Shown here one piece after another: positions 1 to 64,000 of a DNA stretch of 64,000 bases. Position 1 is the first letter of the stretch, and each line of letters starts with the position of its first letter. A program made the translations under genes and the position numbers. Below the pieces are notes generated by a model. The model did no database searches. It was not told where the DNA came from and was given only the letters and a program-made list of their open reading frames with translations. The stretch is from Flavobacteriaceae bacterium (GTDB lineage: Bacteria > Bacteroidota > Bacteroidia > Flavobacteriales > Flavobacteriaceae), in contig JAENXC010000002.1 in the NCBI GenBank assembly GCA_016649715.1, forward strand, positions 124,001-188,000. Reading direction: 5' to 3'.

Positions 1-713
1 TCAGTCCAATTTATATTATCATTCGATTTATAAAACTTTTCGGCCGAATATGTAAAATCATCCCAATATGTGGAAGTTCCATTTAGTATATATACATAAT
101 TTTCAGTAATTGAAATCGAAAACAAATCATCAGTAGTAGGAATGGCAAGCTGTTCCCAATCTGCCCCTCCATTTTCGGTGTAAAATAATACTCCATTATC
201 TCCAGCTATATAGCCAATGTTTTCATCCTTGAATTTTACACTGTTCAATCGTTCCGAAGACAAGATATTGTTCAAAATCCAAATATTTCCACCGTCGGTG
301 GAATGTAGTATAACACCATTGTTCCCAACCGTCCAAACGCTGTTTGGGGCATTCACAGTTACGGAAATTAATGCTTCGGAAGTATTGGAAGCAAGTTCGG
401 TCCATGTTTGTCCGGCGTTTGCGGTTTTTATAATTTTTCCTTTATCCCCCACAGCGTAGCCATTATTGGGGCCATCAAAGGCTAGGTCGAGGAAAATTTC
501 ATTCACACCACTATCAAATTGCGCCCAGTTTTCCCCACCGTTTTCGGTTTTGTAGAAAACACCGCCATCAGTGACCACTTGCACCACATTTTCATCAATA
601 GGATAAATACTACCGTGTTGATTGTAAAGTTCAATGGGCAGATAACCCCAGTTTTCCTGTGAAAAACCAATTGCCCAGCAAAAGCAGATGGTTATTAGTA
701 ATATTTTTTTCAT
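1..713 (-). CDS. Secreted YCF48/BNR-repeat protein, 3' end beyond the window
   Basis: Reading leftward from the ATG at 711-713 the frame stays open to base 1, giving about 237 residues and no stop, so the C-terminus lies outside. Residues 1-18 form a signal peptide ending in GFSQ. Repeats of the type TxDGGxxW and TxNGGxxW (TENGGENW, TANAGQTW, TENGGADW) are typical of the photosystem II assembly factor YCF48/BNR propeller fold. The protein is clearly paralogous to the neighbour at 812-2071, sharing for example FKDENIGY and DDLFSISIT. By analogy with that complete neighbour I infer a T9SS sorting domain beyond the edge. Its job is unknown; propellers of this family are commonly cell-surface or secreted in Flavobacteriia. 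Confidence 0.85.
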   Translation of the reverse strand, partial: MKKILLITICFCWAIGFSQENWGYLPIELYNQHGSIYPIDENVVQVVTDGGVFYKTENGGENWAQFDSGVNEIFLDLAFDGPNNGYAVGDKGKIIKTANAGQTWTELASNTSEALISVTVNAPNSVWTVGNNGVILHSTDGGNIWILNNILSSERLNSVKFKDENIGYIAGDNGVLFYTENGGADWEQLAIPTTDDLFSISITENYVYILNGTSTYWDDFTYSAEKFYKSNDNINWT

Positions 714-731
714 AATAGCCACTTTAAGATA

Positions 732-762
732 GAAAGGTATTGTTTTTGTTAAAAATATCCAA
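732..762 (-). promoter_or_regulatory. Bacteroidota promoter for the partial YCF48-like gene
   Basis: On the minus strand TTG (762-760) is followed after exactly 20 bases by TACCTTTC (739-732), close to the Flavobacterium TTG-N19-21-TAnnTTTG consensus. The start codon is about 20 bases further on. The paralogue has the same arrangement at 2121-2091. Confidence 0.65.
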
Positions 763-811
763 ATCTAATTTTTTCGATGGTAGGCGCGCGATTAATCGTG
801 CGCCTACGTTT

Positions 812-2071
812 TTAATTGCCTTCTATCAGTTTTTGGTTCGCCACCATCTTTCCATCTTTCAGAAGCTTGATAAAATAAATGCCTTCGGAAATGTTGGGGA
901 GGGAAATGGTGTTGTTTTCCTTTAAATCATTTTCGGCATATATTTTCTTTCCGGCAATGTCAATAACTTCCAGCGAAAGACCTTGAGTATTTGTTGAATT
1001 GATTTTAAGGTTGAATTTGCCGTTGGTTGAAGGGTTTGGGTAAATTGTGAAAGCATTGTTTTTATTGAAATCATCGGTATTTACGAAATCGCCATTCGCT
1101 TTAAAAATCCGTTTTCCATAGAGTAGGTAAGTTACTTCATCTGAAGCGAAGACCATCTTTCCAAAATATGCAGATGCGATACAGTTGGCAGCGTTTGTAT
1201 TATAGCTCAATTCAGGGTTCCAAGTGAAAAAATCTTCTGTTTTATCGATTTGTAGCGTACAAATATCGCATAAACATGCTTCAGCAGAAATACGATATCC
1301 TACTAAATCTTCTTTAAAAAAAAGTCCACCAACACCTTCTCCCAAAAAACCATCCATATGATAACTTACATACTGAGTGGTGTAATATATTAAAAACCGA
1401 TATTCTGCTCTATAAAAGAAATCTTCTGCGGTTCCGGATAATAGATGTACGTAACTGTCAGTTATTGAAATTGAAAATAAATCATCGTTTGTTCCAGTAT
1501 TTATTGATTCCCAATCAGTACCTGTATTGAGTGTATAAAATAAAGTGCCATTATTGCCGGCAAAATAGCCTATATTTTCATCTTTGAATTTAATTGAATG
1601 TATTGTTTCCGGTGTAACGGAATTGTTCATTTGCCAATTGATACCTCCATCTATTGAATGTAATAATGTTCCATTACTACCGCCAATCCAGATACTGTTT
1701 TCGATATTTACTGCAATTGATGTTAAGATTTCTGAGGTGCCAGAATTTATAGAGACCCATGTTTGCCCACCATCTGTTGTTTTTAAAATGCTCCCATTGG
1801 TTCCCACCGCAAATCCAACTAGATTGTCCTGAAATGTCATATCGAAAAAATCTTCATCAACGCCACTATCATAGTCGCTCCACGTGAGTCCCCCGTCCGT
1901 GGTTCTATAAAAAATACCGTCGTCTGTAACTACATTCACAATATCTTCATTTAGGGCATATAATGCTCCGTGGGAATTATTTGGAAATACAATATCAAGT
2001 ACAGAAGATTCAACTTGTGAAAAACCAATTGCCGAAAAAAAACCAAGAGTTAAGAGTAATAGTGTTTTCAT
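812..2071 (-). CDS. T9SS-exported YCF48/BNR-repeat protein
   Basis: A 419-residue secreted protein. I use the ATG at 2069-2071, which opens a clean signal peptide (MKTLLLLTLGFFSAIGFSQ), rather than an upstream in-frame ATG at 2110 that would put 13 charged residues in front and lies upstream of the promoter -7 box. Residues about 30-210 carry YCF48-type repeats (TTDGGLTWS, TTDGGQTW, SIDGGINW). A middle section of about 130 residues is less repetitive and contains Cys residues (EACLCDICT). The last 75 residues form a T9SS type A sorting domain, with IYPNPSTNGKF near its start and ending GIYFIKLLKDGKMVANQKLIEGN-like. It is a tandem paralogue of the gene at 1-713, including the promoter. Substrate unknown. 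Confidence 0.85.
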   Translation of the reverse strand: MKTLLLLTLGFFSAIGFSQVESSVLDIVFPNNSHGALYALNEDIVNVVTDDGIFYRTTDGGLTWSDYDSGVDEDFFDMTFQDNLVGFAVGTNGSILKTTDGGQTWVSINSGTSEILTSIAVNIENSIWIGGSNGTLLHSIDGGINWQMNNSVTPETIHSIKFKDENIGYFAGNNGTLFYTLNTGTDWESINTGTNDDLFSISITDSYVHLLSGTAEDFFYRAEYRFLIYYTTQYVSYHMDGFLGEGVGGLFFKEDLVGYRISAEACLCDICTLQIDKTEDFFTWNPELSYNTNAANCIASAYFGKMVFASDEVTYLLYGKRIFKANGDFVNTDDFNKNNAFTIYPNPSTNGKFNLKINSTNTQGLSLEVIDIAGKKIYAENDLKENNTISLPNISEGIYFIKLLKDGKMVANQKLIEGN

Positions 2072-2090
2072 AATGGTTTGCTTAAAGAGA

Positions 2091-2121
2091 GAAAGGTATT
2101 CTTTTTTCAACGCAAAACCAA
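2091..2121 (-). promoter_or_regulatory. Promoter of the YCF48-like gene at 812-2071
   Basis: On the minus strand TTG (2121-2119), a 20-base spacer and TACCTTTC (2098-2091) lie 20 bases before the ATG. The box and the bases after it (ATACCTTTCT, then CTTTAAG) match the first copy at 732-762. It overlaps the 3' end of the DUF721 gene. Confidence 0.65.
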
Positions 2122-2403
2122 TTTTTTAATCAATTCCTTCCTCAATTCCTCATTGAGAAGTTTGATAATTTTTTCTTTTCCATAGCTCAATTCCTCGCGC
2201 AAAACGGAGGAGGAAAGCTGCACATATAAAGTGTCGCGGTCCAACTTTACATCGGTTGTGTATTTTGAAATGGCAACTCCCATTACTGCATCCCAAGCTT
2301 CTTTGGCGTTCACTTTGTCCAAGCCTTTTTCCAGTCGGTTTGCTCCAATGAATTCTTTTAAAGCATCGCCTATGGATATGTTTTCTGCGTGTCGTTTGGC
2401 CAT
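2107..2403 (-). CDS. DUF721 (DciA-like) protein
   Basis: A 98-residue protein with the DUF721/DciA signature: an N-terminal helix (IGDALKEFIGANRLEKGLDKV), then AWDAVMGVAISKYTTDVKL and the strand LYVQLSSSVLREELSY. DUF721 proteins include DciA, a loader of the replicative helicase in bacteria without DnaC. A replication-linked role is an inference here, supported by recF two genes upstream on the same strand. It lies 17 bases downstream of the lipoprotein gene, so recF, lipoprotein and DUF721 look like one transcription unit. ATG at 2401-2403. Confidence 0.85.
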   Translation of the reverse strand: MAKRHAENISIGDALKEFIGANRLEKGLDKVNAKEAWDAVMGVAISKYTTDVKLDRDTLYVQLSSSVLREELSYGKEKIIKLLNEELRKELIKKLVLR

Positions 2404-2420
2404 TTTTCTGTTGTGGGTTA

Positions 2421-2861
2421 TCAGTTGTCAGTTGTCGGTTTCCCAAAATCTAACTTTCTAAATTTGAAATATGTATAAATTTTATTGTCTCTGTTTATCA
2501 CGGTCAATGTACTATCTTTCGCTTCAATGACGGTTTCTTTCCATTCGTCAAAAGGGGTTTTGTAATATATTCGCAAACTGTCTTCTTCAATTTTTAGGGT
2601 GAAATTTTCCGAAACGCCGTTTGTAGCAAAAGTACCGTCAAATTTTGGGGATACTTTTGTGCGTTGGCCGCTGTCGCCCTTCACTTCAATATAATCTATA
2701 ATGGTATTTATATCAAATTCTTTCTTTTCGCCATCGGGCATTTTCACGGTCTTTATTTCCCAATAGCCGCCGAGGTTTTGTTTTTGGGCCTCGGGATTGG
2801 GTTTTTCACAGGAAATTGCAAAAAGCAAAAAAAACGGAATAATTATAATTTTTATATTCAT
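2421..2861 (-). CDS. Small lipoprotein, lipocalin-like
   Basis: A 146-residue protein with a short hydrophobic leader and a lipobox ending at Cys18 (LLFAISC), so it should be lipidated. The mature part is rich in beta-strand and has an early GYWEIKTVKMPDG segment resembling lipocalin-like domains of Bacteroidota lipoproteins. The fold is a guess from the strand pattern. It sits between recF and the DUF721 gene on the same strand, an arrangement that recurs in flavobacteria to my recollection. Function unknown. Confidence 0.75.
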   Translation of the reverse strand: MNIKIIIIPFFLLFAISCEKPNPEAQKQNLGGYWEIKTVKMPDGEKKEFDINTIIDYIEVKGDSGQRTKVSPKFDGTFATNGVSENFTLKIEEDSLRIYYKTPFDEWKETVIEAKDSTLTVINRDNKIYTYFKFRKLDFGKPTTDN

Positions 2862-2885
2862 AGTACATTCATTTTTCTCTGGGTG

Positions 2886-2935
2886 CTCTGTGCCTCTGTG
2901 GTGTAAAATTAACCACAGGCACAGAGGGCACAGAG
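2886..2935. repeat. Interspersed dyad of the 'CTCTGTGCCTCTGTGGT' type
   Basis: CTCTGTGCCTCTGTGGT at 2886-2902 faces its near-complement at 2912-2935 across about nine bases, so a long hairpin can form. Phrases of this kind (accacagaggcacagag) recur between genes in many unrelated bacterial genomes. It ends exactly at the recF stop codon and could act as a terminator or processing hairpin, although it has no T-tract. Confidence 0.6.
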
Positions 2936-4021
2936 TTAGGAAAACAACGGAAACATTTTATAAGTCTGATGCACTTTTTTAATTACTTCTTCCGTCCGCT
3001 CGGCATGGGTATCGGTGATGAAAAGCTGCCCGAAATTTTCATTGTCCACTAAAGTAATCAAATGCTCCACGCGCATTTCGTCCAATTTATCAAAAATATC
3101 ATCCAATAGCAAAATTGGGTTTGTTTTTGAATGTTTTTTTATAAAGTCAAACTGCGCTAATTTCAACGCTATAAGATACGACTTTTGTTGTCCCTGCGAA
3201 CCAAATTTCTTGATGGGATGTCCGTCAATTTCAAAAACCAAATCGTCTTTGTGTATTCCGAAGTTGGTGTATTGTGTAATTCTATCTTTTGTAATATTCT
3301 TTTGAAGCAGCGTCAACAAATCGTTTTCCTGCAATTGGCTTTCGTAAACCAAATTAATGCTTTCCTCGCCGCTGCTGATGGATTTGTATTTATTCAGAAA
3401 AATAGGCAGAAATTCTTCCAAAAAAGCTGCCCGTTTTCCAAAGATGGAAGTGCCGAAATTGTGAAGTTGCTCGTTGTAAATGTCAATCGTGTCTTGGCTA
3501 AAAGTATTGTTCGCCACAAAATATTTCAAAAGCGAATTGCGCTGCGCCAACACTTTGTTGTATTTTATGAGCGTTTGTAAATATTCCGAATCACGCTGTG
3601 AAATAACGCCATCAACAAACTTTCTGCGGGTTTCGCTTCCTTCAATGATCAAATCCCTATCAGCGGGCGAAATGATTACCAACGGCAAAAAACCAATGTG
3701 CTCGCTGAATTTTTCATAAACTTTCCCGTTTCGTCTTATAATTTTTTTTTGCCCTTTTTTGGCGCTGACTACAATTTTTTCGGGCGTATTCTTTTTCTCA
3801 TAAAAACCTTCCACCACAAAAAACTCTTCGCCGTGTTTAATGTTTTGAGTAGTGATTGGGTTAAAATAACTTTTTCCGAAGGAAAGATGGTAGATTGCAT
3901 CCAGCACATTGGTCTTCCCAACACCGTTATTTCCCACAAAACAATTTATTTTTGGGTCAAAGTCGAAGGTTTCGGCTTCGAAGTTTTTATAGTTGAGTAA
4001 GGACAGTTTTTGTAAAATCAT
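2936..4021 (-). CDS. recF: RecF recombination/replication repair ATPase
   Basis: A 361-residue SMC-like ATPase that, with RecO and RecR, loads RecA at gapped DNA. It begins with the RecF pattern LxLLNYKNF and has Walker [10 protein letters not shown] at residues 30-38, a Q-rich signature region [17 protein letters not shown] about residue 275, and Walker [12 protein letters not shown] near residue 310. Length matches the family. Start is the ATG at 4019-4021. It heads the recF, lipoprotein, DUF721 unit and diverges from the TPR gene at 4318. Confidence 0.95.
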
Positions 4022-4029
4022 AAAAAATT

Positions 4030-4148
4030 GACTTAAGACTTTTAGACCTAGGACGTAAGACTAAAAACTTTGGAAATTAATTCAGAAAGCATTCTAAAAA
4101 GTTGTAAAAATAAGAGGTTTGGTATGATTTTGTCCTACGTCTTACGTC
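4030..4148. repeat. Intergenic 'taagac' phrase repeats with an inverted pair
   Basis: In the divergent recF/TPR spacer, variants of actTAAGAC, TTTAGACC and GACGTAAGAC (4052-4061) face the exact complement GTCTTACGTC (4139-4148). No coding frame is convincing in 4022-4317. The remainder is AT-rich and carries the promoter of the TPR gene. Confidence 0.5.
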
Positions 4149-4289
4149 ATATTGTCTTTTGTTCAGTTTAAAAACGGATTTGATTTTTACCAACCTTCAT
4201 ATAATTAATGCTTTAGAATAAAAAACAGCCGCTTTGCAAATTATTAAAAAATAAGAAATATTTATCCTTTCAAATTCCATTAAAAATTT

Positions 4290-4297
4290 TATTTTTG
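4290..4297 (+). promoter_or_regulatory. -7 box of the TPR-ribH unit
   Basis: TATTTTTG matches TAnnTTTG and is followed by GCGCC, with the ATG 21 bases further on. No TTG stands at 19-21 bases upstream (only TTT), so the -33 element is weak. Confidence 0.45.
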
Positions 4298-4317
4298 CGC
4301 CACAATAACCTAAAACT

Positions 4318-5085
4318 ATGGCAACGTACAACAAACGCGGAGGCAAACCAAAAACAAAAGCTGACAAACAGGCGCAGCTTGAAGATAACAGTACAACTGC
4401 AGAGATTTTCAAAAACCTGGATGAAGGTGCTTCGCGCACCGAAGCTTGGGTAGAAAAAAACCAGAAACCAATTTTGGGCTTTATACTTGTTGTGGCAGTT
4501 TGTGTTTTGGGATACTTTGCTTATGACCAATATATAAAGGGTCCAAAGGAAACTGAGGCGATGAACGAAATGTTCCAAGCGCAGAACTATTGGGAACAAG
4601 CTTTGACCTCACCAGCAAAGGATTCACTTTACAATCTTTCTTTGCAAGGCGGTGAAGGGAAGTACGGTTTCATTGACATTATTGATAATTACGGTGGAAC
4701 AAAAGCCGCTAACCTAGCGCATTATTACGCAGGAATGGCTTACTTGAACACCAACAAATATCAGGATGCTATTGCGCAACTGGATAAATTTAGCAGTGAT
4801 GACGAAATTTTGGCACCTCTGGCGAAAGGCGCAATAGGCGATGCTTTTGCACAATTGGGTCAAAACGAGGATGCGTTGAAATATTACGAAGAAGCTGCCT
4901 CTATGCGTAACAACGATTTCACAAGCCCACGTTTTCTTCTGAAAGCTGGTATTGCTGCAATGTCCTTAAACAAAAATGACAAGGCGTTGGCACATTTCAA
5001 AAAAATAGCGGACGATTTTCCAAAATCTGCCGAAGCTGCAAAAGCCGAAATATATACCGGCCGCGCGGAAGCAATGAAAAAATAA
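4318..5085 (+). CDS. Membrane-anchored TPR protein
   Basis: A 255-residue protein. A charged cytoplasmic N-terminus (KRGGKPKTKADKQAQ) is followed by one membrane segment at about residues 49-68 (ILGFILVVAVCVLGYFAYDQ) and then by TPR-type helical repeats, visible in AHYYAGMAYLNTNKYQDAIAQL and DAFAQLGQNEDALKYYEEA. This architecture resembles YfgM-type ancillary translocon proteins, which is an inference. The stop codon directly abuts the ATG of ribH (TAA then ATG, no spacer), so the two are co-transcribed and probably translationally coupled. Confidence 0.85.
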   Translation: MATYNKRGGKPKTKADKQAQLEDNSTTAEIFKNLDEGASRTEAWVEKNQKPILGFILVVAVCVLGYFAYDQYIKGPKETEAMNEMFQAQNYWEQALTSPAKDSLYNLSLQGGEGKYGFIDIIDNYGGTKAANLAHYYAGMAYLNTNKYQDAIAQLDKFSSDDEILAPLAKGAIGDAFAQLGQNEDALKYYEEAASMRNNDFTSPRFLLKAGIAAMSLNKNDKALAHFKKIADDFPKSAEAAKAEIYTGRAEAMKK

Positions 5086-5577
5086 ATGGCCACAGCAAAT
5101 ACAAATTTATCGGCCTACGATAAAAACACAATCCCAAACGCGAAGGACTTTCGGTTTGGGATTGTTGTTTCAGAATGGAACCACGACATAACCGAAGGGA
5201 TGTTCCAAGGCGCTATTGATGCTTTGAAGGATTGTGGTGCCATCAATGAAAACATAGTTCGCTGGAATGTTCCCGGCAGTTTTGAACTAATTTACGGCTG
5301 CAAAAAAATGGCCGAGAGCTATGATATGCTGGATGCCATAATTGCCATTGGAAGTGTAATTCAAGGCGAAACAAAACACTTTGATTACGTTTGCGAAGCC
5401 GTGGCACAAGGAATTAAGGACTTAAATGTTCAAGGCAATATTCCCGTGATTTTCTGCGTACTTACCGATAACACTTTGCAACAAGCCATAGACCGAAGCG
5501 GTGGCATACACGGCAACAAAGGCACCGAAGCTGCAATTGTAGCTATAAAAATGGCGCAGTTGCGGAAAGATAGTTGA
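5086..5577 (+). CDS. ribH: 6,7-dimethyl-8-ribityllumazine synthase
   Basis: A 163-residue lumazine synthase. It condenses 5-amino-6-ribitylamino-uracil with 3,4-dihydroxy-2-butanone 4-phosphate, the penultimate step of riboflavin synthesis. Family marks are FGIVVSEWNHDIT near residue 24, VPGSFELIYGCKKM, AIGSVIQGETKHFDYVC with the catalytic-site His, and the end motif GNKGTEAAIVAIKMAQL. Length is normal. It directly follows the TPR gene; no other rib gene is nearby. Confidence 0.96.
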   Translation: MATANTNLSAYDKNTIPNAKDFRFGIVVSEWNHDITEGMFQGAIDALKDCGAINENIVRWNVPGSFELIYGCKKMAESYDMLDAIIAIGSVIQGETKHFDYVCEAVAQGIKDLNVQGNIPVIFCVLTDNTLQQAIDRSGGIHGNKGTEAAIVAIKMAQLRKDS

Positions 5578-5685
5578 TTTTCGAATGACGATTGACGAAT
5601 GACGATTTTTGATTATAAATTTTTCGCCAAAGGAGTTTTGGGAATATACTAAAAGTGAACTATTAGAGATTTCCAGCCCCAGCCA

Positions 5686-6150
5686 TTAAGCATTAAACGC
5701 CTTCTTAATCCTGCTGAGTTGCTTTTTGGAGTCGCGCTCTTTGATGACTTCGCGTTTGTCGTATTCTTTTTTACCGCGGCAGAGGGCGATGTCCACCTTC
5801 GCCAAACCCTTGTCGTTGGTGAAGAGCACTAAAGGAATAATGGTAAGCCCTGAGTTTTTTACTTCTTTTTCAAGTTTTTTTAGTTCGCTGCGGTTCAGGA
5901 GCAGTTTGCGCTCGCTTTTTGGGGCGTGGCTGAAATGGGTGGCGTGGCTGTATTCCTGAACAGTCATGTTAATAACGAACAATTCGCCGTTGCTGAACTC
6001 GCAAAAACTTTCGGCAATGGAAGCTTTGCCTTCGCGAATTGCCTTTATTTCGGTGCCGCGCAGCACAATGCCGGCCGTGAAAGTATCGAGGATTTCGTAC
6101 TCAAACTTTGCTTTGCGGTTTTTAATTTTTACGTTTTTCTGAATTGCCAT
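5686..6150 (-). CDS. smpB: SsrA-binding protein SmpB
   Basis: A 154-residue partner of tmRNA in rescue of stalled ribosomes. It shows the family core NRKAKFEYEILDTFTAGIVL, GTEIKAIREGKASIAESFC and a basic C-terminal tail (KKEYDKREVIKERDSKKQLSRIKKAF). I take the ATG at 6148-6150 (MAIQKNVK) rather than the one two codons upstream (MPMAIQ), because SmpB N-termini are normally short; either is possible. Monocistronic by position. The tmRNA gene is not in this window. Confidence 0.95.
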   Translation of the reverse strand: MAIQKNVKIKNRKAKFEYEILDTFTAGIVLRGTEIKAIREGKASIAESFCEFSNGELFVINMTVQEYSHATHFSHAPKSERKLLLNRSELKKLEKEVKNSGLTIIPLVLFTNDKGLAKVDIALCRGKKEYDKREVIKERDSKKQLSRIKKAFNA

Positions 6151-6197
6151 TGGCAAAAAATATAATGAATAATGAATATTGAATATTGAAATGTAAA

Positions 6198-6752
6198 TTA
6201 CTCTACTGTAATGGTTTCCACTTTTTTGTCGGGGCCGTTTAGGGTTACTTTAAAGAGGGTGGAATTATCGTTATCGTCCATTTCCTTAAATTTATCTTCG
6301 CCAATAAGTTTGTTGACCAACTGTGGGATAGTGTTGCTGTGGCCCACAATTAAAACAGTTTTGCCGTTGGTTTCCTTTAAAAATTCCTCAGAATAGAGTG
6401 AATTGGGGCTGTAGCGGGTTGGCGAAATCTGTTTTTGCTGCGCGATCAATGAAATTGTCTGCTTGGTACGCACATATTTGGTTACGTAAATTTCATCAAT
6501 TTTAATGGGTTCAAAATAGGCTGCCCAACGTTTTGCTCGTATCATCCCTTTTATGTCCAGGCCTGGATCTGGGTCTTTGGGGTCTGTGCGCACCTTTTCG
6601 GCGTGGCGAATCAGGTAATAGGTGGCGCTGTAGTTTGCCGTTGGCGTTTCAGCAGCAACTTCTGTTTCAGTGCTTTCTTTTTTATCTTCTTTTTGCTGTC
6701 CACAGAAAGTGAAAAGGGGGAAAAGGGTTACAATTAAAATGAAATGCTTCAT
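6198..6752 (-). CDS. Histidine phosphatase family lipoprotein
   Basis: A 184-residue protein with a leader ending in a lipobox-like TFC at Cys17, then a low-complexity linker rich in Glu and Lys. The catalytic domain starts with YYLIRHAEK (the RHxxx motif with the phosphorylated His) and includes KRWAAYF, YVTKYVRTKQT and the second catalytic His in VLIVGHSNTIPQL. This is the SixA/phosphoglycerate-mutase-like branch, probably acting in the periplasm on an unknown phosphoester. Stands alone downstream of smpB on the same strand. Confidence 0.88.
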   Translation of the reverse strand: MKHFILIVTLFPLFTFCGQQKEDKKESTETEVAAETPTANYSATYYLIRHAEKVRTDPKDPDPGLDIKGMIRAKRWAAYFEPIKIDEIYVTKYVRTKQTISLIAQQKQISPTRYSPNSLYSEEFLKETNGKTVLIVGHSNTIPQLVNKLIGEDKFKEMDDNDNSTLFKVTLNGPDKKVETITVE

Positions 6753-6904
6753 AAGTGTGTATTTTAATAACAGTTTTTAGGACCTATTGGCAAAGTTATA
6801 ACTAAAACCACGGAATCTTTAATATTTCATTATTATAAATAACAACGAAGCCTTTGTAATTTTATAATTCAAAAGAAAAATTAATTTAACTTAAATCAAA
6901 AGCT

Positions 6905-7090
6905 ATGAACGAAGATCAATTTAAAGGAAAATGGAACCAAGTGAAAGGTAAATTGAAGCAAAAATATGCAGACCTTACCGATGATGACCTAAAGTACGCC
7001 GAAGGAAAATCTGACGAATTGCTTGGTCGCCTTCAAGAGAAAACGGGTGAAACCAAAGAGAAATTGAAGGAACAGATAGACAAGTGGTAG
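6905..7090 (+). CDS. CsbD-family stress protein
   Basis: A 61-residue, highly charged helical protein starting [29 protein letters not shown], the textbook CsbD pattern, with a second half [21 protein letters not shown]. CsbD proteins are induced by general stress in other bacteria, but their biochemical role is unknown. Followed by a strong terminator, so transcribed alone. Confidence 0.93.
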
Positions 7091-7130
7091 TTTTCACCTA
7101 AACTTAATTGCCACTTTATTTGAAGGCCGG

Positions 7131-7176
7131 CCCATCAAAATTTCAACTATTGAAATTTTGATGGGTCTTTTTTTTT
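7131..7176 (+). terminator. Intrinsic terminator after csbD-type gene
   Basis: A perfect 15-bp stem (CCCATCAAAATTTCA at 7131-7145 against 7151-7165) with a five-base loop is followed by a run of T interrupted only by one C. Confidence 0.9.
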
Positions 7177-7268
7177 ATGCTGTAACTTAAAATTTCTTAG
7201 GGATAATTATCTTTTTAATAGACAAATACATAAATTCGTATTAATATAATCCTAAAAACCCAACTAAA

Positions 7269-8057
7269 ATGAAAAAAATTACTTTTATTCTCCTCTTTTT
7301 TGCCGTTTACCTAAACGCGCAAACAGGCAACTACCAAAACGGAGATGTAGTAGATGACTTTACTGTAACAGATACAGAAGGAGTTGTGCATAATTTGTAC
7401 TCCATAACTGCACAAGGCAAGTATGTGTGGTTGGATTTCTTCTTTGTGGATTGCGGGCCCTGCCGGCAAACTGCTCCAATTTTTAATGAATTTTTTGATA
7501 AATACGGCTGTAATGATGGAGAGGTTTATTGTCTTTCAATCAATCTTGGATATGATAATGATGCCTATGTTGAATGGTATGAGCAGCAATTTGGCGGTAC
7601 TTTCAATCACGCGCCAGCTGCAAGTGGAGATGGTGGCTCAGGCCCAGTAACCTCTAATTTTGGCGTGAACGCTTTTCCTACATACTGTTTGATTGGACCA
7701 GACAACACAATGATAAATAGAGATATTTGGCCACTTGCAGGAGTACAGACTTTTGAAAACACGTTCCCACAGGGCTTTAATCCACCAGTTATGCAATGTA
7801 CTATAATTGGCGTTGAAGATGTTACTGCGTTTGATTTCAACATTTACCCAAGTATTTCAAACGGAAATGTGAACATTAACCTGCCAAGCAGCATGGAGTT
7901 CTCCATAGCGATATTTAACACCCTTGGACAACAGGTTTTTCAGAACAACTATTCAGAAAAAAACATAAACTTGAACCTTCAACTTGCGCCAGGCGTTTAT
8001 ATGGTTAAGGTTGCTGCAGATAATAGCTCGGTTACCAAAAGGATAATTATAGAATAG
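7269..8057 (+). CDS. T9SS-sorted thioredoxin-fold protein
   Basis: A 262-residue secreted protein. A signal peptide (residues 1-17, ending LNAQ) precedes a TlpA-like thioredoxin domain: DFTVTDTEGVVHNL, then DFFFVDCGPCRQTAP with the redox CGPC near residue 62, and a cis-Pro region NAFPTYCLIGPDN. Residues about 185-262 form a T9SS type A domain (FNIYPSISNGNVNINLP ... PGVYMVKVAADNSSVTKRIIIE-like end). It probably acts on disulfides outside the cell or on the surface; substrate unknown. Followed by its own terminator. Confidence 0.9.
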   Translation: MKKITFILLFFAVYLNAQTGNYQNGDVVDDFTVTDTEGVVHNLYSITAQGKYVWLDFFFVDCGPCRQTAPIFNEFFDKYGCNDGEVYCLSINLGYDNDAYVEWYEQQFGGTFNHAPAASGDGGSGPVTSNFGVNAFPTYCLIGPDNTMINRDIWPLAGVQTFENTFPQGFNPPVMQCTIIGVEDVTAFDFNIYPSISNGNVNINLPSSMEFSIAIFNTLGQQVFQNNYSEKNINLNLQLAPGVYMVKVAADNSSVTKRIIIE

Positions 8058-8083
8058 TTTCTCCCCAGCATTTGTTGAGCAAG

Positions 8084-8122
8084 ACCCACGCTACCTTCTA
8101 AAAAAATGTGCGTGGGTTTTTT
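8084..8122 (+). terminator. Terminator of the T9SS thioredoxin gene
   Basis: ACCCACGC (8084-8091) pairs with GCGTGGGT (8110-8117) and is followed by a T run. Confidence 0.85.
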
Positions 8123-8248
8123 ATGTTTTCATTTTTAAAGCCATTTCATTTCCAGCCTTTCCTATTTTTTCACTAACTTTATTTCTCTCCCCGTTGTGGC
8201 TCCTGCCGCGCTATAATTTATTGTATAATCTTTTAAAACCGAAACCTT

Positions 8249-8728
8249 ATGGCAAACATAAGCTACAACCAAATCCACCAAACGCTGGACGAGGCCACGA
8301 TGACGAGTATTCTTCAAAAAATCCGGGAAATATGGGACCTACTGCCCAAAGGCAGCCTAACCGATACGGAACGCAAACGCTACCGCGCGCTGGACGTTCG
8401 CAATCTGGCCTTTGTGGAAGATGTGGTGCGGCTCAAGAACGGCATTGGCGCAAGTATACTGCCCGCAGTGTTGCTAAACGATAACATAGATACAGACCTA
8501 AAACTTTTTAAACAACTAAAAACCCTACGCGCCCGTGTGTTGGGTTTAGACTATTTGCTGAAAGATGTGGAGCGCATTGTGGGGCACGAGTCTTATGGTG
8601 TGGGACTCACACACTACGGAATGTATAAGGTTTCATCTAAGGTGGGCGTGCCCAACGCAAAGAGCGCGGTGGATGCGCTGGAGTGGCGGTTTAAGAATCA
8701 GGGCAATAGACCTTTAGAGGAACTATAG
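8249..8728 (+). CDS. Unrecognised 159-residue protein at the start of the accessory island
   Basis: The ATG at 8249 opens a 159-residue soluble protein I do not recognise. It has no signal peptide or membrane segment. It is mostly helical, with a basic stretch TDTERKRYRALDVRNLAFVEDVV, a leucine-rich middle (DTDLKLFKQLKTLRARVLGLDYLLKDVERIV) and a glycine/tyrosine segment YGVGLTHYGMYKVSSK. The coding sequence is richer in G and C than the next genes, suggesting a different history. It precedes the 21-bp repeat array and the HTH gene on the same strand. DNA or phage relations cannot be shown from sequence alone. Confidence 0.75.
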   Translation: MANISYNQIHQTLDEATMTSILQKIREIWDLLPKGSLTDTERKRYRALDVRNLAFVEDVVRLKNGIGASILPAVLLNDNIDTDLKLFKQLKTLRARVLGLDYLLKDVERIVGHESYGVGLTHYGMYKVSSKVGVPNAKSAVDALEWRFKNQGNRPLEEL

Positions 8729-8748
8729 CCGTAATTATAATATGAAAT

Positions 8749-8956
8749 ATAACTATTACTAACTTGTGTAACTCTATTACTTACAGCTGTAGCTAAATAA
8801 CTTGCAAGTGTAACTAAAATGAATACAGATGTAACTAAAATACTAACCTTAGTAACTAGAAAACATACAACTGTAACTAAGTTACCAACAGGAGTTATTA
8901 AATTACTAACTGCTGTAACTATTTTGCTTGCATCAGTATCTAATTTACTTACTATT
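8749..8956 (+). repeat. Array of nine 21-bp units, iteron/operator-like
   Basis: A core GTAACT (variants GTAGCT, GTTATT, GTATCT) begins at 8768, 8789, 8810, 8831, 8852, 8873, 8894, 8915 and 8936, a spacing of exactly 21 bases each time. A tenth, 19-base unit starts at 8749. The consensus is GTAACTaaaTtACttACagct. In many units the first 13 bases form a small dyad GTAA-N5-TTAC; unit 6 is perfect (GTAACTAAGTTAC). Units are otherwise quite diverged. One forward frame reads the units as degenerate heptads (VTKLLTA-like), interrupted once by TAA at 8798. The array ends 30 bases before the HTH gene at 8987. Confidence 0.85.
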
Positions 8957-8986
8957 CATCCATTTTAAACGCTAATACTTACCATT

Positions 8987-9334
8987 ATGGCAACAAAGAA
9001 AGAATTAAACGCCCCAAACATAGGGAGTATGCTAAGAACATATTATAAAAAGCACAAAATAAACAGAGCCGCACTGGCAAGGAAGCTAAACCTGCACCGG
9101 GTGACCGTCGCTAAATATGATGCACGCAGTAGCCTGCAAGTACGTATTCTTTGGGAAGTTGCAATAGCTTTGGAACACAACTTTTTTGCAGACATAGCCG
9201 CGCAGCTACCCCAAACCTACACCACAAACCTACCCGAAGACACCACCCAGGCCCAACGCATTGCGCAATTGGAGGGGGAAAACAAGATACTGGCGGGGCA
9301 GTTGGAGTTGTTGAAGGGGGTGATGGGGAAATAG
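8987..9334 (+). CDS. Helix-turn-helix DNA-binding protein
   Basis: A 115-residue protein. Residues about 12-60 match a Cro/CI-type HTH: GSMLRTYYKKHKINRAALARKLNLHRVTVAKYDARSSLQ, with recognition helix HRVTVAKYD. The C-terminal 35 residues (AQRIAQLEGENKILAGQLELLKGV) form a short coiled coil, probably for dimerisation. It lies directly downstream of the 21-bp array, which is the obvious candidate binding site. That link is an inference. Start is the ATG at 8987 (MATKKELN). Confidence 0.85.
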   Translation: MATKKELNAPNIGSMLRTYYKKHKINRAALARKLNLHRVTVAKYDARSSLQVRILWEVAIALEHNFFADIAAQLPQTYTTNLPEDTTQAQRIAQLEGENKILAGQLELLKGVMGK

Positions 9335-9376
9335 ATTATATTTATATTTTTTATCAGAATTGACATTCTAATCTCA

Positions 9377-10390
9377 ATGAATTCAAAAGAGTATAAAATT
9401 TACATGAGTCGGTGGAAAATATTTACACCTCTAATTCTCAGTTTATGTTTTGTTGTTTTAATGATTCTTTTTCCTTTTGCGAAAGATACACTAAACACTA
9501 TTTTCTACTATTTAGCATTATTATTATTCGGATCTGGGACAATACTTTTCATTTATTATTTTTTTTTCAGGAGGCCTCATATTATAATTTCAAAAACTGG
9601 AATATGGGATCATACCATGAAAACTGGTGAAGTACGATGGGAAGATATTGAAGCAATACAATTATTAAATTTTTTGGGTGAAAAGTTTATCTCGTTGATT
9701 TTAAGCGAGGATTTTTTAAAGAAGAAAAATATAAAAAGGAGGTCCACAATATTTAATAAATTCTTTGGTTCATCTTCTCATCAAATTAGTATCGGCCTTA
9801 TTCATATAGATGAAATGTTTCTCGCCGAATTTATTATAAAAATGATGGAAGCTTCAGACCTAGAAAGGGAACAAATTTTCAAAAATTTTAAAGTTGAAGA
9901 GCCAAATCATAGTGAATACATCACTCAGTTTTTATTTAATAGCTTACTCATATTGTTTTTAGTTTATGCTTCCTATTATTATTTATGGATAATATGGGTG
10001 GTAATGATACCTACTGGACTTGCAAGTATAGAAGCTAGATGGAGGATTTTTGATCCAACTATCACTAAAATTTGTAGTTATATAGCATTACTAGGCATCG
10101 TTTACATTACAGTATTCTCACTAGTGTTTGTTACCCTGGACGCACAACTACAGGGTTTAGGTGAAAAAATAGAAATAGGTATAAACGATTTCGGAACCAA
10201 AATGGGCCGCTATCCAAGAAATATTGATGAAATATCCAAAAACCTCGATCTTAACATTATTCAAATGTGGCAATTGGAGACCGTAAAATATAAATTTGAC
10301 GAAAATAGAAAAGGGCACATTCAATATATTTCTCCAAAAGGTATTTTGAAAGAATATGATGCTTTGTGGAATGAATGGGTAAAAAAATAA
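9377..10390 (+). CDS. Four-segment membrane protein with PH-like domain
   Basis: A 337-residue protein I cannot name. Two membrane segments (about residues 15-32 and 38-60) precede a cytosolic beta-rich domain, IIISKTGIWDHTMKTGEVRWEDIEAI and following, that resembles the STM3941/PH-like domains of bacterial membrane proteins. Two more segments (about 185-210 and 225-250) are followed by a C-terminal domain with GTKMGRYPRNIDEISKNLDL. It starts 42 bases after the HTH gene and is strongly AT-rich, like typical accessory genes. Function unknown. Confidence 0.7.
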   Translation: MNSKEYKIYMSRWKIFTPLILSLCFVVLMILFPFAKDTLNTIFYYLALLLFGSGTILFIYYFFFRRPHIIISKTGIWDHTMKTGEVRWEDIEAIQLLNFLGEKFISLILSEDFLKKKNIKRRSTIFNKFFGSSSHQISIGLIHIDEMFLAEFIIKMMEASDLEREQIFKNFKVEEPNHSEYITQFLFNSLLILFLVYASYYYLWIIWVVMIPTGLASIEARWRIFDPTITKICSYIALLGIVYITVFSLVFVTLDAQLQGLGEKIEIGINDFGTKMGRYPRNIDEISKNLDLNIIQMWQLETVKYKFDENRKGHIQYISPKGILKEYDALWNEWVKK

Positions 10391-10404
10391 TAAATATTCC
10401 TCCT

Positions 10405-10530
10405 CTACCGAGCGTTCGCAATACCAGCCTGCCCACATAAAAACAAAAACACCCAAGCAAACGCTTAGGGGTTTTTCAATCAAACTAACTAAAAATCCCC
10501 GCTACCTCGCGTTTGCAATGCATGGCCACT
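10405..10530. repeat. Two REP-like copies of CTACC..GCGTT.GCAAT
   Basis: CTACCgaGCGTTcGCAAT (from 10405) recurs as CTACCtcGCGTTtGCAAT (from 10502), 97 bases apart. The second has a near-palindromic core GCGTTTGCAATGC. Their GC content contrasts with the flanks. The first direct-repeat copy of the clpB terminator lies between them. They may be REP/MITE-type elements, but no transposase is nearby. Confidence 0.5.
10443..10498. repeat. Direct repeat copy 1 of the clpB 3' terminator block
   Basis: About 56 bases, AACAAAAACACC..AAGCaaacGCTTAGGGGTTTTTCAAT..AACTAACTAAAAATCC, with a terminator hairpin (AAGC/GCTT extended by CCC/GGG) and T run. The same block, with few mismatches and small gaps, recurs at 11348-11404 beside the clpB stop. 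It also terminates the 9377-10390 gene. Confidence 0.75.
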
Positions 10531-10585
10531 CAAACAAGCCCCCAAAATTTCTTCTAAAATCACAGAATAGATTTATAAAAAAAAC

Positions 10586-10620
10586 TTGCACTTGATTCAC
10601 ATTCGGTGTAAATTTACACC
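10586..10620 (+). promoter_or_regulatory. parDE promoter overlapped by a palindromic operator
   Basis: TTG (10586-10588), 20 bases, then TAAATTTA (10609-10616) gives a Bacteroidota promoter. The perfect 16-bp palindrome GGTGTAAATTTACACC (10605-10620) covers the -7 box. Type II antitoxins of the ribbon-helix-helix class normally repress their own promoter by binding such sites, so this is the likely operator. Confidence 0.75.
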
Positions 10621-10632
10621 AAACTAAAAATT

Positions 10633-10872
10633 ATGGCTAGGCAAAGCATCTCATTAACAACCCCAAACGATGAATGGTTAAAAGAGCAGGTCGACAATAA
10701 AGAGTACGTCAGCAAAAGTGAACTTGTAAATGATTTAATCAGACAGGCAAGAAACCAGCAAGCGCAAATAGACTGGATTAGTGCTAAACTGGAGACAGCC
10801 GAAAACAGTGGGTTTACGAACGATAGTAAGAAACAGATTTTAAAACAATCAAAGTCTTTGCTTAATGGCTAA
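10633..10872 (+). CDS. parD: ParD-like ribbon-helix-helix antitoxin
   Basis: A 79-residue antitoxin. The N-terminus MARQSISLTTPNDEWLKEQVDNKEYVSKSELVNDLIRQAR is the RHH DNA-binding unit (strand, helix, YVSKSELVND turn, helix). The C-terminal half is polar and should wrap the toxin. It overlaps the toxin gene by eight bases, the usual coupling of type II pairs, and has a palindromic operator on its promoter. The gene pair lies between two copies of the clpB terminator block. Confidence 0.92.
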   Translation: MARQSISLTTPNDEWLKEQVDNKEYVSKSELVNDLIRQARNQQAQIDWISAKLETAENSGFTNDSKKQILKQSKSLLNG

Positions 10873-11152
10873 GTATAAATTAAGCAATGAAGCCAAGGAA
10901 GATTTAATCCGGATTCATCACTACGGAGTCCATAAATTCGGCATGGCGCAAGCAGATAAATACTACGCTACGTTTTTTGAATATTTTGATAGCATTGCCC
11001 AAAGTCCTTTCTCCTTTGAATCTGTTGATTACATTAAAGCAGGATATAGACGCTGTGTCTGTGGCTCAGATAGTATTTACTACAGAATAAAAGATGATGT
11101 TGTTGAGATTATGGCAATTGTAGGAAGTCAGGACTTGAAAAATATGCTTTAG
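10865..11152 (+). CDS. parE: ParE/RelE-superfamily toxin
   Basis: A 95-residue toxin of the ParE/RelE fold: YKLSNEAKEDLIRIHHYGVHKFGMAQADKYY at the N-terminus, then GYRRCVCGSDSIYYRIKDDVVEIMAIVGSQDLKNML, with the family's GYRR..G.H/SIYYR core and the terminal ML. ParE members poison DNA gyrase while RelE members cut mRNA. The long N-terminal helices and the ParD partner favour ParE. Intact, no frameshift. Confidence 0.92.
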   Translation: MAKYKLSNEAKEDLIRIHHYGVHKFGMAQADKYYATFFEYFDSIAQSPFSFESVDYIKAGYRRCVCGSDSIYYRIKDDVVEIMAIVGSQDLKNML

Positions 11153-11208
11153 TATTTGCCCGTTATTGTGCGTTTATAACATTTGGACACCCAAATAAAA
11201 TAAATAAA

Positions 11209-11349
11209 ATGGAAAATAAAACTTCTGAAGAAGAAGAAAGCAAAATGACGGAACTAAGAAATGCGCTTCAACAAGGAATAGATAGCGGAATGGTGACAGA
11301 CTTTGATGCAAAAAAACATCTACAAGATCTGCATAGTCGATTTCTATAA
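11209..11349 (+). CDS. 46-residue ParD-like orphan antitoxin
   Basis: A short frame from the ATG at 11209: MENKTSEEEESKM, then TELRNALQQGIDSGMVTDFD and AKKHLQDLHSRFL. The part LRNALQQGIDSGMVTDFDAKKHLQDLH looks like the toxin-binding C-terminus of ParD antitoxins (pattern LRxALxxGxxSGxxxxFDxxxxL). The ribbon-helix-helix N-terminus is missing and replaced by an acidic stretch. It starts 56 bases after the parE stop, on the same strand. It may be a remnant of a second antitoxin or a functional mini-antitoxin. Too short for most gene callers. Confidence 0.6.
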   Translation: MENKTSEEEESKMTELRNALQQGIDSGMVTDFDAKKHLQDLHSRFL

Positions 11350-11404
11350 CAAAACTCCTAAGCAAAAGCTCAGGGGGTTTTTCAATCTAACTAACTAAAA
11401 ATCC
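11348..11404. repeat. Direct repeat copy 2, terminator between parDE island and clpB
   Basis: Near-identical to 10443-10498. The hairpin CCTAAGC-aaa-AGCTCAGG and flanking A and T runs can act in both directions, for the island reading rightward and clpB reading leftward. It ends three bases before the clpB stop codon. Confidence 0.75.
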
Positions 11405-11407
11405 AAT

Positions 11408-14008
11408 CTACTCAACTAAATTCTCTTGATTTCTAAAAACCAATGCTTCATTAAAACTATCTAATAGTATAATACTGTCCGTAGTAATTTTTCCGGCTAA
11501 TATTTCTTTACTCAGTTCGTTTAGCACTTCGCGCTGTATCACCCTTTTCACGGGTCTTGCGCCGTATTGTGGGTCGTAGCCCTTTTGGGCGAGGTATGCA
11601 ATGGCCTCTGGGGTTGCGTCCAGCACGATGTTCTGTTTCAACAACATTTTGGATACACCTTTCAGTTGCAGCTCCACAATTTTGAGGATGTCCTTTTTAG
11701 AAAGTGGTGTAAACATAATGATGTCGTCTATACGGTTTAAGAACTCTGGGCGCACGGTTTGTCTCAATAGTGCGAGTACTTCCACCTTGGCGCCTTCCAT
11801 TGCGGTTTCGGGGTCTTTTACGGTATCAAAACGCTCTTGGATTATATCGCTGCCCATATTGCTGGTCATAATGATAATGGTGTTCTTGAAATCGGCTACA
11901 CGGCCTTTGTTGTCCGTTAAGCGGCCTTCATCCAAAACCTGCAACAGGATGTTGAAGGTGTCTGGGTGTGCTTTTTCAATCTCGTCCAACAACACCACGC
12001 TGTATGGTTTGCGGCGCACGGCTTCTGTAAGCTGCCCACCTTCTTCATAACCAATATATCCCGGAGGCGCACCAATCAATCGGCTCACGCTGTGGCGCTC
12101 TTGATATTCGCTCATATCTATCCGCGTCATTGCGCTTTCATCATCAAACAGGTATTCAGCCAAAGCTTTTGCGAGTTCGGTTTTACCCACGCCGGTTGTT
12201 CCCAAGAAAAGGAAACTGCCAATGGGTTTCTTTTCGTCCTGCAATCCCGCACGGCTACGGCGAATGGCATCGCTCACTGCGGTAATGGCTTCATATTGCC
12301 CAACCACACGTTTGTGCAGATGGTCTTCCAGGGTCAAAAGTTTTTCACGGTCGCTCTGAAGCATTTTGGTAACGGGAATTCCGGTCCATTTTGCGACCAC
12401 TTCGGCAATGTCCTCGCGGGTTACCTCTTCTTTTATCATAGAAGTGGCCTGATCGTTTTCGGCAAGTTGGGTTTCCAGTTTGCTCAAGGCAGTTTGCGCA
12501 TCTTTAATTTTTCCGTAACGAAGTTCAGCCACTTTCCCAAAATCGCCATCGCGTTCAGCGCGTTCAGCTTCTAACTTGTAATCCTCAATTTGGGTTTTTA
12601 GATTTTGAACGTTGTCCACAACCTCTTTTTCGCTTTGCCATCTTGCGTTCAGTTCGTTGCGCTCTTCCTTTAAATTGGCAAGATCTGCGTGAAGCGCTTT
12701 CAGCTTTGTTTCATCTTTTTCACGTTTTATCGCTTCTATTTCAATCTCGAGCTGCATAATTTTTCTGTCCAAAACGTCCAGCTCTTCTGGTTTGGAATTG
12801 ATTTCCATTCGAAGTTTACTGGCAGCTTCGTCCATCAGGTCAATAGCCTTATCGGGAAGAAAACGGTTGGTGATGTATCTTTCGGAAAGTTCCACGGCAG
12901 CAATAATAGCTTCGTCTTTGATACGCACCTTGTGGTGGGTTTCATATTTCTCCTTTATTCCTCTTAAAATTGAAATGGCGCTCTCAGTATCGGGTTCATC
13001 CACCATCACTTTTTGGAAACGGCGCTCCAGCGCTTTGTCTTTTTCGAAGTATTTTTGATATTCGTCCAAAGTAGTTGCGCCTATTGCGCGCAGTTCGCCT
13101 CGGGCGAGGGCAGGTTTCAGGATGTTTGCGGCATCCATAGCGCCCTGTCCGCCACCGGCACCAATAAGGGTGTGGATTTCGTCAATAAAAAGCACAACAT
13201 CGCCTTCGCTGGAAGTTACTTCTTTGATAACGGCTTTTAAGCGCTCTTCAAATTCCCCTTTGTATTTTGCGCCGGCAATCAATGCACCCATATCCAAAGA
13301 ATAGATTTCTTTGGTCCGCAAATTTTCGGGCACATCGCCGTCCACGATTCTGTGGGCGAGGCCTTCTGCGATTGCGGTTTTACCTGTTCCTGGTTCCCCG
13401 ACGAGCATCGGGTTGTTTTTGGTTCTTCGCGTAAGGATTTGAAGAATTCTTCTAATTTCCTCATCACGGCCAATAACGGGATCAAGTTTGCCGTCGCGAG
13501 CCATCTGGTTTAAATTTTTGGCGTACTTATTTAAAGAATTATAAGTCTCTTCAGCACTTTGTGAGGTAACGTTTTCGCCACCGCGCAGTTCTTGGATTGC
13601 GGCTTTCATTCCTTTTTCGGTAACGCTTTGGTCTTTTAAGCTCTGTGCAATTGCGCTTTTGGAATTTAGAATTGCCAACAGAAGGTGCTCAATGGAAACG
13701 TATTCGTCGCCCATCTTTTTAGCGATATTGCTGGCCTCAAGGACAGTTTTGTTGGCTTCGCGCGAAAGCATAATATCGCCACCTGACACCTTTGGAAAGC
13801 TTTCCAATTGCTTGTCCAAAATTTGTTTGAGGGTAACGAGGTTTACGTTAAGTTTTTTTAAGATGAAAGGGGCAACGTTTTCATCTACCTCAAAAATAGC
13901 TTTGAGGATGTGTTCGTTTTCAATCTGCTGGTGACCGTAACCCTGCGCAATTTGCTGCGCTTGTTGAATGGCCTCTTGACTTTTAATGGTGAAATTGTTG
14001 AAATTCAT
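11408..14008 (-). CDS. clpB: ATP-dependent disaggregase ClpB
   Basis: An 866-residue Hsp100 that, with DnaK, pulls apart protein aggregates. Order: double Clp N-repeat (residues about 1-145), AAA1 with Walker [14 protein letters not shown] about residue 206 and Walker [10 protein letters not shown], the long coiled-coil middle domain (about 410-530) that marks ClpB rather than ClpA/ClpC, AAA2 with [16 protein letters not shown] about 607 and [13 protein letters not shown], and the C-terminal domain. Full length. Upstream on the minus strand lies TTTGTATTTGAAAC, a possible -7 region. No CIRCE element was seen. Confidence 0.97.
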
Positions 14009-14179
14009 ATATTAAAAAGTTTGTTGTTTATTTTTTGTGGTTTGTTAGTTTCAAATACAAAGCCACTATAAAATTAAGACAAAATGTCCGCTAAAACCCT
14101 TTGTTTAACAGACATTATGACCGTTTTAACAGTGTGTTTTTTTATAATTTCTTTTAGAGAATACCGCCGCGATAACTTG

Positions 14180-14187
14180 TAGTTTTG
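14180..14187 (+). promoter_or_regulatory. -7 box of ytxJ
   Basis: TAGTTTTG fits TAnnTTTG and is followed by CAAAA, with the ATG 16 bases on. The expected TTG at 20 bases upstream is absent (TTTT instead). Confidence 0.45.
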
Positions 14188-14202
14188 CAAAAAAAAATAA
14201 TC

Positions 14203-14595
14203 ATGGGATTTTTAGATATATTCAAAACGCCGAAAGACATTGCAACAGAAGAAATTGTGGAAGTGCCGTGGCACGTTTTGGCTCGCATGGAGCAATTGGA
14301 TAAAATAGTTGAGCAATCCAAAACCATTCCAGTAGCTATTTTTAAACATTCCACCCGTTGCGGAATTAGCCGAGGAGTATTGAAATTACTGGAGAAAAAT
14401 TACAATCTTAAAGATGACCAACTGAATCTTTACTATCTGGATATTCTACAGAACCGAGATATTTCAAACGAAATAGCGGCGCGTTTTAAAGTGCGTCACG
14501 AAAGCCCGCAAATGATTGTTATTAAAAATGGGGCAGCGGTGCATCACGATTCGCATCACTCTATTGAAGCTTCGCATTTGGAACGATTCATCTAA
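14203..14595 (+). CDS. ytxJ: Bacillithiol-system redox protein YtxJ
   Basis: A 130-residue thioredoxin-fold protein. The region IPVAIFKHSTRCGISRGVLKLLEKNY carries the single active Cys (TRCGIS, the monothiol TxC pattern of YtxJ/BrxC), followed by LYYLDILQNRDISNEIAARF and VRHESPQMIVIKNG, with the cis-Pro in SPQ. It is thought to remove bacillithiol from oxidised proteins. I chose ATG 14203 (MGFLDIF) over an in-frame ATG six codons upstream, which overlaps the -7 box. Alone between clpB and a convergent lipoprotein gene. Confidence 0.92.
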   Translation: MGFLDIFKTPKDIATEEIVEVPWHVLARMEQLDKIVEQSKTIPVAIFKHSTRCGISRGVLKLLEKNYNLKDDQLNLYYLDILQNRDISNEIAARFKVRHESPQMIVIKNGAAVHHDSHHSIEASHLERFI

Positions 14596-14598
14596 GGT

Positions 14599-15780
14599 TT
14601 AGAGGGAATTATCCCGCAGAATCTCCTTAAACCGTTCCTTTATATCCTGTCCTGCATCAAAAACCATCTGTTCATTGTTTGGAAAAGGTATGAAACCATT
14701 GCTTAAAAGCCTCCTGTCTTCGCCCGTTAAAGCCCGTTCATCGCCACGATAAGTTGCGAAGGCATTTTCAAAAACAAATTCCGAAGAAATGGGGAAACTG
14801 TTTAGTTGTTGTCTTTTGTTTAAATCTTTGTAAACCACAGTTCCGCCTACAAAAACACTTTTTTGTTGGGTGGTAATGGTAACCATCGCCGAAACATCAA
14901 TAAATCTGTCAATTTTAATCGGGTTACCCAGACTGTCGCGCACAATGTTTCCGTTGCGGTCGCGCTTATAATCATAACCGTCGTGTATGTGTTGGGTTCG
15001 GGTGTACTGTCTGTCTGAAATACGTTCGGGCGAAAGCTGGATTGTTTGAAAATTCAGGTCAATTCCCAAGTCATAATTGATTCCGTTTTCGCGGGTGCTG
15101 TGATATTCCGTCCATAAATTATCGAGTCCATAGGTGTTGAAATCCAACAAATCCTGTTCTAAACGAAAAGGAATAAACTGCCCAGTATGGTTGTTTAGCG
15201 TTACAAAAACAAAATCGGTTCCGCGGAAATGCGCGTCTTCCCGCAACTGAAAAACATCTTTATAGTTGGGCTGCACTTCGTCCAATTCACACAAAACATT
15301 AAAAGCGCTTCGGTAATCCTGCTTTGTGTTGCGTTGCATATAAACGATAGCCTCTTGGTACAATGATTTTATGTAGGCATCTTTTGCGTTGAGCAAATCA
15401 TTTGTATAATCTGAAAAAACAAAGTTTGCATTCCGGCCCATTTCATTGCTGTAAAGCGGAAGCAATGGGCGGATTAAATTTTGGCGGGCTTCCAAATCCA
15501 GATAGGTATAGTAAATTTCTTTCGCGCCGGCCGCGCTATTTTCCTTTTTCAGAAAAACCAAACGCCGCGTGTCTTCGTCCTTTGCTTTCAGAAATGCTTC
15601 TTCCAAAAGACGTATATGTGCGTCATATTCCTTGGCACCTTTATCTTTTTGAAGTTTTTTGGCGGCGAGTTCTATGGCTTCGTCATAATTTCCCTGGGAA
15701 ACAAAATTTTGGGTGCGCTTTACGCTATTGCAGGAAATACTGAAAAGAGCTGTGAAGAGTAATAAGTATAGAGCCTTCAT
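14599..15780 (-). CDS. Large lipoprotein with helical repeats, function unknown
   Basis: A 393-residue protein with a lipobox ending at Cys17 (FSISCNS). Residues about 25-180 are helical and TPR-like (SQGNYDEAIELAAKKLQ, YKDVFQLREDAHFRG). The C-terminal half is beta-rich, with TDFVFVTLNNHTGQFIPFRLE and VTITTQQKSVFVGGTVVYKD. It is a conserved outer-membrane-associated protein type in Bacteroidota to my recollection, without a known role. Its stop lies three bases after that of ytxJ, so the genes converge tightly. Confidence 0.8.
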   Translation of the reverse strand: MKALYLLLFTALFSISCNSVKRTQNFVSQGNYDEAIELAAKKLQKDKGAKEYDAHIRLLEEAFLKAKDEDTRRLVFLKKENSAAGAKEIYYTYLDLEARQNLIRPLLPLYSNEMGRNANFVFSDYTNDLLNAKDAYIKSLYQEAIVYMQRNTKQDYRSAFNVLCELDEVQPNYKDVFQLREDAHFRGTDFVFVTLNNHTGQFIPFRLEQDLLDFNTYGLDNLWTEYHSTRENGINYDLGIDLNFQTIQLSPERISDRQYTRTQHIHDGYDYKRDRNGNIVRDSLGNPIKIDRFIDVSAMVTITTQQKSVFVGGTVVYKDLNKRQQLNSFPISSEFVFENAFATYRGDERALTGEDRRLLSNGFIPFPNNEQMVFDAGQDIKERFKEILRDNSL

Positions 15781-15941
15781 AATAAATCGATTTGGTTATA
15801 AAGGCTAAAATACAATAGTAGTGCCAATTTGTAATGAATTATTATTATGGAATAATTGAACCATGAATTTACGAATGATTTTAAATATTTTATTTTTGAA
15901 CCTGTCCGCCGTAGGAGGATTCACAACGAAAACTTAATTTC

Positions 15942-15973
15942 TGACAAAAATGTCATTTTATGATTTAAGTCAT
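15942..15973 (+). promoter_or_regulatory. Two FNR/CRP-type dyads upstream of ric
   Basis: TGACAaaaaTGTCA (15942-15955) is a perfect dyad with a 4-base spacer. ATGATTTAAGTCAT (15960-15973) is a second dyad with one mismatch. CRP/FNR-family regulators that answer to NO or oxygen bind 14-bp sites of this general shape. They lie just upstream of a possible -33 TTTG (15976-15979), a position suited to activation. The -7 box of this promoter (GAAATTTG, 15996-16003) is imperfect. Confidence 0.55.
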
Positions 15974-16036
15974 ACTTTGTTCTCTTTTTTCTGTTGAAAT
16001 TTGCACCATAAATATTCATTAAAACCTTATAAGACA

Positions 16037-16762
16037 ATGACAACACTTCAAGAACGCACCGTAGCCGATGTGGTTACCGAAAACATAAAAGCAGCACATA
16101 TTTTCAAAAAGCACGGCATAGACTTTTGCTGTGGCGGGGGGATAAGCATTAAAAGGGCTTGCGAAAAAGCGAAAATTGACCCTACCATTTTGGAAGCAGA
16201 ACTTCTAAACTTAGATAGCGTGCAAGATCGCGCCCACGATTATAACAGTTGGAAACTTGATTTTTTGGCTGATCACATTATAAATGTACACCATCACTAT
16301 GTGGAAGAAAGCAGCCCACTTTTATTGCAATATTCCAAACGCGTGAACCACGTTCACGGCCACCATTATACCGAACTTGCTGAAATTGAAAGTTTGGTAA
16401 CACAAGTTGTTCAATCAATGGCCGCCCATCAACGCAAGGAAGAATTGATACTTTTTCCATTTATCAAGAAACTTGTAATTGCCGAACGTGAAAATGGCGA
16501 AGTTCCCGCAATCCATTTTGGCTCCGTGGAAAACCCAATAAAAATGATGGAGGAGGAGCATGTGGAAGCTGGTGAGATTATGAGTAAGATTGCCAAATTG
16601 AGCAACAATTACACTCCACCACAAAGCGCTTGCAATACGTATCGCGCTTTTTATGCCAAGTTAGATGAGTTTGAACAAGACCTTCACCATCACATACACT
16701 TGGAAAACAATATCCTTTTCCCAAAAGCGATGGATTTGGAAAAGAAATTAAAGAAAAACTAA
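16037..16762 (+). CDS. ric: Iron-sulfur cluster repair di-iron protein Ric (ScdA/YtfE)
   Basis: A 241-residue protein. The N-terminal ScdA_N domain (TVADVVTENIKAAHIFKKHGIDFCCGGG) carries the CCGGG motif near residue 40. A hemerythrin-like domain supplies the di-iron ligands, visible in HHHYVEE, VHGHHYTELAEIE, MAAHQRKEELILFPF, EEEHVEAGEIM and LHHHIHLENNILFPKA. Ric proteins repair Fe-S clusters damaged by nitric oxide or oxidants. I use the ATG at 16037 (MTTLQERT). The upstream dyads and the membrane protein that follows suggest an NO/low-oxygen response unit. Confidence 0.95.
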   Translation: MTTLQERTVADVVTENIKAAHIFKKHGIDFCCGGGISIKRACEKAKIDPTILEAELLNLDSVQDRAHDYNSWKLDFLADHIINVHHHYVEESSPLLLQYSKRVNHVHGHHYTELAEIESLVTQVVQSMAAHQRKEELILFPFIKKLVIAERENGEVPAIHFGSVENPIKMMEEEHVEAGEIMSKIAKLSNNYTPPQSACNTYRAFYAKLDEFEQDLHHHIHLENNILFPKAMDLEKKLKKN

Positions 16763-16824
16763 ATTCTAAAAGAGTAAGTATCCCCAGCCCCAAATCTTGA
16801 TTTTTATTTTGATTGGTTTTTAGG

Positions 16825-16883
16825 ACAGTTCGGAAAATTGGCGACTATGAATGTTTTTTGCCAAAGTCCGAACTGTTTTTTTT
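16825..16883 (+). terminator. Terminator of ric
   Basis: ACAGTTCGGA (16825-16834) pairs perfectly with TCCGAACTGT (16867-16876), with an inner TTGGC/GCCAA helix and an eight-T tail. It lies right before the next start codon at 16898, so the next gene needs its own promoter or read-through. Confidence 0.88.
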
Positions 16884-16897
16884 AATTTTGAAGCTTG

Positions 16898-18112
16898 ATG
16901 AATTTAAGAAGGCATATTGGAGTAGCAGTGGCTTATTTTTTGATCGTGGCTATGATGGGGATTTTGCTCCGTTTTTACTTTGTAATAGACCTTCCCTTTA
17001 ATTATAAATTCTTGCTACATGCCCATTCCCACACCGCTTTACTGGGATGGATCTATTTAGGGCTGACCACTTTGATTTACAGGATTTTCCTTTCCGAGAC
17101 GCAAAAACAAAAACTGTATAAACGCATTTTCGTCTTTACAAACGTCTGTATTCTGGGAATGTTGGTCACCTTTCCCTTTCAGGGTTACGCGCTGTTTTCC
17201 ATCATTTTTTCAACGCTTTTTTTGTTTGCTTCCTATTGGTTTGCTTGGTTTGCGATGAAATATATTCCGGAGCATTTCAAGGCCCGGTTTTCGTGGCGAT
17301 TGATAAAAACCGCACTTTGGTACTTGGTTGTTTCCAGCATCGGCCCGTGGACAATTGGGGGTGTGATGGCAACCTTGGGTCCTGAATCAATTTGGTATAA
17401 AACTTCAATATATTTCTACCTCCATTTTCAGTACAACGGATGGTTTATTTTAGCACTTTTGGGCGTTCTGTTTTATATTTTGGAAGAGAGGGGAGTGGTG
17501 TTCAACCCACAAAAATTGAAATCATTTTTTCTTCTTTTGAATTTCGGCGTGCTGTTTACGGTGTTTCTTTCGGTGCTTTGGTTTGTGCCGCCCACTGTTT
17601 TTTACTTATTCGGTCTTGCTGGCGCAGTGGCACAGCTTCTCGCTTTTTACGAACTTTATTTACTGCTTAAGGAACATTTCCCACTTTTGAAAAGATTATT
17701 CATCCCGTGCGCTTTTTTTCTTCTGAAAATAGCAGGAAGCCTAATGGTATTAAAACTTTTGATGCAACTCTTTTCGGCATTTCCGTATATAGCGAATTTG
17801 GCTATTCAATTTAAGGATTTTGTAATTGGTTATTTACACTTGGTTTTCCTGGGAATTGTAATAACCACCCTGCTCGCTTTTTTAAAATATTTTGAATTGC
17901 TGCGTCTTCCAAAAAGCTTCGTTTATCTTTTCATTTTTTCATTTGTAACTACGGAGCTTCTCATTTTTTATAAGGCAGTAGCCCTATGGACCGGGCTTCC
18001 ATTTTTTCAGGATTATTTTATTTGTCTTGCCGTTTTAAGTTGCCTTTTCCCAATTGCGGTGGGGATTTTATTTTTCAAAAATTTGAAAGGGATGAGCTCT
18101 GTTCCTCTCTGA
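16898..18112 (+). CDS. Polytopic membrane protein, heme-copper-oxidase-I-like
   Basis: A 404-residue protein with about twelve hydrophobic segments. Paired His positions in membrane segments, FLLHAHSHTALLGWIYLGL near residue 45 and FYLHFQYNGWFILALLG near residue 180, recall the heme-ligand segments of heme-copper oxidase subunit I and NorB relatives. It is shorter than catalytic subunits, so a heme-binding membrane protein of this superfamily is the most I can claim. The ATG at 16898 follows an in-frame TTG. It lies directly after ric, suggesting a role in NO or oxygen stress. Confidence 0.7.
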   Translation: MNLRRHIGVAVAYFLIVAMMGILLRFYFVIDLPFNYKFLLHAHSHTALLGWIYLGLTTLIYRIFLSETQKQKLYKRIFVFTNVCILGMLVTFPFQGYALFSIIFSTLFLFASYWFAWFAMKYIPEHFKARFSWRLIKTALWYLVVSSIGPWTIGGVMATLGPESIWYKTSIYFYLHFQYNGWFILALLGVLFYILEERGVVFNPQKLKSFFLLLNFGVLFTVFLSVLWFVPPTVFYLFGLAGAVAQLLAFYELYLLLKEHFPLLKRLFIPCAFFLLKIAGSLMVLKLLMQLFSAFPYIANLAIQFKDFVIGYLHLVFLGIVITTLLAFLKYFELLRLPKSFVYLFIFSFVTTELLIFYKAVALWTGLPFFQDYFICLAVLSCLFPIAVGILFFKNLKGMSSVPL

Positions 18113-18157
18113 TTAGCGTTGACCGTTTTCAATAATTTCATTCATTGTCAAAAATGA

Positions 18158-18754
18158 TCAGCAATTTTTGTATTTATCGTTAAGGCCAACACCCTGTTTT
18201 ATCATCCCACAACATTTTTTGAGTCGGCTTTGTTGAGTGTCTTCGCGTTTGGCTTCACCAATATATTCGGCATATTCGCGCTGCCTGCCGGGAGTTAGAT
18301 TGTTGTAGCTTTCGTATAAAACCTTATCGGATTGTAGTTCGTTTATAAAAATTTCAGGAATAGAAACTTCTTTCGTTACAGCCTTTTTCATTTCCTTGCC
18401 TGCCTTTGCGTTGGCAATTGCTTCCTCAATATATTCCAAAACGATTTGTGAATCAATTTCATCCTCTTCCTCAATCCGCCACTGTCTAAGGGCTTTTGTT
18501 ATGCCTTTCTGTGCGTTGACAAGTTTGTGGTGGTCGTCTTTAAGAAAAACGCCCTGATGTAACCAAAGCGCCATGTGGTTTTTGAAATCGGCCATCGCCG
18601 CGACCATTTTACCGTTCAAAGTATAAGTAGGTTTGCCCCATTTCACTTCTTCAGTAAGCTCTGTTTTTTGGAAAACTTCGCGTAGCTGTTGTAGTTTTTC
18701 TTTCCATTTTGTCTGCTTTGCTATAAAAGCATCTACTTTTTGGGAATCGCTCAT
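18158..18754 (-). CDS. DUF1801/YdeI-like protein
   Basis: A 198-residue cytoplasmic protein. The N-terminal DUF1801 domain shows LREVFQKTELTEEVKWGKPTYTLNGKMVAAM and HMALWLHQG. The C-terminal part, SVPEIF-like start and YNNLTPGRQREYAEYIGEAKREDTQQSRLKKC, is the bacteriocin-protection YdeI/OmpD-associated domain. I use the ATG at 18752-18754 (MSDSQKVD); an ATG twelve codons upstream would add a basic stretch. Function in this lineage unknown. Convergent with the preceding membrane protein. Confidence 0.88.
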   Translation of the reverse strand: MSDSQKVDAFIAKQTKWKEKLQQLREVFQKTELTEEVKWGKPTYTLNGKMVAAMADFKNHMALWLHQGVFLKDDHHKLVNAQKGITKALRQWRIEEEDEIDSQIVLEYIEEAIANAKAGKEMKKAVTKEVSIPEIFINELQSDKVLYESYNNLTPGRQREYAEYIGEAKREDTQQSRLKKCCGMIKQGVGLNDKYKNC

Positions 18755-18919
18755 CTTTTTTGTTTTCTTCCGAAGATACAATTTTTCCATTTTTTCGTTT
18801 CAGAAAAAAACAATATTTAAATTTTCGCCAAGCCTATTAAAACCAAATGCTTCCCCATTTTTTTCTTTTTAAAAATTAAAGAATGAAAATTATATTTTCT
18901 GAAAAGTAAGATATATTTA

Positions 18920-18950
18920 TTGTTTATCAATAAATAATTATTTATATTCG
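18920..18950 (+). promoter_or_regulatory. Promoter with a 16-bp palindromic operator, DUF2975-HTH unit
   Basis: TTG (18920-18922), 20 bases and TATATTCG (18943-18950) form the promoter. The perfect palindrome ATAAATAATTATTTAT (18930-18945) fills the spacer and touches the -7 box. It is a natural operator for the small HTH repressor encoded by the second gene. Confidence 0.65.
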
Positions 18951-18975
18951 CAAAATAATTTTAAATCTTATTGTG

Positions 18976-19500
18976 ATGAAAACAAATATTATAATGAAAG
19001 TGATGAATGTGATATTTTGGATCATATTCATTGGTTTATGCATCAAGACTGGAGCGCTTCTCGTGTCTCTTTTTGTAACCCTTTTTATAAATTCGGCAGG
19101 TGCCAAAGATACATATATGGGTCTGGACCTTTTAAATGTTTACAATTATAACGTAGAGTATTACATTGGCATAGCCAGCTTTATAATAACGTTGACGGCA
19201 ATGAAGGCATACCTGGCTTATCTTGTGGTGAAACTTTTTTTAAAATTTGACATAAATCGTCCGTTTAACCTAAATGTTTCTTCAATTATTTCTAAAATTA
19301 GCACTTATGCGTTGAGCATTGGGGTTGTTGCATTAATTGCTGATCAATATAGCGAGCACGTAATAAAAAATGGAGTTGATATTTCCTATATTAATTGGGG
19401 TGCAGAAGAGTTTCTATTTTTTGCGGGTATCATCTATATGATAGCACTTGTCTTCAAAAAAGGAGTTGAAATCCAAAACGAAAACGAACTAACAATTTAA
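18976..19500 (+). CDS. DUF2975 four-helix membrane protein
   Basis: A 174-residue protein with four membrane segments (about residues 10-35, 58-85, 100-125 and 140-160). Its arrangement, with LAYLVVKLFLKFDINRPFNLNVSSIISKIS between segments, fits DUF2975. Such proteins are nearly always paired with a short Cro/CI-type regulator, as here, two bases downstream. They are thought to be membrane partners of that regulator. I use ATG 18976; an in-frame GTG precedes it by one codon. Confidence 0.88.
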   Translation: MKTNIIMKVMNVIFWIIFIGLCIKTGALLVSLFVTLFINSAGAKDTYMGLDLLNVYNYNVEYYIGIASFIITLTAMKAYLAYLVVKLFLKFDINRPFNLNVSSIISKISTYALSIGVVALIADQYSEHVIKNGVDISYINWGAEEFLFFAGIIYMIALVFKKGVEIQNENELTI

Positions 19501-19502
19501 TT

Positions 19503-19706
19503 ATGCCAATTATTGTAAACTTAGACGTAATGATGGCAAAACGAAAAATGTCATTAAACGAGCTTTCCGAAAAAGTGGGGTTAACGCTATCCAACCTTTC
19601 CATTCTGAAAACTGGAAAAGCCAAGGCAATACGTTTTAGCACGCTGGAGTCCATTTGCGAAGTATTGGAATGTCAGCCTGGAGATATTTTGGAATTTGTT
19701 GAGTGA
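19503..19706 (+). CDS. Short Cro/CI-type HTH regulator (YozG-like)
   Basis: A 67-residue protein that is essentially one HTH domain: IVNLDVMMAKRKMSLNELSEKVGLTLSNLSILKTGKAKAIRFSTLESICEVLECQPGDILEFV. This matches the HTH_26/YozG class. It begins two bases after the DUF2975 gene and therefore belongs to the same unit. It probably represses the shared promoter at the palindrome at 18930-18945. Confidence 0.93.
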   Translation: MPIIVNLDVMMAKRKMSLNELSEKVGLTLSNLSILKTGKAKAIRFSTLESICEVLECQPGDILEFVE

Positions 19707-19839
19707 GTTTTTAATAAATTCTAATTCACAGAACGAAATATTACAATTGGGTAATCCATTTTTACAATTCGGTCTGTTTTTTTCTGAAAAGATATATCGA
19801 AATTTCACCTTTGAACTGAAAATAAAAACCAACCAATCC

Positions 19840-22023
19840 ATGAAAATTTCAGTCTTCGCTTTTTTATTCATCATCTTTCCATCCTTGCTTTTAGCGCAAG
19901 CTACTGTTTCCGGAACCGTTACCGATACTAATGGCAAACCCATTAGTGGCGCCAACGTTTATCTGGAAGGTTCATATGACGGCACTTCGTCTGACGATAA
20001 CGGAAAGTTTTCTTTTGAAACTTCAGAGGTAGGTACACAAACATTGACGGTTTCCTACGTTTCCTTCGAACCATTTAAGATGATTGATGTGGTTTCAAAA
20101 ATGAAAAACCTGAAAATCGTGCTTCGCGAAGATGTGAATTCCTTGGAAACCGTAACCATTTCCGCAGGCTCTTTTTCTGCGGGTGACAATAGCAAAATCT
20201 CAGCTTTAAAACCTTTGGATATCGTTACCACCGCAAGTGCATTGGGCGATTTTGTGGGTGCACTGCAAACGCTTCCAGGAACCACCACCGTTGCAGAAGA
20301 TGGCCGTCTTTTTGTTCGTGGCGGCGATGCGGGCGAAACCCAAATTTTTATTGATGGCATTCGAGTTTTTACGCCCTACAGCCCTACAACAGATAACATT
20401 CCCACGCGTGGCCGTTACAGCCCGTTTCTTTTTGACGGCATCACGTTTTCCACAGGTGGTTATTCTGCGGAATACGGCCAAGCGCTTTCCTCGGTTTTGC
20501 TTTTGAACACTATTGACGAACCCATACAGGAAAAGACTGACATAGCCATTATGAGTGTTGGCGGCGGGTTGGGGCATACTAAAAAATGGGATTCTCCTTC
20601 GCCAAAGGCTTCGTGGAACAAAGGCAGCTCTTTAAGCTTAAATGCTTCCTATATAAACCTTGCTCCATACATTGCAATTCTTCCCGATAGAAACGATTGG
20701 CATAAACCTTTTGAAACTGCTTCGGGCGAAGCGGTTTTCCGTCAGAAAATAGGAGATGGGCTACTGAAAATTTACGGCGCTTTTGACACTTCCAACTTTG
20801 CGCTTACGCAGGAAGACATCAATAAGTCGGAGGGTTTAGCATTTAAATTGAACAACCAAAATTTTTACACTAACGCCAGTTACAGCGAAATGTTGAACGA
20901 TGACTGGACCCTTTTTGCGGGCGGAAGTTACACCTACGGAAACACCAAAGTTGGCATTGATGAAGCCGATATAAAGGATGTTGAAAACTCGGCCCACTTT
21001 AAATTAAAACTGAGAAAACGTTTCAGCAACCGTTTTAAATTGAATATAGGCGCAGAACAATTTCTGACCGATTTCAATGAAAATTATGACGAACCCAATT
21101 TTGCAGCGAAGCTTGGTTTCAACAATAATATTTCGGCAGCATTTACCGAAGCAGATATTATATTTTCACGGAAACTTGCCCTAAAGCTGGGCATTCGTGG
21201 GGAATACAGCGAGTTGTTTAAAGAATTTACGGTTTCGCCCAGAGTTTCATTCGCCTATAAAACTGGGAAAAGCAGTCAGCTTTCTTTGGCCTACGGCGAT
21301 TTTTTTCAGCAACCGGAAAATGAAGTCTTGAAATTCACGAATAATTTGGAAGCGCAGCATACGCAACATTATATTTTGAACTATCAATATTCAGCAAATA
21401 ATAGAATTTTCCGTGCAGAATTTTATAGGAAACAGTACAGCAATCTTGTAACCTACAATGATGCAATGCCCGATGCGAACAGTCTATTTTCAAATAATGG
21501 CGATGGTTACGCCCAAGGTTTAGACCTTTTTTGGCGCGATGATGAAAGCATTAAAAATGTGGATTATTGGGTGAGCTATTCCTATTTAGATACTGAAAGA
21601 AAATATAAAAATTTTCCAATTGAAGCTACACCAAATTTTGCGAACACACACAATCTTTCGGTAGTCGCGAAATATTGGATTGAAGATTGGAAAAGCCAAA
21701 TTGGTTTCAGCTATCAATACGGAAGCGGCCGGACCTATACTGACTTGAATGAGCCCGGATTTCTTCAGAATAAAACAAGGGGATATAACAGTGTGAGCTT
21801 GAATTGGGCGTATCTGCTTTCGCAACAAAAGATTCTGTATTTTTCAATAAACAATGCTTTCGCCTTTAAAAATGTGAACGGGTATCAATATGCGAACACT
21901 CCGGACGCCGGTGGAAATTTTAATAGAAGAGAGCTTCGCCCAGCTGCAGATCAGTTCTTTTTCGTGGGGTTCTTTTGGACTATTAGCACCGATGGGAAGG
22001 ATAATCAGTTGGATAATTTATAG
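19840..22023 (+). CDS. TonB-dependent outer-membrane receptor
   Basis: A 727-residue receptor. A signal peptide (MKISVFAFLFIIFPSLLLAQ) precedes a carboxypeptidase-like domain (VSGTVTDTNGKPISGANVYLEGSYDG, residues about 22-105), then a plug (DIVTTASALGDFVGALQTLPGTTTVAEDGRLFVRGGDAGETQIFIDGIRV region) and a beta-barrel with aromatic ends. I use the ATG at 19840; the longer frame from 19696 overlaps the HTH gene and lacks a leader. The cargo cannot be told; the GTTTVAEDGRLFVRGGD plug is seen in receptors of the TonB-linked CarboxypepD-reg group without SusD partners, and none is adjacent. Confidence 0.9.
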   Translation: MKISVFAFLFIIFPSLLLAQATVSGTVTDTNGKPISGANVYLEGSYDGTSSDDNGKFSFETSEVGTQTLTVSYVSFEPFKMIDVVSKMKNLKIVLREDVNSLETVTISAGSFSAGDNSKISALKPLDIVTTASALGDFVGALQTLPGTTTVAEDGRLFVRGGDAGETQIFIDGIRVFTPYSPTTDNIPTRGRYSPFLFDGITFSTGGYSAEYGQALSSVLLLNTIDEPIQEKTDIAIMSVGGGLGHTKKWDSPSPKASWNKGSSLSLNASYINLAPYIAILPDRNDWHKPFETASGEAVFRQKIGDGLLKIYGAFDTSNFALTQEDINKSEGLAFKLNNQNFYTNASYSEMLNDDWTLFAGGSYTYGNTKVGIDEADIKDVENSAHFKLKLRKRFSNRFKLNIGAEQFLTDFNENYDEPNFAAKLGFNNNISAAFTEADIIFSRKLALKLGIRGEYSELFKEFTVSPRVSFAYKTGKSSQLSLAYGDFFQQPENEVLKFTNNLEAQHTQHYILNYQYSANNRIFRAEFYRKQYSNLVTYNDAMPDANSLFSNNGDGYAQGLDLFWRDDESIKNVDYWVSYSYLDTERKYKNFPIEATPNFANTHNLSVVAKYWIEDWKSQIGFSYQYGSGRTYTDLNEPGFLQNKTRGYNSVSLNWAYLLSQQKILYFSINNAFAFKNVNGYQYANTPDAGGNFNRRELRPAADQFFFVGFFWTISTDGKDNQLDNL

Positions 22024-22211
22024 ATATGAGATTTTAGACTTGAGAAATTAGATAGAACTTTGACGAAGTTTCAAAATTTGTCAAAGTTGGAAGGAAATAC
22101 AATTCAGCATCTAAATTCAACAATTGGGTTGAAGGATTTTTTCAAAAGAAATATTTTGATGGAAATTTGAACAACAATAAAAAATAGTAATAACCAATAA
22201 AAAATAAAATC

Positions 22212-22874
22212 ATGCAAAACGTACTAACTTACCTCACCCTACTTTTCACTGTAATTGTGATGCAGGCACAGACAGACACAACAACAACAAGCACAGAAGC
22301 TGCGCCCACAAAATACGAACAGGGAATGCGTAAAGCGTTTCAACTTTGGCAGGAGGACAAACCCTGGGAAGCCGCAAATGTTTTTGAAAGAATTGCTACA
22401 GCAGAGCCCGATAATTGGTTGCCTCCTTATTATGTTGCCCAAATCAACGTTATTAACAGTTTTACGGAAAAAGATAAAACCAAACTTACGGCCCAGTTGG
22501 GCAAAGCCCAGAATTTTATAAATGATGCAACGGCAATTTCAAAAGACAACCCAGATTTGTTGGTTTTGCAGGCGCAATTATACACCGCTTGGATTGTTTT
22601 TGATGGGCAACAATACGGAATGACCTATTCCGCCAAGGCTTCCGAACTTTACAGCAAAGCGTTGGCGCTTGCACCCAACAACCCACGGATGATTTTATCT
22701 AAAGCCGAATGGGACATGGGCGGCGCCAAATATTTCGGGCAGTCCATTGAACCATACTGTAAGGACATTCAGCGGGCCATCGATCTTTTTGCTACCTTTA
22801 AACCAGCGGGTGAGTTTTACCCAACATATGGCGAAGAAAGGGCTAAGCAAATTCAAGCGGAGAGCTGTAAATAA
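22212..22874 (+). CDS. Secreted TPR-like protein
   Basis: A 220-residue periplasmic protein with a signal peptide (residues 1-19, ending VMQAQ), a Thr-rich linker, then TPR-type repeats: GMRKAFQLWQEDKPWEAANVFERIATAEPDNW, AQLYTAWIVFDGQQYGMTYSAKASELYSKALALAPNNPR. It ends with Cys. It stands between the TonB receptor and the LytS-type kinase; no partner is evident. Function unknown. Confidence 0.82.
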   Translation: MQNVLTYLTLLFTVIVMQAQTDTTTTSTEAAPTKYEQGMRKAFQLWQEDKPWEAANVFERIATAEPDNWLPPYYVAQINVINSFTEKDKTKLTAQLGKAQNFINDATAISKDNPDLLVLQAQLYTAWIVFDGQQYGMTYSAKASELYSKALALAPNNPRMILSKAEWDMGGAKYFGQSIEPYCKDIQRAIDLFATFKPAGEFYPTYGEERAKQIQAESCK

Positions 22875-22885
22875 TAAATCTAACC

Positions 22886-22926
22886 TCGAATACACGAATA
22901 TTCTTTTATGATTATTTGTGTATTCG
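22886..22926. repeat. Intergenic dyad 'CGAATACACGAAT'
   Basis: CGAATACACGAAT (22886-22898) faces ATTTGTGTATTCG (22914-22926) with one mismatch over a 15-base loop. It resembles the interspersed dyad phrases found elsewhere in this window. Confidence 0.5.
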
Positions 22927-22949
22927 TGGTAAAAAAACAAATTTCAAGA

Positions 22950-24281
22950 ATGAAGTTTATCTTAAAGGAATTTGGCAAAGCGTTTTTTATAGGCGTACTT
23001 ATCTATTTGGTTTTGATGGCTATCACCTACATTTCCATTGGGACCTTGGGTACGGCTCGGGAACTTCTTGTCAATTTTGGTTACAATCAGCTTTATTCCG
23101 TGGTGCTTTATTTAGTGAACGTGCCTTTGTTTCGGTATTTTGTAAAAACCCATAAAGGAGATTTTTTCAAAATACAAAATTTGCTTAAGAGTTTTTTTGG
23201 CGCCATTCTTTCAACTATAACAGGTCTATTTGTACTTCAAGTTTTTTTGCATGTGATAATTGAAGGAGAGGATTTTTTTAAGTTTCTTTCCGAACAGAAA
23301 ATAGATTATTACTATGTAGCCTTCATTATTGCTATGGTAGTGAGTATGATTTTTTACATTACTCACTATTACAGATTCAAACAGGAAAATAAGGTAACAG
23401 AGCAAAAAATAATAGCCGGGACGGCTTCGGCAAAGTTTGATGCGCTCAAAAACCAATTGGATCCTCATTTTCTTTTCAACAGTTTGAACGTGCTTACCAG
23501 TTTGATAGAGGAAAACCCTGAGGCGGCAACCCGTTTCACCACTTCGCTTTCCAAAGTTTATCGCTATGTTTTGGAACAGAAAAACAAGAAACTCGTTACC
23601 CTTGAAGAGGAAATGGATTTTGCTGAACTCTATATGTCGCTTTTGGCTGTACGTTTTGAAGACAGTATTGTTTTTACCAAACCTTCAAAATTGGAAAACC
23701 CGAAGGCAAAAGTGGTTCCGTTGTCACTTCAGCTTTTACTGGAGAACGCTGTAAAACACAATCAAGTAATGTCTTCCAAGAAACTTCATATAACTATTTC
23801 CGAAGAAAACGGCAATTTGGTTGTGACCAATAACAGCCAACCAAAACAGGTTTTAAGGGAAAGTACGGGGGTAGGGCTGCGAAACATTCGCGATAGATAT
23901 GCGCTTTTAACGAAACGTCCAGTAATAATTAATGGGAACCGAAAAGAGTTCAGTATTGCCATTCCTATTCTGGGAGAAAACATTCAAATTATGAACACAA
24001 CGGATTCATTTATTTCAGAAAAAAAATATAAGCTCGCAAAAAAGCGGGTTGAAAAACTGAAGGGTTTTTACATTCACTTGGTGATCTATATACTTTTTGC
24101 CCCTGTTTTTATTTACTTAAATTATATTTCACAAGCAGGTTTTCCGTGGGCGCTATTTCCTATTGTGGGTTGGGGTATTGGCGTTATGGGCCATGCTGTA
24201 GAAACCTTTAACTACAATCCCTTCTTCGGAAAAGACTGGGAAGAGCGCAAAATCCGTGATTTGATGGACAAAGATGAATAA
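22950..24281 (+). CDS. LytS-type histidine kinase fused to a 2TM domain
   Basis: A 443-residue sensor kinase. Four membrane segments (about residues 10-32, 43-62, 82-103, 119-141) are followed by a His_kinase domain with the phospho-acceptor His173 in LDPHFLFNSLN, the ATP lid motifs LLLENAVKHN and GVGLRNIRDRYALL, and then a fused 2TM domain (about residues 350-443, KYKLAKKRVEKLKGFYIHLVIYILF to GKDWEERKIRDLM). I use the ATG at 22950. Three free 2TM genes and a LytTR response regulator follow on the same strand, so this is a complete two-component unit. Confidence 0.92.
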   Translation: MKFILKEFGKAFFIGVLIYLVLMAITYISIGTLGTARELLVNFGYNQLYSVVLYLVNVPLFRYFVKTHKGDFFKIQNLLKSFFGAILSTITGLFVLQVFLHVIIEGEDFFKFLSEQKIDYYYVAFIIAMVVSMIFYITHYYRFKQENKVTEQKIIAGTASAKFDALKNQLDPHFLFNSLNVLTSLIEENPEAATRFTTSLSKVYRYVLEQKNKKLVTLEEEMDFAELYMSLLAVRFEDSIVFTKPSKLENPKAKVVPLSLQLLLENAVKHNQVMSSKKLHITISEENGNLVVTNNSQPKQVLRESTGVGLRNIRDRYALLTKRPVIINGNRKEFSIAIPILGENIQIMNTTDSFISEKKYKLAKKRVEKLKGFYIHLVIYILFAPVFIYLNYISQAGFPWALFPIVGWGIGVMGHAVETFNYNPFFGKDWEERKIRDLMDKDE

Positions 24282-24379
24282 ATCACAATTCATCCTATAA
24301 ATAGCACGGTTCGGAAGCTTCTATTTTATATTGGGTTTCAACTATATTACTTTTATGCTATAATTTTAAAACCACCATT

Positions 24380-24691
24380 ATGGAAACTGAAAATAATAAA
24401 GACAGCAAATATTTTAAAGCGAAACGACGCGTTGCCGAAATAAAGAAATTCTACAGCAGTTTGATGTTTTATATCATCTTTATCGCTGCGCTGGCTGGAC
24501 TGAATTATTATGTGAATGAACTGCGCCACCCTTGGTTTTTATGGGCTGCGTTTGGATGGGGAATTGGCATTTTTTTTCAAGCAATAAAAGTATTTCAGTG
24601 GACACCTTTTATAGGGAAAGATTGGGAAGATAGAAAAATGAAGCAATTTATGGAAGAAGAGGAAAAAAAGAATAAAAACAACTCGAACTAA
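24380..24691 (+). CDS. 2TM-domain protein 1
   Basis: A 103-residue protein of the 2TM family: a charged start YFKAKRRVAEIKKFYSSLMFYIIF, two membrane segments (about residues 28-46 and 56-74), WAAFGWGIGIFFQAIKVF, and the end GKDWEDRKMKQFMEEEE. It is homologous to the C-terminal domain of the kinase just upstream, and to the next two genes. The final nine residues are Lys/Asn-rich. One base separates it from the next gene (stop 24691, ATG 24693). Confidence 0.9.
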   Translation: METENNKDSKYFKAKRRVAEIKKFYSSLMFYIIFIAALAGLNYYVNELRHPWFLWAAFGWGIGIFFQAIKVFQWTPFIGKDWEDRKMKQFMEEEEKKNKNNSN

Positions 24692-24692
24692 A

Positions 24693-25010
24693 ATGGATTA
24701 TTCTGAAAACAGAACACTGAGACAAGCCCGAAAAAAGTTAGAGACACTAAAAGGTTTCTACAAGCATTTACTAGTTTATAGTATTGTGAATATCGCCCTA
24801 TTTATTGTAAGAGGCAACGTGTTGGAATTTTTTCAGAACCAGTCTCCGGATAAAAATTTTATGGAATGGGTAGATTGGAATATTCTAATAGTTCCCATTT
24901 TCTGGGGAATTGGATTGCTATTTCACGCAGCAAAAGTATTTCAATATAAATTTTCCTTCATTAAAAATTGGGAAGATAGACAGTTGAAAAAATTTATTGA
25001 CAAAGATTAA
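24693..25010 (+). CDS. 2TM-domain protein 2
   Basis: A 105-residue member of the same family: LRQARKKLETLKGFYKHLLVYSIVNIALFIV, an extended middle loop with VLEFFQNQSPDKNFMEWVDW, VPIFWGIGLLFHAAKVFQY and the end NWEDRQLKKFIDKD. Two membrane segments. It is the middle gene of the 2TM triplet and starts one base after its neighbour, indicating coupled translation. Its exact role is unknown. Repeated copies next to a kinase carrying the same domain suggest hetero-oligomers in the membrane. Confidence 0.9.
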   Translation: MDYSENRTLRQARKKLETLKGFYKHLLVYSIVNIALFIVRGNVLEFFQNQSPDKNFMEWVDWNILIVPIFWGIGLLFHAAKVFQYKFSFIKNWEDRQLKKFIDKD

Positions 25011-25021
25011 AAAGGGTCAAA

Positions 25022-25330
25022 ATGGAAACTAAGAGAAGTCTTGCCTATTTAAGAGCAAAGAAAAAAGTGGAAACGCTGAAAGGTTTTTACAGCCACTTGG
25101 TCGTATATATCCTTGTGAACACTGGAATAATACTTGTTTCAGCAAATGTTTTTAATTCTAAAAAAATTGATTTTACCGATTGGAGTAACTATGTTACAGC
25201 CTTTTTTTGGGGCTTCGGTTTGGTGTCGCACGCACTTTATGTCTTTTATGTAATCAATATTGAAAACAATATTTTTAAGCGATGGGAAGAGAAGAAAATA
25301 AAACAGTTTTTAGACGAAGATGAATTTTAA
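25022..25330 (+). CDS. 2TM-domain protein 3
   Basis: A 102-residue third member: YLRAKKKVETLKGFYSHLVVYILVNTGIILV, VTAFFWGFGLVSHALYVFYV and the end RWEEKKIKQFLDEDEF. Two membrane segments. The spacer to the upstream gene is 11 bases. Compared with proteins 1 and 2 the conserved GKDWE is reduced to RWE. Between this gene and the response regulator is a 69-base spacer made of 'ctgaaacttgaaac' phrases. Confidence 0.9.
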   Translation: METKRSLAYLRAKKKVETLKGFYSHLVVYILVNTGIILVSANVFNSKKIDFTDWSNYVTAFFWGFGLVSHALYVFYVINIENNIFKRWEEKKIKQFLDEDEF

Positions 25331-25342
25331 AATAGACAATTT

Positions 25343-25398
25343 ATAAATTTGAAAATCCCAAAACCTGAAACTTGAAACTTTGAACCTGAAACCAATAT
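25343..25398. repeat. Simple-phrase repeat before the LytTR gene
   Basis: Variants of CCTGAAACTTGAAACTTTGAACCTGAAACC fill the spacer between the third 2TM gene and the regulator. Similar phrase repeats occur at 26156-26215 and 45485-45536. Confidence 0.5.
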
Positions 25399-25399
25399 A

Positions 25400-26155
25400 A
25401 TGAACGCACTAATCATCGAAGACGAAAAACCATCCGCCCGCTACCTGCAACGTATGCTGGAAAAGCAGGATGTAAACGTAAACCAAATGCTTCATAGTGT
25501 TGAAGAAGCAGTAGATTGGTTTCAAAACAATCCACATCCGGATCTGATTTTTTTAGACATTCAGTTGAGTGATGGACTTTCCTTTGAAATTTTTGATGCA
25601 GTTGAGGTGAACAGCGCCATCATTTTCACAACTGCTTTTGACGAATATGCATTGCAAGCCTTTAAACTAAACAGCATTGACTATCTGCTGAAGCCCATTG
25701 ATGAAGATGAATTGCAGGCCGCCGTTAAAAAATACAGAACCTTAAAACCATCGCATCAAAACGTGCAGTTCAATTTTGAAGATATTAAAAAATTACTTTT
25801 AAACCCTGTGGAACGCGAGTATAAAAAGCGTTTTACCACAAAAATTGGGCAACATATAAAAATTATTTCCGTAGATGAAGTTGAATGTTTCTATTCGGAA
25901 AACAAAGGAACATACGCACACACAGTGGACGGACGTGATTATCTTTTGGAAACTACGATAGAACAATTGGAACAAGAGCTTTCGCCCGAAACGTTTTTTA
26001 GGATAAGCAGAAAATATTACATAAATATCAATTCAATAAAAGATATAATTTCTTACACCAATTCACGACTTCAATTAAAATTGAACAGTTACAAGGACCA
26101 AGATGTTATCGTTGCCCGCGAACGGGTAAAGGATTTTAAACTGTGGTTAGAATAA
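25400..26155 (+). CDS. LytTR-family response regulator
   Basis: A 251-residue regulator. The receiver domain (residues 1-120) has the acidic pair IIEDE, phospho-acceptor Asp53 in LIFLDIQLSDG, the switch Thr in FTTAFDEYALQAF and Lys in YLLKPIDEDEL. The C-terminal LytTR DNA-binding domain (about 145-251) shows RFTTKIGQHIKIISVDEVECFYSENKGTY and FFRISRKYYININSIKDI. It is the cognate partner of the LytS-type kinase that opens this row. Targets are unknown; LytTR proteins bind pairs of short direct repeats. Confidence 0.95.
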   Translation: MNALIIEDEKPSARYLQRMLEKQDVNVNQMLHSVEEAVDWFQNNPHPDLIFLDIQLSDGLSFEIFDAVEVNSAIIFTTAFDEYALQAFKLNSIDYLLKPIDEDELQAAVKKYRTLKPSHQNVQFNFEDIKKLLLNPVEREYKKRFTTKIGQHIKIISVDEVECFYSENKGTYAHTVDGRDYLLETTIEQLEQELSPETFFRISRKYYININSIKDIISYTNSRLQLKLNSYKDQDVIVARERVKDFKLWLE

Positions 26156-26224
26156 TAGATTCAAGATTCAAGATTCAAGCCTTCGTCTTCAGCTTCAATT
26201 TCATATTCATCTTTATCTTCCTTT

Positions 26225-27454
26225 TCATTTCCCCCTTTGAGGGCTAGGAGGCGTTATCCTATTCTCCTGAAACGAAGATGGCAAAAGCTTTGGAATAAAT
26301 TTCACCAAAAGCGGCAGAAGTACTGTGCCACCGGGCAACAAGAAAATGGTGAGCGACGGAATGGTTTTGCAAACATCCAGCAATTGCTCCTTTACCTTTG
26401 TTTTCTCCTCGGCAGAAAGATCGCGAACGGTGGAGTGGCCCAACAATACAACCAATTCGCCACTTTCCTCCAGTTCGCGCGCCAATCGGTCTTTGTTGCG
26501 AATAATCAAAAGCTTTACTGTGGAAGCGGATTGTTTGTAAAACTGCTTCACTGGGTGTGAATATTCAAAAAGCAGAATTTTTTCAGTATGTTCTATTGAA
26601 AAAGTATTTAAAGCCGAAAGGCTGTCGCTAAGCTCTTTTACTGGCAAATTTAGCGTAACCATTAGTTGTTGCAAAAACTGGTGCTCGGTTTGATCCATCT
26701 TCAAATCTTCCCATACGGTAAGGCAACAAAGATCTAACATATAATTCTTTTCCAAAGAATCTTCGCTGTTGTTCAAATAGTTCAAACTCTCCAAAAATGT
26801 GGCCGCCCCGCCATCTGTTTCATCAATTATGTATTGGGAAGAGGTTTCAAAAAGCTCAATCAGCAGCTTATCGTATTTCGTCTTTTTCTTTTTAGATTTC
26901 AATGTGTAGAAGCAGCCTGTCAAAACCGCCGTTTCCATTTGTTTATAGTATTTTTTTGCGGAAGTTGGATTTAAAAGCCATTGTCTATAAGTCAGGACGT
27001 CCAAATACAAAAGTGCGTGGGTAAGTAGCGAAACAGTATTTTTTTTTAATAAGGTGTTTGCTTCCTGCAATCTTGCGGAAAGAATGTGCTCCAAAGAATT
27101 TGAAGGATTGTGCGACAGCGAGAATTTTTGAAAGAAACCTGTCTTTCCTTTTTCAAGTTGTTTGTAAAAAGAAAGAATATCATTGATGGCTTCTTCATTG
27201 GTGCCATTTTTGTTTTTCTGAAAAAACTGAAAGAGAAGGGCGTGGAAAAGATTAATTTTGGTAAGTTCTTCTTTGGTAAGTTTTAATTTGCCAAGTGATT
27301 TTTTTGGCATTGCGGAAACTGAAACCCCATAAATAAAACCTGTCTGCTTTAATACTTCATAAAACTTATTTTCGTTTTCAAAGGCAGCAATAAGTTCGTT
27401 CTTTTCAAATAGATTTAGAAATTTTAAAATCCAATCGGGTGCGGATGGGTTCAT
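26225..27454 (-). CDS. LETM1-related protein
   Basis: A 409-residue protein. The C-terminal region TIPSLTIFLLPGGTVLLPLLVKFIPKLLPSSFQ matches the short LETM1-like signature (ending LLPSSF) found in Bacteroidota proteins that databases call LETM1-related biofilm-associated proteins. The rest is helical with basic stretches (SKKKKTKYDKLL) and no signal peptide. I use ATG 27454 (MNPSAPDWILKFLN). It converges with the LytTR gene and diverges from the DUF4331 gene. Function is not established. Confidence 0.82.
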   Translation of the reverse strand: MNPSAPDWILKFLNLFEKNELIAAFENENKFYEVLKQTGFIYGVSVSAMPKKSLGKLKLTKEELTKINLFHALLFQFFQKNKNGTNEEAINDILSFYKQLEKGKTGFFQKFSLSHNPSNSLEHILSARLQEANTLLKKNTVSLLTHALLYLDVLTYRQWLLNPTSAKKYYKQMETAVLTGCFYTLKSKKKKTKYDKLLIELFETSSQYIIDETDGGAATFLESLNYLNNSEDSLEKNYMLDLCCLTVWEDLKMDQTEHQFLQQLMVTLNLPVKELSDSLSALNTFSIEHTEKILLFEYSHPVKQFYKQSASTVKLLIIRNKDRLARELEESGELVVLLGHSTVRDLSAEEKTKVKEQLLDVCKTIPSLTIFLLPGGTVLLPLLVKFIPKLLPSSFQENRITPPSPQRGK

Positions 27455-27601
27455 CGAATTATTTATGATTATTTTAGAGCTCTCAAATGGCAACCTTTTT
27501 CCATTAACAAAAAATTAACGTATTATTGAAAGCCATGCCAATACATTTAAGCGTAAGTATAGCGAACAAGTAAAAATAAATAATATAAACCAACAAAAAA
27601 G

Positions 27602-28288
27602 ATGAAAAAATCAAAACTTTTTGCAGTAATCGGTGGAATTGGCGCAGTCGCTCTTTCGGTATTTCTAATGTCGTCAGATCATATTGATGCACCCGCGGTT
27701 GCTGGTACAACTGCCGATATTACAGACTTTTACGCCTTTCAGGGCGAAAACAACGGCAACCTTGTGTTTGCCGCCAACGTACAGGGGCTTTTAACTCCCG
27801 GAGTACCCACTGAACAAGCGGCTTTTGATGAAACCGTATTGATTGAAATCAATATAGACAATGACAACGACCTAAAGGAAGATTTGGTGATCCAAGCCAT
27901 TAAACGAGGAGATTCTATGTATTTCTTTGGCCCTTCCGCCCCAGCAATGACGGGTTTGGAAAGTACAATAGCAACTTCCACTCCGAGAACCGTGAAGATA
28001 TCTACCAAGGATGACGTGCAAATTGCTGAAAAAGATGGTATGAAGTTCTTTGCTGGACCACGGGAAGACCCATTCTTTTTTGATTTTAACAAGTTCAATG
28101 AGGTTTTAGCAGGCACTGCAACAGGTTTTAACAACCCCGGTGACGACACCTTTAAAGGTACAAACGTACTGAGTATTGTTGTTGAAGTCCCCAAATCTAT
28201 GCTTCCCGGCGGAGTGGTTGGTGTAAACCCTTTTGTCGCCAGCACTCCTATATATAATGTATGGGTTGAGGCCAAAAGAAAAATTTAA
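27602..28288 (+). CDS. DUF4331 N-terminal half, secreted
   Basis: A 228-residue exported protein. After a hydrophobic leader (residues 7-24) the mature part opens with SSDHIDAPAVAGTTADITDFYAF, the hallmark start of DUF4331 proteins, and ends at TPIYNVWVEAKRKI. In full-length DUF4331 proteins this point is followed by a section beginning with a G-R-P-x-I/V-N motif. Here that section is encoded by the separate lipoprotein gene at 28428. So the domain appears split in two. Role unknown. Confidence 0.88.
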   Translation: MKKSKLFAVIGGIGAVALSVFLMSSDHIDAPAVAGTTADITDFYAFQGENNGNLVFAANVQGLLTPGVPTEQAAFDETVLIEINIDNDNDLKEDLVIQAIKRGDSMYFFGPSAPAMTGLESTIATSTPRTVKISTKDDVQIAEKDGMKFFAGPREDPFFFDFNKFNEVLAGTATGFNNPGDDTFKGTNVLSIVVEVPKSMLPGGVVGVNPFVASTPIYNVWVEAKRKI

Positions 28289-28324
28289 TAATTGCTAATC
28301 TTGAAAAAACATAAAAAGATGAAA

Positions 28325-28403
28325 TGCCCACTTACCAATTATAAATCCAATAGAAGATGTTTTACAGGGGCATTCCCTGCCCAACTGGTAGGCAAGCATC
28401 TTC
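28325..28403 (+). other. Structured spacer, possible cis-acting RNA
   Basis: Between the two DUF4331 genes GAAGATG (28353-28359) pairs with CATCTTC (28397-28403), enclosing a hairpin CAGGG-gcatt-CCCTG and a smaller GCC/GGC helix. Upstream, TGCCCACTTACCAATT (28325-28340) can also pair with AACTGGTAGGCA inside the structure, with a bulge. There is no T-tract, so it is not a plain terminator. It may protect or process the mRNA between the two coding parts, or switch between structures. Confidence 0.45.
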
Positions 28404-28427
28404 CTAACTATCAAATATAATATACAG

Positions 28428-29066
28428 ATGAAAACATTAAAATATACATACCTTTTTGTTGCAATAACAACATCATTGTTGTTTGTGCAGTGTAACGACG
28501 ACGATAATAATATTATTATTAACGCGACCTGTAGCGATGGACTTTTGAACGGAGACGAAACAGGCATTGATTGTGGAGGAACTGCATGTTTGCCTTGCGG
28601 ACAAGTATTGGATTTTAGCGGAACATACAAACAGGAAGACCAAGTGGGCCGTCCGGGTATAAATACCGTATTTGGAACCACAGGCTTTAAAGACGCCTTT
28701 AACAGTACAGTTCCTTCTGAAATGCAAGCGGCTTTTCAGACTAAGTTTCTGGCGAAATTAATCGATCCAACGACAGGGCTTTATCCTCCTTTTACTACAA
28801 ATGCTTTAGGCTTAACGGCTGAAGAATTCACTACAGTCCTTTCAAACGACGTATTATGGGTGGCCAAGACAGGAATCACCACTTATTTTAACGGTACCGA
28901 AATATTTACTGGTAGAGCTTTGAATGATGATGTGATTGATGTTTCCTTGCTGTTGATTTTTGGTGGCCCGGACGGAACCGAAAACCCAACCTTAACCAGT
29001 GATGGAGTGCCTACTAACGATGTAGCCTTTTCAACATCCTTCCCATATTTGGCTGGACCTTTTTAA
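28428..29066 (+). CDS. DUF4331 C-terminal half, lipoprotein
   Basis: A 212-residue lipoprotein: leader with lipobox VQC at Cys22, an acidic and Asn-rich linker, the Cys motif CSDGLLNGDETGIDCGGTACLPC (two thirds of the way through it resembles the D-G-x-x-N-x-x-E-T-G-x-D-C-G-G motif of many Bacteroidota surface proteins), then FSGTYKQEDQVGRPGINTVFG and a helical rest (FKDAFNSTVPSEMQAAF, LGLTAEEFTTVLSNDVL). GRPGINTVF is the point at which the second part of DUF4331 starts in single-chain members. It has its own export signal and a terminator behind it. Confidence 0.85.
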   Translation: MKTLKYTYLFVAITTSLLFVQCNDDDNNIIINATCSDGLLNGDETGIDCGGTACLPCGQVLDFSGTYKQEDQVGRPGINTVFGTTGFKDAFNSTVPSEMQAAFQTKFLAKLIDPTTGLYPPFTTNALGLTAEEFTTVLSNDVLWVAKTGITTYFNGTEIFTGRALNDDVIDVSLLLIFGGPDGTENPTLTSDGVPTNDVAFSTSFPYLAGPF

Positions 29067-29088
29067 TAAACCTAATTTTTAACATCAG

Positions 29089-29117
29089 AAAAGAGAGCCG
29101 TCTGTGTTCTCTTTTTT
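29089..29117 (+). terminator. Terminator of the DUF4331 pair
   Basis: AAAAGAGA (29089-29096) pairs with TCTCTTTT (29108-29115), ending in a T run. Confidence 0.75.
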
Positions 29118-29162
29118 GGTTTGAAACCTATTTCAATAAACATAAAGTCTATAAAATTTATC

Positions 29163-30440
29163 ATGAAAAATCTTATCACAATAGTCGTGGTTGCATTTCT
29201 TTTCGGTTGCCAGGAAAAGCCGAAAAAAATAACCGACAGCAAAGATTACGATTCCTATTTAATGACGAACAACAATCCTTCGAGAGATGCACTTCAGAAA
29301 GATTTGGAATTTTGGCAAGCGCGTTTTAACAATGATTCCACTCATTTATTGGAAATGAGCCGTCTGTCGGGAATACATGCGGGCTTATTTGGAAGTACGG
29401 GCGCTATCTCAGAATTGAAAATTTCCGAAGAACTTATAAAGAAATCACACGATGTTTCGGCGCGAAACAAAGATTCCTATTTGCGCAGTTTGGCGCATAA
29501 TTACGTTTCGCAGCACCGTTTTAAGGAAGCTCAGATTTTGTTGGACAGTGCCTATACCTATCCCGATAACCACAAGGAAACCGAAATGATGCTTTTTGAT
29601 GTGGCTATGGAATTGGGCGAATACGACCGCGCAGACACCCTTTTGGGAAAAATAAAAGACCCAAAAGATTTCAATTACTTGATTCGCCTGGCAAAATGGA
29701 GCGACCACAACGGAAATCTAGATGCCGCCATAAAATATATGGAACAGGCCAAGCAAATTGCTGAAGAGCGCGACAATAAAGGTTTAAAATTGTGGATTTA
29801 CAGCAACATTGGCGACTTCTTCGGCCACGCCGGAAGAATTAGGGATTCCTATAATAGTTATTTGAAAACGCTGGCTATAGAACCGGACAATCATTACGTG
29901 AAGAAACAACTTGCGTGGATGACATATTCTTCCGAAAAAAATACTGCGGAAGCAAACCGTATTCTGGATTCGATTATGGTAAACCATAAAGCCCCAGATT
30001 ATTTTCTTTTGAAAGGTCAAATGGCTGAATTTGACGGCGACACTTCCGAAGCGGACAAAGAATATAACAATTTCATAAAAGCCACGGAAAACCCCAATTA
30101 TGGAGGAATGTACAATACTTATCTCATCGAACTTTACGCAAACCGAGACTCGCAAAAAGCGTTGAAATTGGCAGAAAAGGAAATCACAAACCGAGCTACA
30201 CCAGAGACCTACCAGTTATTGGGATATGCGCAATTAAAGGCTGGCGAAAAGGAAGCAGCACTTAAAACAATTGAAGAACACGTGGCAGGCAAAACTTCGG
30301 AACCGAAAGCACTTTTTCATGCGGCGTTGATCTATAAAGCCAACGGAATGGATGACAAAGTAAAACCGTTAAAAGAAGAGTTGATGGGCGCTTTTTATGA
30401 GTTGGGTCCATTAAAAGCAATAGAAATAGAGAATTTATAA
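29163..30440 (+). CDS. TPR lipoprotein
   Basis: A 425-residue protein. The leader MKNLITIVVVAFLFGC gives a lipobox Cys16. The mature chain consists of tetratricopeptide repeats: LRSLAHNYVSQHRFKEAQILLDSAYTYPDN, IRLAKWSDHNGNLDAAIKYMEQAKQIAEE, YNSYLKTLAIEPDNHYVKKQLAW, LLGYAQLKAGEKEAALKTIEEH. I use ATG 29163; the longer frame has no leader. It follows the DUF4331 pair after a terminator and may belong to the same surface function, but nothing proves this. Confidence 0.85.
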   Translation: MKNLITIVVVAFLFGCQEKPKKITDSKDYDSYLMTNNNPSRDALQKDLEFWQARFNNDSTHLLEMSRLSGIHAGLFGSTGAISELKISEELIKKSHDVSARNKDSYLRSLAHNYVSQHRFKEAQILLDSAYTYPDNHKETEMMLFDVAMELGEYDRADTLLGKIKDPKDFNYLIRLAKWSDHNGNLDAAIKYMEQAKQIAEERDNKGLKLWIYSNIGDFFGHAGRIRDSYNSYLKTLAIEPDNHYVKKQLAWMTYSSEKNTAEANRILDSIMVNHKAPDYFLLKGQMAEFDGDTSEADKEYNNFIKATENPNYGGMYNTYLIELYANRDSQKALKLAEKEITNRATPETYQLLGYAQLKAGEKEAALKTIEEHVAGKTSEPKALFHAALIYKANGMDDKVKPLKEELMGAFYELGPLKAIEIENL

Positions 30441-30562
30441 CAAATTAAAAACCAACCTTGGACTTTTTACGTAAGTATCGTTGAGGTTGGTTATCTATCA
30501 AGAAATTGATAGATTTTACAAAAACTGGTTTAACCGGTTTTTGAGAGTTTTTTTGTTAGATG

Positions 30563-30592
30563 AAGCGTCCGCCGTTGGTGGGCGCTTTTTTA
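30563..30592 (+). terminator. Terminator of the TPR lipoprotein gene
   Basis: AAGCGTCCGCC-gttg-GTGGGCGCTT forms a GC-rich stem with two weak pairs, followed by six T. Further left, ACCAACC and GGTTGGT (30451-30495 region) form an extra inverted pair. Confidence 0.75.
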
Positions 30593-30644
30593 TTTTCAGA
30601 ATAAGTTTTGAAAGCTTCGTTTCCTATATAAAAATCCCTAAACT

Positions 30645-30695
30645 AAAAATAAATAAACCCCCGCTCGTCCGCATTATGCAGATTCGCGGAGGTTT
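30645..30695 (-). terminator. Terminator of the repeat-rich secreted protein
   Basis: Read leftward, AAACCTCCGC (30695-30686) pairs with GCGGGGGTTT (30664-30655) and runs into TATTTATTTTTAG. Confidence 0.7.
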
Positions 30696-30718
30696 ACCAA
30701 CCAACCAAAAAACTATCG

Positions 30719-32056
30719 TTATCCTCTTCCCCGTGGGCTAGCTTCTCTTGAAGAACTGCTTCTGGAAGTGTTCGCTTTTGAACTGCTTCTTGAAGGAGTG
30801 GAGGATTTAGTTACTGTATTGCGTTTCGCCATTTCCCTTTTTGGGGCTTGGGTTGTATTCTGCTTTGCGGAGCTGCTTCTGTTATTTGATGTTTCAGTTC
30901 GTGGTTGCTTTTGAACTGCTCTATCATTTGAAATAGCTCTTGTGTTATTTGAACGAACCGTATTCTCACTTCGGGTATTTTTCACATTGTTTTGAGAATA
31001 ACTTTTTACCGCATCGTTTCTATTGTTTCCGCTTTTAACTTTTATATCGCGGTTATCATTGGCAGTAGTTGTCCGGGTCGGAACGTTGTTTGAATTGTTT
31101 CGAGTGTTGCGGACGTTTCGGTCAACGCTTGTAGCTCCTTTGCTGTTGCTACTACTGTTTCTGCTCGTAACATTGCTTCGTGTATCATTGTTGCGAACTG
31201 GATTGTCGCTTCGCGTTTCATTGTTGCGAATTGAATTGTTACTTCGCGTATCATTATTGCGAACTGAATTGTTACTTCGCGTATCATTATTGCGAACTGA
31301 ACTATTGCTTCGTGTATTATTGGAGGCAACCATGGTGTTTTTTCTATTTGGGTTGTAATCCCGGTTAACGGAAGCCCTTCCTTTTTTATTATAAACACGG
31401 GATCCTGGGCGATAAAAATCCCTGCGACTGTTGTGATAGGCTACCCTATTTCGGTTTTTGTAATAAACCACGTGGTCGTGATAGCTGTAACGCACTGGCG
31501 CATAATATCTTCTGTAAGGCATATCATAAACTATGCAATGGCTATAAATTGGCGGCGCATAATACACGTGCCAAGGACGATATACATAATAAGGATTGTA
31601 CATATTGATTAGCCCCGAACAATGCGAAAAATAGCCGTAATTATTATAGATTACGTGAAGTCCACCGACGCGAACAATTCGTCTGTCATTATACTGGATA
31701 TCCACATTTCCCGCTTGGGTTATGCGGCCGTATTCGTCGTAATAAATTTGAACATTTTCCACTTGAATCACTGCTCCATAATCGTCATACTGCACATAAG
31801 TGTCGTAATCATAACCTGAATTAAAACTCACATTTACATTCGGAGTACTAATGGTTACTTGTGAACCGGTTTGTGGCCCGACATATACAAAATCAAATTG
31901 GCCGTCTGGGAAAACGGAGAATTCCACATCGCCTTCAACGAAGATGTACGCGTTACCGTCATAGCCTCTTCTGTTATTGTTTTCACTTTCGTGGGAAGTG
32001 GCATTTGCTGAAAATCCCGTCAAAAGAATGCTAAAAATAAATGCTATGTTTTTCAT
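30719..32056 (-). CDS. Secreted low-complexity repeat protein
   Basis: A 445-residue exported protein, signal peptide ending FSANA about residue 17. Residues about 25-180 are rich in Tyr, Asp and Val (YIFVEGDVEFSVFPDGQFDFVYVG, NVDIQYNDRRIVRVGGLHVIYNN). A basic Tyr/His part follows (YYAPVRYSYHDHVVYYKNRNR). The C-terminal half is Asn/Ser/Arg-rich with an 11-residue repeat, RNNDTRSNNSV, in at least four copies, and ends in Arg/Gly. I use ATG 32056; the longer frame runs through a repeat element. A sticky surface or matrix protein is plausible, not shown. Confidence 0.8.
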   Translation of the reverse strand: MKNIAFIFSILLTGFSANATSHESENNNRRGYDGNAYIFVEGDVEFSVFPDGQFDFVYVGPQTGSQVTISTPNVNVSFNSGYDYDTYVQYDDYGAVIQVENVQIYYDEYGRITQAGNVDIQYNDRRIVRVGGLHVIYNNYGYFSHCSGLINMYNPYYVYRPWHVYYAPPIYSHCIVYDMPYRRYYAPVRYSYHDHVVYYKNRNRVAYHNSRRDFYRPGSRVYNKKGRASVNRDYNPNRKNTMVASNNTRSNSSVRNNDTRSNNSVRNNDTRSNNSIRNNETRSDNPVRNNDTRSNVTSRNSSSNSKGATSVDRNVRNTRNNSNNVPTRTTTANDNRDIKVKSGNNRNDAVKSYSQNNVKNTRSENTVRSNNTRAISNDRAVQKQPRTETSNNRSSSAKQNTTQAPKREMAKRNTVTKSSTPSRSSSKANTSRSSSSREASPRGRG

Positions 32057-32073
32057 AATTCTAAAATTTAAAA

Positions 32074-32256
32074 GGTTCGTACTTGCTTGAAATTCTTTGG
32101 TCAGCTTTGTACGGGTATGAATTACCAACGACCGTGCCAGTTTTTTAAACACTTGATTAACAGCGGGAAATTCCAAATAACAAATTCCAAATTCCAAATA
32201 AAATTCAAAGTTCAAAGTTCAAAATTCAACAAACCAAAAACTAAATTTCAAATTAT
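32074..32256 (+). repeat. Long direct repeat, copy A part 1
   Basis: GGTTCGTACTTGCTTGAAAT and the following 160 bases (TTTGGTCAGC, TATGAATtACCAACGACCG, TTTTTTAAAcACTTGATT, AAATAACAAATTCCAAATTC phrases, CAACAAACCAAAAACTAAA) recur in the same orientation at 34638. The part nearest 32056 is the leader region of the minus-strand gene. Confidence 0.85.
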
Positions 32257-32287
32257 GGTAGCTTGATATATTTCAATAAACAAATAA

Positions 32288-32326
32288 AAAATCCGCTGAA
32301 TTATTTTACCACGTTCAACGGATTTT
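32288..32326. terminator. Bidirectional hairpin inside repeat copy A
   Basis: AAAATCCG (32288-32295) pairs with CGGATTTT (32319-32326), helped by an inner TGAA/TTCA. A and T runs on both sides suit a terminator in either direction, yet no intact gene ends here. It may be left from a lost gene. Confidence 0.5.
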
Positions 32327-32330
32327 AAAA

Positions 32331-32396
32331 ACTAACCAACCAAAAAAACTAAAAGTCTTATTTCTTGTTATTTTGATTTCAATTAGTGTGCCAAAT
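32331..32396 (+). repeat. Long direct repeat, copy A part 2
   Basis: AACCAACCAAAAAAACTAAAAGTCTTATT and TTTCAATTAGTGTG(C)CAAA match the end of copy B (34780-34826). In copy B parts 1 and 2 are joined directly, as if the roughly 100 bases between the CCAAAAACTAAA phrases had been lost there or gained here. Confidence 0.75.
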
Positions 32397-32531
32397 ATTC
32401 GTATTTAGAAAAGAGCAAAGCCTTTTGCTGAATGTCTTTTTTTGATTAAGGCAGGGGAAACTTAAAGGTATGTGAATTGTATATTAGGATTGAGAACTTT
32501 TAATGAATTATGAATGGGGTATCTATGGCTT

Positions 32532-32605
32532 ACTAGGCTTATACTAGGCTTATACTAGGCTTATATACGGGTGAACCTAGGCTATGACCCGTCCTATGAC
32601 CCGTC
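32532..32605. repeat. Tandem micro-repeats in a 760-base gene-poor stretch
   Basis: ACTAGGCTTAT occurs three times at an 11-base period (32532, 32543, 32554), followed by CTATGACCCGTC twice at a 12-base period (32582, 32594). Further on AACTATACAGG (near 32614) and CCTGATATAGTT form an inverted pair, and AACTATACAG recurs near 32674. A GC-rich patch at about 32717-32760 (GCCACGCGATTGCATCGCATGGGAGCGGG) differs from its surroundings. No open frame is convincing in 32397-32935. Confidence 0.7.
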
Positions 32606-32935
32606 CTAAAATAACTATACAGGTTAAAGAATAAATCCTGATATAGTTATACAAATATAACTGATAATCCTAAAAGAACTATACAGCTTGGTATTGTGGG
32701 TAGCTGTAAGTCACTTTGGGGATTGCCACGCGATTGCATCGCATGGGAGCGGGAGGGCTAGTTAAAAGTATTTCTCCTGCCATAAAATAAGGACTTTATA
32801 AAAGTATACAATTAGTTTATTTTGAGCTTTTTATACCTCAAAAAATATTTGAAGTTACCCACTACTTTATAGAAGAAAAGTCTTTATCTTGGTAGAATAC
32901 TCTCTTAAAGTTTTAATTGTAATTTCTGTCTAATG

Positions 32936-33112
32936 ATGTAAAAGTTTTTAAATATAAAAACAAATCCAATCATCGTGGTTTTATTAATTATTGTTTTTCC
33001 ATTTGTACTGGCTGGACAATCTGCAAACGACTATTGCGGAGTGGGGGATTACCCCTATCCAAATCAGGGATTGTACAAAATTGAAAAAGTTTTTATAGAT
33101 AGATGGGTCTAA
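32936..33112 (+). pseudogene. Remnant of a small secreted protein, nonsense at codon 2
   Basis: Read from ATG 32936 the frame is ATG TAA AAG TTT..., then continues LNIKTNPIIVVLLIIVFPFVLAG, QSANDYCGVGDYPYPNQG and LYKIEKVFIDRWV to a stop at 33110-33112. That is a normal signal peptide with a typical cleavage site plus a short mature part. A single change AAA to TAA at codon 2 would explain the loss. The mature part also looks truncated. It lies just before the FG-GAP gene, on the same strand. Confidence 0.6.
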
Positions 33113-33156
33113 CTTAGAAAGCGTAATTTATAAAGGAAATAACTAAAAAATAAGAA

Positions 33157-34533
33157 ATGAGAAATTATTTTACTATTCTTATATGTTTTTTATGCGTGGA
33201 AGCCTCAGCCCAGTTTGGACCACAACAAGTTATTACTACGGAGGCTGTTAGTGTTGAACTGGTTATTGCGGTAGATATTGATGGCGATGGGGATATGGAT
33301 ATTGCCTCGGCCTCTAGGGGTAGCGATACCATTGCATGGCAAGAAAATTTGGACGGGCTGGGTCCTTTTGGGCCTCAACAAATGATTACAACTTCATTGG
33401 ACCAAACGGTGTATGTGGCTGCTGCCGATTTGGACGGTGATGGGGATATGGATATTTTGGGGATATCGGGTTTTGGAGATCTAATAGTTTGGTTCGAAAA
33501 TATGGACGGATTAGGTAGCTTTAGTTCACAGAAGATTATTAATGCCTCCACTATTTTGCCAAATGAAATCATTACAGCTGATTTAGATGGTGACGGCGAT
33601 GAGGATGTTGTAGTTTGCTCTATTGGTGAAAATGCCATTATTTGGTTTGAAAATACCAACGGTCTAGGAGATTTTGGTCCAAAACAGGTTGTTACCAATG
33701 ATGCTTTATCTGGGCGTTCTGTTTATGCAGCAGACCTGGATGGAGATATGGATATTGATCTTTTGGCAACCTCTTCTGGTAATAAACGCTTGTATTGGTA
33801 CGAGAATCTGGATGGACTGGGAACCTTTGGTCCTGATCAACTTATTGTAGAAACTTTTGATTATGGAGGGTTTGTTTCGGTTTTTGCCATAGATATTGAT
33901 GGCGATGATGATAATGATGTGCTTGCTGCGGAATTTGGAGGAGATACGCTATCGTGGTTTGAGAATACAGATGGGTTAGCTACTTTTGGCCCTCAACAAA
34001 TTATTACCTCCACCCTTATTACGCCTTATATGGTGTTTTCAATAGACTTGGATAATGATGGGGATGTAGATGTATTGTCTGCCTCAGGAACCGATGACAA
34101 AGTAGTCTGGTTTGAAAACACAGATGGTTTTGGAACTTTTAGTGCGGAAAAAGTTATTACAACACTTACTGACAATCCACGTTCTGTATATGCCGCGGAT
34201 ATTGATAATGATGGAGACAATGATGTGCTCTCTGCTTCTATTGCAGATTATAAAATTGCTTGGTACGAGAACTTAACCCCATTAAATGTATCAGATAATC
34301 CATCCATAGATATAAACATGTATCCTAATCCTGTTACTGATATTTTAACTATCCATACACCTCTTGATAATTATAGCATTGAAGTTTATACTATTGGAGG
34401 GCAACTTATTGAGCGTAATTCTTATCATCAACAATCTTTGGCTTTTGATTATAGCAAGTATGCTGCTGGCATATATATAATGAAGGTTATTTCCGATACA
34501 AATACACAAATAGTTAAAGTTGTGAAAAAATAG
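33157..34533 (+). CDS. FG-GAP/VCBS-repeat T9SS protein
   Basis: A 458-residue secreted protein. Signal peptide 1-18 (LCVEASAQ). Then seven units of about 50 residues, each with a calcium-loop pattern such as VDIDGDGDMDIASA, ADLDGDGDMDILG, ADLDGDGDEDVVV, IDLDNDGDVDVLSAS and the phrase WFENTDGLGxFGPQQxIT: a beta-propeller of the FG-GAP/VCBS type. The last 75 residues (INMYPNPVTDILTIHTPLDNYSI to KVVKK) are a T9SS type A sorting domain. It is enclosed by the long direct repeats at 32074 and 34638 and may have arrived as a unit. Function likely adhesion-like, unproven. Confidence 0.9.
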   Translation: MRNYFTILICFLCVEASAQFGPQQVITTEAVSVELVIAVDIDGDGDMDIASASRGSDTIAWQENLDGLGPFGPQQMITTSLDQTVYVAAADLDGDGDMDILGISGFGDLIVWFENMDGLGSFSSQKIINASTILPNEIITADLDGDGDEDVVVCSIGENAIIWFENTNGLGDFGPKQVVTNDALSGRSVYAADLDGDMDIDLLATSSGNKRLYWYENLDGLGTFGPDQLIVETFDYGGFVSVFAIDIDGDDDNDVLAAEFGGDTLSWFENTDGLATFGPQQIITSTLITPYMVFSIDLDNDGDVDVLSASGTDDKVVWFENTDGFGTFSAEKVITTLTDNPRSVYAADIDNDGDNDVLSASIADYKIAWYENLTPLNVSDNPSIDINMYPNPVTDILTIHTPLDNYSIEVYTIGGQLIERNSYHQQSLAFDYSKYAAGIYIMKVISDTNTQIVKVVKK

Positions 34534-34637
34534 TTTTAATAACCCGTTGGGTGTAATTAAATGATTTGTTTTTTTGATATTATTTATTGGTCTGTCAAAT
34601 ATAAATTAGTTGATGTATTGAACCAATGTTAAAGTTG

Positions 34638-34826
34638 GGTTCGTATTTGCTTGAAATCCTTTGGTCAGCAGGTACAGGTATGAATAACCAACGACCGCAC
34701 CAATTTTTTAAATACTTGATTTAAGGGGGTATCCAAATAACAAATTCCAAATTCAAAGTTCAAAGTTCAACAAACCAAAAACTAAAAGTCTTATTCGGTT
34801 AGTTTGGGTTCAATTAGTGTGACAAA
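34638..34826 (+). repeat. Long direct repeat, copy B
   Basis: Matches copy A (32074-32256 joined to 32331-32396) in the same orientation. It lies in the 308-base spacer between the convergent FG-GAP and uvrA genes, where no leader function is expected. Nothing else recognisable lies in 34534-34841. Confidence 0.85.
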
Positions 34827-34841
34827 AAAACTTAATGCTTC

Positions 34842-37619
34842 TTAAAGTTTTTCTTTTAAATAGGAAGCTGTAAATGATTCCTTACTTTTCGAAACTTCCT
34901 CCGGAGTCCCTTCAGCTACAACCTGCCCGCCGTATTCACCGCCTTCGGGGCCAAGGTCTATAATATAGTCTGCACATTTTATCAAATCCAGATTGTGCTC
35001 AACCACAATCACGGTATGACCCCTGTCCAGCAATGCATAAAAGGATGCCAACAATTTTTTAATATCGTGAAAATGAAGTCCAGTTGTGGGTTCATCAAAT
35101 ATGAAAACAGTTTTCTCTTTTGAAGTTCCTTTCACTAAAAAAGAAGCGAGTTTAATACGTTGCGCCTCGCCGCCCGAGAGAGTTGAGGAGCTTTGCCCCA
35201 ATTGTACATAGCCCAAGCCCACGTCCTGCAAGGGCTGGAGCTTTGCGGCAATTTTTTCTTGTTTGTGTTTTCCGAAGAAATCCACGGCATCATCCACCGT
35301 CATGGTGAGGATGTTGTCTATGTTTTTATTCTGAAAGGTTACTTCCAGTACTTCCTTTTTGAAACGTTTGCCGTTGCAGGTGTCGCAGACCAAATGCACA
35401 TCGGCCATAAACTGCATCTCAATAGTTACTTCGCCGTCGCCTTTGCAGGTTTCGCAGCGGCCGCCATCTACATTGAAAGAGAAATGTTTCGCTTTATACC
35501 CGCGGATGTCCGACAGTTTTTGGGAAGCAAAAAGATTCCGAATATCGTCATAGGCTTTAATGTAGGTTACCGGATTGCTTCGGCTGGAACGACCAATGGG
35601 GTTTTGGTCAATAAATTCAATACTTTTAATAGTTCCGAAATCACCTTTTATTTCTGAAAACTGACCAGGTTTTTCGCCATAACCGCCAATTTCACGGAGT
35701 AGGGCAGGATAGAGAATTTTCTTCACCAACGTACTTTTCCCACTTCCAGAAACGCCTGTTACTGCTGTAAAAACATTCAAAGGGAAAGTTACATCAATGT
35801 TTTTTAAATTATTTTGACGAGCGCCGCTGATTGTGATTTTATTTTTTGAAGTTCGGCGTTTTTTCGGCACTTCAATCTCCATTTCGCCATTGAGATATTT
35901 TGCGGTCAATGAATCTGACTTCAATATTTCAGCATACGTTCCCTGCGCTACTACTTCACCGCCGAAAGTTCCGGCTTCTGGGCCGATGTCTATAATTTCA
36001 TCGGCAGCTTTCATTATATCTTCGTCGTGTTCAACTACAATTACGGTGTTTCCCAAATCGCGCAAAGCTTTTAGCACAACTATAAGCCGTTCTGTGTCCT
36101 TTGGATGAAGGCCAATGCTGGGTTCGTCCAAAATATACATAGAGCCAACGAGGCTGCTCCCCAATGATGTTGCGAGGTTGATACGCTGCGATTCACCTCC
36201 CGAAAGTGTGTTCGATTTCCGGTTCAGTGTTAAATAGCCCAAACCAACGTCTCTCAAAAAACTTAAACGATTATTAATTTCCAGCAACAATCGTTTTCCA
36301 ACTTTTTCATCAAATTCGGAAAGTTTCAAGTTTTTGAAAAATTCCGCAGCTTTATCCAACGGAAGTTCCACCAATTCCTGAATGGAAGTGCCGTTAATTT
36401 TTACATACCCAGCTTCGGGACGGAGACGTTTTCCTTTGCAAGTTGAGCATTTCGTTTTTCCGCGGTAGCGTGAAAGCATCACTCTGTTTTGGATTTTATA
36501 GCTTTTAGATTCCAAAAAGGAAAAGAAAGAATTCAATCCTTCAAAATATTTGTTTCCCTCCCAAACCAATTGTTTTTGTTCATCCGTAAGCTGAAACCAC
36601 GGTTTGTGGATGGGAAAATCGAACTTGTAGGCATTGTTTATCAACTGGTCTCGGTACCAACCCATACTTTCGCCACGCCACGGAAATACGGCGTTTTCAA
36701 AAATAGAAAGTGCCGTGTTTGGAATTACCAAATCTTCATCTACGCCAATAACATCGCCATAACCTTCACAAGTTGGGCAGGCGCCATACGGATTGTTAAA
36801 GCTGAAAAGATGCACGTTTGGTTCCATAAAAACCATTCCGTCGGCTTCAAAGCGGTTGTTGAATTCTGTAGTTTTTCCCAGGGAAAGCGCTTCAATATAC
36901 AGTACACCTTTTCCTTCAAAAAAAGCTATTTCAATTGCATCAGCCAAACGGTTGTAAAAATCTTCTTCGTCTTTTGTGATTATTCGGTCTATGACCAAAT
37001 CTATTTTTTTCGGAAACGATTTCCCATTTAATCCATCAATCCGCAATACCACGTTTTTAATTTTAATTCGAGAATACCCTTGTTGCGCTAGGGCCTGTAT
37101 TTTGTTTTCCATGGTTCGTCCTTCTTCTAAATGGATAGGAGCGAGGAGCAATAACTTTTCGCCTTCGGGAAAACTTTTTATGAAATTTATAACATCTGTA
37201 GTGGTGTCTTTTTTAACTTCTTTTTTGGAAATTGGAGAAATTGTTTTTCCAATCCGGGTGTAAAGCAATTTCAGATAATCATAAATTTCAGTGGAAGTGC
37301 CAACGGTGGAACGTGGATTTGTAGCATTCACTTTTTGCTCTATTGCAATGGCTGGTGAAATTCCTTTAATGGAATCCACTTTCGGTTTGTCCAACCTTCC
37401 CAAAAACTGTCGAGCGTAGCTGGAAAGGCTTTCCACGTAGCGGCGCTGGCCCTCTGCATAAAGGGTATCAAAGGCAAGGCTCGATTTTCCGCTGCCGGAA
37501 AGCCCTGTGATTACAACCAGCTTATTCCGTGGAATTGCGACCGAAATGTCTTTAAGATTGTGAAGTTTTGCACCCTGGATGAGGATGTATTTTTTGGTGC
37601 TTAATGTTTCCGTATTCAA
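34842..37619 (-). CDS. uvrA: Excinuclease ABC subunit A
   Basis: A 925-residue UvrA, the damage-recognition ATPase of nucleotide excision repair. First ATPase: [26 protein letters not shown] (Walker A near residue 38) and [12 protein letters not shown]. Second: [15 protein letters not shown] and [12 protein letters not shown]. Zinc-binding pairs are [24 protein letters not shown] and CDTCNGKRF. No ATG fits the N-terminus. TTG at 37619 gives [17 protein letters not shown], and a -7 box TATCTTTG lies at 37656-37649. It could be one of two uvrA paralogues, as some flavobacteria have both. Confidence 0.95.
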
Positions 37620-37724
37620 TTTATTTTCTACTTTTTTATAGCTTTTTACAAAGATACTATATAGGTTTCAGCAACACACATTTGCTATAATTATTATTTT
37701 TTACAGAAAAATTTAACCTTTTTT

Positions 37725-37756
37725 TTGCTTTTGTGAAATCTTTGTTGTTATATTTA
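37725..37756 (+). promoter_or_regulatory. Promoter of the sigma-factor unit
   Basis: TTG (37725-37727), 21 bases and TATATTTA (37749-37756) fit the Bacteroidota promoter. The start codon follows 118 bases later, leaving a long 5' leader. Confidence 0.5.
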
Positions 37757-37874
37757 CGGCTCATAACGTCATATAAAAAAATACTGCCTATAGCTGATCA
37801 TTACTTTTAACAAATAAACATTGTAACCAAGCAACCAAAATCCATAGTTGTTTATTTTTTAAAGAAGTATTGAT

Positions 37875-38459
37875 ATGAAGCAAAGCACAAACACTGACGC
37901 GTTTTTGGTAAACGCCTATATGAACGGTAATGAATCTGCACTCGGTGAGTTGATAACCCGCCACAAACAACGAATTTACAGTTTCATTTATTCAAAAGTT
38001 TTTGATCGGGATGTCTCCGAGGACATTTTTCAGGACACTTTTATCAAAGTTATTAGAACCCTTAAAAAAGGGACTTATAACGAGGAAGGTAAATTTCTTC
38101 CTTGGGTTATGCGTATTGCCCATAACTTGGTGATAGACCATTTCAGAAAAAACAACCGCATGCCCAAGTTTGAAAACAACAACGATTTCAATATTTTTTC
38201 GGTTTTAAGCGATAATTCATTAAACATTGAAAAACAGATTATTAAAGGGCAGGTTGAAAATGATGTACGGAGATTGATTGAAGAACTTCCGGACGATCAA
38301 AAGGAAGTTCTGATGATGCGCATTTATAGAGACATGAGTTTCAAGGAAATAAGTGAGCAGACTGGTGTTAGTATCAATACAGCATTGGGACGGATGCGCT
38401 ATGCGCTTATCAATTTGCGCAAAGTGATTGATAAACATAATATTATATTGACCAATTGA
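37875..38459 (+). CDS. ECF-type RNA polymerase sigma factor
   Basis: A 194-residue sigma-70 family protein. Region 2 (residues about 20-95): ALGELITRHKQRIYSFIYSKVFDRDVSEDIFQDTFIKV, FLPWVMRIAHNLVIDHFRKNNR. Region 4 (about 135-185): LPDDQKEVLMMRIYRDMSFKEISEQTGVSINTALGRMRYAL. There is no region 3 and no obvious anti-sigma gene alongside. Instead a conserved-looking 50-residue gene follows after 56 bases, before a terminator. The regulon cannot be inferred. Confidence 0.93.
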   Translation: MKQSTNTDAFLVNAYMNGNESALGELITRHKQRIYSFIYSKVFDRDVSEDIFQDTFIKVIRTLKKGTYNEEGKFLPWVMRIAHNLVIDHFRKNNRMPKFENNNDFNIFSVLSDNSLNIEKQIIKGQVENDVRRLIEELPDDQKEVLMMRIYRDMSFKEISEQTGVSINTALGRMRYALINLRKVIDKHNIILTN

Positions 38460-38515
38460 TACAATAAACTAATTTATGCTGCGTTATTTTGAAATAAACC
38501 TCAAAATAATATTCA

Positions 38516-38668
38516 ATGCAAAAATTTTACTCTGAAACATCACGTGTGGACGACGTGAATAAAAAACTTGTTCCAAAAGAAGAAACCATAAAATTTCTTC
38601 TGGATTATTCGATGGCTTTAAGTGTTATAGATTACCATAAAATGAAGTTTGAAGCACTTCTAAACTAA
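38516..38668 (+). CDS. 50-residue partner of the sigma factor
   Basis: The ATG at 38516 opens a 50-residue frame: MQKFYSETSRVDDVNKKL, VPKEETIKFLLDYSMALSVI, DYHKMKFEALLN. It sits 56 bases after the sigma gene and right before a terminator. Good helical periodicity (ETIKFLLDYSMALSVIDYHKMKFEALL) supports it being real, and I recall similar short proteins next to this sigma factor in other flavobacteria. It may modulate the sigma factor; that is only an inference. Confidence 0.75.
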   Translation: MQKFYSETSRVDDVNKKLVPKEETIKFLLDYSMALSVIDYHKMKFEALLN

Positions 38669-38675
38669 ACTTTGG

Positions 38676-38711
38676 AAAAACCCTGGAATTAGCTTTTCGG
38701 GGTTTTTTTTG
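38676..38711 (+). terminator. Terminator of the sigma-factor unit
   Basis: AAAAACCC (38676-38683) pairs with GGGTTTTTTTT after a 15-base loop, ending in a long T run. Confidence 0.75.
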
Positions 38712-38800
38712 TGAAAAAAGTTTAAGAGTTGAGAAGTCGATTCGCAAAGAAAATTTTAGTAAGATTTCGTCTAACCCACTCAACTTTTTAACTCCTCAAT

Positions 38801-39460
38801 TCATCTATTTTTTTTCTTCAAATAATCATTAATTACTGTTTTCCTGCCAATGGTTTTGGTAATAATATCTTTTTCCAGATTCCAACCCCGGGCCGGAGAA
38901 TACTGTCTTCCGTACCAAATAATCTGAAGGTGTAGCGTGTTCCATAAATCCTCTGGAAACAATCTTTTGGCATCTTTTTCTGTCTGTACCACATTTTTTC
39001 CGTTTGTAAATCCCCAGCGGTACATCAATCTGTGGATATGTGTATCCACTGGAAACGCGGGAATATTAAAAGCTTGGCTCATCACAACACTTGCGGTTTT
39101 GTGGCCTACTGCAGGGAAGGATTCCAACGCTTCAAAATCTGCTGGCACCTGTCCGTTGTATTTTTTAATTAAAATTTCCGAAAGACCGTGAATGCCTTTC
39201 GATTTCATCGGCGAAAGTCCAACAGGTTTTATGATTTCCCTTATTTCTTCTACCGAAAGTTTTACCATATCATACGGATTGTCCGCTATTTGAAATAGGA
39301 GCGGAGTGATTTTATTTACCCTGACATCGGTGCTCTGTGCAGAAAGCAGGACGGCAATCAATAAAGTATAGGGATCTTTATACTCCAATGGAATTAGGAC
39401 TTGAGGATACAGTTTATTCAAGGTGTCAATAACGAAGTTTACCTTTTCTTGTTTGGTCAT
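38801..39460 (-). CDS. nth: Endonuclease III without the iron-sulfur cluster
   Basis: A 219-residue base-excision glycosylase/AP lyase. The helix-hairpin-helix and catalytic region read ALESFPAVGHKTASVVMSQAF with the catalytic Lys in HKT, and FPVDTHIHRLMYRWG with the catalytic Asp. The C-terminal loop that normally binds [4Fe-4S] through four Cys (C-X6-C-X2-C-X5-C) has none: IIWYGRQYSPARGWNLEKDIITKTIG. So this is a cluster-less version, probably typical of the lineage. ATG 39460. It diverges from bcp with 30 bases between starts. A -7 box TATTTTTG lies at 39484-39477 on this strand. Confidence 0.92.
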   Translation of the reverse strand: MTKQEKVNFVIDTLNKLYPQVLIPLEYKDPYTLLIAVLLSAQSTDVRVNKITPLLFQIADNPYDMVKLSVEEIREIIKPVGLSPMKSKGIHGLSEILIKKYNGQVPADFEALESFPAVGHKTASVVMSQAFNIPAFPVDTHIHRLMYRWGFTNGKNVVQTEKDAKRLFPEDLWNTLHLQIIWYGRQYSPARGWNLEKDIITKTIGRKTVINDYLKKKNR

Positions 39461-39490
39461 TTTAAGTACTTTTATGCAAAAATAAGGATT

Positions 39491-39943
39491 ATGCAAATAG
39501 TACAGGCAGGAGATAAGGCTCCAGATTTTAAAATGAACGATCAGGATGGAAATGTTATTTCCTCAAAAGATTTCAAAGGAAAAAAATGGATTGTTTTTTT
39601 CTATCCAAGAGCCAACACACCAGGCTGCACTGCCGAAGCTTGCAATCTCCGCGATAATTACAAAGAGCTTCAAAAAGCGGGTTATGAATTGCTCGGCGTG
39701 AGTGCCGACAGTGAAAAAAGGCAAAAGAATTTTAAGGAAAAATACAATTTCCCATTTCCATTATTGGCCGATGAGAATAAGGAAGTTATCAATGCTTTCG
39801 GGGTTTGGGGACCAAAAAAATTTATGGGAAGGAAGTTTGATGGAATTCATCGTAAAACATTTGTTATTAATGAAAACGGAATAATAGATCGTGTGATTGA
39901 CAAGGTAAAAACCAAAGATCACGCCGCCCAGATACTGGATTAG
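39491..39943 (+). CDS. bcp: Thioredoxin-dependent thiol peroxidase (Bcp/PrxQ)
   Basis: A 150-residue peroxiredoxin that reduces hydroperoxides with electrons from thioredoxin. Typical features: GDKAPDFKMNDQDGN, WIVFFYPRANTPGCTAEACNLRDNY with the peroxidatic Cys and, five residues later, the resolving Cys of the PrxQ type (CTAEAC), and the end GIHRKTFVINENGIIDRVIDKVKTKDHAAQIL. I use ATG 39491 (MQIVQAGDKAPDF); the longer frame overlaps nth. The 3' end overlaps the convergent gene at 39940 by four bases. Confidence 0.95.
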   Translation: MQIVQAGDKAPDFKMNDQDGNVISSKDFKGKKWIVFFYPRANTPGCTAEACNLRDNYKELQKAGYELLGVSADSEKRQKNFKEKYNFPFPLLADENKEVINAFGVWGPKKFMGRKFDGIHRKTFVINENGIIDRVIDKVKTKDHAAQILD

Positions 39944-41394
39944 CTATTTACTTTTTCCTTGGTTCCTCTGTAATTGAAAAGGTGTTTGTCTTTAATGATC
40001 TCTGCAACACCGGGGGGGAGCATTTCTTCCCATCCTTCTTCCCCATTTTCAATCATTGAAAGAACTTCTCGCGAAAATATTTCCATATTTTCAGGGTTGT
40101 AATCTGTGATGTCAACCACTTTCCCGTTGTATTTAAAGAATTTGTACAATTCCTTCATACGTGGGTGCACTTTCAGATTTTCACTGTTTGTGTATTCGCC
40201 CGTTTCGGGGTCTTTCATAGGGTAGAGATACACTTTCAGATCTTTAAAGAAAAGTTTCCCGAACGCTTCCAATATTCCACCGCTCAAATGGCGATAATAT
40301 TTTTCATCAAAAATATCGATCAAATTGCTGACGCCCATGGCAAGGCCCATACGCATTTTGGTGTATCGGGAGAAATATTCAACCAGTTTGTAGTATTCCT
40401 GAAAGTTTGAGATCATTACCGTATGGCCCAATGAACAAAGCAATCTCGCCCGATCCATAAAATCCTCTTCGTCAATTTCGCCCTCAGCGCGAAGGTTGGA
40501 AAGGGTAATTTCAAAAATAACTTCAGTTCTATCTTTTTCAACCCTGTTTTCTTGAAGAAACATTTCATAAGAACGCTCAAACATATCAATATTTACCTTT
40601 GTTACAGGCCTAAAACTTCCTCGTAGCGCCAATATGTTTTTCTTATAAAGGATTCTTGCAGGAAGGATGTTATGACCTTCGGGGTCAAACATTACGGCAT
40701 CGGTCATGCCATTTTTAATAAGTTGAAGACTCATCAATCTGTTGTCAATTTCCGCGAACCGCGGCCCAAAAAAATTGATGGTATCTATTTCTATTTTGTC
40801 TTTGTCAATGTGGTCGTATAGGTAACGAAGCAATTTATTGGGCTGGTCGTATTTATAATACGCCCCATAAATAAGGTTCACACCCAAAGTTCCAAGTGTA
40901 ATTTGCTGCAATTGGGCATCGTTTTCATGGAAACGGATGTGCAGGGTTATTTCGTTATACGGCTCTTTTGGATCAATTTGATACCGAATGCCAATCCAGC
41001 CATGCCCTTTGTATTTTTTTGCAAAATCAATGGTTGCAACCGTATTTGCGAATGAAAAGAAAAGTCTATTGGGATGTTTGTCGCGATTTATCCGTTCCTC
41101 GATCAAGTTGAACTCGTGCGACAGCATTTTCTGAAGTCGGGATTCCGTTACATATCTTCCGTCTTCTTCTATTCCATAAATGGCATCGCTGAAATCTTTA
41201 TCATAAGCAGACATTGTTTTAGCAATAGTCCCAGAAGCGCCACCAGCTCTGAAAAAGTTACGCACAGTTTCCTGTCCGGCTCCAATTTCTGCAAAGGTGC
41301 CGTAAATGTTTTCGTTCAGATTGATTCGTAAAGCCTTATTTTTTATGGACGGAATATCTTCAAATTCCTTGTCCCCTATTATGGATTCCGGCAT
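39940..41394 (-). CDS. Conserved 484-residue cytoplasmic protein, function unknown
   Basis: A large soluble protein, well conserved in flavobacteria as I recall. Databases sometimes attach names such as nicotinate-nucleotide adenylyltransferase, but no nucleotidyltransferase H-x-G-H motif is visible. Recognisable stretches are YGTFAEIGAGQETVRNFFRAGGASGTIAKTMSAYDK, FANTVATIDFAKKYKGHGWIGIRYQ, ITLGTLGVNLIYGAYY and DAVMFDPEGHNILPARILYKKNILALRGSFRPVT. No signal or membrane segment. It has a promoter TTG-N18-TACCTTTG (-7 at 41427-41420) that faces the metallo-hydrolase gene. Confidence 0.75.
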   Translation of the reverse strand: MPESIIGDKEFEDIPSIKNKALRINLNENIYGTFAEIGAGQETVRNFFRAGGASGTIAKTMSAYDKDFSDAIYGIEEDGRYVTESRLQKMLSHEFNLIEERINRDKHPNRLFFSFANTVATIDFAKKYKGHGWIGIRYQIDPKEPYNEITLHIRFHENDAQLQQITLGTLGVNLIYGAYYKYDQPNKLLRYLYDHIDKDKIEIDTINFFGPRFAEIDNRLMSLQLIKNGMTDAVMFDPEGHNILPARILYKKNILALRGSFRPVTKVNIDMFERSYEMFLQENRVEKDRTEVIFEITLSNLRAEGEIDEEDFMDRARLLCSLGHTVMISNFQEYYKLVEYFSRYTKMRMGLAMGVSNLIDIFDEKYYRHLSGGILEAFGKLFFKDLKVYLYPMKDPETGEYTNSENLKVHPRMKELYKFFKYNGKVVDITDYNPENMEIFSREVLSMIENGEEGWEEMLPPGVAEIIKDKHLFNYRGTKEKVNS

Positions 41395-41460
41395 AGCAAC
41401 GTTCTATTTTTCTTGGTAACAAAGGTAGCGAATACAATAGGTAAACAAAATAAATACCAG

Positions 41461-41468
41461 TATTTTTG
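41461..41468 (+). promoter_or_regulatory. -7 box close to the metallo-hydrolase start
   Basis: TATTTTTG lies only five bases before the ATG at 41474. If it is used, transcription would begin at or next to the start codon. The -33 TTG is not evident. Confidence 0.3.
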
Positions 41469-41473
41469 TGGGA

Positions 41474-42250
41474 ATGGATACAACTTTTACCGTTACCTTT
41501 CTCGGCACTGGGACATCCCAGGGAATCCCTGTTATTGGCAGTGACCACCCCGTTTGCCTAAGCAGCGACCCAAAAGATAAACGCTTGCGGGTGTCGGTTT
41601 TATTGGCTTGGGAAGGATTTACCTATGTAATAGATTGCGGTCCCGATTTTAGGCAGCAAATGTTGCGCGAAAAAGTTTTGAAAGTAGACGGAATCCTGCT
41701 AACCCACGAGCATAGCGACCACACGGCTGGTTTGGACGATATTCGCCCCTTCAATTTTATGCAGGGAAATATGCCTTTTTATGCCCACAAACGGGTTTTT
41801 AAATCATTGCGCGAACGGTTCGCTTATATATTTACGACCGAAAACAGATACCCCGGCGCACCGAGCATTTCAGCTATTGAAATAGATAAAAATACCCCTT
41901 TCACTATTGGCGGGAAAAAAGTTATTCCCATTGAAGCCTTTCACGATACTTTACCGGTATTGGGTTTTCGGATTGAAGATTTTACCTATTTAACCGATGT
42001 TAAAACCATTTCGGAAGAAGAAACCGAAAAAGTGAAGGGAACGAAGGTTTTGGTAATCAATGCCCTTCGGGTAAAACCGCACTATTCACATTTCAATATA
42101 GCCGAAGCGCTCGATTTTGTTGAAAAAGTAAAGCCCGAAACAACCTATTTCACACACATCAGCCATGTGATGGGCTTTCACGCGGAAGTTGAGAAAAAAC
42201 TTCCGAAGAACGTACATTTGGCGTATGATACACTCAAAATAACTATTTGA
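41474..42250 (+). CDS. MBL-fold metallo-hydrolase (PhnP-like)
   Basis: A 258-residue metallo-beta-lactamase-fold enzyme. FTVTFLGTGTSQGIPVIG starts the fold; the zinc motif HxHxDH is LLTHEHSDHTAGLDDIRPF. Further ligands are in IPIEAFHDTLPVLGFRI and the Asp of YLTDVKTIS, and a late His in TYFTHISHVMG. The CLSSDPKDKRLRVSVLL loop is typical of PhnP-like cyclic phosphodiesterases. Substrate not known. The ATG at 41474 follows an in-frame GTG by two codons. The next gene starts two bases after the stop. Confidence 0.92.
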   Translation: MDTTFTVTFLGTGTSQGIPVIGSDHPVCLSSDPKDKRLRVSVLLAWEGFTYVIDCGPDFRQQMLREKVLKVDGILLTHEHSDHTAGLDDIRPFNFMQGNMPFYAHKRVFKSLRERFAYIFTTENRYPGAPSISAIEIDKNTPFTIGGKKVIPIEAFHDTLPVLGFRIEDFTYLTDVKTISEEETEKVKGTKVLVINALRVKPHYSHFNIAEALDFVEKVKPETTYFTHISHVMGFHAEVEKKLPKNVHLAYDTLKITI

Positions 42251-42252
42251 TT

Positions 42253-42747
42253 ATGAGAAATAAAATTTTTTTGTACCTATTTCTTTTCGCTTTCCTGTTC
42301 ATTATTTATCAATATATGAACGAGAAGAGCATTTTTGAATCACAGGAAACCAAGATTGAAAACCTTGAGTCCAAAATTCAAAAGGAGAGTGATTCCATTG
42401 AAAACTTGTGGGGCCAGATTCGGGATTTGAATTATTTCACTTTGCAAGGAAATGACAACGCAATGACCTATTTTGAAAAAATGGGATACGAAGCTGACCA
42501 AGTTGAATCAATGGTCTCCGACCAAATCTATGATTATAATTTAATCAAGGGGAACAATCCATTGGTGCCTTTTGATGGGATGAACGGAGATATGAAAATC
42601 AACAGATTGAAATTCCTGAACCACAAATGGATACAGGCGGAGTTTACCGACGGTAAATATTGGGGCGAAATGATCCTGGAATATTCCTTCAATGACAAGA
42701 AAGAACTTGAATTGAAAGCGATAAGTTCCCTACTTTATCCAAATTGA
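42253..42747 (+). CDS. Membrane-anchored coiled-coil protein
   Basis: A 164-residue protein. One membrane segment near the N-terminus (IFLYLFLFAFLFIIYQYM), a coiled coil (ESQETKIENLESKIQKESDSIENLWGQIRDL, about residues 30-62), then a globular part: YFEKMGYEADQVESMVSDQIYDYNLIKGNNPLVPFDGMNGDMKINRLKFLNHKWIQAEFTDGKYWGEMILEY. I do not recognise the family. It follows the hydrolase gene by two bases, so the two share an mRNA. ATG 42253. Confidence 0.82.
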   Translation: MRNKIFLYLFLFAFLFIIYQYMNEKSIFESQETKIENLESKIQKESDSIENLWGQIRDLNYFTLQGNDNAMTYFEKMGYEADQVESMVSDQIYDYNLIKGNNPLVPFDGMNGDMKINRLKFLNHKWIQAEFTDGKYWGEMILEYSFNDKKELELKAISSLLYPN

Positions 42748-42800
42748 GGCTAAGTTATTGGGTTATTGCGTTTCTGATTACTGCGTACTGATTTACTGAA

Positions 42801-43457
42801 TTACTGCCTTTCCAGCCAACTCTTCAATTCAAAAAAATTCTGAGGTGCAACACCGTGACCCACGGGAAATTCCGAATATTTACAATCAATATTCAGGTTT
42901 TTAAGGAAAGGCTCGGTTTTTCGTGCCCATTGCACGGGGATAACTTGGTCCACACTTCCGTGGGAAGTATAAACGTTAAGATTGCTGAAATCATTTTCAG
43001 CATAACCATTTTTTAAAATTGCTTCATTGATATAACCGCTCAAGCCGATAACGTTTTTTACTTTTTCGGGATAGCTCAAAGCAACGGCAAAACACAAAAT
43101 GGTGCCTTGACTGAAACCGAGGAGGGTGATATTATCGCTGTCCACTTTATATTTTTCAATAACTTCATCAATGCATTTTGAAACCAATTCCCGCGAAACG
43201 ATTGCCTGTGCGTCATCGCTGAATTTTCCCTGCGAATTGTCAAAATATATATTGTACCAAGCATTTCCGAAGGGTTCCATCTTGATTGGTGCTTTCAGGG
43301 AGATGATTGCATATTTTTCCGGCAATTCACTGGCGAAGGAAAACAAATCGTTTTCGTCACTCCCAAAACCGTGGAGCATAATGATAGCAGGTGGATTTTC
43401 CGACGGATTCTTGGCCGCGCGATAATTGTGTTCTAAAAGTAAACTCTGTTTTTCCAT
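42801..43457 (-). CDS. Carboxylesterase/phospholipase-type serine hydrolase
   Basis: A 218-residue alpha/beta hydrolase of the abhydrolase_2 class. AIIMLHGFGSDENDLFSFASELP gives the oxyanion loop, LLGFSQGTILCFAVALSYPE the nucleophile Ser (GFSQG), SHGSVDQVIPVQWARK the acid Asp and FPVGHGVAPQNFFELKSWL the His. Cytoplasmic. ATG 43457 (MEKQSLLLEHNYRAAKNP). It probably cleaves short acyl esters; the natural substrate is unknown. Confidence 0.92.
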   Translation of the reverse strand: MEKQSLLLEHNYRAAKNPSENPPAIIMLHGFGSDENDLFSFASELPEKYAIISLKAPIKMEPFGNAWYNIYFDNSQGKFSDDAQAIVSRELVSKCIDEVIEKYKVDSDNITLLGFSQGTILCFAVALSYPEKVKNVIGLSGYINEAILKNGYAENDFSNLNVYTSHGSVDQVIPVQWARKTEPFLKNLNIDCKYSEFPVGHGVAPQNFFELKSWLERQ

Positions 43458-43534
43458 AGGGTGCAAAAATAAACAAGACCTTTTAAACTGAAGGGTTTTC
43501 AGCATAAAAGGTCCCGTTAAATATTCGCTAAAAA

Positions 43535-43858
43535 TTAAATACCCTTAAACCATTGTTGGAATTGCTCGCCAAGAACGGGAACAGGCTTCATTTCGCCTTG
43601 TATTGCACTTATCAATCCAAGAATCCAAAAAACTAATATTGCAAGTTGCACTATCCAAGTTAATATTGAAATACCTATAAAACCAATTACAATACTTAAT
43701 ACAATACCAACGCACATAATTCCCAACGATTGGCGCACATGGTAAGATCCTAATTCTGTTTTGTTTCCATTGTTCATTATTAGGGCGATAATCCAGCCAA
43801 TAAGTGTGATGTAGGCAATGATGGCCACTGTTTTGCCGTTGTCTGAAGTTGTTTCCAT
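43535..43858 (-). CDS. DUF4870-type three-helix membrane protein
   Basis: A 107-residue protein with about three membrane segments and the family marks AIIAYITLIGWIIALIMNN, YHVRQSLGIMCVGIVLSI and the end PVLGEQFQQWFKGI. Related to the next gene, which has matching positions (STALIAYAPFVGFLIAFFIN, WHIKNMFGLWL, PFLSEKFQEWFTFLN). The pair follows the dihydroorotase homologue. Function unknown. Confidence 0.85.
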   Translation of the reverse strand: METTSDNGKTVAIIAYITLIGWIIALIMNNGNKTELGSYHVRQSLGIMCVGIVLSIVIGFIGISILTWIVQLAILVFWILGLISAIQGEMKPVPVLGEQFQQWFKGI

Positions 43859-43910
43859 TTTTTTAAAGATTAGGTTAGTGATTTTTTACAAGCTAAAGAT
43901 AATCAATACT

Positions 43911-44231
43911 TTAATTTAAAAACGTAAACCATTCTTGAAATTTCTCACTTAAAAAAGGAATGCCTTTCTGTTTGTTGAAATATGCCATCGCCAAACAATA
44001 TAGCCAAAGCAAACTGCAAAGTAGCCACAAAATATCGCCAGCCGTTACGTCAATTTGCGATTGCACAATGAGCGAAACCATAAAAATAAGCCACAACCCG
44101 AACATATTTTTGATATGCCAAGTCGCGAACTCGTAATTTTCATCTTTATTGATGAAAAAAGCGATCAAAAAACCCACGAAAGGAGCGTAGGCAATGAGGG
44201 CAGTAGATTTTCCTGCGGGTGAAGTTTTCAT
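43911..44231 (-). CDS. Second DUF4870-type membrane protein
   Basis: A 106-residue paralogue of the preceding entry. Its ATG (44231-44229) shares one base with the stop codon of the dihydroorotase-like gene (TAATG on the minus strand), so translation is coupled. Three membrane segments, then a short C-terminal amphipathic helix KGIPFLSEKFQEWFTFLN. Possibly a membrane partner of the upstream protein; not established. Confidence 0.85.
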   Translation of the reverse strand: MKTSPAGKSTALIAYAPFVGFLIAFFINKDENYEFATWHIKNMFGLWLIFMVSLIVQSQIDVTAGDILWLLCSLLWLYCLAMAYFNKQKGIPFLSEKFQEWFTFLN

Positions 44232-45484
44232 TATTTATTCAGTACCAACTGGTTGTTTGCAACAATTCCATATGGTTTTCCTTTGAGCTTTGTTCCGAGA
44301 AGTGCGGCATTTTTTGAAGTGGAAAGAATATCTTTTTCAGAAAATTCCCAAGCTTTATCGGGGTTGAAAAGTGTAAGTTCAGCCTTATTTCCTTCTTCGA
44401 TTTCTTCCGAAGAAATATTAAAAGCTTTTTTCAAACCTGTCAAGGCCTTGACTGATTCTTCAACTCCCAAAAGCATATTCAACGCTCCGAAACAGCCCTC
44501 CAAACCAATGCTCCCGAAGAAGGCGTGTTCAAACTCTGTTTTTTTGTGTTCCACGTCAATTGGGTTGTGGTCGCTGGTAACGCCGTCTATGATGCCTTCT
44601 TTCAAGCCTTTCAGCAACGCTTTGGTGTCTTCTTTGGTGCGCAGTGGCGGAAGTAATTTATAATTTGTGTCAAAACCTTCCAAAACGTCATCTGTCAATA
44701 CGAGGTTGAAAATTGCGACACTGCAAGTTACGTTCAGCCCTTTTTTCTTTGCGTCCTTAATCAGTTCCACAGATTTTTTGGTTGAAATGGTCGGGATGTG
44801 AAGTTTCCCACCCGTATATTCCAAAATATACAAATCTCGGATTATTTGCAGCTCCTCAGAAAGCGCGGGAATACCTTTCAATCCCAAGCGGGTGCTGTTC
44901 ACTTCCTCGTTTACCATTCCGTTCCGTGCAACCGATTTTTCAAAAGGAAAGGATTGCACCAAACCATTAAAACTCTGTGTGTATTGCAGTGCTATTTTCA
45001 GCAAATTTGCATTCGCTATTGGGGTTTTATAATCGTAAAAAGAAATGGCTCCTTCATTTTGCATATCGTACAATTCCGCTAATTCAGAGCCTTTGCTACC
45101 CACAGTGAGCGCGCCAATAGGGTAGAGGCTCACAGCATTTCCTTCGGCTTTACTTTTCAGAAACTTAATGTGTCCTTTACTGTCCGTAACCGGAAAACTG
45201 TTTGCATTTACTGCAACGCTTGTATATCCGCTATGGGCCGCAGTTTTCAAACCATTTTCTATGGTTTCGCGCTCCTCAAAACCAGGTTCTCCAAAAGAGA
45301 CGCTGCTATCAAACCAGCCTTGCGAAATATGAAGATTTTTCAATGAAATCTCTTTTATTTCCGAAGAAGGAATCGTTACGGCAATTTTTGAAATTATACC
45401 ATTCTCTATCAAAACATCCCGTTTCTTTAAATGGTGCTTGCCGGAAGCATCAACAATGGTGGCGGATTTCAGAAGTAATTTCAT
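44231..45484 (-). CDS. Dihydroorotase homologue lacking catalytic metal ligands
   Basis: A 417-residue member of the type I dihydroorotase/amidohydrolase family. The family's metal motif DxHxHLRxPG reads DSSVSFGEPGFEERETI here, so both His are lost. The later pair in VTCEVTPHHL-type sequence reads VTCSVAIFNLVLTDD, also without His, and the HAED-type segment reads SFPFEKSV. The HVST segment (LHIPTIST) and SDHNP remain. It should therefore not bind the metal centre or form dihydroorotate. It may be a structural partner like PyrC' of Pseudomonas. ATG 45484. A catalytic pyrC must lie elsewhere. Confidence 0.88.
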   Translation of the reverse strand: MKLLLKSATIVDASGKHHLKKRDVLIENGIISKIAVTIPSSEIKEISLKNLHISQGWFDSSVSFGEPGFEERETIENGLKTAAHSGYTSVAVNANSFPVTDSKGHIKFLKSKAEGNAVSLYPIGALTVGSKGSELAELYDMQNEGAISFYDYKTPIANANLLKIALQYTQSFNGLVQSFPFEKSVARNGMVNEEVNSTRLGLKGIPALSEELQIIRDLYILEYTGGKLHIPTISTKKSVELIKDAKKKGLNVTCSVAIFNLVLTDDVLEGFDTNYKLLPPLRTKEDTKALLKGLKEGIIDGVTSDHNPIDVEHKKTEFEHAFFGSIGLEGCFGALNMLLGVEESVKALTGLKKAFNISSEEIEEGNKAELTLFNPDKAWEFSEKDILSTSKNAALLGTKLKGKPYGIVANNQLVLNK

Positions 45485-45536
45485 ATTCAAAATTCAAGGT
45501 TCAAAATTCAAGGTTCAAGATTCAAGATTCAAGATT
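45485..45536. repeat. Simple-phrase repeat 'aattcaaggttcaa'
   Basis: ATTCAAAATTCAAGGTTCAAAATTCAAGGTTCAAGATTCAAG-like phrases in tandem, directly upstream of the dihydroorotase-like start codon. Confidence 0.6.
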
Positions 45537-45627
45537 TGTCCCTTCGACAAACTTAGGGCTATATATTAAATTTTCAATTTCAATTTTTTCAATCTTTATT
45601 CTTTGTTCTTTTTTCCTTATTCTTTTT

Positions 45628-47571
45628 CTACTTAAAAAATTTCAAGATAAGCATTTCAAAAAGTAAAAAGAGCAATGCAAAAATAGCAAACCATTTCCAA
45701 AAACTGTTTATGGAATTGGAATCTGTAATAGAATCAAAAAGATCGTCCACAGATTTATACACTTCAGCACCTTTCCAATCTTCGGGATTTTGGTATTGCA
45801 GATTGCTTTCGCTGCGGGCATAATTATAACTTATGTTTTCCAAAAACTCATTTTCTTTCACAATTTGGTAGTTGCCAGCTTTATTGGGTTCGTCCGTAGT
45901 TGTCATCAACACAAAATTAGCTTTTGTTTGCTGAAGCGGAATAAACTGCGCAGTGCTGTCTTTAATGGTAAGAATTTCGTCAGGCCCTAATTTTACGGGT
46001 ACTGCGATAGAGTTTTGTTCGCCAATGGTGTAGTACAATCGCGGCAATGGCAAACTTTGCAGCGCCATATTGTAAATTGTGGGAACCACCAACGGTGAAT
46101 TCTGAAAATTGGAATTCTCCTTATTTATCGCCGCAGTGAACAAATAGGTGTTTTTCTTTTGAAGCAAAAAAGGTTGATTGTCCTCAAAACCGATTGCTGG
46201 CGTTGCGTTTGTTGAAATATTATAGAAAGAATTGACCTTCGGATATTGAAAATTAGCAACTTCTTTTTCAAATACATCTTTAAATAGCGGATGCGAAAAA
46301 ACGATTTTTGTAATTTTCTTTTCCTGGATTTTTTCCTGCCTACCAGCAGGCACGGCTTCGGAAAGCGTGCCCAAAGCCATCGTTAAAAGGAAGTTGTTGT
46401 AACTGTTCAAATCCACTTCCGAAGCGGGAATTACAAGCACACTGCCACCTTCGTCACTAAATGATTTAAGGGCGGTGGTTAATGACGCGGAAATTTCTTT
46501 CAGTTCGTTGAGCACAATGAAGTTTTGATCGGGTATTTCGTTGTAATTTAAGGTTTTGAAAGTTTGCTGCGTAAACTGAAATTCTTCTTTTTCAAAAAGC
46601 CGTTGCAGGAAGTTGCCATCGGCTTCATTAATGGACAAAACCTTAATTTTTCCGGGTTTATTAATGCTGAAAAACAGCGTATTATCAAAGGGGAGATTGG
46701 GTTCGTTGAGTTGAATTTTTCCAATAAATTCTTCGGAATTATCAATGTCAAACGTTATTGTGCTACCAGGGTTTTCTGAAAAATCAACAGCAGTTTTGGC
46801 AATCAATTTTTCTTTATTGAAAAGTGAAATGGGAGCTTCTGAAATTTCATTGCCTGTCTTAGAGACTTTTACTTTGAGCTGTGTTATTGAAGCATTTTTT
46901 GAAGCAATAAAAACACTGTCAATAGCAATGTTCGAAACTTTCACGGGTTTTAATTGCACAGCTTCAACAACCAAATCATTCGGAATTTCGGGAAATTTTT
47001 CTTTTTGTTGAAAATCTGATAGATAGACCAACCGTTTCAAAACATCCTTTTCGTCGGAAAAAAGTTGGTTTGCTTTGAGCAAAACTTGACTGGGCGTCAA
47101 TTGGTTTTGCGAGTATTCCACCGAAAGTATCTCACTTTTAAAATCTTGTGGCGAAGTATTCTTTTTTTCAGTATTGTTAGTAAACCAGCTTAATTTTTCA
47201 GAGCCACCCGCTTTATCAAACAAATCCTGTAAAGCCCGCTCCAGGATTGGTCCTTTGGCACCTTTCGCCTGCATACTGAACGAATTGTCTATATAAACAA
47301 CGGTTTCTTTTTTGGTATTTATGGCTGTTTTGGAAGAAGTAAACGGTTGTGCGAAAGCGAAAATAATACACGCCAGCGCAAGTAAACGCATCAACAAAGT
47401 GAGCCATTTTTTTAATTGCGAACTTTTTCGGGTTTGGATGGTCACTTTTTTCAGAAAAGCAACATTGGTAAAAGCTACTTTTTGAAAACGCCGAAGTTGG
47501 AAAAGATGGATAAATATTGGGATGAGCAGTAGGAAAAGGGCGTAAAGGATTTCTGGGTGTTTGAACTGCAT
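45628..47571 (-). CDS. BatA-domain protein with VWA region
   Basis: A 647-residue membrane protein. The N-terminus MQFKHPEILYALFLLLIPIFIHLFQLRRFQKVAFTNVAFLK is the BatA (aerotolerance regulator N-terminal) domain with its first membrane segment, a second follows at about residues 60-78 (LLALACIIFAFAQPF). A von Willebrand A domain starts at VVYIDNSFSM, keeping the D-x-S-x-S metal site. A long periplasmic part and a last membrane segment (FWKWFAIFALLFLLFEMLIL) complete it. Bat proteins are linked to stress tolerance in Bacteroides. Immediately upstream on the strand is the dihydroorotase-like gene's simple repeat, so they may not be one unit. Confidence 0.88.
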   Translation of the reverse strand: MQFKHPEILYALFLLLIPIFIHLFQLRRFQKVAFTNVAFLKKVTIQTRKSSQLKKWLTLLMRLLALACIIFAFAQPFTSSKTAINTKKETVVYIDNSFSMQAKGAKGPILERALQDLFDKAGGSEKLSWFTNNTEKKNTSPQDFKSEILSVEYSQNQLTPSQVLLKANQLFSDEKDVLKRLVYLSDFQQKEKFPEIPNDLVVEAVQLKPVKVSNIAIDSVFIASKNASITQLKVKVSKTGNEISEAPISLFNKEKLIAKTAVDFSENPGSTITFDIDNSEEFIGKIQLNEPNLPFDNTLFFSINKPGKIKVLSINEADGNFLQRLFEKEEFQFTQQTFKTLNYNEIPDQNFIVLNELKEISASLTTALKSFSDEGGSVLVIPASEVDLNSYNNFLLTMALGTLSEAVPAGRQEKIQEKKITKIVFSHPLFKDVFEKEVANFQYPKVNSFYNISTNATPAIGFEDNQPFLLQKKNTYLFTAAINKENSNFQNSPLVVPTIYNMALQSLPLPRLYYTIGEQNSIAVPVKLGPDEILTIKDSTAQFIPLQQTKANFVLMTTTDEPNKAGNYQIVKENEFLENISYNYARSESNLQYQNPEDWKGAEVYKSVDDLFDSITDSNSINSFWKWFAIFALLFLLFEMLILKFFK

Positions 47572-47636
47572 TCCTATAAATATTGCCCAAAGATAAAAAA
47601 CGGAACGTAATTAGCGCTATTTATAACCTGTAAAAC

Positions 47637-48875
47637 CTAATTTTTCATTTCTTTATTGTCAACATTGAGGTTTGAATTCTTTTTAATGCTAAACTGAAAG
47701 GTGGTTCCCTTTTTCATTTCTGAAAAAACTTCAATTTCGCCACCCAGCTTGTTCACGAGCTTTTTAACTGTTGAAAGGCCGATTCCATTTCCTTTTTTTC
47801 CGTTTCTGTCCAAGATGTCGGTTGTTGTAAAAAGATCAAAAATATGTGCTATTTTCTCTTTCGGGATTCCCATTCCGTTGTCGGTGATTTTGAAATGATA
47901 AAACCCGTTTTTCTCGACACAGTTTATGTCTATTTTTATCTTTTTTTTGTCATTGTATTTTAGGGAGTTGCCCACTATATTTAACATAATCTGCCCTAAA
48001 GCGACTTTATTGGCGTGCATTTCAATGTTTTCTTCGGGGAGGTTTATTTCACAGTCAATATTGATATTCAAGAGTTCAATTATTTCCTCCAAAAGATCGT
48101 GGCTGTCAAAAACCTCGCTGTTTAAAGAAGCGGTATGATCACTTTCATAATGTTCCAGAAGTCCGGTTATATATTCACTTAGCGTAAAAGAAGACTGTTT
48201 TATGTAGTCTAAATATTTTTTGCCCTGGTCGTCTAAAAGTGTACCGTATTTGCTGCGGAGCATATCTGAAGTTATTATCATATTTGCCAATGGCATTTTC
48301 ATATCGTGAGACACAATTCCGGCAAAATTTTTAAGCTCTTCATTTTTTTCCTTTAATTCTTGCTGTACTTCCAATAACATTCTGTTGCGTTTTTTGGCCT
48401 CAAAAAGGTTCACAACCTGATAGGCCAAAGCAATAAGTGCTTTTTTTTTCGATTTGGAAAGTTTTCTTGGTTTGGTATCAAAAATGCAAAGAGTTCCCAA
48501 GGGGTAGCCTTCAGAATTTATTAAACGCACGCCTGCATAAAAAACGGCGTTCATATCAGAAACTAATGGATTATCCTTAAATCGTGGATCTTTTCGGGCA
48601 TCTTCAATAATGAAAATATTGGCTTCATCCAGAATGGCATGTCCGCAGAAAGAAATATTCCGCGGCGTTTCGTTGAAAGAGATGCCATAGTGTGATTTCA
48701 AGAAATTACGGTCAGCATCCAGTAAAGTAACTAAAGATATTGGTACAACGCAGATATTTGCTGTTAATGCAGTTATGTTGTCAAAATCCTTTTCCGGTAA
48801 TGTGTCCAGCAAGTGGTAGGATTGGACTGCGGACAAACGCTCTTGTTCATCAACTGGGAATTGTGGTGTTATCAA
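47637..48875 (-). CDS. Cytoplasmic GAF-domain histidine kinase
   Basis: A 412-residue kinase with no membrane segment. GAF domain about residues 20-165 (LTANICVVPISLVTLLDADRNFLKSHYGIS, FCGHAILDEANIFIIEDARKDPRF, GVRLINSEGYPLGTLCIFD), a coiled-coil linker, HisKA with the phospho-acceptor His in FAGIVSHDMKMPLANM, then HATPase motifs NIVGNSLKYND (N box), DNGMGIP (G1) and GNGIGLSTVKKLV (G2). No response regulator is adjacent, so it is an orphan kinase. The signal sensed by the GAF domain is unknown. Confidence 0.94.
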   Translation of the reverse strand: MITPQFPVDEQERLSAVQSYHLLDTLPEKDFDNITALTANICVVPISLVTLLDADRNFLKSHYGISFNETPRNISFCGHAILDEANIFIIEDARKDPRFKDNPLVSDMNAVFYAGVRLINSEGYPLGTLCIFDTKPRKLSKSKKKALIALAYQVVNLFEAKKRNRMLLEVQQELKEKNEELKNFAGIVSHDMKMPLANMIITSDMLRSKYGTLLDDQGKKYLDYIKQSSFTLSEYITGLLEHYESDHTASLNSEVFDSHDLLEEIIELLNINIDCEINLPEENIEMHANKVALGQIMLNIVGNSLKYNDKKKIKIDINCVEKNGFYHFKITDNGMGIPKEKIAHIFDLFTTTDILDRNGKKGNGIGLSTVKKLVNKLGGEIEVFSEMKKGTTFQFSIKKNSNLNVDNKEMKN

Positions 48876-48999
48876 GGCTTCATCTCCAATTTATCTTAAA
48901 TCCGAAAGTTGTCGGTGTTTAAGGATTAAACGTAAATATACAAAATTTTAAATTGAGTTATTAAAGCTTAGAAAAGGATGCGTATAGGGTTATTTTTTT

Positions 49000-49764
49000 T
49001 CAAAACCGTTCAAAAACACCTAATCCGAAAAGAGCAAAATCATATTTTACGGGATCTTTTGGGTCTAAATTTCGAAGTGAATTATCCAGCTCAGCCAATG
49101 CCTTACCATCATTTTGTTTCCGTTTGAGCAAATTGAGTTTTCTCGCCACATTTCCACTGTGAACATCTAAGGGACAGGAGAGTTTCGATGGCGAAATATT
49201 TTTCCAAATTCCAAAATCTACACCTGCATTGTCGTTGCGAACCATCCAGCGCAGAAACATATTTATTCTTTTCGCAGCCGAATTTCTAAGTGGGTCGCTA
49301 ATGTGTTTCTGGGTTCTGGAAGGATGCGGAAGTTCGAAAAAAGTTTTTTTGAAATGATGGATTGCAGGTTGCATAGAATCCTTTTCGGCATGGATTGCGA
49401 AAACCTTTTCTAAACCTCCGTGATTTTTATAGATGTTTTGGAGTGCTTTTAAAAAACAGAAAAGATCTTCGTTATTAAAAGTTCGATGCACAAAGGGCGA
49501 AAGTGATTCGGAATTCTTTTCGGTAAAATTCATCACAAAGTCAAACGGCGAATTGCCCATCATACCCATCAACCGATGCCCATTGGTTATAATGCTCTTT
49601 CGGTTTCCCCAAGCAATTGTGGCCACGAGAAAACCGGCGATTTCAATATCTTCCTTTAAAGTGAAGAGGTGCGGAATTTGAATTGGATCAGTTTCAATAA
49701 AATTAGGGTGGTTGTAAACGTTTACTTTTTCGTCGAGAAATGATTTTAATTCACTTTTGTTCAT
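49000..49764 (-). CDS. TIGR02757 family protein
   Basis: A 254-residue conserved cytoplasmic protein typical of Bacteroidota and related groups (TIGR02757/DUF2400). Marks: VATIAWGNRKSIITNGHRLMGMMGNSPFDFVM, FKKTFFELPHPSRTQKHISDPLRNSAAKRINMFLRWMVRNDNAGVDFGIW and PLDVHSGNVARKLNLLKRKQND. The late DxHxGxVAR pattern recalls helix-hairpin-helix glycosylases, so a DNA-repair role is possible but unproven. It is followed by the lolD gene's unit in the same direction, 33 bases apart. Confidence 0.9.
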   Translation of the reverse strand: MNKSELKSFLDEKVNVYNHPNFIETDPIQIPHLFTLKEDIEIAGFLVATIAWGNRKSIITNGHRLMGMMGNSPFDFVMNFTEKNSESLSPFVHRTFNNEDLFCFLKALQNIYKNHGGLEKVFAIHAEKDSMQPAIHHFKKTFFELPHPSRTQKHISDPLRNSAAKRINMFLRWMVRNDNAGVDFGIWKNISPSKLSCPLDVHSGNVARKLNLLKRKQNDGKALAELDNSLRNLDPKDPVKYDFALFGLGVFERF

Positions 49765-49797
49765 TGGAGTGAATTTTTGAAATTTAGGTTTTGAAAT

Positions 49798-50460
49798 TTA
49801 ATTAATAATAATCCCATTCTGCATCACGAGTTTTCTATCCGCCATATTCGCAAGTTCTTCATTGTGAGTTACGATTACGAAAGTTTGTCCAAATTCATCC
49901 CGCAATTTAAAAAATAGGCTGTGAAGATTTTCGGCACTCTCGGTATCCAGGTTTCCGCTGGGTTCATCTGCGAGAATTATAGCAGGATTGTTCACTAAAG
50001 CGCGAGCAACCGCCACGCGTTGTTGTTCGCCGCCGGACAGTTCGTTGGGTTTATGGTCTTCGCGGTGCGAAAGGCCTAAAAAGTTGAGCAGTTCTTTCGC
50101 TTTTTTGATTGCTTCGGTTTTTGGCGTATTTTTTATAAAAGCAGGAATACAAACGTTTTCAAGGGCAGTAAATTCAGGCAGTAGCTGATGAAACTGAAAA
50201 ATAAAACCGAGATTTTCATTTCTAAACTTCGCTAACTTTTTCCCCGAAAGGGAACTAATATTTACACCGTTTATTTCTAATTTACTCTTTGACGAACTGT
50301 CAAAAGCATCCAAAGTTCCCAATATGTGTAGCAACGTAGTTTTTCCCGCACCCGAAGCACCAACTATCGATACGATTTCACTTTTTTTTATATGAAGGTC
50401 AACACCTTTTAAAACGTGGAGATGATCGTAATATTTATGGATGTTTTCGGCTTCAATCAT
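49798..50460 (-). CDS. lolD: ABC transporter ATPase, LolD type
   Basis: A 220-residue ATP-binding subunit. Walker [23 protein letters not shown]-loop [18 protein letters not shown], signature [19 protein letters not shown], Walker [13 protein letters not shown] and switch VTHNEELA. The [16 protein letters not shown] segment is typical of LolD, which powers release of lipoproteins from the inner membrane, and of related MacB-type ATPases. The permease subunits are not adjacent, as often in Bacteroidota. So the substrate assignment is probable rather than certain. Confidence 0.88.
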
Positions 50461-50522
50461 AGCAAAAATTTAAACCGTGAAAGTACTATTTATAGTGCTA
50501 TCATGCAATCTGATGGATTATA

Positions 50523-50555
50523 TTGTTTTTATTCGTACTTATGTGTTTATTTTTG
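50523..50555 (+). promoter_or_regulatory. Promoter of folE
   Basis: TTG (50523-50525), 22 bases, TATTTTTG (50548-50555), 25 bases before the ATG. It diverges from lolD. Confidence 0.5.
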
Positions 50556-50580
50556 AAGTAGAATAATTAAACAAAAAAGA

Positions 50581-51180
50581 ATGTCATCATATAAAAACTT
50601 TGAAGAATACGACCAGCCCGTAACAGACGCTTTGACTGAAAATTACAGTCAAATTTTAAGCAGAGTGGGCGAGGACATCTCACGGGATGGAATACTCAAA
50701 ACCCCCGAACGGGCAGCCAAAGCAATACAATTTTTAACATCGGGAAATTGCCAGGACCCAGCTGAAATATTGCGAAGTGCCATGTTTGCCGAGGCGTATC
50801 ACGATATGGTTATTATAAAGGACATTGAATTGTATTCCTTATGCGAACATCATATTCTGCCATTCTTCGGGAAAGCACACATTGCCTATATTCCCGACGG
50901 CTACATTGTGGGACTGAGCAAAATACCACGTGTTGTGGATGTTTTTGCACGGCGGTTGCAAGTTCAGGAACGTTTGACGCACGACATTCTGGAATGTATA
51001 AACAACACCCTGAAACCCAAGGGAGTGGCCGTGGTTATTGAAGCCTCGCATATGTGCATGATGATGCGGGGTGTTCAGAAACAGAACAGCGTAACTACAA
51101 CTTCGGGCTTTCGTGGTCAGTTTGAAGCCATTGAAACCCGCAGCGAATTTTTAAAACTGATAAGCAACGACTTGTCATAA
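50581..51180 (+). CDS. folE: GTP cyclohydrolase I
   Basis: A 199-residue enzyme that turns GTP into 7,8-dihydroneopterin triphosphate, the first step of folate and pterin synthesis. Zinc ligands and active-site motifs are seen in [21 protein letters not shown] and [25 protein letters not shown] (Cys-His-His and Cys). [23 protein letters not shown] is the family core. Length is a little short at the N-terminus compared with E. coli, within family variation. Monocistronic by position, or followed by the small membrane protein gene. Confidence 0.96.
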
Positions 51181-51235
51181 TTTTTTTTTGGAATGTTTTT
51201 TGACTTATAGATTTCATAATCTAACTCAACAATAG

Positions 51236-51538
51236 ATGAAAAACGAAAAATACAAATTATTGCGCCAAGGAATCCTCTTTGATCTAATTGGCATGACTAC
51301 AATGGCGATCCCTGTTATTGGCCCCTTTTTGGATATAATTTGGGCGCCCTTTGCAGCAAAAAAAATGAGCAATATGTACAAAGGAACCGAAGGAAAAATA
51401 GCTTCTGTCATTGTTTTCCTTGAGGAAATACTGCCATATACAGACATTATACCCACGTTTACACTGATGTGGCTCTACACCTTTGTTTGGAAAAAACAAC
51501 CTAGGACACAACCCATTAAAATTCGAGTTAACGAATAA
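51236..51538 (+). CDS. Small membrane protein, unknown family
   Basis: A 100-residue protein with two to three hydrophobic segments: GILFDLIGMTTMAIPVIGPFLDIIWAPFAAKKM and LPYTDIIPTFTLMWLYTFVW. The segment PVIGPFLDIIWAPFAAKKMSNMYKGTEGKIASVIVFLEEILPYTDIIPTFT is characteristic of a small conserved flavobacterial family that I recognise only as hypothetical. It starts 55 bases after folE and ends at a shared terminator. Confidence 0.82.
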   Translation: MKNEKYKLLRQGILFDLIGMTTMAIPVIGPFLDIIWAPFAAKKMSNMYKGTEGKIASVIVFLEEILPYTDIIPTFTLMWLYTFVWKKQPRTQPIKIRVNE

Positions 51539-51540
51539 AA

Positions 51541-51568
51541 AAAAAAGCCCCAATCGGGGCTTTTTTTT
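51541..51568. terminator. Bidirectional terminator between convergent genes
   Basis: AAAAAAGCCCC-aatc-GGGGCTTTTTTTT serves the small membrane protein gene and the TonB receptor gene; the receptor stop codon lies inside its T tract. Confidence 0.92.
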
Positions 51569-53780
51569 AGATTTCTACTTTTAGATTCACATTTAGGCTC
51601 CTTCCGATATTTAAAATTCCCACCGGTTTAAATCGCGATAGGTGCGAAATATATTCTTTATCGGTAATATTGGTTCCGTTCAGACCTATTTTCAACAATA
51701 CTTTTTGAAGTTGAAAGCTGCTTTCAATTCCCGCACTCAGTAAAGAATATCCACCAGTTCTTGTTTCAAAATTGCTCACAGTTTTTTGGTTGAAAGTATT
51801 TTCAAGCGTTACAAAGGCGGAACTAGATTTCCGAGTTATTCCATCCTTCATTTCAATTCTGAAAGTGTTCCGAAGAGAATTGGCGGGAATTAATGGCAGA
51901 TATTCTGTACTGCTCAATTTTCCGGTAACGGTTTCAAAACTACTTTCAAAATGCAACCAATCCAACGGGTGCGGATGCAAGTGAAAGCCGAATTCGCCAC
52001 CGTAAAGCGAGGCATTGTTTTGAAGATAATCATAAACGGGCGTATCATCTATCATTTCATCCGTGGGCGAAATAAAAATATAATTGTTTACGGCATTGTA
52101 AAATCCGTTTGCGAAGAATTCAATGTGTTTGTTCCTGTATTCCAAGGAAACATCCGCTTGAAAATTCTGTTCATTGGTTAAATTTTGATTTCCTCTTTCA
52201 TATCTGTTAGTCCCTTCGTGAATGCCGTTTGAAGTGAGTTCCGCTAAATTAGGGGCACGGAAACCACTTGCCAAATTGACCCGGACCGAAAGATATTCAA
52301 CAAAATCCATTTTTGCTCCCAAAGCTGCGGTAAAGCTGGTAAAAGTCTTGTTTAGCGCAGGAATGAAATCTGCATCCGAAGGATTCCGAGCGGCTTCACT
52401 TTCAATTTTTCGGGAGTCGAAACGGATTCCGGCCTGAAAATCCACTTTTTCCATATGATAGTGGGAGGTTGCCAAAAGCCCAACGTCTGTTGTATTCGCA
52501 TCGGGAATCAAAATTTCCTCACCTTCGTTTTTGTTGTTTTGAAACATTCCCTGTAAACCAATTATAGTTTCAAGTTTCCCAAATTCGGGTAAATTGTATT
52601 TCACATCATAATTAAAGGTGTTCAATTTTAAACGAAGCGCAGCCGTGGTGGGATCATTTTCAAATTCACGACGATCGTTGAACAAATACCCAGCTTTCAC
52701 ATCTAAACTCGATTTGTTAAAAAATGCGGTATTGTCAAAACTCAAAATATGGTTGTCAATTTCTTGAAAGGGAAGTACCAAATCCTTGGATCGGGTTTGT
52801 TCGCCAATTTCTTCAGCAATTCCTATATTGGAACGATTGTAATTATACCGAATGGTTGATTTAAATTTCGTGCCCAAATATTGCACTCCCGTTTTTAAAT
52901 CCTTTTCATTGAAGCGGGAATTGGTTACGCGATAGTTAGCCCCAGTTTCATAATCACTAAAAGTAGGATAGGAGCCACGGGCCAAAAATTTCAATTTTTC
53001 ACCCGAAGTTTTCACGCCTAGATTTGTTGAAGTTCCTAAGGTATTTGAGAAATAGGTACTGCTTAAATCGCCGTGGGTTTCGCCTGAAATGGCAAACTTT
53101 TCCGGATTCAAATAAAGAACGCCGCCCAAAGCATCGCTGCCGTAAAGGAGGGAAGCTGGCCCCTTTATAACTTCCACACTTTCCACGCCGGCTTCATTAA
53201 TTCCCAAGCCGTGTTCATCGCCAAATTGTTGGTTTTCCAACCGTACGCCCTGTGTATATGTCAAAACACGGTTGGAACTCAAACCGCGAATAACAGGTTT
53301 GCCAATACCGGTTCCGGTTGTTATTAAATCTACGCCCGCAATATTTTTAATGCCATCCGCGAGTGTGACTGCGCCGGATGAATTCAAATCGTCTGTGGAA
53401 ACGCGGTCCACTTTCATCACGTTTTCACTCTGCAATTTGTGAAAAGGGGTTGAAACAATCACTTCTTCCATTTCCACCGCGCTTTCTTCCATTTGAAGGT
53501 TTTCGGTAATGGTTTGATTGTTCGAAAAATTAATTTTTTTGGAAATAGTAGCGTATCCCAAAGATGAAAATACCACGTTGTAATTTCCCTCTGGAATGTT
53601 TTTCAACTTATAGTTTCCATCAAAATCCGCAGCTGTGCCTTTTTCTAATTGTGGAATATAAATTGTTGCCATAACAGCTTCGTTTTTGTTTTTTGAAATG
53701 ATGGTTCCCGTCAAGGAATTTTGTGCGCTTGCCGCGGTATATAAAAAGAACACCGCAAGTAAGCATAGCATATTTTGCAT
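51567..53780 (-). CDS. TonB-dependent receptor, probable metal receptor
   Basis: A 737-residue outer-membrane receptor. Signal peptide 1-19 (FLYTAASAQ), carboxypeptidase-like domain (LTGTIISKNKNEAVMATIYIPQLEKGTAADFDGNYKL), plug (SSGAVTLADGIKNIAGVDLITTGTGIGKPVIRGLSSNRVLTYTQGVRLENQQFGDEHG) and barrel. The plug with GTGIGKPVIRGLS and ENQQFGDEHG is typical of Cu/Zn-type TonB receptors. A His/Cys-rich small protein and two membrane-protein genes lie just upstream in the same orientation, consistent with a metal-uptake operon. This substrate is an inference. Confidence 0.9.
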   Translation of the reverse strand: MQNMLCLLAVFFLYTAASAQNSLTGTIISKNKNEAVMATIYIPQLEKGTAADFDGNYKLKNIPEGNYNVVFSSLGYATISKKINFSNNQTITENLQMEESAVEMEEVIVSTPFHKLQSENVMKVDRVSTDDLNSSGAVTLADGIKNIAGVDLITTGTGIGKPVIRGLSSNRVLTYTQGVRLENQQFGDEHGLGINEAGVESVEVIKGPASLLYGSDALGGVLYLNPEKFAISGETHGDLSSTYFSNTLGTSTNLGVKTSGEKLKFLARGSYPTFSDYETGANYRVTNSRFNEKDLKTGVQYLGTKFKSTIRYNYNRSNIGIAEEIGEQTRSKDLVLPFQEIDNHILSFDNTAFFNKSSLDVKAGYLFNDRREFENDPTTAALRLKLNTFNYDVKYNLPEFGKLETIIGLQGMFQNNKNEGEEILIPDANTTDVGLLATSHYHMEKVDFQAGIRFDSRKIESEAARNPSDADFIPALNKTFTSFTAALGAKMDFVEYLSVRVNLASGFRAPNLAELTSNGIHEGTNRYERGNQNLTNEQNFQADVSLEYRNKHIEFFANGFYNAVNNYIFISPTDEMIDDTPVYDYLQNNASLYGGEFGFHLHPHPLDWLHFESSFETVTGKLSSTEYLPLIPANSLRNTFRIEMKDGITRKSSSAFVTLENTFNQKTVSNFETRTGGYSLLSAGIESSFQLQKVLLKIGLNGTNITDKEYISHLSRFKPVGILNIGRSLNVNLKVEI

Positions 53781-53831
53781 ACTTTCTTGATTTAAATAAA
53801 TGATTGTGAAATAAACTGAATTGCTGAAAAA

Positions 53832-54161
53832 TCAAGAAAACTGCGGAGGTCCTCTTAGAAAATAATGTGAAGTATTTTGAATGAATTTGGGCAACAAATA
53901 AACGGTTTTCGTTTTTTGAAAACCATTCAGCAGTGCAAACTCAGTAATTTCCTGAGGTTTAAAATCAAAGATTGAGAAGTGAAAATCGCAAATGGAACAA
54001 TCCAGTTGCTTTTTGTGAATGTGTGTTGAAGATTCTGTGCAGGCTTTGTGTTCGTGGCCTTCAAAGGTATGAGCAAATTTTACGGCAGTGGGAAGCAGCA
54101 ATGCGAACGAAAAAATCGCAGCAGTAACAATCCGTAGTATTTCTTTTTTTAAAACCTTCAT
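53832..54161 (-). CDS. His/Cys-rich small secreted protein
   Basis: A 109-residue protein with one N-terminal hydrophobic segment and a mature part rich in metal-type residues: HTFEGHEHKACTESSTHIHKKQLDCSICDFHFSIFDF. The pattern H-x-F-x-G-H-x-H, HIH and CSIC-x-F-H is similar to DUF2946-like proteins found beside TonB receptors. It overlaps the upstream gene by four bases (54158-54161) and is followed 51 bases later by the receptor, so it probably works with that receptor in metal handling. Binding of copper or zinc is likely but not demonstrable here. Confidence 0.82.
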   Translation of the reverse strand: MKVLKKEILRIVTAAIFSFALLLPTAVKFAHTFEGHEHKACTESSTHIHKKQLDCSICDFHFSIFDFKPQEITEFALLNGFQKTKTVYLLPKFIQNTSHYFLRGPPQFS

Positions 54162-54460
54162 TTAGTAAACAAAAATCCGAGGCCCATCCGTCGGAGCATT
54201 TTCTTTTCAAAGTTCCAAAAAAACACAAACTCTCCAAATACCCAACCGAAAAAAACCAAAAGCAATTGATAAATGGGAAGGATAATCAAAATCCGAAATG
54301 GCCAATAAATGTGCCAGCCCATCTCTTTCTGTATTTCGAAAAAATCGGTAATTGGCGCTGCAAGCTTCGCTGCGGAACTTCCCGTGATAGCAAAGACTAG
54401 GAATACAATAAAAAGTTGTCCGTTGGTTTTGATATTCCAGCGTTTTTTGAGCTTTTTCAA
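54158..54460 (-). CDS. DUF6787-type membrane protein
   Basis: A 100-residue protein with two membrane segments (about residues 16-34 and 55-78): QLFIVFLVFAITGSSAAKLA and ILIILPIYQLLLVFFGWVFGEFVFFWNFEKKMLRRMG. This is the pattern of the DUF6787 family, which is common in Bacteroidota. It overlaps both neighbours by four bases, so three genes are translationally coupled: DUF6146, this one and the His/Cys-rich protein. Function unknown. Confidence 0.82.
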   Translation of the reverse strand: MKKLKKRWNIKTNGQLFIVFLVFAITGSSAAKLAAPITDFFEIQKEMGWHIYWPFRILIILPIYQLLLVFFGWVFGEFVFFWNFEKKMLRRMGLGFLFTK

Positions 54461-54876
54461 TTTCTTCCGCCTATGAATTTTTGATTGTATTTGTCTTGAA
54501 AAAACACAAAGTAGTTGTAGAGTAAATAATTTACTTCATAACCATAATCCACAGTGGGGTCATAGTTTATTTGCTCACCGTATAAATTATGGGAATATCG
54601 GGCGGGCTGAAGCACGCGGTTGTTGTATTCTGAAACGAATGATCGGTTTTTGGATTCCAAAAACGATTGTCCATAAAATCCACGCGGAGGTTGGGAGATG
54701 AGCCAGGAGTCAAAACCTGGTTCTATTATCATTATTTCGTATTCAAGGCTGTCGTTTGCAATGCGGATGGTATCGTTTTTCGTGATTTTCGCTGACGAAT
54801 TACCCATCGTTTTATTGCCAGTTCCACAACTGTAGATGGCAAACGAAAGCGCTAATATGAATAAAAAGTTTTTCAT
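54457..54876 (-). CDS. DUF6146-type lipoprotein
   Basis: A 139-residue lipoprotein (lipobox YSC, Cys17). The mature part contains EYEIMIIEPGFDSWLISQPPRGFYGQSFLESKNRSFVSEYNNRVLQPARYSHNLYGEQINYDPTVDYGYEVNYLLYNYFVFFQ, the full DUF6146 pattern with the NxRVLxP..Y and NY..D.DYG core. It heads the four-gene operon that ends with the TonB receptor. Role unknown. Confidence 0.88.
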   Translation of the reverse strand: MKNFLFILALSFAIYSCGTGNKTMGNSSAKITKNDTIRIANDSLEYEIMIIEPGFDSWLISQPPRGFYGQSFLESKNRSFVSEYNNRVLQPARYSHNLYGEQINYDPTVDYGYEVNYLLYNYFVFFQDKYNQKFIGGRN

Positions 54877-54943
54877 CTATAAATATTTTAACAAAGTTAA
54901 GCAAATGTAACTTTAAGTGTTGGGGATTTAACTTTCATTTAAA

Positions 54944-54980
54944 AAAACACCGTCCCATTTCTAAAAAGGGACGGTGTTTT
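54944..54980 (-). terminator. Terminator of the DUF937 gene
   Basis: AAAACACCGTCCC (54944-54956) pairs with GGGACGGTGTTTT (54968-54980), with A and T runs on both sides. Confidence 0.88.
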
Positions 54981-55054
54981 AAAAAGTTATAAATGAAATT
55001 TTATTTTCCGAACAAACCTCCTAAAAGGCCACCAAGTCCCCCTTTTTTCTTGCT

Positions 55055-55636
55055 TCAGCCCAAAACCATTCCGGCCACATCGTCAATGATGCTGCCATCG
55101 CCATCGGCATCGAGCAGGGTTTCAATGAGGGAATGGTCGTGGTTGGTATTTTTTCCCAAAACCGAACCGAGCAAATCACCAATTCCACTTTCTCCCACCT
55201 TATCTTTTCTTTTTTGGTTACCCAAAACACCCATTAAAATTGGGGCTGCCATTTTTATAATTTGCGCCACGGAAGCGGCATCAACCCCGCTCGTCTTGCT
55301 TATGTTCTGTTCCACTTTTTGTTGATTGTCGCCAAGCACATGCTTTAAAATACCAGCACCTTCGTTCAGCAAACCGGAATCTGCACTACCGCCACCCAGA
55401 AGGCCACCCAGTTGGTCCAGAATGGAACCATCATGACGGTTGTCCTCCAAAGCGTTGTTCAAACTTTGTGCACCTTGTGGGGTTGCAGCATTTCGCTGCA
55501 TTGCTCCCAAAATAGTCGGCAGGGCCATACTCAAAACGTTTGCTGTTTTATCTGCAGATTGTCCAGTTTGTGCACTTGCGCCGCTTATGAGCTGTTTGCC
55601 CATGTCGCTGCTGAGTAAATCTAATATTGAAGCCAT
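55055..55636 (-). CDS. DUF937 protein, interrupted by an in-frame TGA near its end
   Basis: A 193-residue helical protein of the DUF937 family: MASILDLLSSDMGKQLISGASAQTGQSADKTANVLSMALPTILGAMQRNA, GGLLGGGSADSGLL, AAPILMGVLGNQKRKDKVG. It ends at MVLG before TGA (55057-55055). Read past the TGA, the same frame continues SKKKGGLGGLLGGLFGK and stops at TAA (55003-55001). This Gly/Leu-rich tail is what DUF937 proteins usually end with. So the TGA is a recent nonsense mutation, a base-calling error or a site of read-through. An alternative CDS would be 55001-55636. Confidence 0.85.
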   Translation of the reverse strand: MASILDLLSSDMGKQLISGASAQTGQSADKTANVLSMALPTILGAMQRNAATPQGAQSLNNALEDNRHDGSILDQLGGLLGGGSADSGLLNEGAGILKHVLGDNQQKVEQNISKTSGVDAASVAQIIKMAAPILMGVLGNQKRKDKVGESGIGDLLGSVLGKNTNHDHSLIETLLDADGDGSIIDDVAGMVLG

Positions 55637-55679
55637 TTTTATAAAAAATTAGGGCTAATGAACGAAATTGCTTAAAAAA

Positions 55680-56636
55680 TTAGGCGTTGGCCATTATATT
55701 TATAATTTGTTCGGCGAGTTCCGTGCCAATTCGATCTTGGGCTTCATCGGTGGCAGCACCAATATGTGGTGTAAGCGAAATTTTATCGTGCATAAGCACT
55801 TTTATTGAAGGGGTTGGTTCGTTTTCAAAAACATCCAGTGCCGCAAACGAGACTTTACCATCTTCAATAGCCTCCAACAGTGCATTTTCATTAAGAATTC
55901 CACCTCGGGCAGCGTTAATGATACCAACGCCGTCCTTCATTTTAGAGATTTCTTCTTTCCCTATCAGATAGCCGGATTGGGAAGGTACGTGAAGACTGAT
56001 GAAATCACTGTGTTTTATTAATTTATCTATGGGTGCTGTCTTTATTTTCAGTGTTATTTCTTGTCCGTCATAAAAACTTAGGGTAATGTCTGCTTCGCCT
56101 ACTTTGTGGTCGCTGGCAATTACTTTCATACCACAGCCCAAGGCTATTTTGGCAACTTGGCGGCCTATTCTTCCAAAACCGATTATCCCCAAAGTTTTTC
56201 CACGTAGTTCGCGGCCAGCACCGTAGCTTTTCTTTAATTCGTTGAATTTTGTGTCGCCATCCAAAGGCATATTTCGGTTGGAGTCGTGCAAAAACCGCAC
56301 GCCGCCAAACAAATGTGCAAACACAAGTTCAGCTACCGATTCTGAAGAAGCAGCAGGGGTGTTTATTACTTCAATTCCGTTTTCAATGGCGTAATCAACG
56401 TCAATATTATCCATCCCCACGCCACCTCGGCCAATGATTTTCAGCGAAGGGCAGTTGTCAATAATATCTTTTCGGACCTTTGTTGCGCTGCGCACCAAAA
56501 GCACTTCAATTTTGTGTTCGTTGATGTAGTTTTGAAGTTGTTCCTGTGCCACTTGCACCGTTATTACTTCAAATCCTGCATCTTTCAAAGCGTCTATTCC
56601 GCTTTGTGAAATTCCGTCGTTAGCTAAAACTTTCAT
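55680..56636 (-). CDS. serA: D-3-phosphoglycerate dehydrogenase, short form
   Basis: A 318-residue D-2-hydroxyacid dehydrogenase. Rossmann motif GKTLGIIGFGRIGRQVAKIALGCGM at about residue 145-170, catalytic Arg in GIINAARGGILNE, Glu in DVFENEPTP and the His in LTPHIGAATDEAQ. It lacks the ACT regulatory domain seen in E. coli SerA. With serC directly upstream on the same strand it forms a serine-synthesis unit: 3-phosphoglycerate to phosphohydroxypyruvate, then phosphoserine. 87 bases separate the two genes. Confidence 0.93.
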   Translation of the reverse strand: MKVLANDGISQSGIDALKDAGFEVITVQVAQEQLQNYINEHKIEVLLVRSATKVRKDIIDNCPSLKIIGRGGVGMDNIDVDYAIENGIEVINTPAASSESVAELVFAHLFGGVRFLHDSNRNMPLDGDTKFNELKKSYGAGRELRGKTLGIIGFGRIGRQVAKIALGCGMKVIASDHKVGEADITLSFYDGQEITLKIKTAPIDKLIKHSDFISLHVPSQSGYLIGKEEISKMKDGVGIINAARGGILNENALLEAIEDGKVSFAALDVFENEPTPSIKVLMHDKISLTPHIGAATDEAQDRIGTELAEQIINIMANA

Positions 56637-56723
56637 ATTTTTTATTGACTATTAATACTTTTTATTGTTGAGGCATTTTTTTAACCGTATTCACAGTTCC
56701 CCACTTCGGGGGTTAGGGGGCTT

Positions 56724-57791
56724 CTACGCTCCCTTTTCCAATGCCTGCATCACATTCACCAAAACCTGCACGCTTTCCAGCGGTAGGGCATTGTACATAG
56801 AGGCACGATAACCACCAACGCTTCGGTGGCCGCTCAGACCGTTTATTCCGGCTTGTTTTAAATGGTCGTCAAAGGTTGCTTTCAATTCGTCATTTCTTAA
56901 ATTGAAAGTGGCATTCATTTTTGAACGGTCTTCCTTTTTAGCCACGAAACCTTCAAACAATGGGTTTCTATCAATTTCATTATAAAGAAGTTCGGCTTTT
57001 TGGTTGTTCACTTTTTCAATTGCTGAAACACCGCCCAAATCCTTTAACCATTGTAGGGTCAACATGGAAACATACACTGGAAAAACGGCTGGGGTGTTGA
57101 ACATACTTTCCTTATCTATATGAACTTTATAATTCAACATTGAAGGAATGGCGCGCGAAACTTTACCTAAAATATCTTCTTTTATAACCACTAAAGTTGT
57201 TCCTGCCGGTCCCATATTTTTTTGTGCTCCGGCATAAATCAAACTGAATTTTGAAAAATCTAATTGGCGTGAAAAAATATCACTGCTCATATCGCAAACT
57301 ATTGGAATTTCCGTTTCGGGAAAGCTTTGCATCTGCGTTCCGAATATGGTGTTATTGCTGGTGCAGTGAAAATAATCAGCGTCTTTTGGTATGTTGTAAT
57401 TTTTAGGAATAAAGTTGAAATTATCGCTTTTTGAAGTGGCTACTTCAACCACTTCTCCTAAAAATTTAGCTTCTTTTATTGCATTATTAGACCAAGTTCC
57501 CGTATTTAAATAGGCCGCCTTTTTTTCCAAAAGATTATAGGCCACCATTAAAAATTCAAGGCTTGCGCCCCCTTGCAGAAACAAGGCTTGATAACCTTTA
57601 TTTTCAAGCCCCAAAAGCTCCAAAGCTAGATAGCGGGTGTTGTCCATTACCTCAACGAAATCCTTGCTTCGGTGGGAAATCTCAATCAATGAAAGGTTTG
57701 AATTGTTGAAATTTAATACTGCCTCAGCAGATTTTTGCAAAACAGATTGTGGCAAAATGCAGGGACCTGCACTGAAATTGTGTTTTTTCAT
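56724..57791 (-). CDS. serC: Phosphoserine aminotransferase
   Basis: A 355-residue PLP enzyme, 3-phosphohydroxypyruvate to phosphoserine (and 4-phosphohydroxythreonine in pyridoxal synthesis). Starts MKKHNFSAGPCILPQSVL; QALFLQGGASLEFLMVAYNLL gives the phosphate loop; the Schiff-base Lys is in LIYAGAQKNMGPAGTTLVVI; the end motif GINGLSGHRSVGGYRASMYNALP is characteristic. A -7-like CATCTTTG lies on this strand at about 57816-57809. Downstream: serA. Confidence 0.96.
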   Translation of the reverse strand: MKKHNFSAGPCILPQSVLQKSAEAVLNFNNSNLSLIEISHRSKDFVEVMDNTRYLALELLGLENKGYQALFLQGGASLEFLMVAYNLLEKKAAYLNTGTWSNNAIKEAKFLGEVVEVATSKSDNFNFIPKNYNIPKDADYFHCTSNNTIFGTQMQSFPETEIPIVCDMSSDIFSRQLDFSKFSLIYAGAQKNMGPAGTTLVVIKEDILGKVSRAIPSMLNYKVHIDKESMFNTPAVFPVYVSMLTLQWLKDLGGVSAIEKVNNQKAELLYNEIDRNPLFEGFVAKKEDRSKMNATFNLRNDELKATFDDHLKQAGINGLSGHRSVGGYRASMYNALPLESVQVLVNVMQALEKGA

Positions 57792-57859
57792 CGTATGAAA
57801 ATTTATAGTGCAAAGATGCGGATTATGCTACTAAAATTATGGGAATTAAGAAATTTTTA

Positions 57860-58903
57860 TCAGGGAAGTTTCAACAGGAAATCAACCGTGTCAACGCCAT
57901 CGGCATAATCCCACAATTCTAGGATTTGGGCTTTTCCGAAGGGAATTTCATTGGTTAAACCTGCTTTTGAAACTAGACATTGAATGTTTTCAGACTGTGC
58001 TTTCAGCTTTTTGGTTATGCCTTCGAAAGAATTATATTTTTCATAAAAAATCACTGAAATAGGAGAGGAGAAGCCTGTGTCTTCTTTCAGCAACATAAAT
58101 TCATTGTCCAGCAACGGGAAGCTATCCATTAAATAAACCGCTTTATTATAATCGTAATTATTGATGTATTTGTGGTTGTGGATTATTTCTTTCCAACTGA
58201 ACATCGCTTTAAAAAAAGGTTCAAAATCGTAATTTTCGGGAATGTACAGTTTTGAAACATTCCTACAGCCAAGACCGAAATATCTAAAAATATCATCTGC
58301 CAGTTTTTGTAATTCTGCTTCGGTTTCGTTTCCCGTTAATACCGCTACGGAATTTCTGTTTTTGCGGATGATGTTTGGATATTTCCCAAAATAATACTCA
58401 AAATAACGCGCGGTATTGTTGCTTCCCGTGGCGATTACCGCATCAAAATCCTTCAACCGTCCTTCGGTAAATTCTATGTATTTTTTAAATTCCGGTTCAA
58501 TGAAAATGAGCTGTTCAGCAAGAAAGGGAAGAAGGGTTTTATCGTTTGAAGATAGCTTCGCCAAAACTTTATTTCCCGTAACCAAAACTGAAAGAAAGTC
58601 GTGAAAACCAACCAGCGGAATGTTTCCAGCCATAACAATTGCAATTGTTTTTACATCCTTTGCTGCAGCTTCGGAGGGTACAATATTATAGTTTGAAATC
58701 CATTGCTGAAGGTTTTCTTCGGAAAGTGCTTCGCCCCAACTTTTTAACGCAAACCTTATATTTTCCTGAGTAAACCAGCCGTTTTCCGCTTCGGCTTTTT
58801 TCAAAACCTTTTCAGCTTCAGCTTCGATTTCAATTTCGATTTCGATTTCCCTCAGGAATTTCCCTAAACTTATAAAAGCGTTAATTCTTTGTTTTAATTG
58901 CAT
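57860..58903 (-). CDS. Acyl-CoA reductase (LuxC-like)
   Basis: A 347-residue LuxC-family protein. TIAIVMAGNIPLVGFHDFLSVLVTGNKVLAKLSSNDKTLLPFLAEQL and VIATGSNNTARYFEYYFGKYPNIIRKNRNSVAVLTGNET carry the aldehyde-dehydrogenase-like NAD(P) region; the catalytic Cys is expected in LGCRNVSKLYIP. LuxC-type reductases make aldehydes from acyl-CoA or acyl-protein. The N-terminus has a run EIEIEIEIEAEAEKV encoded by tandem GAAATC/GAAGCT hexamers, likely slippage-made. I use the ATG at 58903. It diverges from the ferredoxin gene, with overlapping promoters. The ferredoxin could be its electron partner, an inference. Confidence 0.9.
   Translation of the reverse strand: MQLKQRINAFISLGKFLREIEIEIEIEAEAEKVLKKAEAENGWFTQENIRFALKSWGEALSEENLQQWISNYNIVPSEAAAKDVKTIAIVMAGNIPLVGFHDFLSVLVTGNKVLAKLSSNDKTLLPFLAEQLIFIEPEFKKYIEFTEGRLKDFDAVIATGSNNTARYFEYYFGKYPNIIRKNRNSVAVLTGNETEAELQKLADDIFRYFGLGCRNVSKLYIPENYDFEPFFKAMFSWKEIIHNHKYINNYDYNKAVYLMDSFPLLDNEFMLLKEDTGFSSPISVIFYEKYNSFEGITKKLKAQSENIQCLVSKAGLTNEIPFGKAQILELWDYADGVDTVDFLLKLP
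58808..58852. repeat. Hexanucleotide tract in the LuxC-like gene
   Basis: Read on the minus strand this is GAAATC/GAAATT repeated four times and GAAGCT twice, in frame, encoding alternating Glu/Ile and Glu/Ala. Slippage here would change length by two residues without a frameshift. Confidence 0.7.
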
Positions 58904-58910
58904 ACTTATT

Positions 58911-58972
58911 TTGGAGTTACCCCAATAGGGTTTAAATTTGCGCAAAGTTAGAAAAAGTAGAAGCTATGGCAA
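58911..58972. promoter_or_regulatory. Overlapping divergent promoters of ferredoxin and LuxC-like gene
   Basis: Plus strand: TTG (58911-58913), 19 bases, TAAATTTG (58933-58940). Minus strand: TTG (58972-58970), 19 bases, TAACTTTG (58950-58943). The two -7 boxes face each other with two bases between them, and the junction TTTGCGCAAA is palindromic. Each promoter lies within the other's transcribed region, so simultaneous use is unlikely. Confidence 0.65.
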
Positions 58973-59316
58973 TTATTATAACAGATGAATGTATAAACTG
59001 TGGCGCTTGCGAACCAGAATGTCCCAACACGGCTATCTATGAGGGTGCGGACGATTGGCGCTATGCCGATGGAACGGATTTGAACGGCAAAGTTGTGCTT
59101 CCCAATGGAAAAGCCGTAGATGCCAATGAAGCCCAGCAACCCATAAGTGACGAAATATATTTTATAGTTCCCGATAAATGCACCGAGTGCAAAGGTTTTC
59201 ACGACGAGCCACAATGTGCAGCCGTATGCCCTGTGGACTGCTGCATACCGGATGAGGACCACGTGGAAAGTGAGGAAACGCTTTTGGCCAAGCAAGCGTT
59301 TATGCATAAAGACTAA
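58966..59316 (+). CDS. 4Fe-4S dicluster ferredoxin
   Basis: A 116-residue electron carrier. First cluster motif [19 protein letters not shown] (C-x2-C-x2-C-x3-CP). Second [20 protein letters not shown] with an extended loop, as in bacterial 7Fe/8Fe ferredoxins of the Alvin type. It lacks obvious membrane or other domains. Partner redox enzymes are unknown; the divergent acyl-CoA reductase gene is a candidate. Terminator follows. Confidence 0.93.
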
Positions 59317-59333
59317 AAGCTGAATTTAATATA

Positions 59334-59366
59334 TAAAAAAAGCAACCTTTTTCGGGTTGCTTTTTT
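59334..59366. terminator. Terminator after the ferredoxin gene
   Basis: AAAAAAAGCAACC-tttttc-GGTTGCTTTTTT, usable for ferredoxin and for the convergent lipoprotein gene. Confidence 0.88.
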
Positions 59367-59387
59367 GTTGAAAGGAATTAAAATAAA

Positions 59388-59870
59388 TTATTTGATTATA
59401 CTGAAAAAAGGCTCTTGTTCATTTTCTACATCCCATTTCAGATCTCCATTGAACCATGTCTTTATAGCCCGTATTGAATTTTCATTCCTATAAATCTCAG
59501 TTTGGATAGTATCTGTATCGTTAGGGCTCCATTCAATATAAGTAATTGGAAGTGTCTCGGTTTCTGAATGGTTTTGGAAAACACGTATTCTGTATTCAGA
59601 TTCATGTTTAAAGATGAAAAAGTTTCTAGGATAAGTCATATTTGGGTCAAAAACTTCTTTCTTTTCACCATTTATTAAATAATACAATTTAATATTCTCA
59701 GCTTTATAAGCATCGGGATTGTTTGGATCCAAAAGATCTTCTCCGTTTAAACTTTTAAGTGACAATTCTATGTTTACATCCACAACAACCTGTTGCTGAG
59801 GTTCATCATCATTGCTTTTGCTACAAGATGTTAGAATTGTCAATATTATTAATGTTGCAATTGTTTTCAT
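59388..59870 (-). CDS. Lipoprotein, unknown function
   Basis: A 160-residue lipoprotein (lipobox LTSC, Cys16). After an Asp/Glu/Gln-rich linker comes a beta-rich domain (VVDVNIELSLKSLNGEDLLDPNNPDAYKAENIKLYYLINGEKKEVFDPN, YRIRVFQNHSETETLPITYIEWSPNDTDTIQTEIYRN). It resembles immunoglobulin-like lipoproteins common in Bacteroidota. No partner nearby is evident. Confidence 0.82.
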   Translation of the reverse strand: MKTIATLIILTILTSCSKSNDDEPQQQVVVDVNIELSLKSLNGEDLLDPNNPDAYKAENIKLYYLINGEKKEVFDPNMTYPRNFFIFKHESEYRIRVFQNHSETETLPITYIEWSPNDTDTIQTEIYRNENSIRAIKTWFNGDLKWDVENEQEPFFSIIK

Positions 59871-60021
59871 AATACAAAAATTTGATTTTTTTTTATTGTA
59901 ATGTAGAGGTGCACCAGAACGATTACTAATACCCTACAAATGAAAAAAAAATGAATTGTAGGAATTTTACATGTTAAATTTTAGCACGAATATGTCTTTT
60001 ATTATTAAAAATCTGAAAAAC

Positions 60022-60061
60022 AAAAAAATCGTCCCGCAAACCAGAGTTTGAGGGGCGATTT
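60022..60061 (-). terminator. Terminator of the 60084-60596 gene
   Basis: AAATCGCCCC (60061-60052 on the minus strand) pairs with GGGACGATTT (60035-60026) with one G-U pair, then TTTTTTTG. Confidence 0.8.
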
Positions 60062-60083
60062 CCATTGTGGGGATAGGTAATAT

Positions 60084-60596
60084 TTAATTTTTATTCATTT
60101 CCAGTTTATAAATGTCAGAAACCACAACATCATTTTTGGCGTCGTAGCGTTCCACTACAAAATTGCCGTCGGCATTAAAATATCCAAAAGAGGAAGTTCC
60201 ATCTTTAGACAGAATATAGTAACCGTTCTGTGATGTAGGTTTAATTACGGCGTATTCATCTTGGGTAGCATTATCCTTAATGGTCATCATTCTATACCCG
60301 TTTTGATCTTTTTGGTTTATGAATTTAAATCGGTTGCCGTCGTAATCATAGCTTACGTCTGTATTCACCTTTACAGGTTCCATTTGGATACTTTGGTTCG
60401 TTTGGTTGGCCTCGCTTGCATCCAACGCAATAACTTGTTTTTCGGTTTTGGTTACCGCTTTTGTAGAGACATCGGTTCCCAAATCACTTTTTACTGCAGT
60501 TTTGGTTACTACTGTTTCCTTCTTTTCGTTTCTATTTTCCTGCGCAATACCAGTTGTAAATGCTGCTAATGCTAAAACTATCAATATTTTTTTCAT
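60084..60596 (-). CDS. Secreted protein, function unknown
   Basis: A 170-residue exported protein. Signal peptide 1-19 (AAFTTGIAQ), a low-complexity Lys/Thr/Val-rich stretch (KKETVVTKTAVKSDLGTDVSTKAVTKTEKQV), then a beta-rich domain (VSYDYDGNRFKFINQKDQNGYRMMTIKDNATQDEYAVIKPTSQNGYYILSKDGTSSFGYFNADGNFVVERYD). I use the ATG at 60596; an upstream ATG would lack a leader. The low-complexity part resembles that of the secreted protein at 62484-62957. Role unknown. Confidence 0.82.
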   Translation of the reverse strand: MKKILIVLALAAFTTGIAQENRNEKKETVVTKTAVKSDLGTDVSTKAVTKTEKQVIALDASEANQTNQSIQMEPVKVNTDVSYDYDGNRFKFINQKDQNGYRMMTIKDNATQDEYAVIKPTSQNGYYILSKDGTSSFGYFNADGNFVVERYDAKNDVVVSDIYKLEMNKN

Positions 60597-60757
60597 AATG
60601 GTTGTATTTATTTCTTCGTTAATTCCAAAAATAAGAAGCACAGATGTTAAAAAAGATTAAAGTGGTGATAATCATTTCCTAAAGTTCAGTGAAACAGTGT
60701 TTCCTCTAATATTTAAAATAGTATTTATGTAAATCAATTTTTTGTACTTTAGTTGAA

Positions 60758-61627
60758 ATGCTTTTTATGCCAGTTTGGGTGCACATTTTGGTTATTGTTC
60801 TTGTGGCTTATATAGTTGTGAGTATTTTACTATATTATTTGCAGGACTACTTTTTGTTCAAACCTGAAAAACTTCCGAAGGATTTCAACTTTTATTACGA
60901 AAACCAGCAAGTTTCAGAATATAACATTGAAACCCGCGATGGCGCAATAATTAACGGACTTCATTTTAGTGTTGAAAAACCACTGGGCGTAGTGCTTTAT
61001 TTGAAAGGAAACTCCAAAAGCATAAAAGGCTGGGGCAAGTTTGCGGTAGATTTTACCCGAAACAATTACGATGTAATTATGGTAGATTACAGAGGTTTTG
61101 GGAAAAGCACTGGCAAGCGTTCACAAAAAGCCATAAAGCACGATCTGCAATTTATTTACAACAAAATCCGTGAAAAAGTCAGTGAAAAATACATTGTCAT
61201 TTACGGGCGTTCTTTGGGTTCCGGTTTCGCCACAAAACTGGCTTCAATGAATAGCCCGAAAATGTTGATTTTGGACGCACCCTATTATAGCTTGACGAAA
61301 GTCACGGGCCGCTATATGCCGTTTATGCCGCTTTCCATTATTTTGAAATACCCGATGCCAACCTACAAATGGCTGAAATATGTGAAGTGTCCAATTCACA
61401 TAATCCACGGCACGAAAGACAAGTTAATACCTTTCAGCAGCAGTGTTAAACTATCGCAAGTAAGTGCGAAGCTCACACGGCTGCATCCTATTATCGAGGG
61501 TGGTCATAAAAATTTAAACAACTTTGAATCCTACCACAAAATCTTGACAGAAATCATTAAATCAAAAGAAAAGAAAATCGATCTTTCAACCACCAGCATT
61601 GGTGTAAAACATTCCGCAAAACAATGA
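60758..61627 (+). CDS. Membrane-anchored alpha/beta hydrolase 1
   Basis: A 289-residue protein with one N-terminal membrane segment (about residues 7-29). Catalytic marks: GVVLYLKGNSKSIKGW oxyanion loop, VDYRGFGKSTGKRSQ, nucleophile in VIYGRSLGSGFA, acid Asp in HGTKDKLIPF, and His in EGGHKNLNNF. It is the BAAT/YqiA-like or monoacylglycerol-lipase-like class. It overlaps its paralogue by four bases (ATGA at 61624-61627). Confidence 0.9.
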   Translation: MLFMPVWVHILVIVLVAYIVVSILLYYLQDYFLFKPEKLPKDFNFYYENQQVSEYNIETRDGAIINGLHFSVEKPLGVVLYLKGNSKSIKGWGKFAVDFTRNNYDVIMVDYRGFGKSTGKRSQKAIKHDLQFIYNKIREKVSEKYIVIYGRSLGSGFATKLASMNSPKMLILDAPYYSLTKVTGRYMPFMPLSIILKYPMPTYKWLKYVKCPIHIIHGTKDKLIPFSSSVKLSQVSAKLTRLHPIIEGGHKNLNNFESYHKILTEIIKSKEKKIDLSTTSIGVKHSAKQ

Positions 61628-62421
61628 AGCGAAGACTAAAGAAAATCCTGATTGTAATCGCTTCACTGTATGTTGTCATTTTTGTGGCGCTCTATCTCTT
61701 TCAGGAAAAAATGATTTTCTTGCCGGAATCGCTTCCGCAGGATTATTCGTATTCTTTCCCCGAAAATTTTGAAGAAATAAATTTAAAAACCAATGATGGT
61801 GCAGTGCTAAATGCGCTTCACTTTAAAGTTGAAAACCCAAAAGGTGTCATTCTTTATTTCCACGGAAATGCGGGAGAACTTTCCCGCTGGGGGATTGTGG
61901 TCCAAAAATTTATTGAAATGCAATACGATGTTTTGGTAATGGATTACAGAACCTACGGAAAAAGTACGGGAAAACTGAGCCAAAAGTCTCTATACAATGA
62001 TGCCCAGTTATTTTATGATTTTCTGCTGAAAAATTATCGAGAGGACGAAATAGTGGTTTACGGAAGGTCTTTGGGAACCACTTTCGCAACCTATGTTGCC
62101 ACAAAAAACCATCCAAAACGATTAATTCTCGAAGCCCCTTTTTACAGTTTGGATGAAGTGGCAAGCGAGCGTTTTCCCATCTATCCAATGAGTTGGTTTT
62201 TGAAATATCATTTCCCGACAAATCAATATTTAAAAGAAGTTTCGTGCCCCATCACTATTTTTCACGGAACCGATGACACAACAGTAAACTATAAAAACAG
62301 TGAGAAACTTTCAAAAATCAAGACGAAAGGGAAACTGACTTTTATAACGATTCCGGGGGGAACTCACCACGATTTGGGCAATTATGAAGTTTATGAAAAA
62401 ACGCTGGATTCAATTCTTTGA
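61624..62421 (+). CDS. Membrane-anchored alpha/beta hydrolase 2
   Basis: A 265-residue paralogue: membrane segment at about residues 7-25; GVILYFHGNAGELSRWG; DYRTYGKSTGKLSQ; VVYGRSLGTTFA (nucleophile); HGTDDTTVNY (Asp); GGTHHDLGNYEVY (His). The tandem pair with coupled translation suggests a joint job in membrane lipid or ester turnover. This is an inference. Confidence 0.9.
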   Translation: MKRRLKKILIVIASLYVVIFVALYLFQEKMIFLPESLPQDYSYSFPENFEEINLKTNDGAVLNALHFKVENPKGVILYFHGNAGELSRWGIVVQKFIEMQYDVLVMDYRTYGKSTGKLSQKSLYNDAQLFYDFLLKNYREDEIVVYGRSLGTTFATYVATKNHPKRLILEAPFYSLDEVASERFPIYPMSWFLKYHFPTNQYLKEVSCPITIFHGTDDTTVNYKNSEKLSKIKTKGKLTFITIPGGTHHDLGNYEVYEKTLDSIL

Positions 62422-62429
62422 AACAAAAA

Positions 62430-62461
62430 AATCCGTCCCAAATTTTACCTCGGGACGAATT
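62430..62461. terminator. Terminator between convergent genes
   Basis: AATCCGTCCC (62430-62439) pairs with GGGACGAATT (62452-62461), with one mismatch; the T run is strongest in the minus direction, serving the 62484 gene. Confidence 0.8.
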
Positions 62462-62483
62462 CTAAAAATTTTAGGGAGTATTA

Positions 62484-62957
62484 TCAGTTTTTTTTCAACT
62501 TGACCATCCCGTCGGGCCTGTTCATGAGCGCTGCTCTTCGGGCCTCAAGGTCTGCTTGTTGTTGTCTTATTTTTGCTTGGCGTTCCATTTCCGCTTCAGC
62601 AGCAGCCTGTGCGTTTTGCTCAGCGATTTTTCGGGCCATATCCGCCTCGTGTTGCTGTTTTAAGGCCATCATTTTTTGTTGATTGGCAACATCTAAGGTA
62701 ACGTCATCGGAAACCACTTTGGTGTCCTCATTCTTTTTCTTGATAACCGTGGAGGCCTGGTCTTGTTTTAGGGTCCCTTCCACTTCAACCACCTCTTTTT
62801 TGGTGTTGGTTTTTTTGGTGACCTGGGTCTTGACGTTTGTATCTTTTTGGATTACTTTCTTAACGGTCGTTTCTTGTTGAACGTCTTTGTTTTCTTGGGC
62901 TTGGGTTCCAGCTATACTGAAAAGAACAACTGCAAACACCATAAATAGTTTTTTCAT
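62484..62957 (-). CDS. Secreted helical protein
   Basis: A 157-residue exported protein: signal peptide 1-20 (SIAGTQAQ), a Lys/Thr/Val-rich stretch (VQQETTVKKVIQKDTNVKTQVTKKTNTKKEVVEVEG), then a long charged helix (QQKMMALKQQHEADMARKIAEQNAQAAAEAEMERQAKIRQQQADLEARRAALM) with a strong coiled-coil tendency. Function unknown. Similar low-complexity N-terminus to the protein at 60084-60596. Confidence 0.8.
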   Translation of the reverse strand: MKKLFMVFAVVLFSIAGTQAQENKDVQQETTVKKVIQKDTNVKTQVTKKTNTKKEVVEVEGTLKQDQASTVIKKKNEDTKVVSDDVTLDVANQQKMMALKQQHEADMARKIAEQNAQAAAEAEMERQAKIRQQQADLEARRAALMNRPDGMVKLKKN

Positions 62958-63092
62958 AATTTGTGGTTATTAGGGTTTAAAAAGTAAACATACGGATAGA
63001 TACGTTAAGTTATTGCAAAATGGAAGTGAAATAAAAGCCAAAACTTTTTTAAAAACCGTGGTTATGGATATTCGAAAAGTGTTTTGAAAATG

Positions 63093-63100
63093 TATATTTG
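63093..63100 (+). promoter_or_regulatory. -7 box of ychF
   Basis: TATATTTG fits TAnnTTTG exactly and is followed by CACC; the ATG lies 59 bases downstream. The -33 TTG is not clear. Confidence 0.5.
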
Positions 63101-63158
63101 CACCCTCGTAAACCGAAACTACTTTTGATCGAGGTTTACCTTTAAAAAATTATATTTA

Positions 63159-64000
63159 ATGAAAGCAGGTATCGTAGGATTGCCAAACGTGGGAAAATCC
63201 ACCCTTTTTAATTGTTTGAGTAACGCAAAGGCGCAAAGTGCCAATTTCCCTTTTTGTACCATTGAACCAAATGTGGGCGTGGTAAACGTGCCCGACCCTC
63301 GTTTGCTCAAACTTGAAGAATTGGTAAAACCCGAGCGCGTGCTTCCCGCAACCGTTGAAATTGTTGACATTGCCGGCTTGGTAAAAGGAGCAAGCAAGGG
63401 CGAAGGATTGGGAAATCAGTTTTTGAGCAACATCCGCGAGACCGATGCCATCCTACACGTTTTGCGCTGCTTTGATAACGACAACATCGTTCACGTTGAT
63501 GGAAGTATTAACCCAATCCGCGATAAGGAAACCATTGATATTGAACTCCAATTGAAGGATTTGGAAACGGTAGATAAAAAACTTGAAAAAGTGAAACGCG
63601 CCGCCCGTACAGGAAACAAAGAAGCACAAAAAGAAGAAACTGCTTTGATGAAAGTTAAAACAGGTTTGGAAGCTGGAATTTCCGTCCGTGCCATTGACTT
63701 AACCGAAAGTGAACGTGAGGAATTTATTGTGAACGCACAATTTATTACGGATAAACCAGTAATGTACGTGTGTAACGTGGATGAAGGTTCGGCCGTAACC
63801 GGAAATGCTTATGTTGAAAAAGTAAAGGCAGCCGTCGCTGGTGAAGACGCTGAGGTTTTAGTTCTTGCTGTTGGAACCGAAGCAGATATTACCGAATTGG
63901 AAACTTTTGAAGAACGCCAAATGTTTTTAGAAGATTTAGGTCTTGATGAAGCGGGTTCAGCAAAATTGATTCGAAGTGCCTACAAATTATTAAAACTACA
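63159..64000 (+). CDS. ychF: Ribosome-associated ATPase YchF, 5' part
   Basis: The first 280 residues of the Obg-like ATPase; the 3' end (about 80 residues) is cut by the window edge. G1 GLPNVGKSTLFNCLSNAKAQSANFPFCTIEPN, G3 VDIAGLVKGASKGEGLGNQFLSNIRETDAILHVLRCF, G4 CNVDEG. The NxxE type in place of NKxD gives ATP rather than GTP preference in this family. It binds ribosomes and is linked to stress responses. Start ATG 63159. Confidence 0.95.
   Translation, partial: MKAGIVGLPNVGKSTLFNCLSNAKAQSANFPFCTIEPNVGVVNVPDPRLLKLEELVKPERVLPATVEIVDIAGLVKGASKGEGLGNQFLSNIRETDAILHVLRCFDNDNIVHVDGSINPIRDKETIDIELQLKDLETVDKKLEKVKRAARTGNKEAQKEETALMKVKTGLEAGISVRAIDLTESEREEFIVNAQFITDKPVMYVCNVDEGSAVTGNAYVEKVKAAVAGEDAEVLVLAVGTEADITELETFEERQMFLEDLGLDEAGSAKLIRSAYKLLKL

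Follow-up and report, generated by a model that had tools for sequence, protein, structure and literature searches.

The locus described here lies in a 64,000-nucleotide stretch of DNA from a Flavobacteriaceae bacterium (hereafter the window) and comprises two genes on the + strand with a tandem array between them. The first gene (8249..8728, +) encodes p160, a 159-aa protein that, from its ORF, AlphaFold2 model and family and fold searches, has no convincing match to a known family and which, in the module to which this locus belongs, is as a rule the gene that stays constant. The array that follows it (8752..8961, +), as defined by unit placement and autocorrelation, consists of ten 21-bp units with the consensus TAAATTACTTACAGCTGTAAC, a rotation of the one given in an earlier, sequence-only reading of this DNA. 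The second gene (8987..9334, +), whose start codon lies 25 bp past the last array unit, encodes a 115-aa protein which its ORF, AlphaFold2 model and PDB matches indicate to be an XRE/lambda-repressor-like HTH protein with a predicted C-terminal coiled coil.

When the sequence was read directly, nine GTAACT-type cores (8768-8941, +) were found to start at 8768, 8789, 8810, 8831, 8852, 8873, 8894, 8915 and 8936 with no slip, and unit placement with one base of drift permitted gave ten units (8752-8961) in which all nine steps were exactly 21 bp, the outer units being more degenerate than the rest. The lag-21 autocorrelation of the array reached z 8.8, against at most 4.3 when these 420 bp were dinucleotide-shuffled 200 times, bearing out the strict 21-bp spacing that the sequence-only reading had claimed for the nine cores. 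Tandem Repeats Finder, run on the window, reported part of the array (8767-8880, period 21, score 65), and among 152 tiles of 420 bp covering the whole window only two reached z 5, namely the array tile (z 6.3, lag 42) and the tile starting at 31081 (lag 33). A 33-bp tandem repeat (4.4 copies, 87% matches) is located at 31176-31321 of the window. In the 3.4-Mb genome, the exact phased pair GTAACT-N15-GTAACT was confined to the window array (three overlapping matches), and the reversed-pattern control gave six matches in the same genome. The GTAA-N5-TTAC dyad that had been described as perfect in the sixth unit was confirmed at 8873, the dyad score of the whole array having P = 0.010 against column permutation.

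The AlphaFold2 model of p160 (pLDDT 87.9, pTM 0.67) was all-helical, its main helices spanning residues 15-31, 39-44, 50-63, 79-131 and 137-149, one of them 53 residues long. Family searches with p160 gave no convincing Pfam or NCBIfam match, and comparison with PDB folds, which is a weak test, gave no convincing match either, DNA-binding or other. The model of the HTH protein (pLDDT 84.5) showed a coiled-coil-like helix at the C-terminus and matched the XRE proteins P22 c2, HipB, C.BclI and C.Esp1396I with a probability of about 1.0, with a best E of 5.4e-3 and none at E 0.001 or better. Pfam HTH_26 was detected in 9 of 22 HTH members at E <= 0.1 (best 3.8e-4), the window member falling below the cut-off. 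The predicted structure corresponds to an XRE-type HTH fold. Together with comparison between loci, the model divided the gene into a variable N-terminal DNA-binding part (9020..9175, +; helices 12-23, 27-34, 38-42 and 52-62) and a conserved C-terminal part beginning at HNFF (9176..9331, +; helix 86-114).

Arrays beside p160 across Bacteroidota

The genome of the window carries four copies of p160 at separate places. Matches to p160 were found in 13 of the 148 genomes searched (its own included), all of one genus, and profile searches recovered it in 6/349 genomes of the family and 31/395 of the class and, with a wider alignment, in 29/375 of the phylum. Among 25 loci examined early, 23 had an HTH gene in reach and the remaining two were cut off before one could appear; the p160-HTH gap of every one of the 23 gave its strongest autocorrelation at lag 21, 22 or 42-44.

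For the discovery set, p160 matches shorter than 60 aa and identical proteins were removed before counting, and flanks below 260 bp were excluded from the counts. A tandem array (z >= 5) was present in the 3' flank of 72 of 86 p160 genes, with the top lag, out of 46 tested, at 21 (43 arrays), 42 (16), 22 (4), 43 (4) or 44 (5). The 5' flanks held an array in 3/89 cases, at lags 20, 35 and 42. In a later set, scored by the same rule after removal of 8 matches to already known proteins, 19 of 34 3' flanks reached z 5, all of them at lags 21, 22 or 42-44, as did two of 34 5' flanks, both at lag 21. The 3' rate was lower in the later set (56% versus 84%), whose wider alignment also takes in more distant p160 genes. 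Of the 14 discovery-set misses, three (L081, the first copy of L109, and L125) showed peaks at lag 21 or 42 that stayed below the threshold, and two of the 15 later-set misses came close to it (L208, z 4.9 at lag 42; L209, z 4.8 at lag 43). Some loci departed from the usual layout: L106 had a strong 35-bp array 5' of p160; L117, L240 and L242 had a 21/42-bp array 5' of p160 and none in the 3' flank; and L109, L111 and L224 had paired nearby p160 genes with a strong array beside one alone.

In 92 distinct arrays of 6 to 17 units, 640 steps measured 21 bp, 111 measured 22 and three measured 20, counted with one base of drift permitted around the period. Base composition ranged from AT-rich to GC-rich between loci, and the unit sequence changed from locus to locus, close relatives excepted. 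The earlier proposal that spacing is held despite base drift thus applied to the relatives as well as to the window. Since the repeat is hypervariable and little beyond the spacing is common to the loci, searches with a consensus motif would miss the module at most related loci. Units lying 1 to 8 units apart had a mean mutual identity of 0.585 to 0.637, which is more readily explained by selection on a motif than by recent tandem duplication. Dyad symmetry (P < 0.05) was detected in 42/92 arrays, for example ATCCTACTCGAGTAGGAT in L007. An A/B alternation of units over 42 bp held for just 9/90 arrays and was rejected as a general description. A CRISPR-type array, which also adjoins a conserved gene, was rejected too, because the units are contiguous, 21/22 bp long and far from identical, instead of near-identical repeats with unique spacers.

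The gene following the 72 p160-linked arrays encoded an XRE-HTH protein in 35 cases and an 82-aa protein of a different type in 12, while neither was found within 800 bp in the other 25. All 14 array-less p160 genes were devoid of both the HTH and the 82-aa gene. An array lay upstream of each of the 39 HTH genes that had p160 upstream, and of 15 among 37 HTH homologs without p160 (distant homologs included); two more of these 37 peaked at lag 41 and one at lag 15. The upstream arrays of the HTH relatives L152 and L153 had a lag of 41, that is, 20.5 bp per unit. No array was found in 73 flanks downstream of HTH genes, and the HTH profile match began -3 to 131 bp after the end of the array (50 loci). 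The sequence-only reading had asked whether an HTH gene and a 159-aa gene always lie beside the array; the linkage is strong (23/23 gaps, 72/86 and 19/34 flanks) but not absolute, given the 25/72 arrays lacking an HTH or 82-aa gene. The array of the window is one instance of an apparently undescribed module across Bacteroidota, made up of p160, about ten phased sites and often a DNA-binding protein; in titles and abstract openings of the open-access literature, no such arrays with these genes appeared among the matches listed.

Covariation of the array and the HTH domain

Our first measure of covariation showed no effect of the HTH domain, which counts against the case; in our reading this measure was dominated by base composition. 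When the comparison was restricted to pairs of loci with p160 at least 60% identical, alike arrays were confined to pairs with an alike HTH DNA-binding domain, and none of the 34 pairs in which this domain was below 45% identical had alike arrays. Unrelated arrays occurred even at 92% p160 identity, and array similarity also climbed somewhat with p160 identity. One result on 10 pairs in this comparison weighs slightly against the interpretation proposed below. Because arrays are alike only where the HTH domain is alike, the most likely role of the array is to serve as the target of the DNA-binding protein next to it. The loci have a mosaic structure, in which the array and the N-terminal domain of the HTH protein seem to have been swapped as a cassette, with p160 on one side of it and the HTH C-terminus on the other both conserved. 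Conservation of the period alone over a phylum, with a sequence that changes together with the neighbouring DNA-binding domain, represents a rare natural experiment: the scaffold is constant across dozens of protein-array pairs, and these could allow an XRE recognition code to be read.

Putative role of the array

Of the interpretations offered by the sequence-only reading, a putative array operator is the best supported. We propose, with a probability of roughly 60%, that the array is a set of target sites dedicated to the DNA-binding protein whose gene comes immediately after it, and that the array probably serves as an autoregulatory platform. HTH molecules, probably dimerised through the coiled coil, would fill about ten sites, which at a spacing of two turns all lie on one side of the helix, and the occupied sites would make up an unbroken nucleoprotein row on that face just 5' of the HTH gene. 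Most simply, this row would repress or tune the HTH gene itself; p160 would be the conserved partner of the locus, and each copy would have its own HTH specificity and a matching array. Physical binding of the HTH protein to the array is quite probable, the chances of autoregulation are about even, and recruitment of p160 to the row is a tentative suggestion with the odds somewhat against it. The proposal places a widespread protein family with neither a known fold nor a known function next to a putative DNA-bound complex.

Operator systems of XRE proteins (HipB, P22 c2 and the C-proteins of restriction-modification systems) have a few operators next to their own gene. The module resembles them in the predicted fold of the HTH domain and in its partly palindromic units and differs in having 6-17 exactly phased sites, and in p160. 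Par of pSK1 reportedly also joins an HTH to a coiled coil, with a repeat site upstream of its gene. It is plasmid-borne and has no p160. An excerpt of PMC11500499 describes it as a single-protein partition system.

The nearest analogue in logic would be ParR/parC. According to excerpts of PMC9426499 and PMC5016525, ParMRC systems, such as the families of C. perfringens, combine a small DNA-binding adaptor, ParR, with repeats upstream of the genes, the parC repeats measuring 10-20 bp in R1, pB171 and pSK41. ParR and parC have split into families, each with its own binding specificity, that determine plasmid compatibility (excerpt of PMC9426499). The small adaptor, the upstream repeat site and the joint diversification of adaptor and repeats would be common to both. 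However, ParR is typically a ribbon-helix-helix protein and ParM an actin-like ATPase, whereas the module has a predicted XRE-type HTH protein and neither this nor p160 matched an NTPase family; ParM, in the same excerpts, diversifies with ParR and parC, whereas p160 stays 92% identical while the array and HTH domain change; and the period of the module is fixed at 21/22 whatever the sequence. A constant NTPase motor gene, as in ParMRC, TubZRC and ParABS loci, was not found, the genes after the array or the HTH gene varying by locus as judged by eye.

A bolder interpretation, possible but rather doubtful, is a motor-less, orthogonal, segrosome-like tether or lattice, in which p160 (perhaps a new fold) would combine with a self-specified DNA lattice through interchangeable XRE-HTH or 82-aa adaptors whose specificities are swapped as cassettes. 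If this were true, any sequence would serve provided that its two-turn repeats matched the adaptor of the locus, and the phylum-wide module would form a new class of elements that organise DNA or relate to defence.

Among the alternatives to the array operator, the one that survives best is a segrosome-like tether in which the array would be centromere-like, the adaptor would be the HTH or 82-aa protein, and p160 would be the structural partner anchoring or pairing the locus without an NTPase motor. It has in its favour the specificity families and layout just compared and the persistence of arrays with p160 where the adaptor gene is missing, but we consider it unlikely, since p160 matched no NTPase family, inspection of the listed neighbours by eye turned up no recurrent motor gene, and the several copies scattered in one genome and patchy presence (31/395 class genomes) do not suit an essential centromere. 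A lower likelihood still is given to binding of the array by p160 itself, or by a protein encoded elsewhere, with the adjacent HTH or 82-aa gene as just one possible partner. The 25 p160-linked arrays without either gene and the modest rise of array similarity with p160 identity are consistent with this, whereas the unrelated arrays at 92% p160 identity, the arrays of 15/37 HTH homologs without p160 and the lack of a convincing fold match for p160, DNA-binding or other (weak tests), argue against it.

That the array is transcribed and acts as RNA, either as a small RNA array or through hairpins, is very improbable. In the window, p160 and the array are not separated by a terminator, and 42/92 arrays have dyad-symmetric units, but a terminator-like hairpin precedes the array in 26/75 p160-array gaps (about 0 in shuffles), a scan of 7000-11500 gave no Rfam match, and the common feature is the helical period of 21 or 22 rather than a hairpin, half of the arrays being without a dyad. 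Arrays with about two-turn spacing also occur as iterons in plasmid origins. The plasmid-like origin suggested by the sequence-only reading is nevertheless not supported and plasmid-type replication iterons have very little to recommend them, as inspection of the neighbours by eye revealed no Rep gene, the four p160 copies lie at separate places in the genome, and the p160 of the window had no match in 72,556 plasmid and 50,697 phage records. The heptad-repeat peptide gene or relic, to which 21 bp (seven codons) and one nearly open frame in the window had pointed, can practically be dismissed, and a coding tandem repeat was rejected, because reading frames are not maintained: 20/92 arrays contain frame-breaking 22-bp or 20-bp steps, and the 72 pure-21 arrays showed no excess of open frames (53/432 versus a null of 60.8, sd 6.1).

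Neighbouring genes, gain and loss

Judged by eye, almost every locus of the genus (window 9377-10390; L001-L071) carries a different gene behind the HTH gene, some of these accessory genes being nuclease-, P-loop- or AAA-like, and the promoter-like TATATTTG often precedes them. Recurring, partly palindromic intergenic sequences were observed past the HTH stop, near accessory genes, in L136, L137, L024, L011 and L018. Genes resembling tyrosine recombinases by eye (L191 7743-8567, +; L192 229-1353, -) adjoin modules with related HTH proteins. The variable genes, the promoter-like sequence and the recombinase-like genes prompted the idea of an integron-like cassette.

The smpB-clpB interval was compared in 21 of 28 genomes of the genus (20 fetched plus the window; seven were left out), and the module was present in five of them (window, G016, G010, G017 and G026). 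In the window, a toxin-antitoxin pair (10633-11152), ParD-like (Pfam score at the cut-off) and ParE-like, is located between the module and clpB. In G013, residues 100-115 of the HTH gene are all that remains after tlpA, which suggests loss of the module. C-terminal remnants of the HTH gene (about residues 74-118) were also scattered in genomes of the genus (L045, L135, L136, L137 and L175), four of them lay within about 11 kb in L132 (G004), and in L045 (G017) the start of p160 was fused to the end of the HTH gene.
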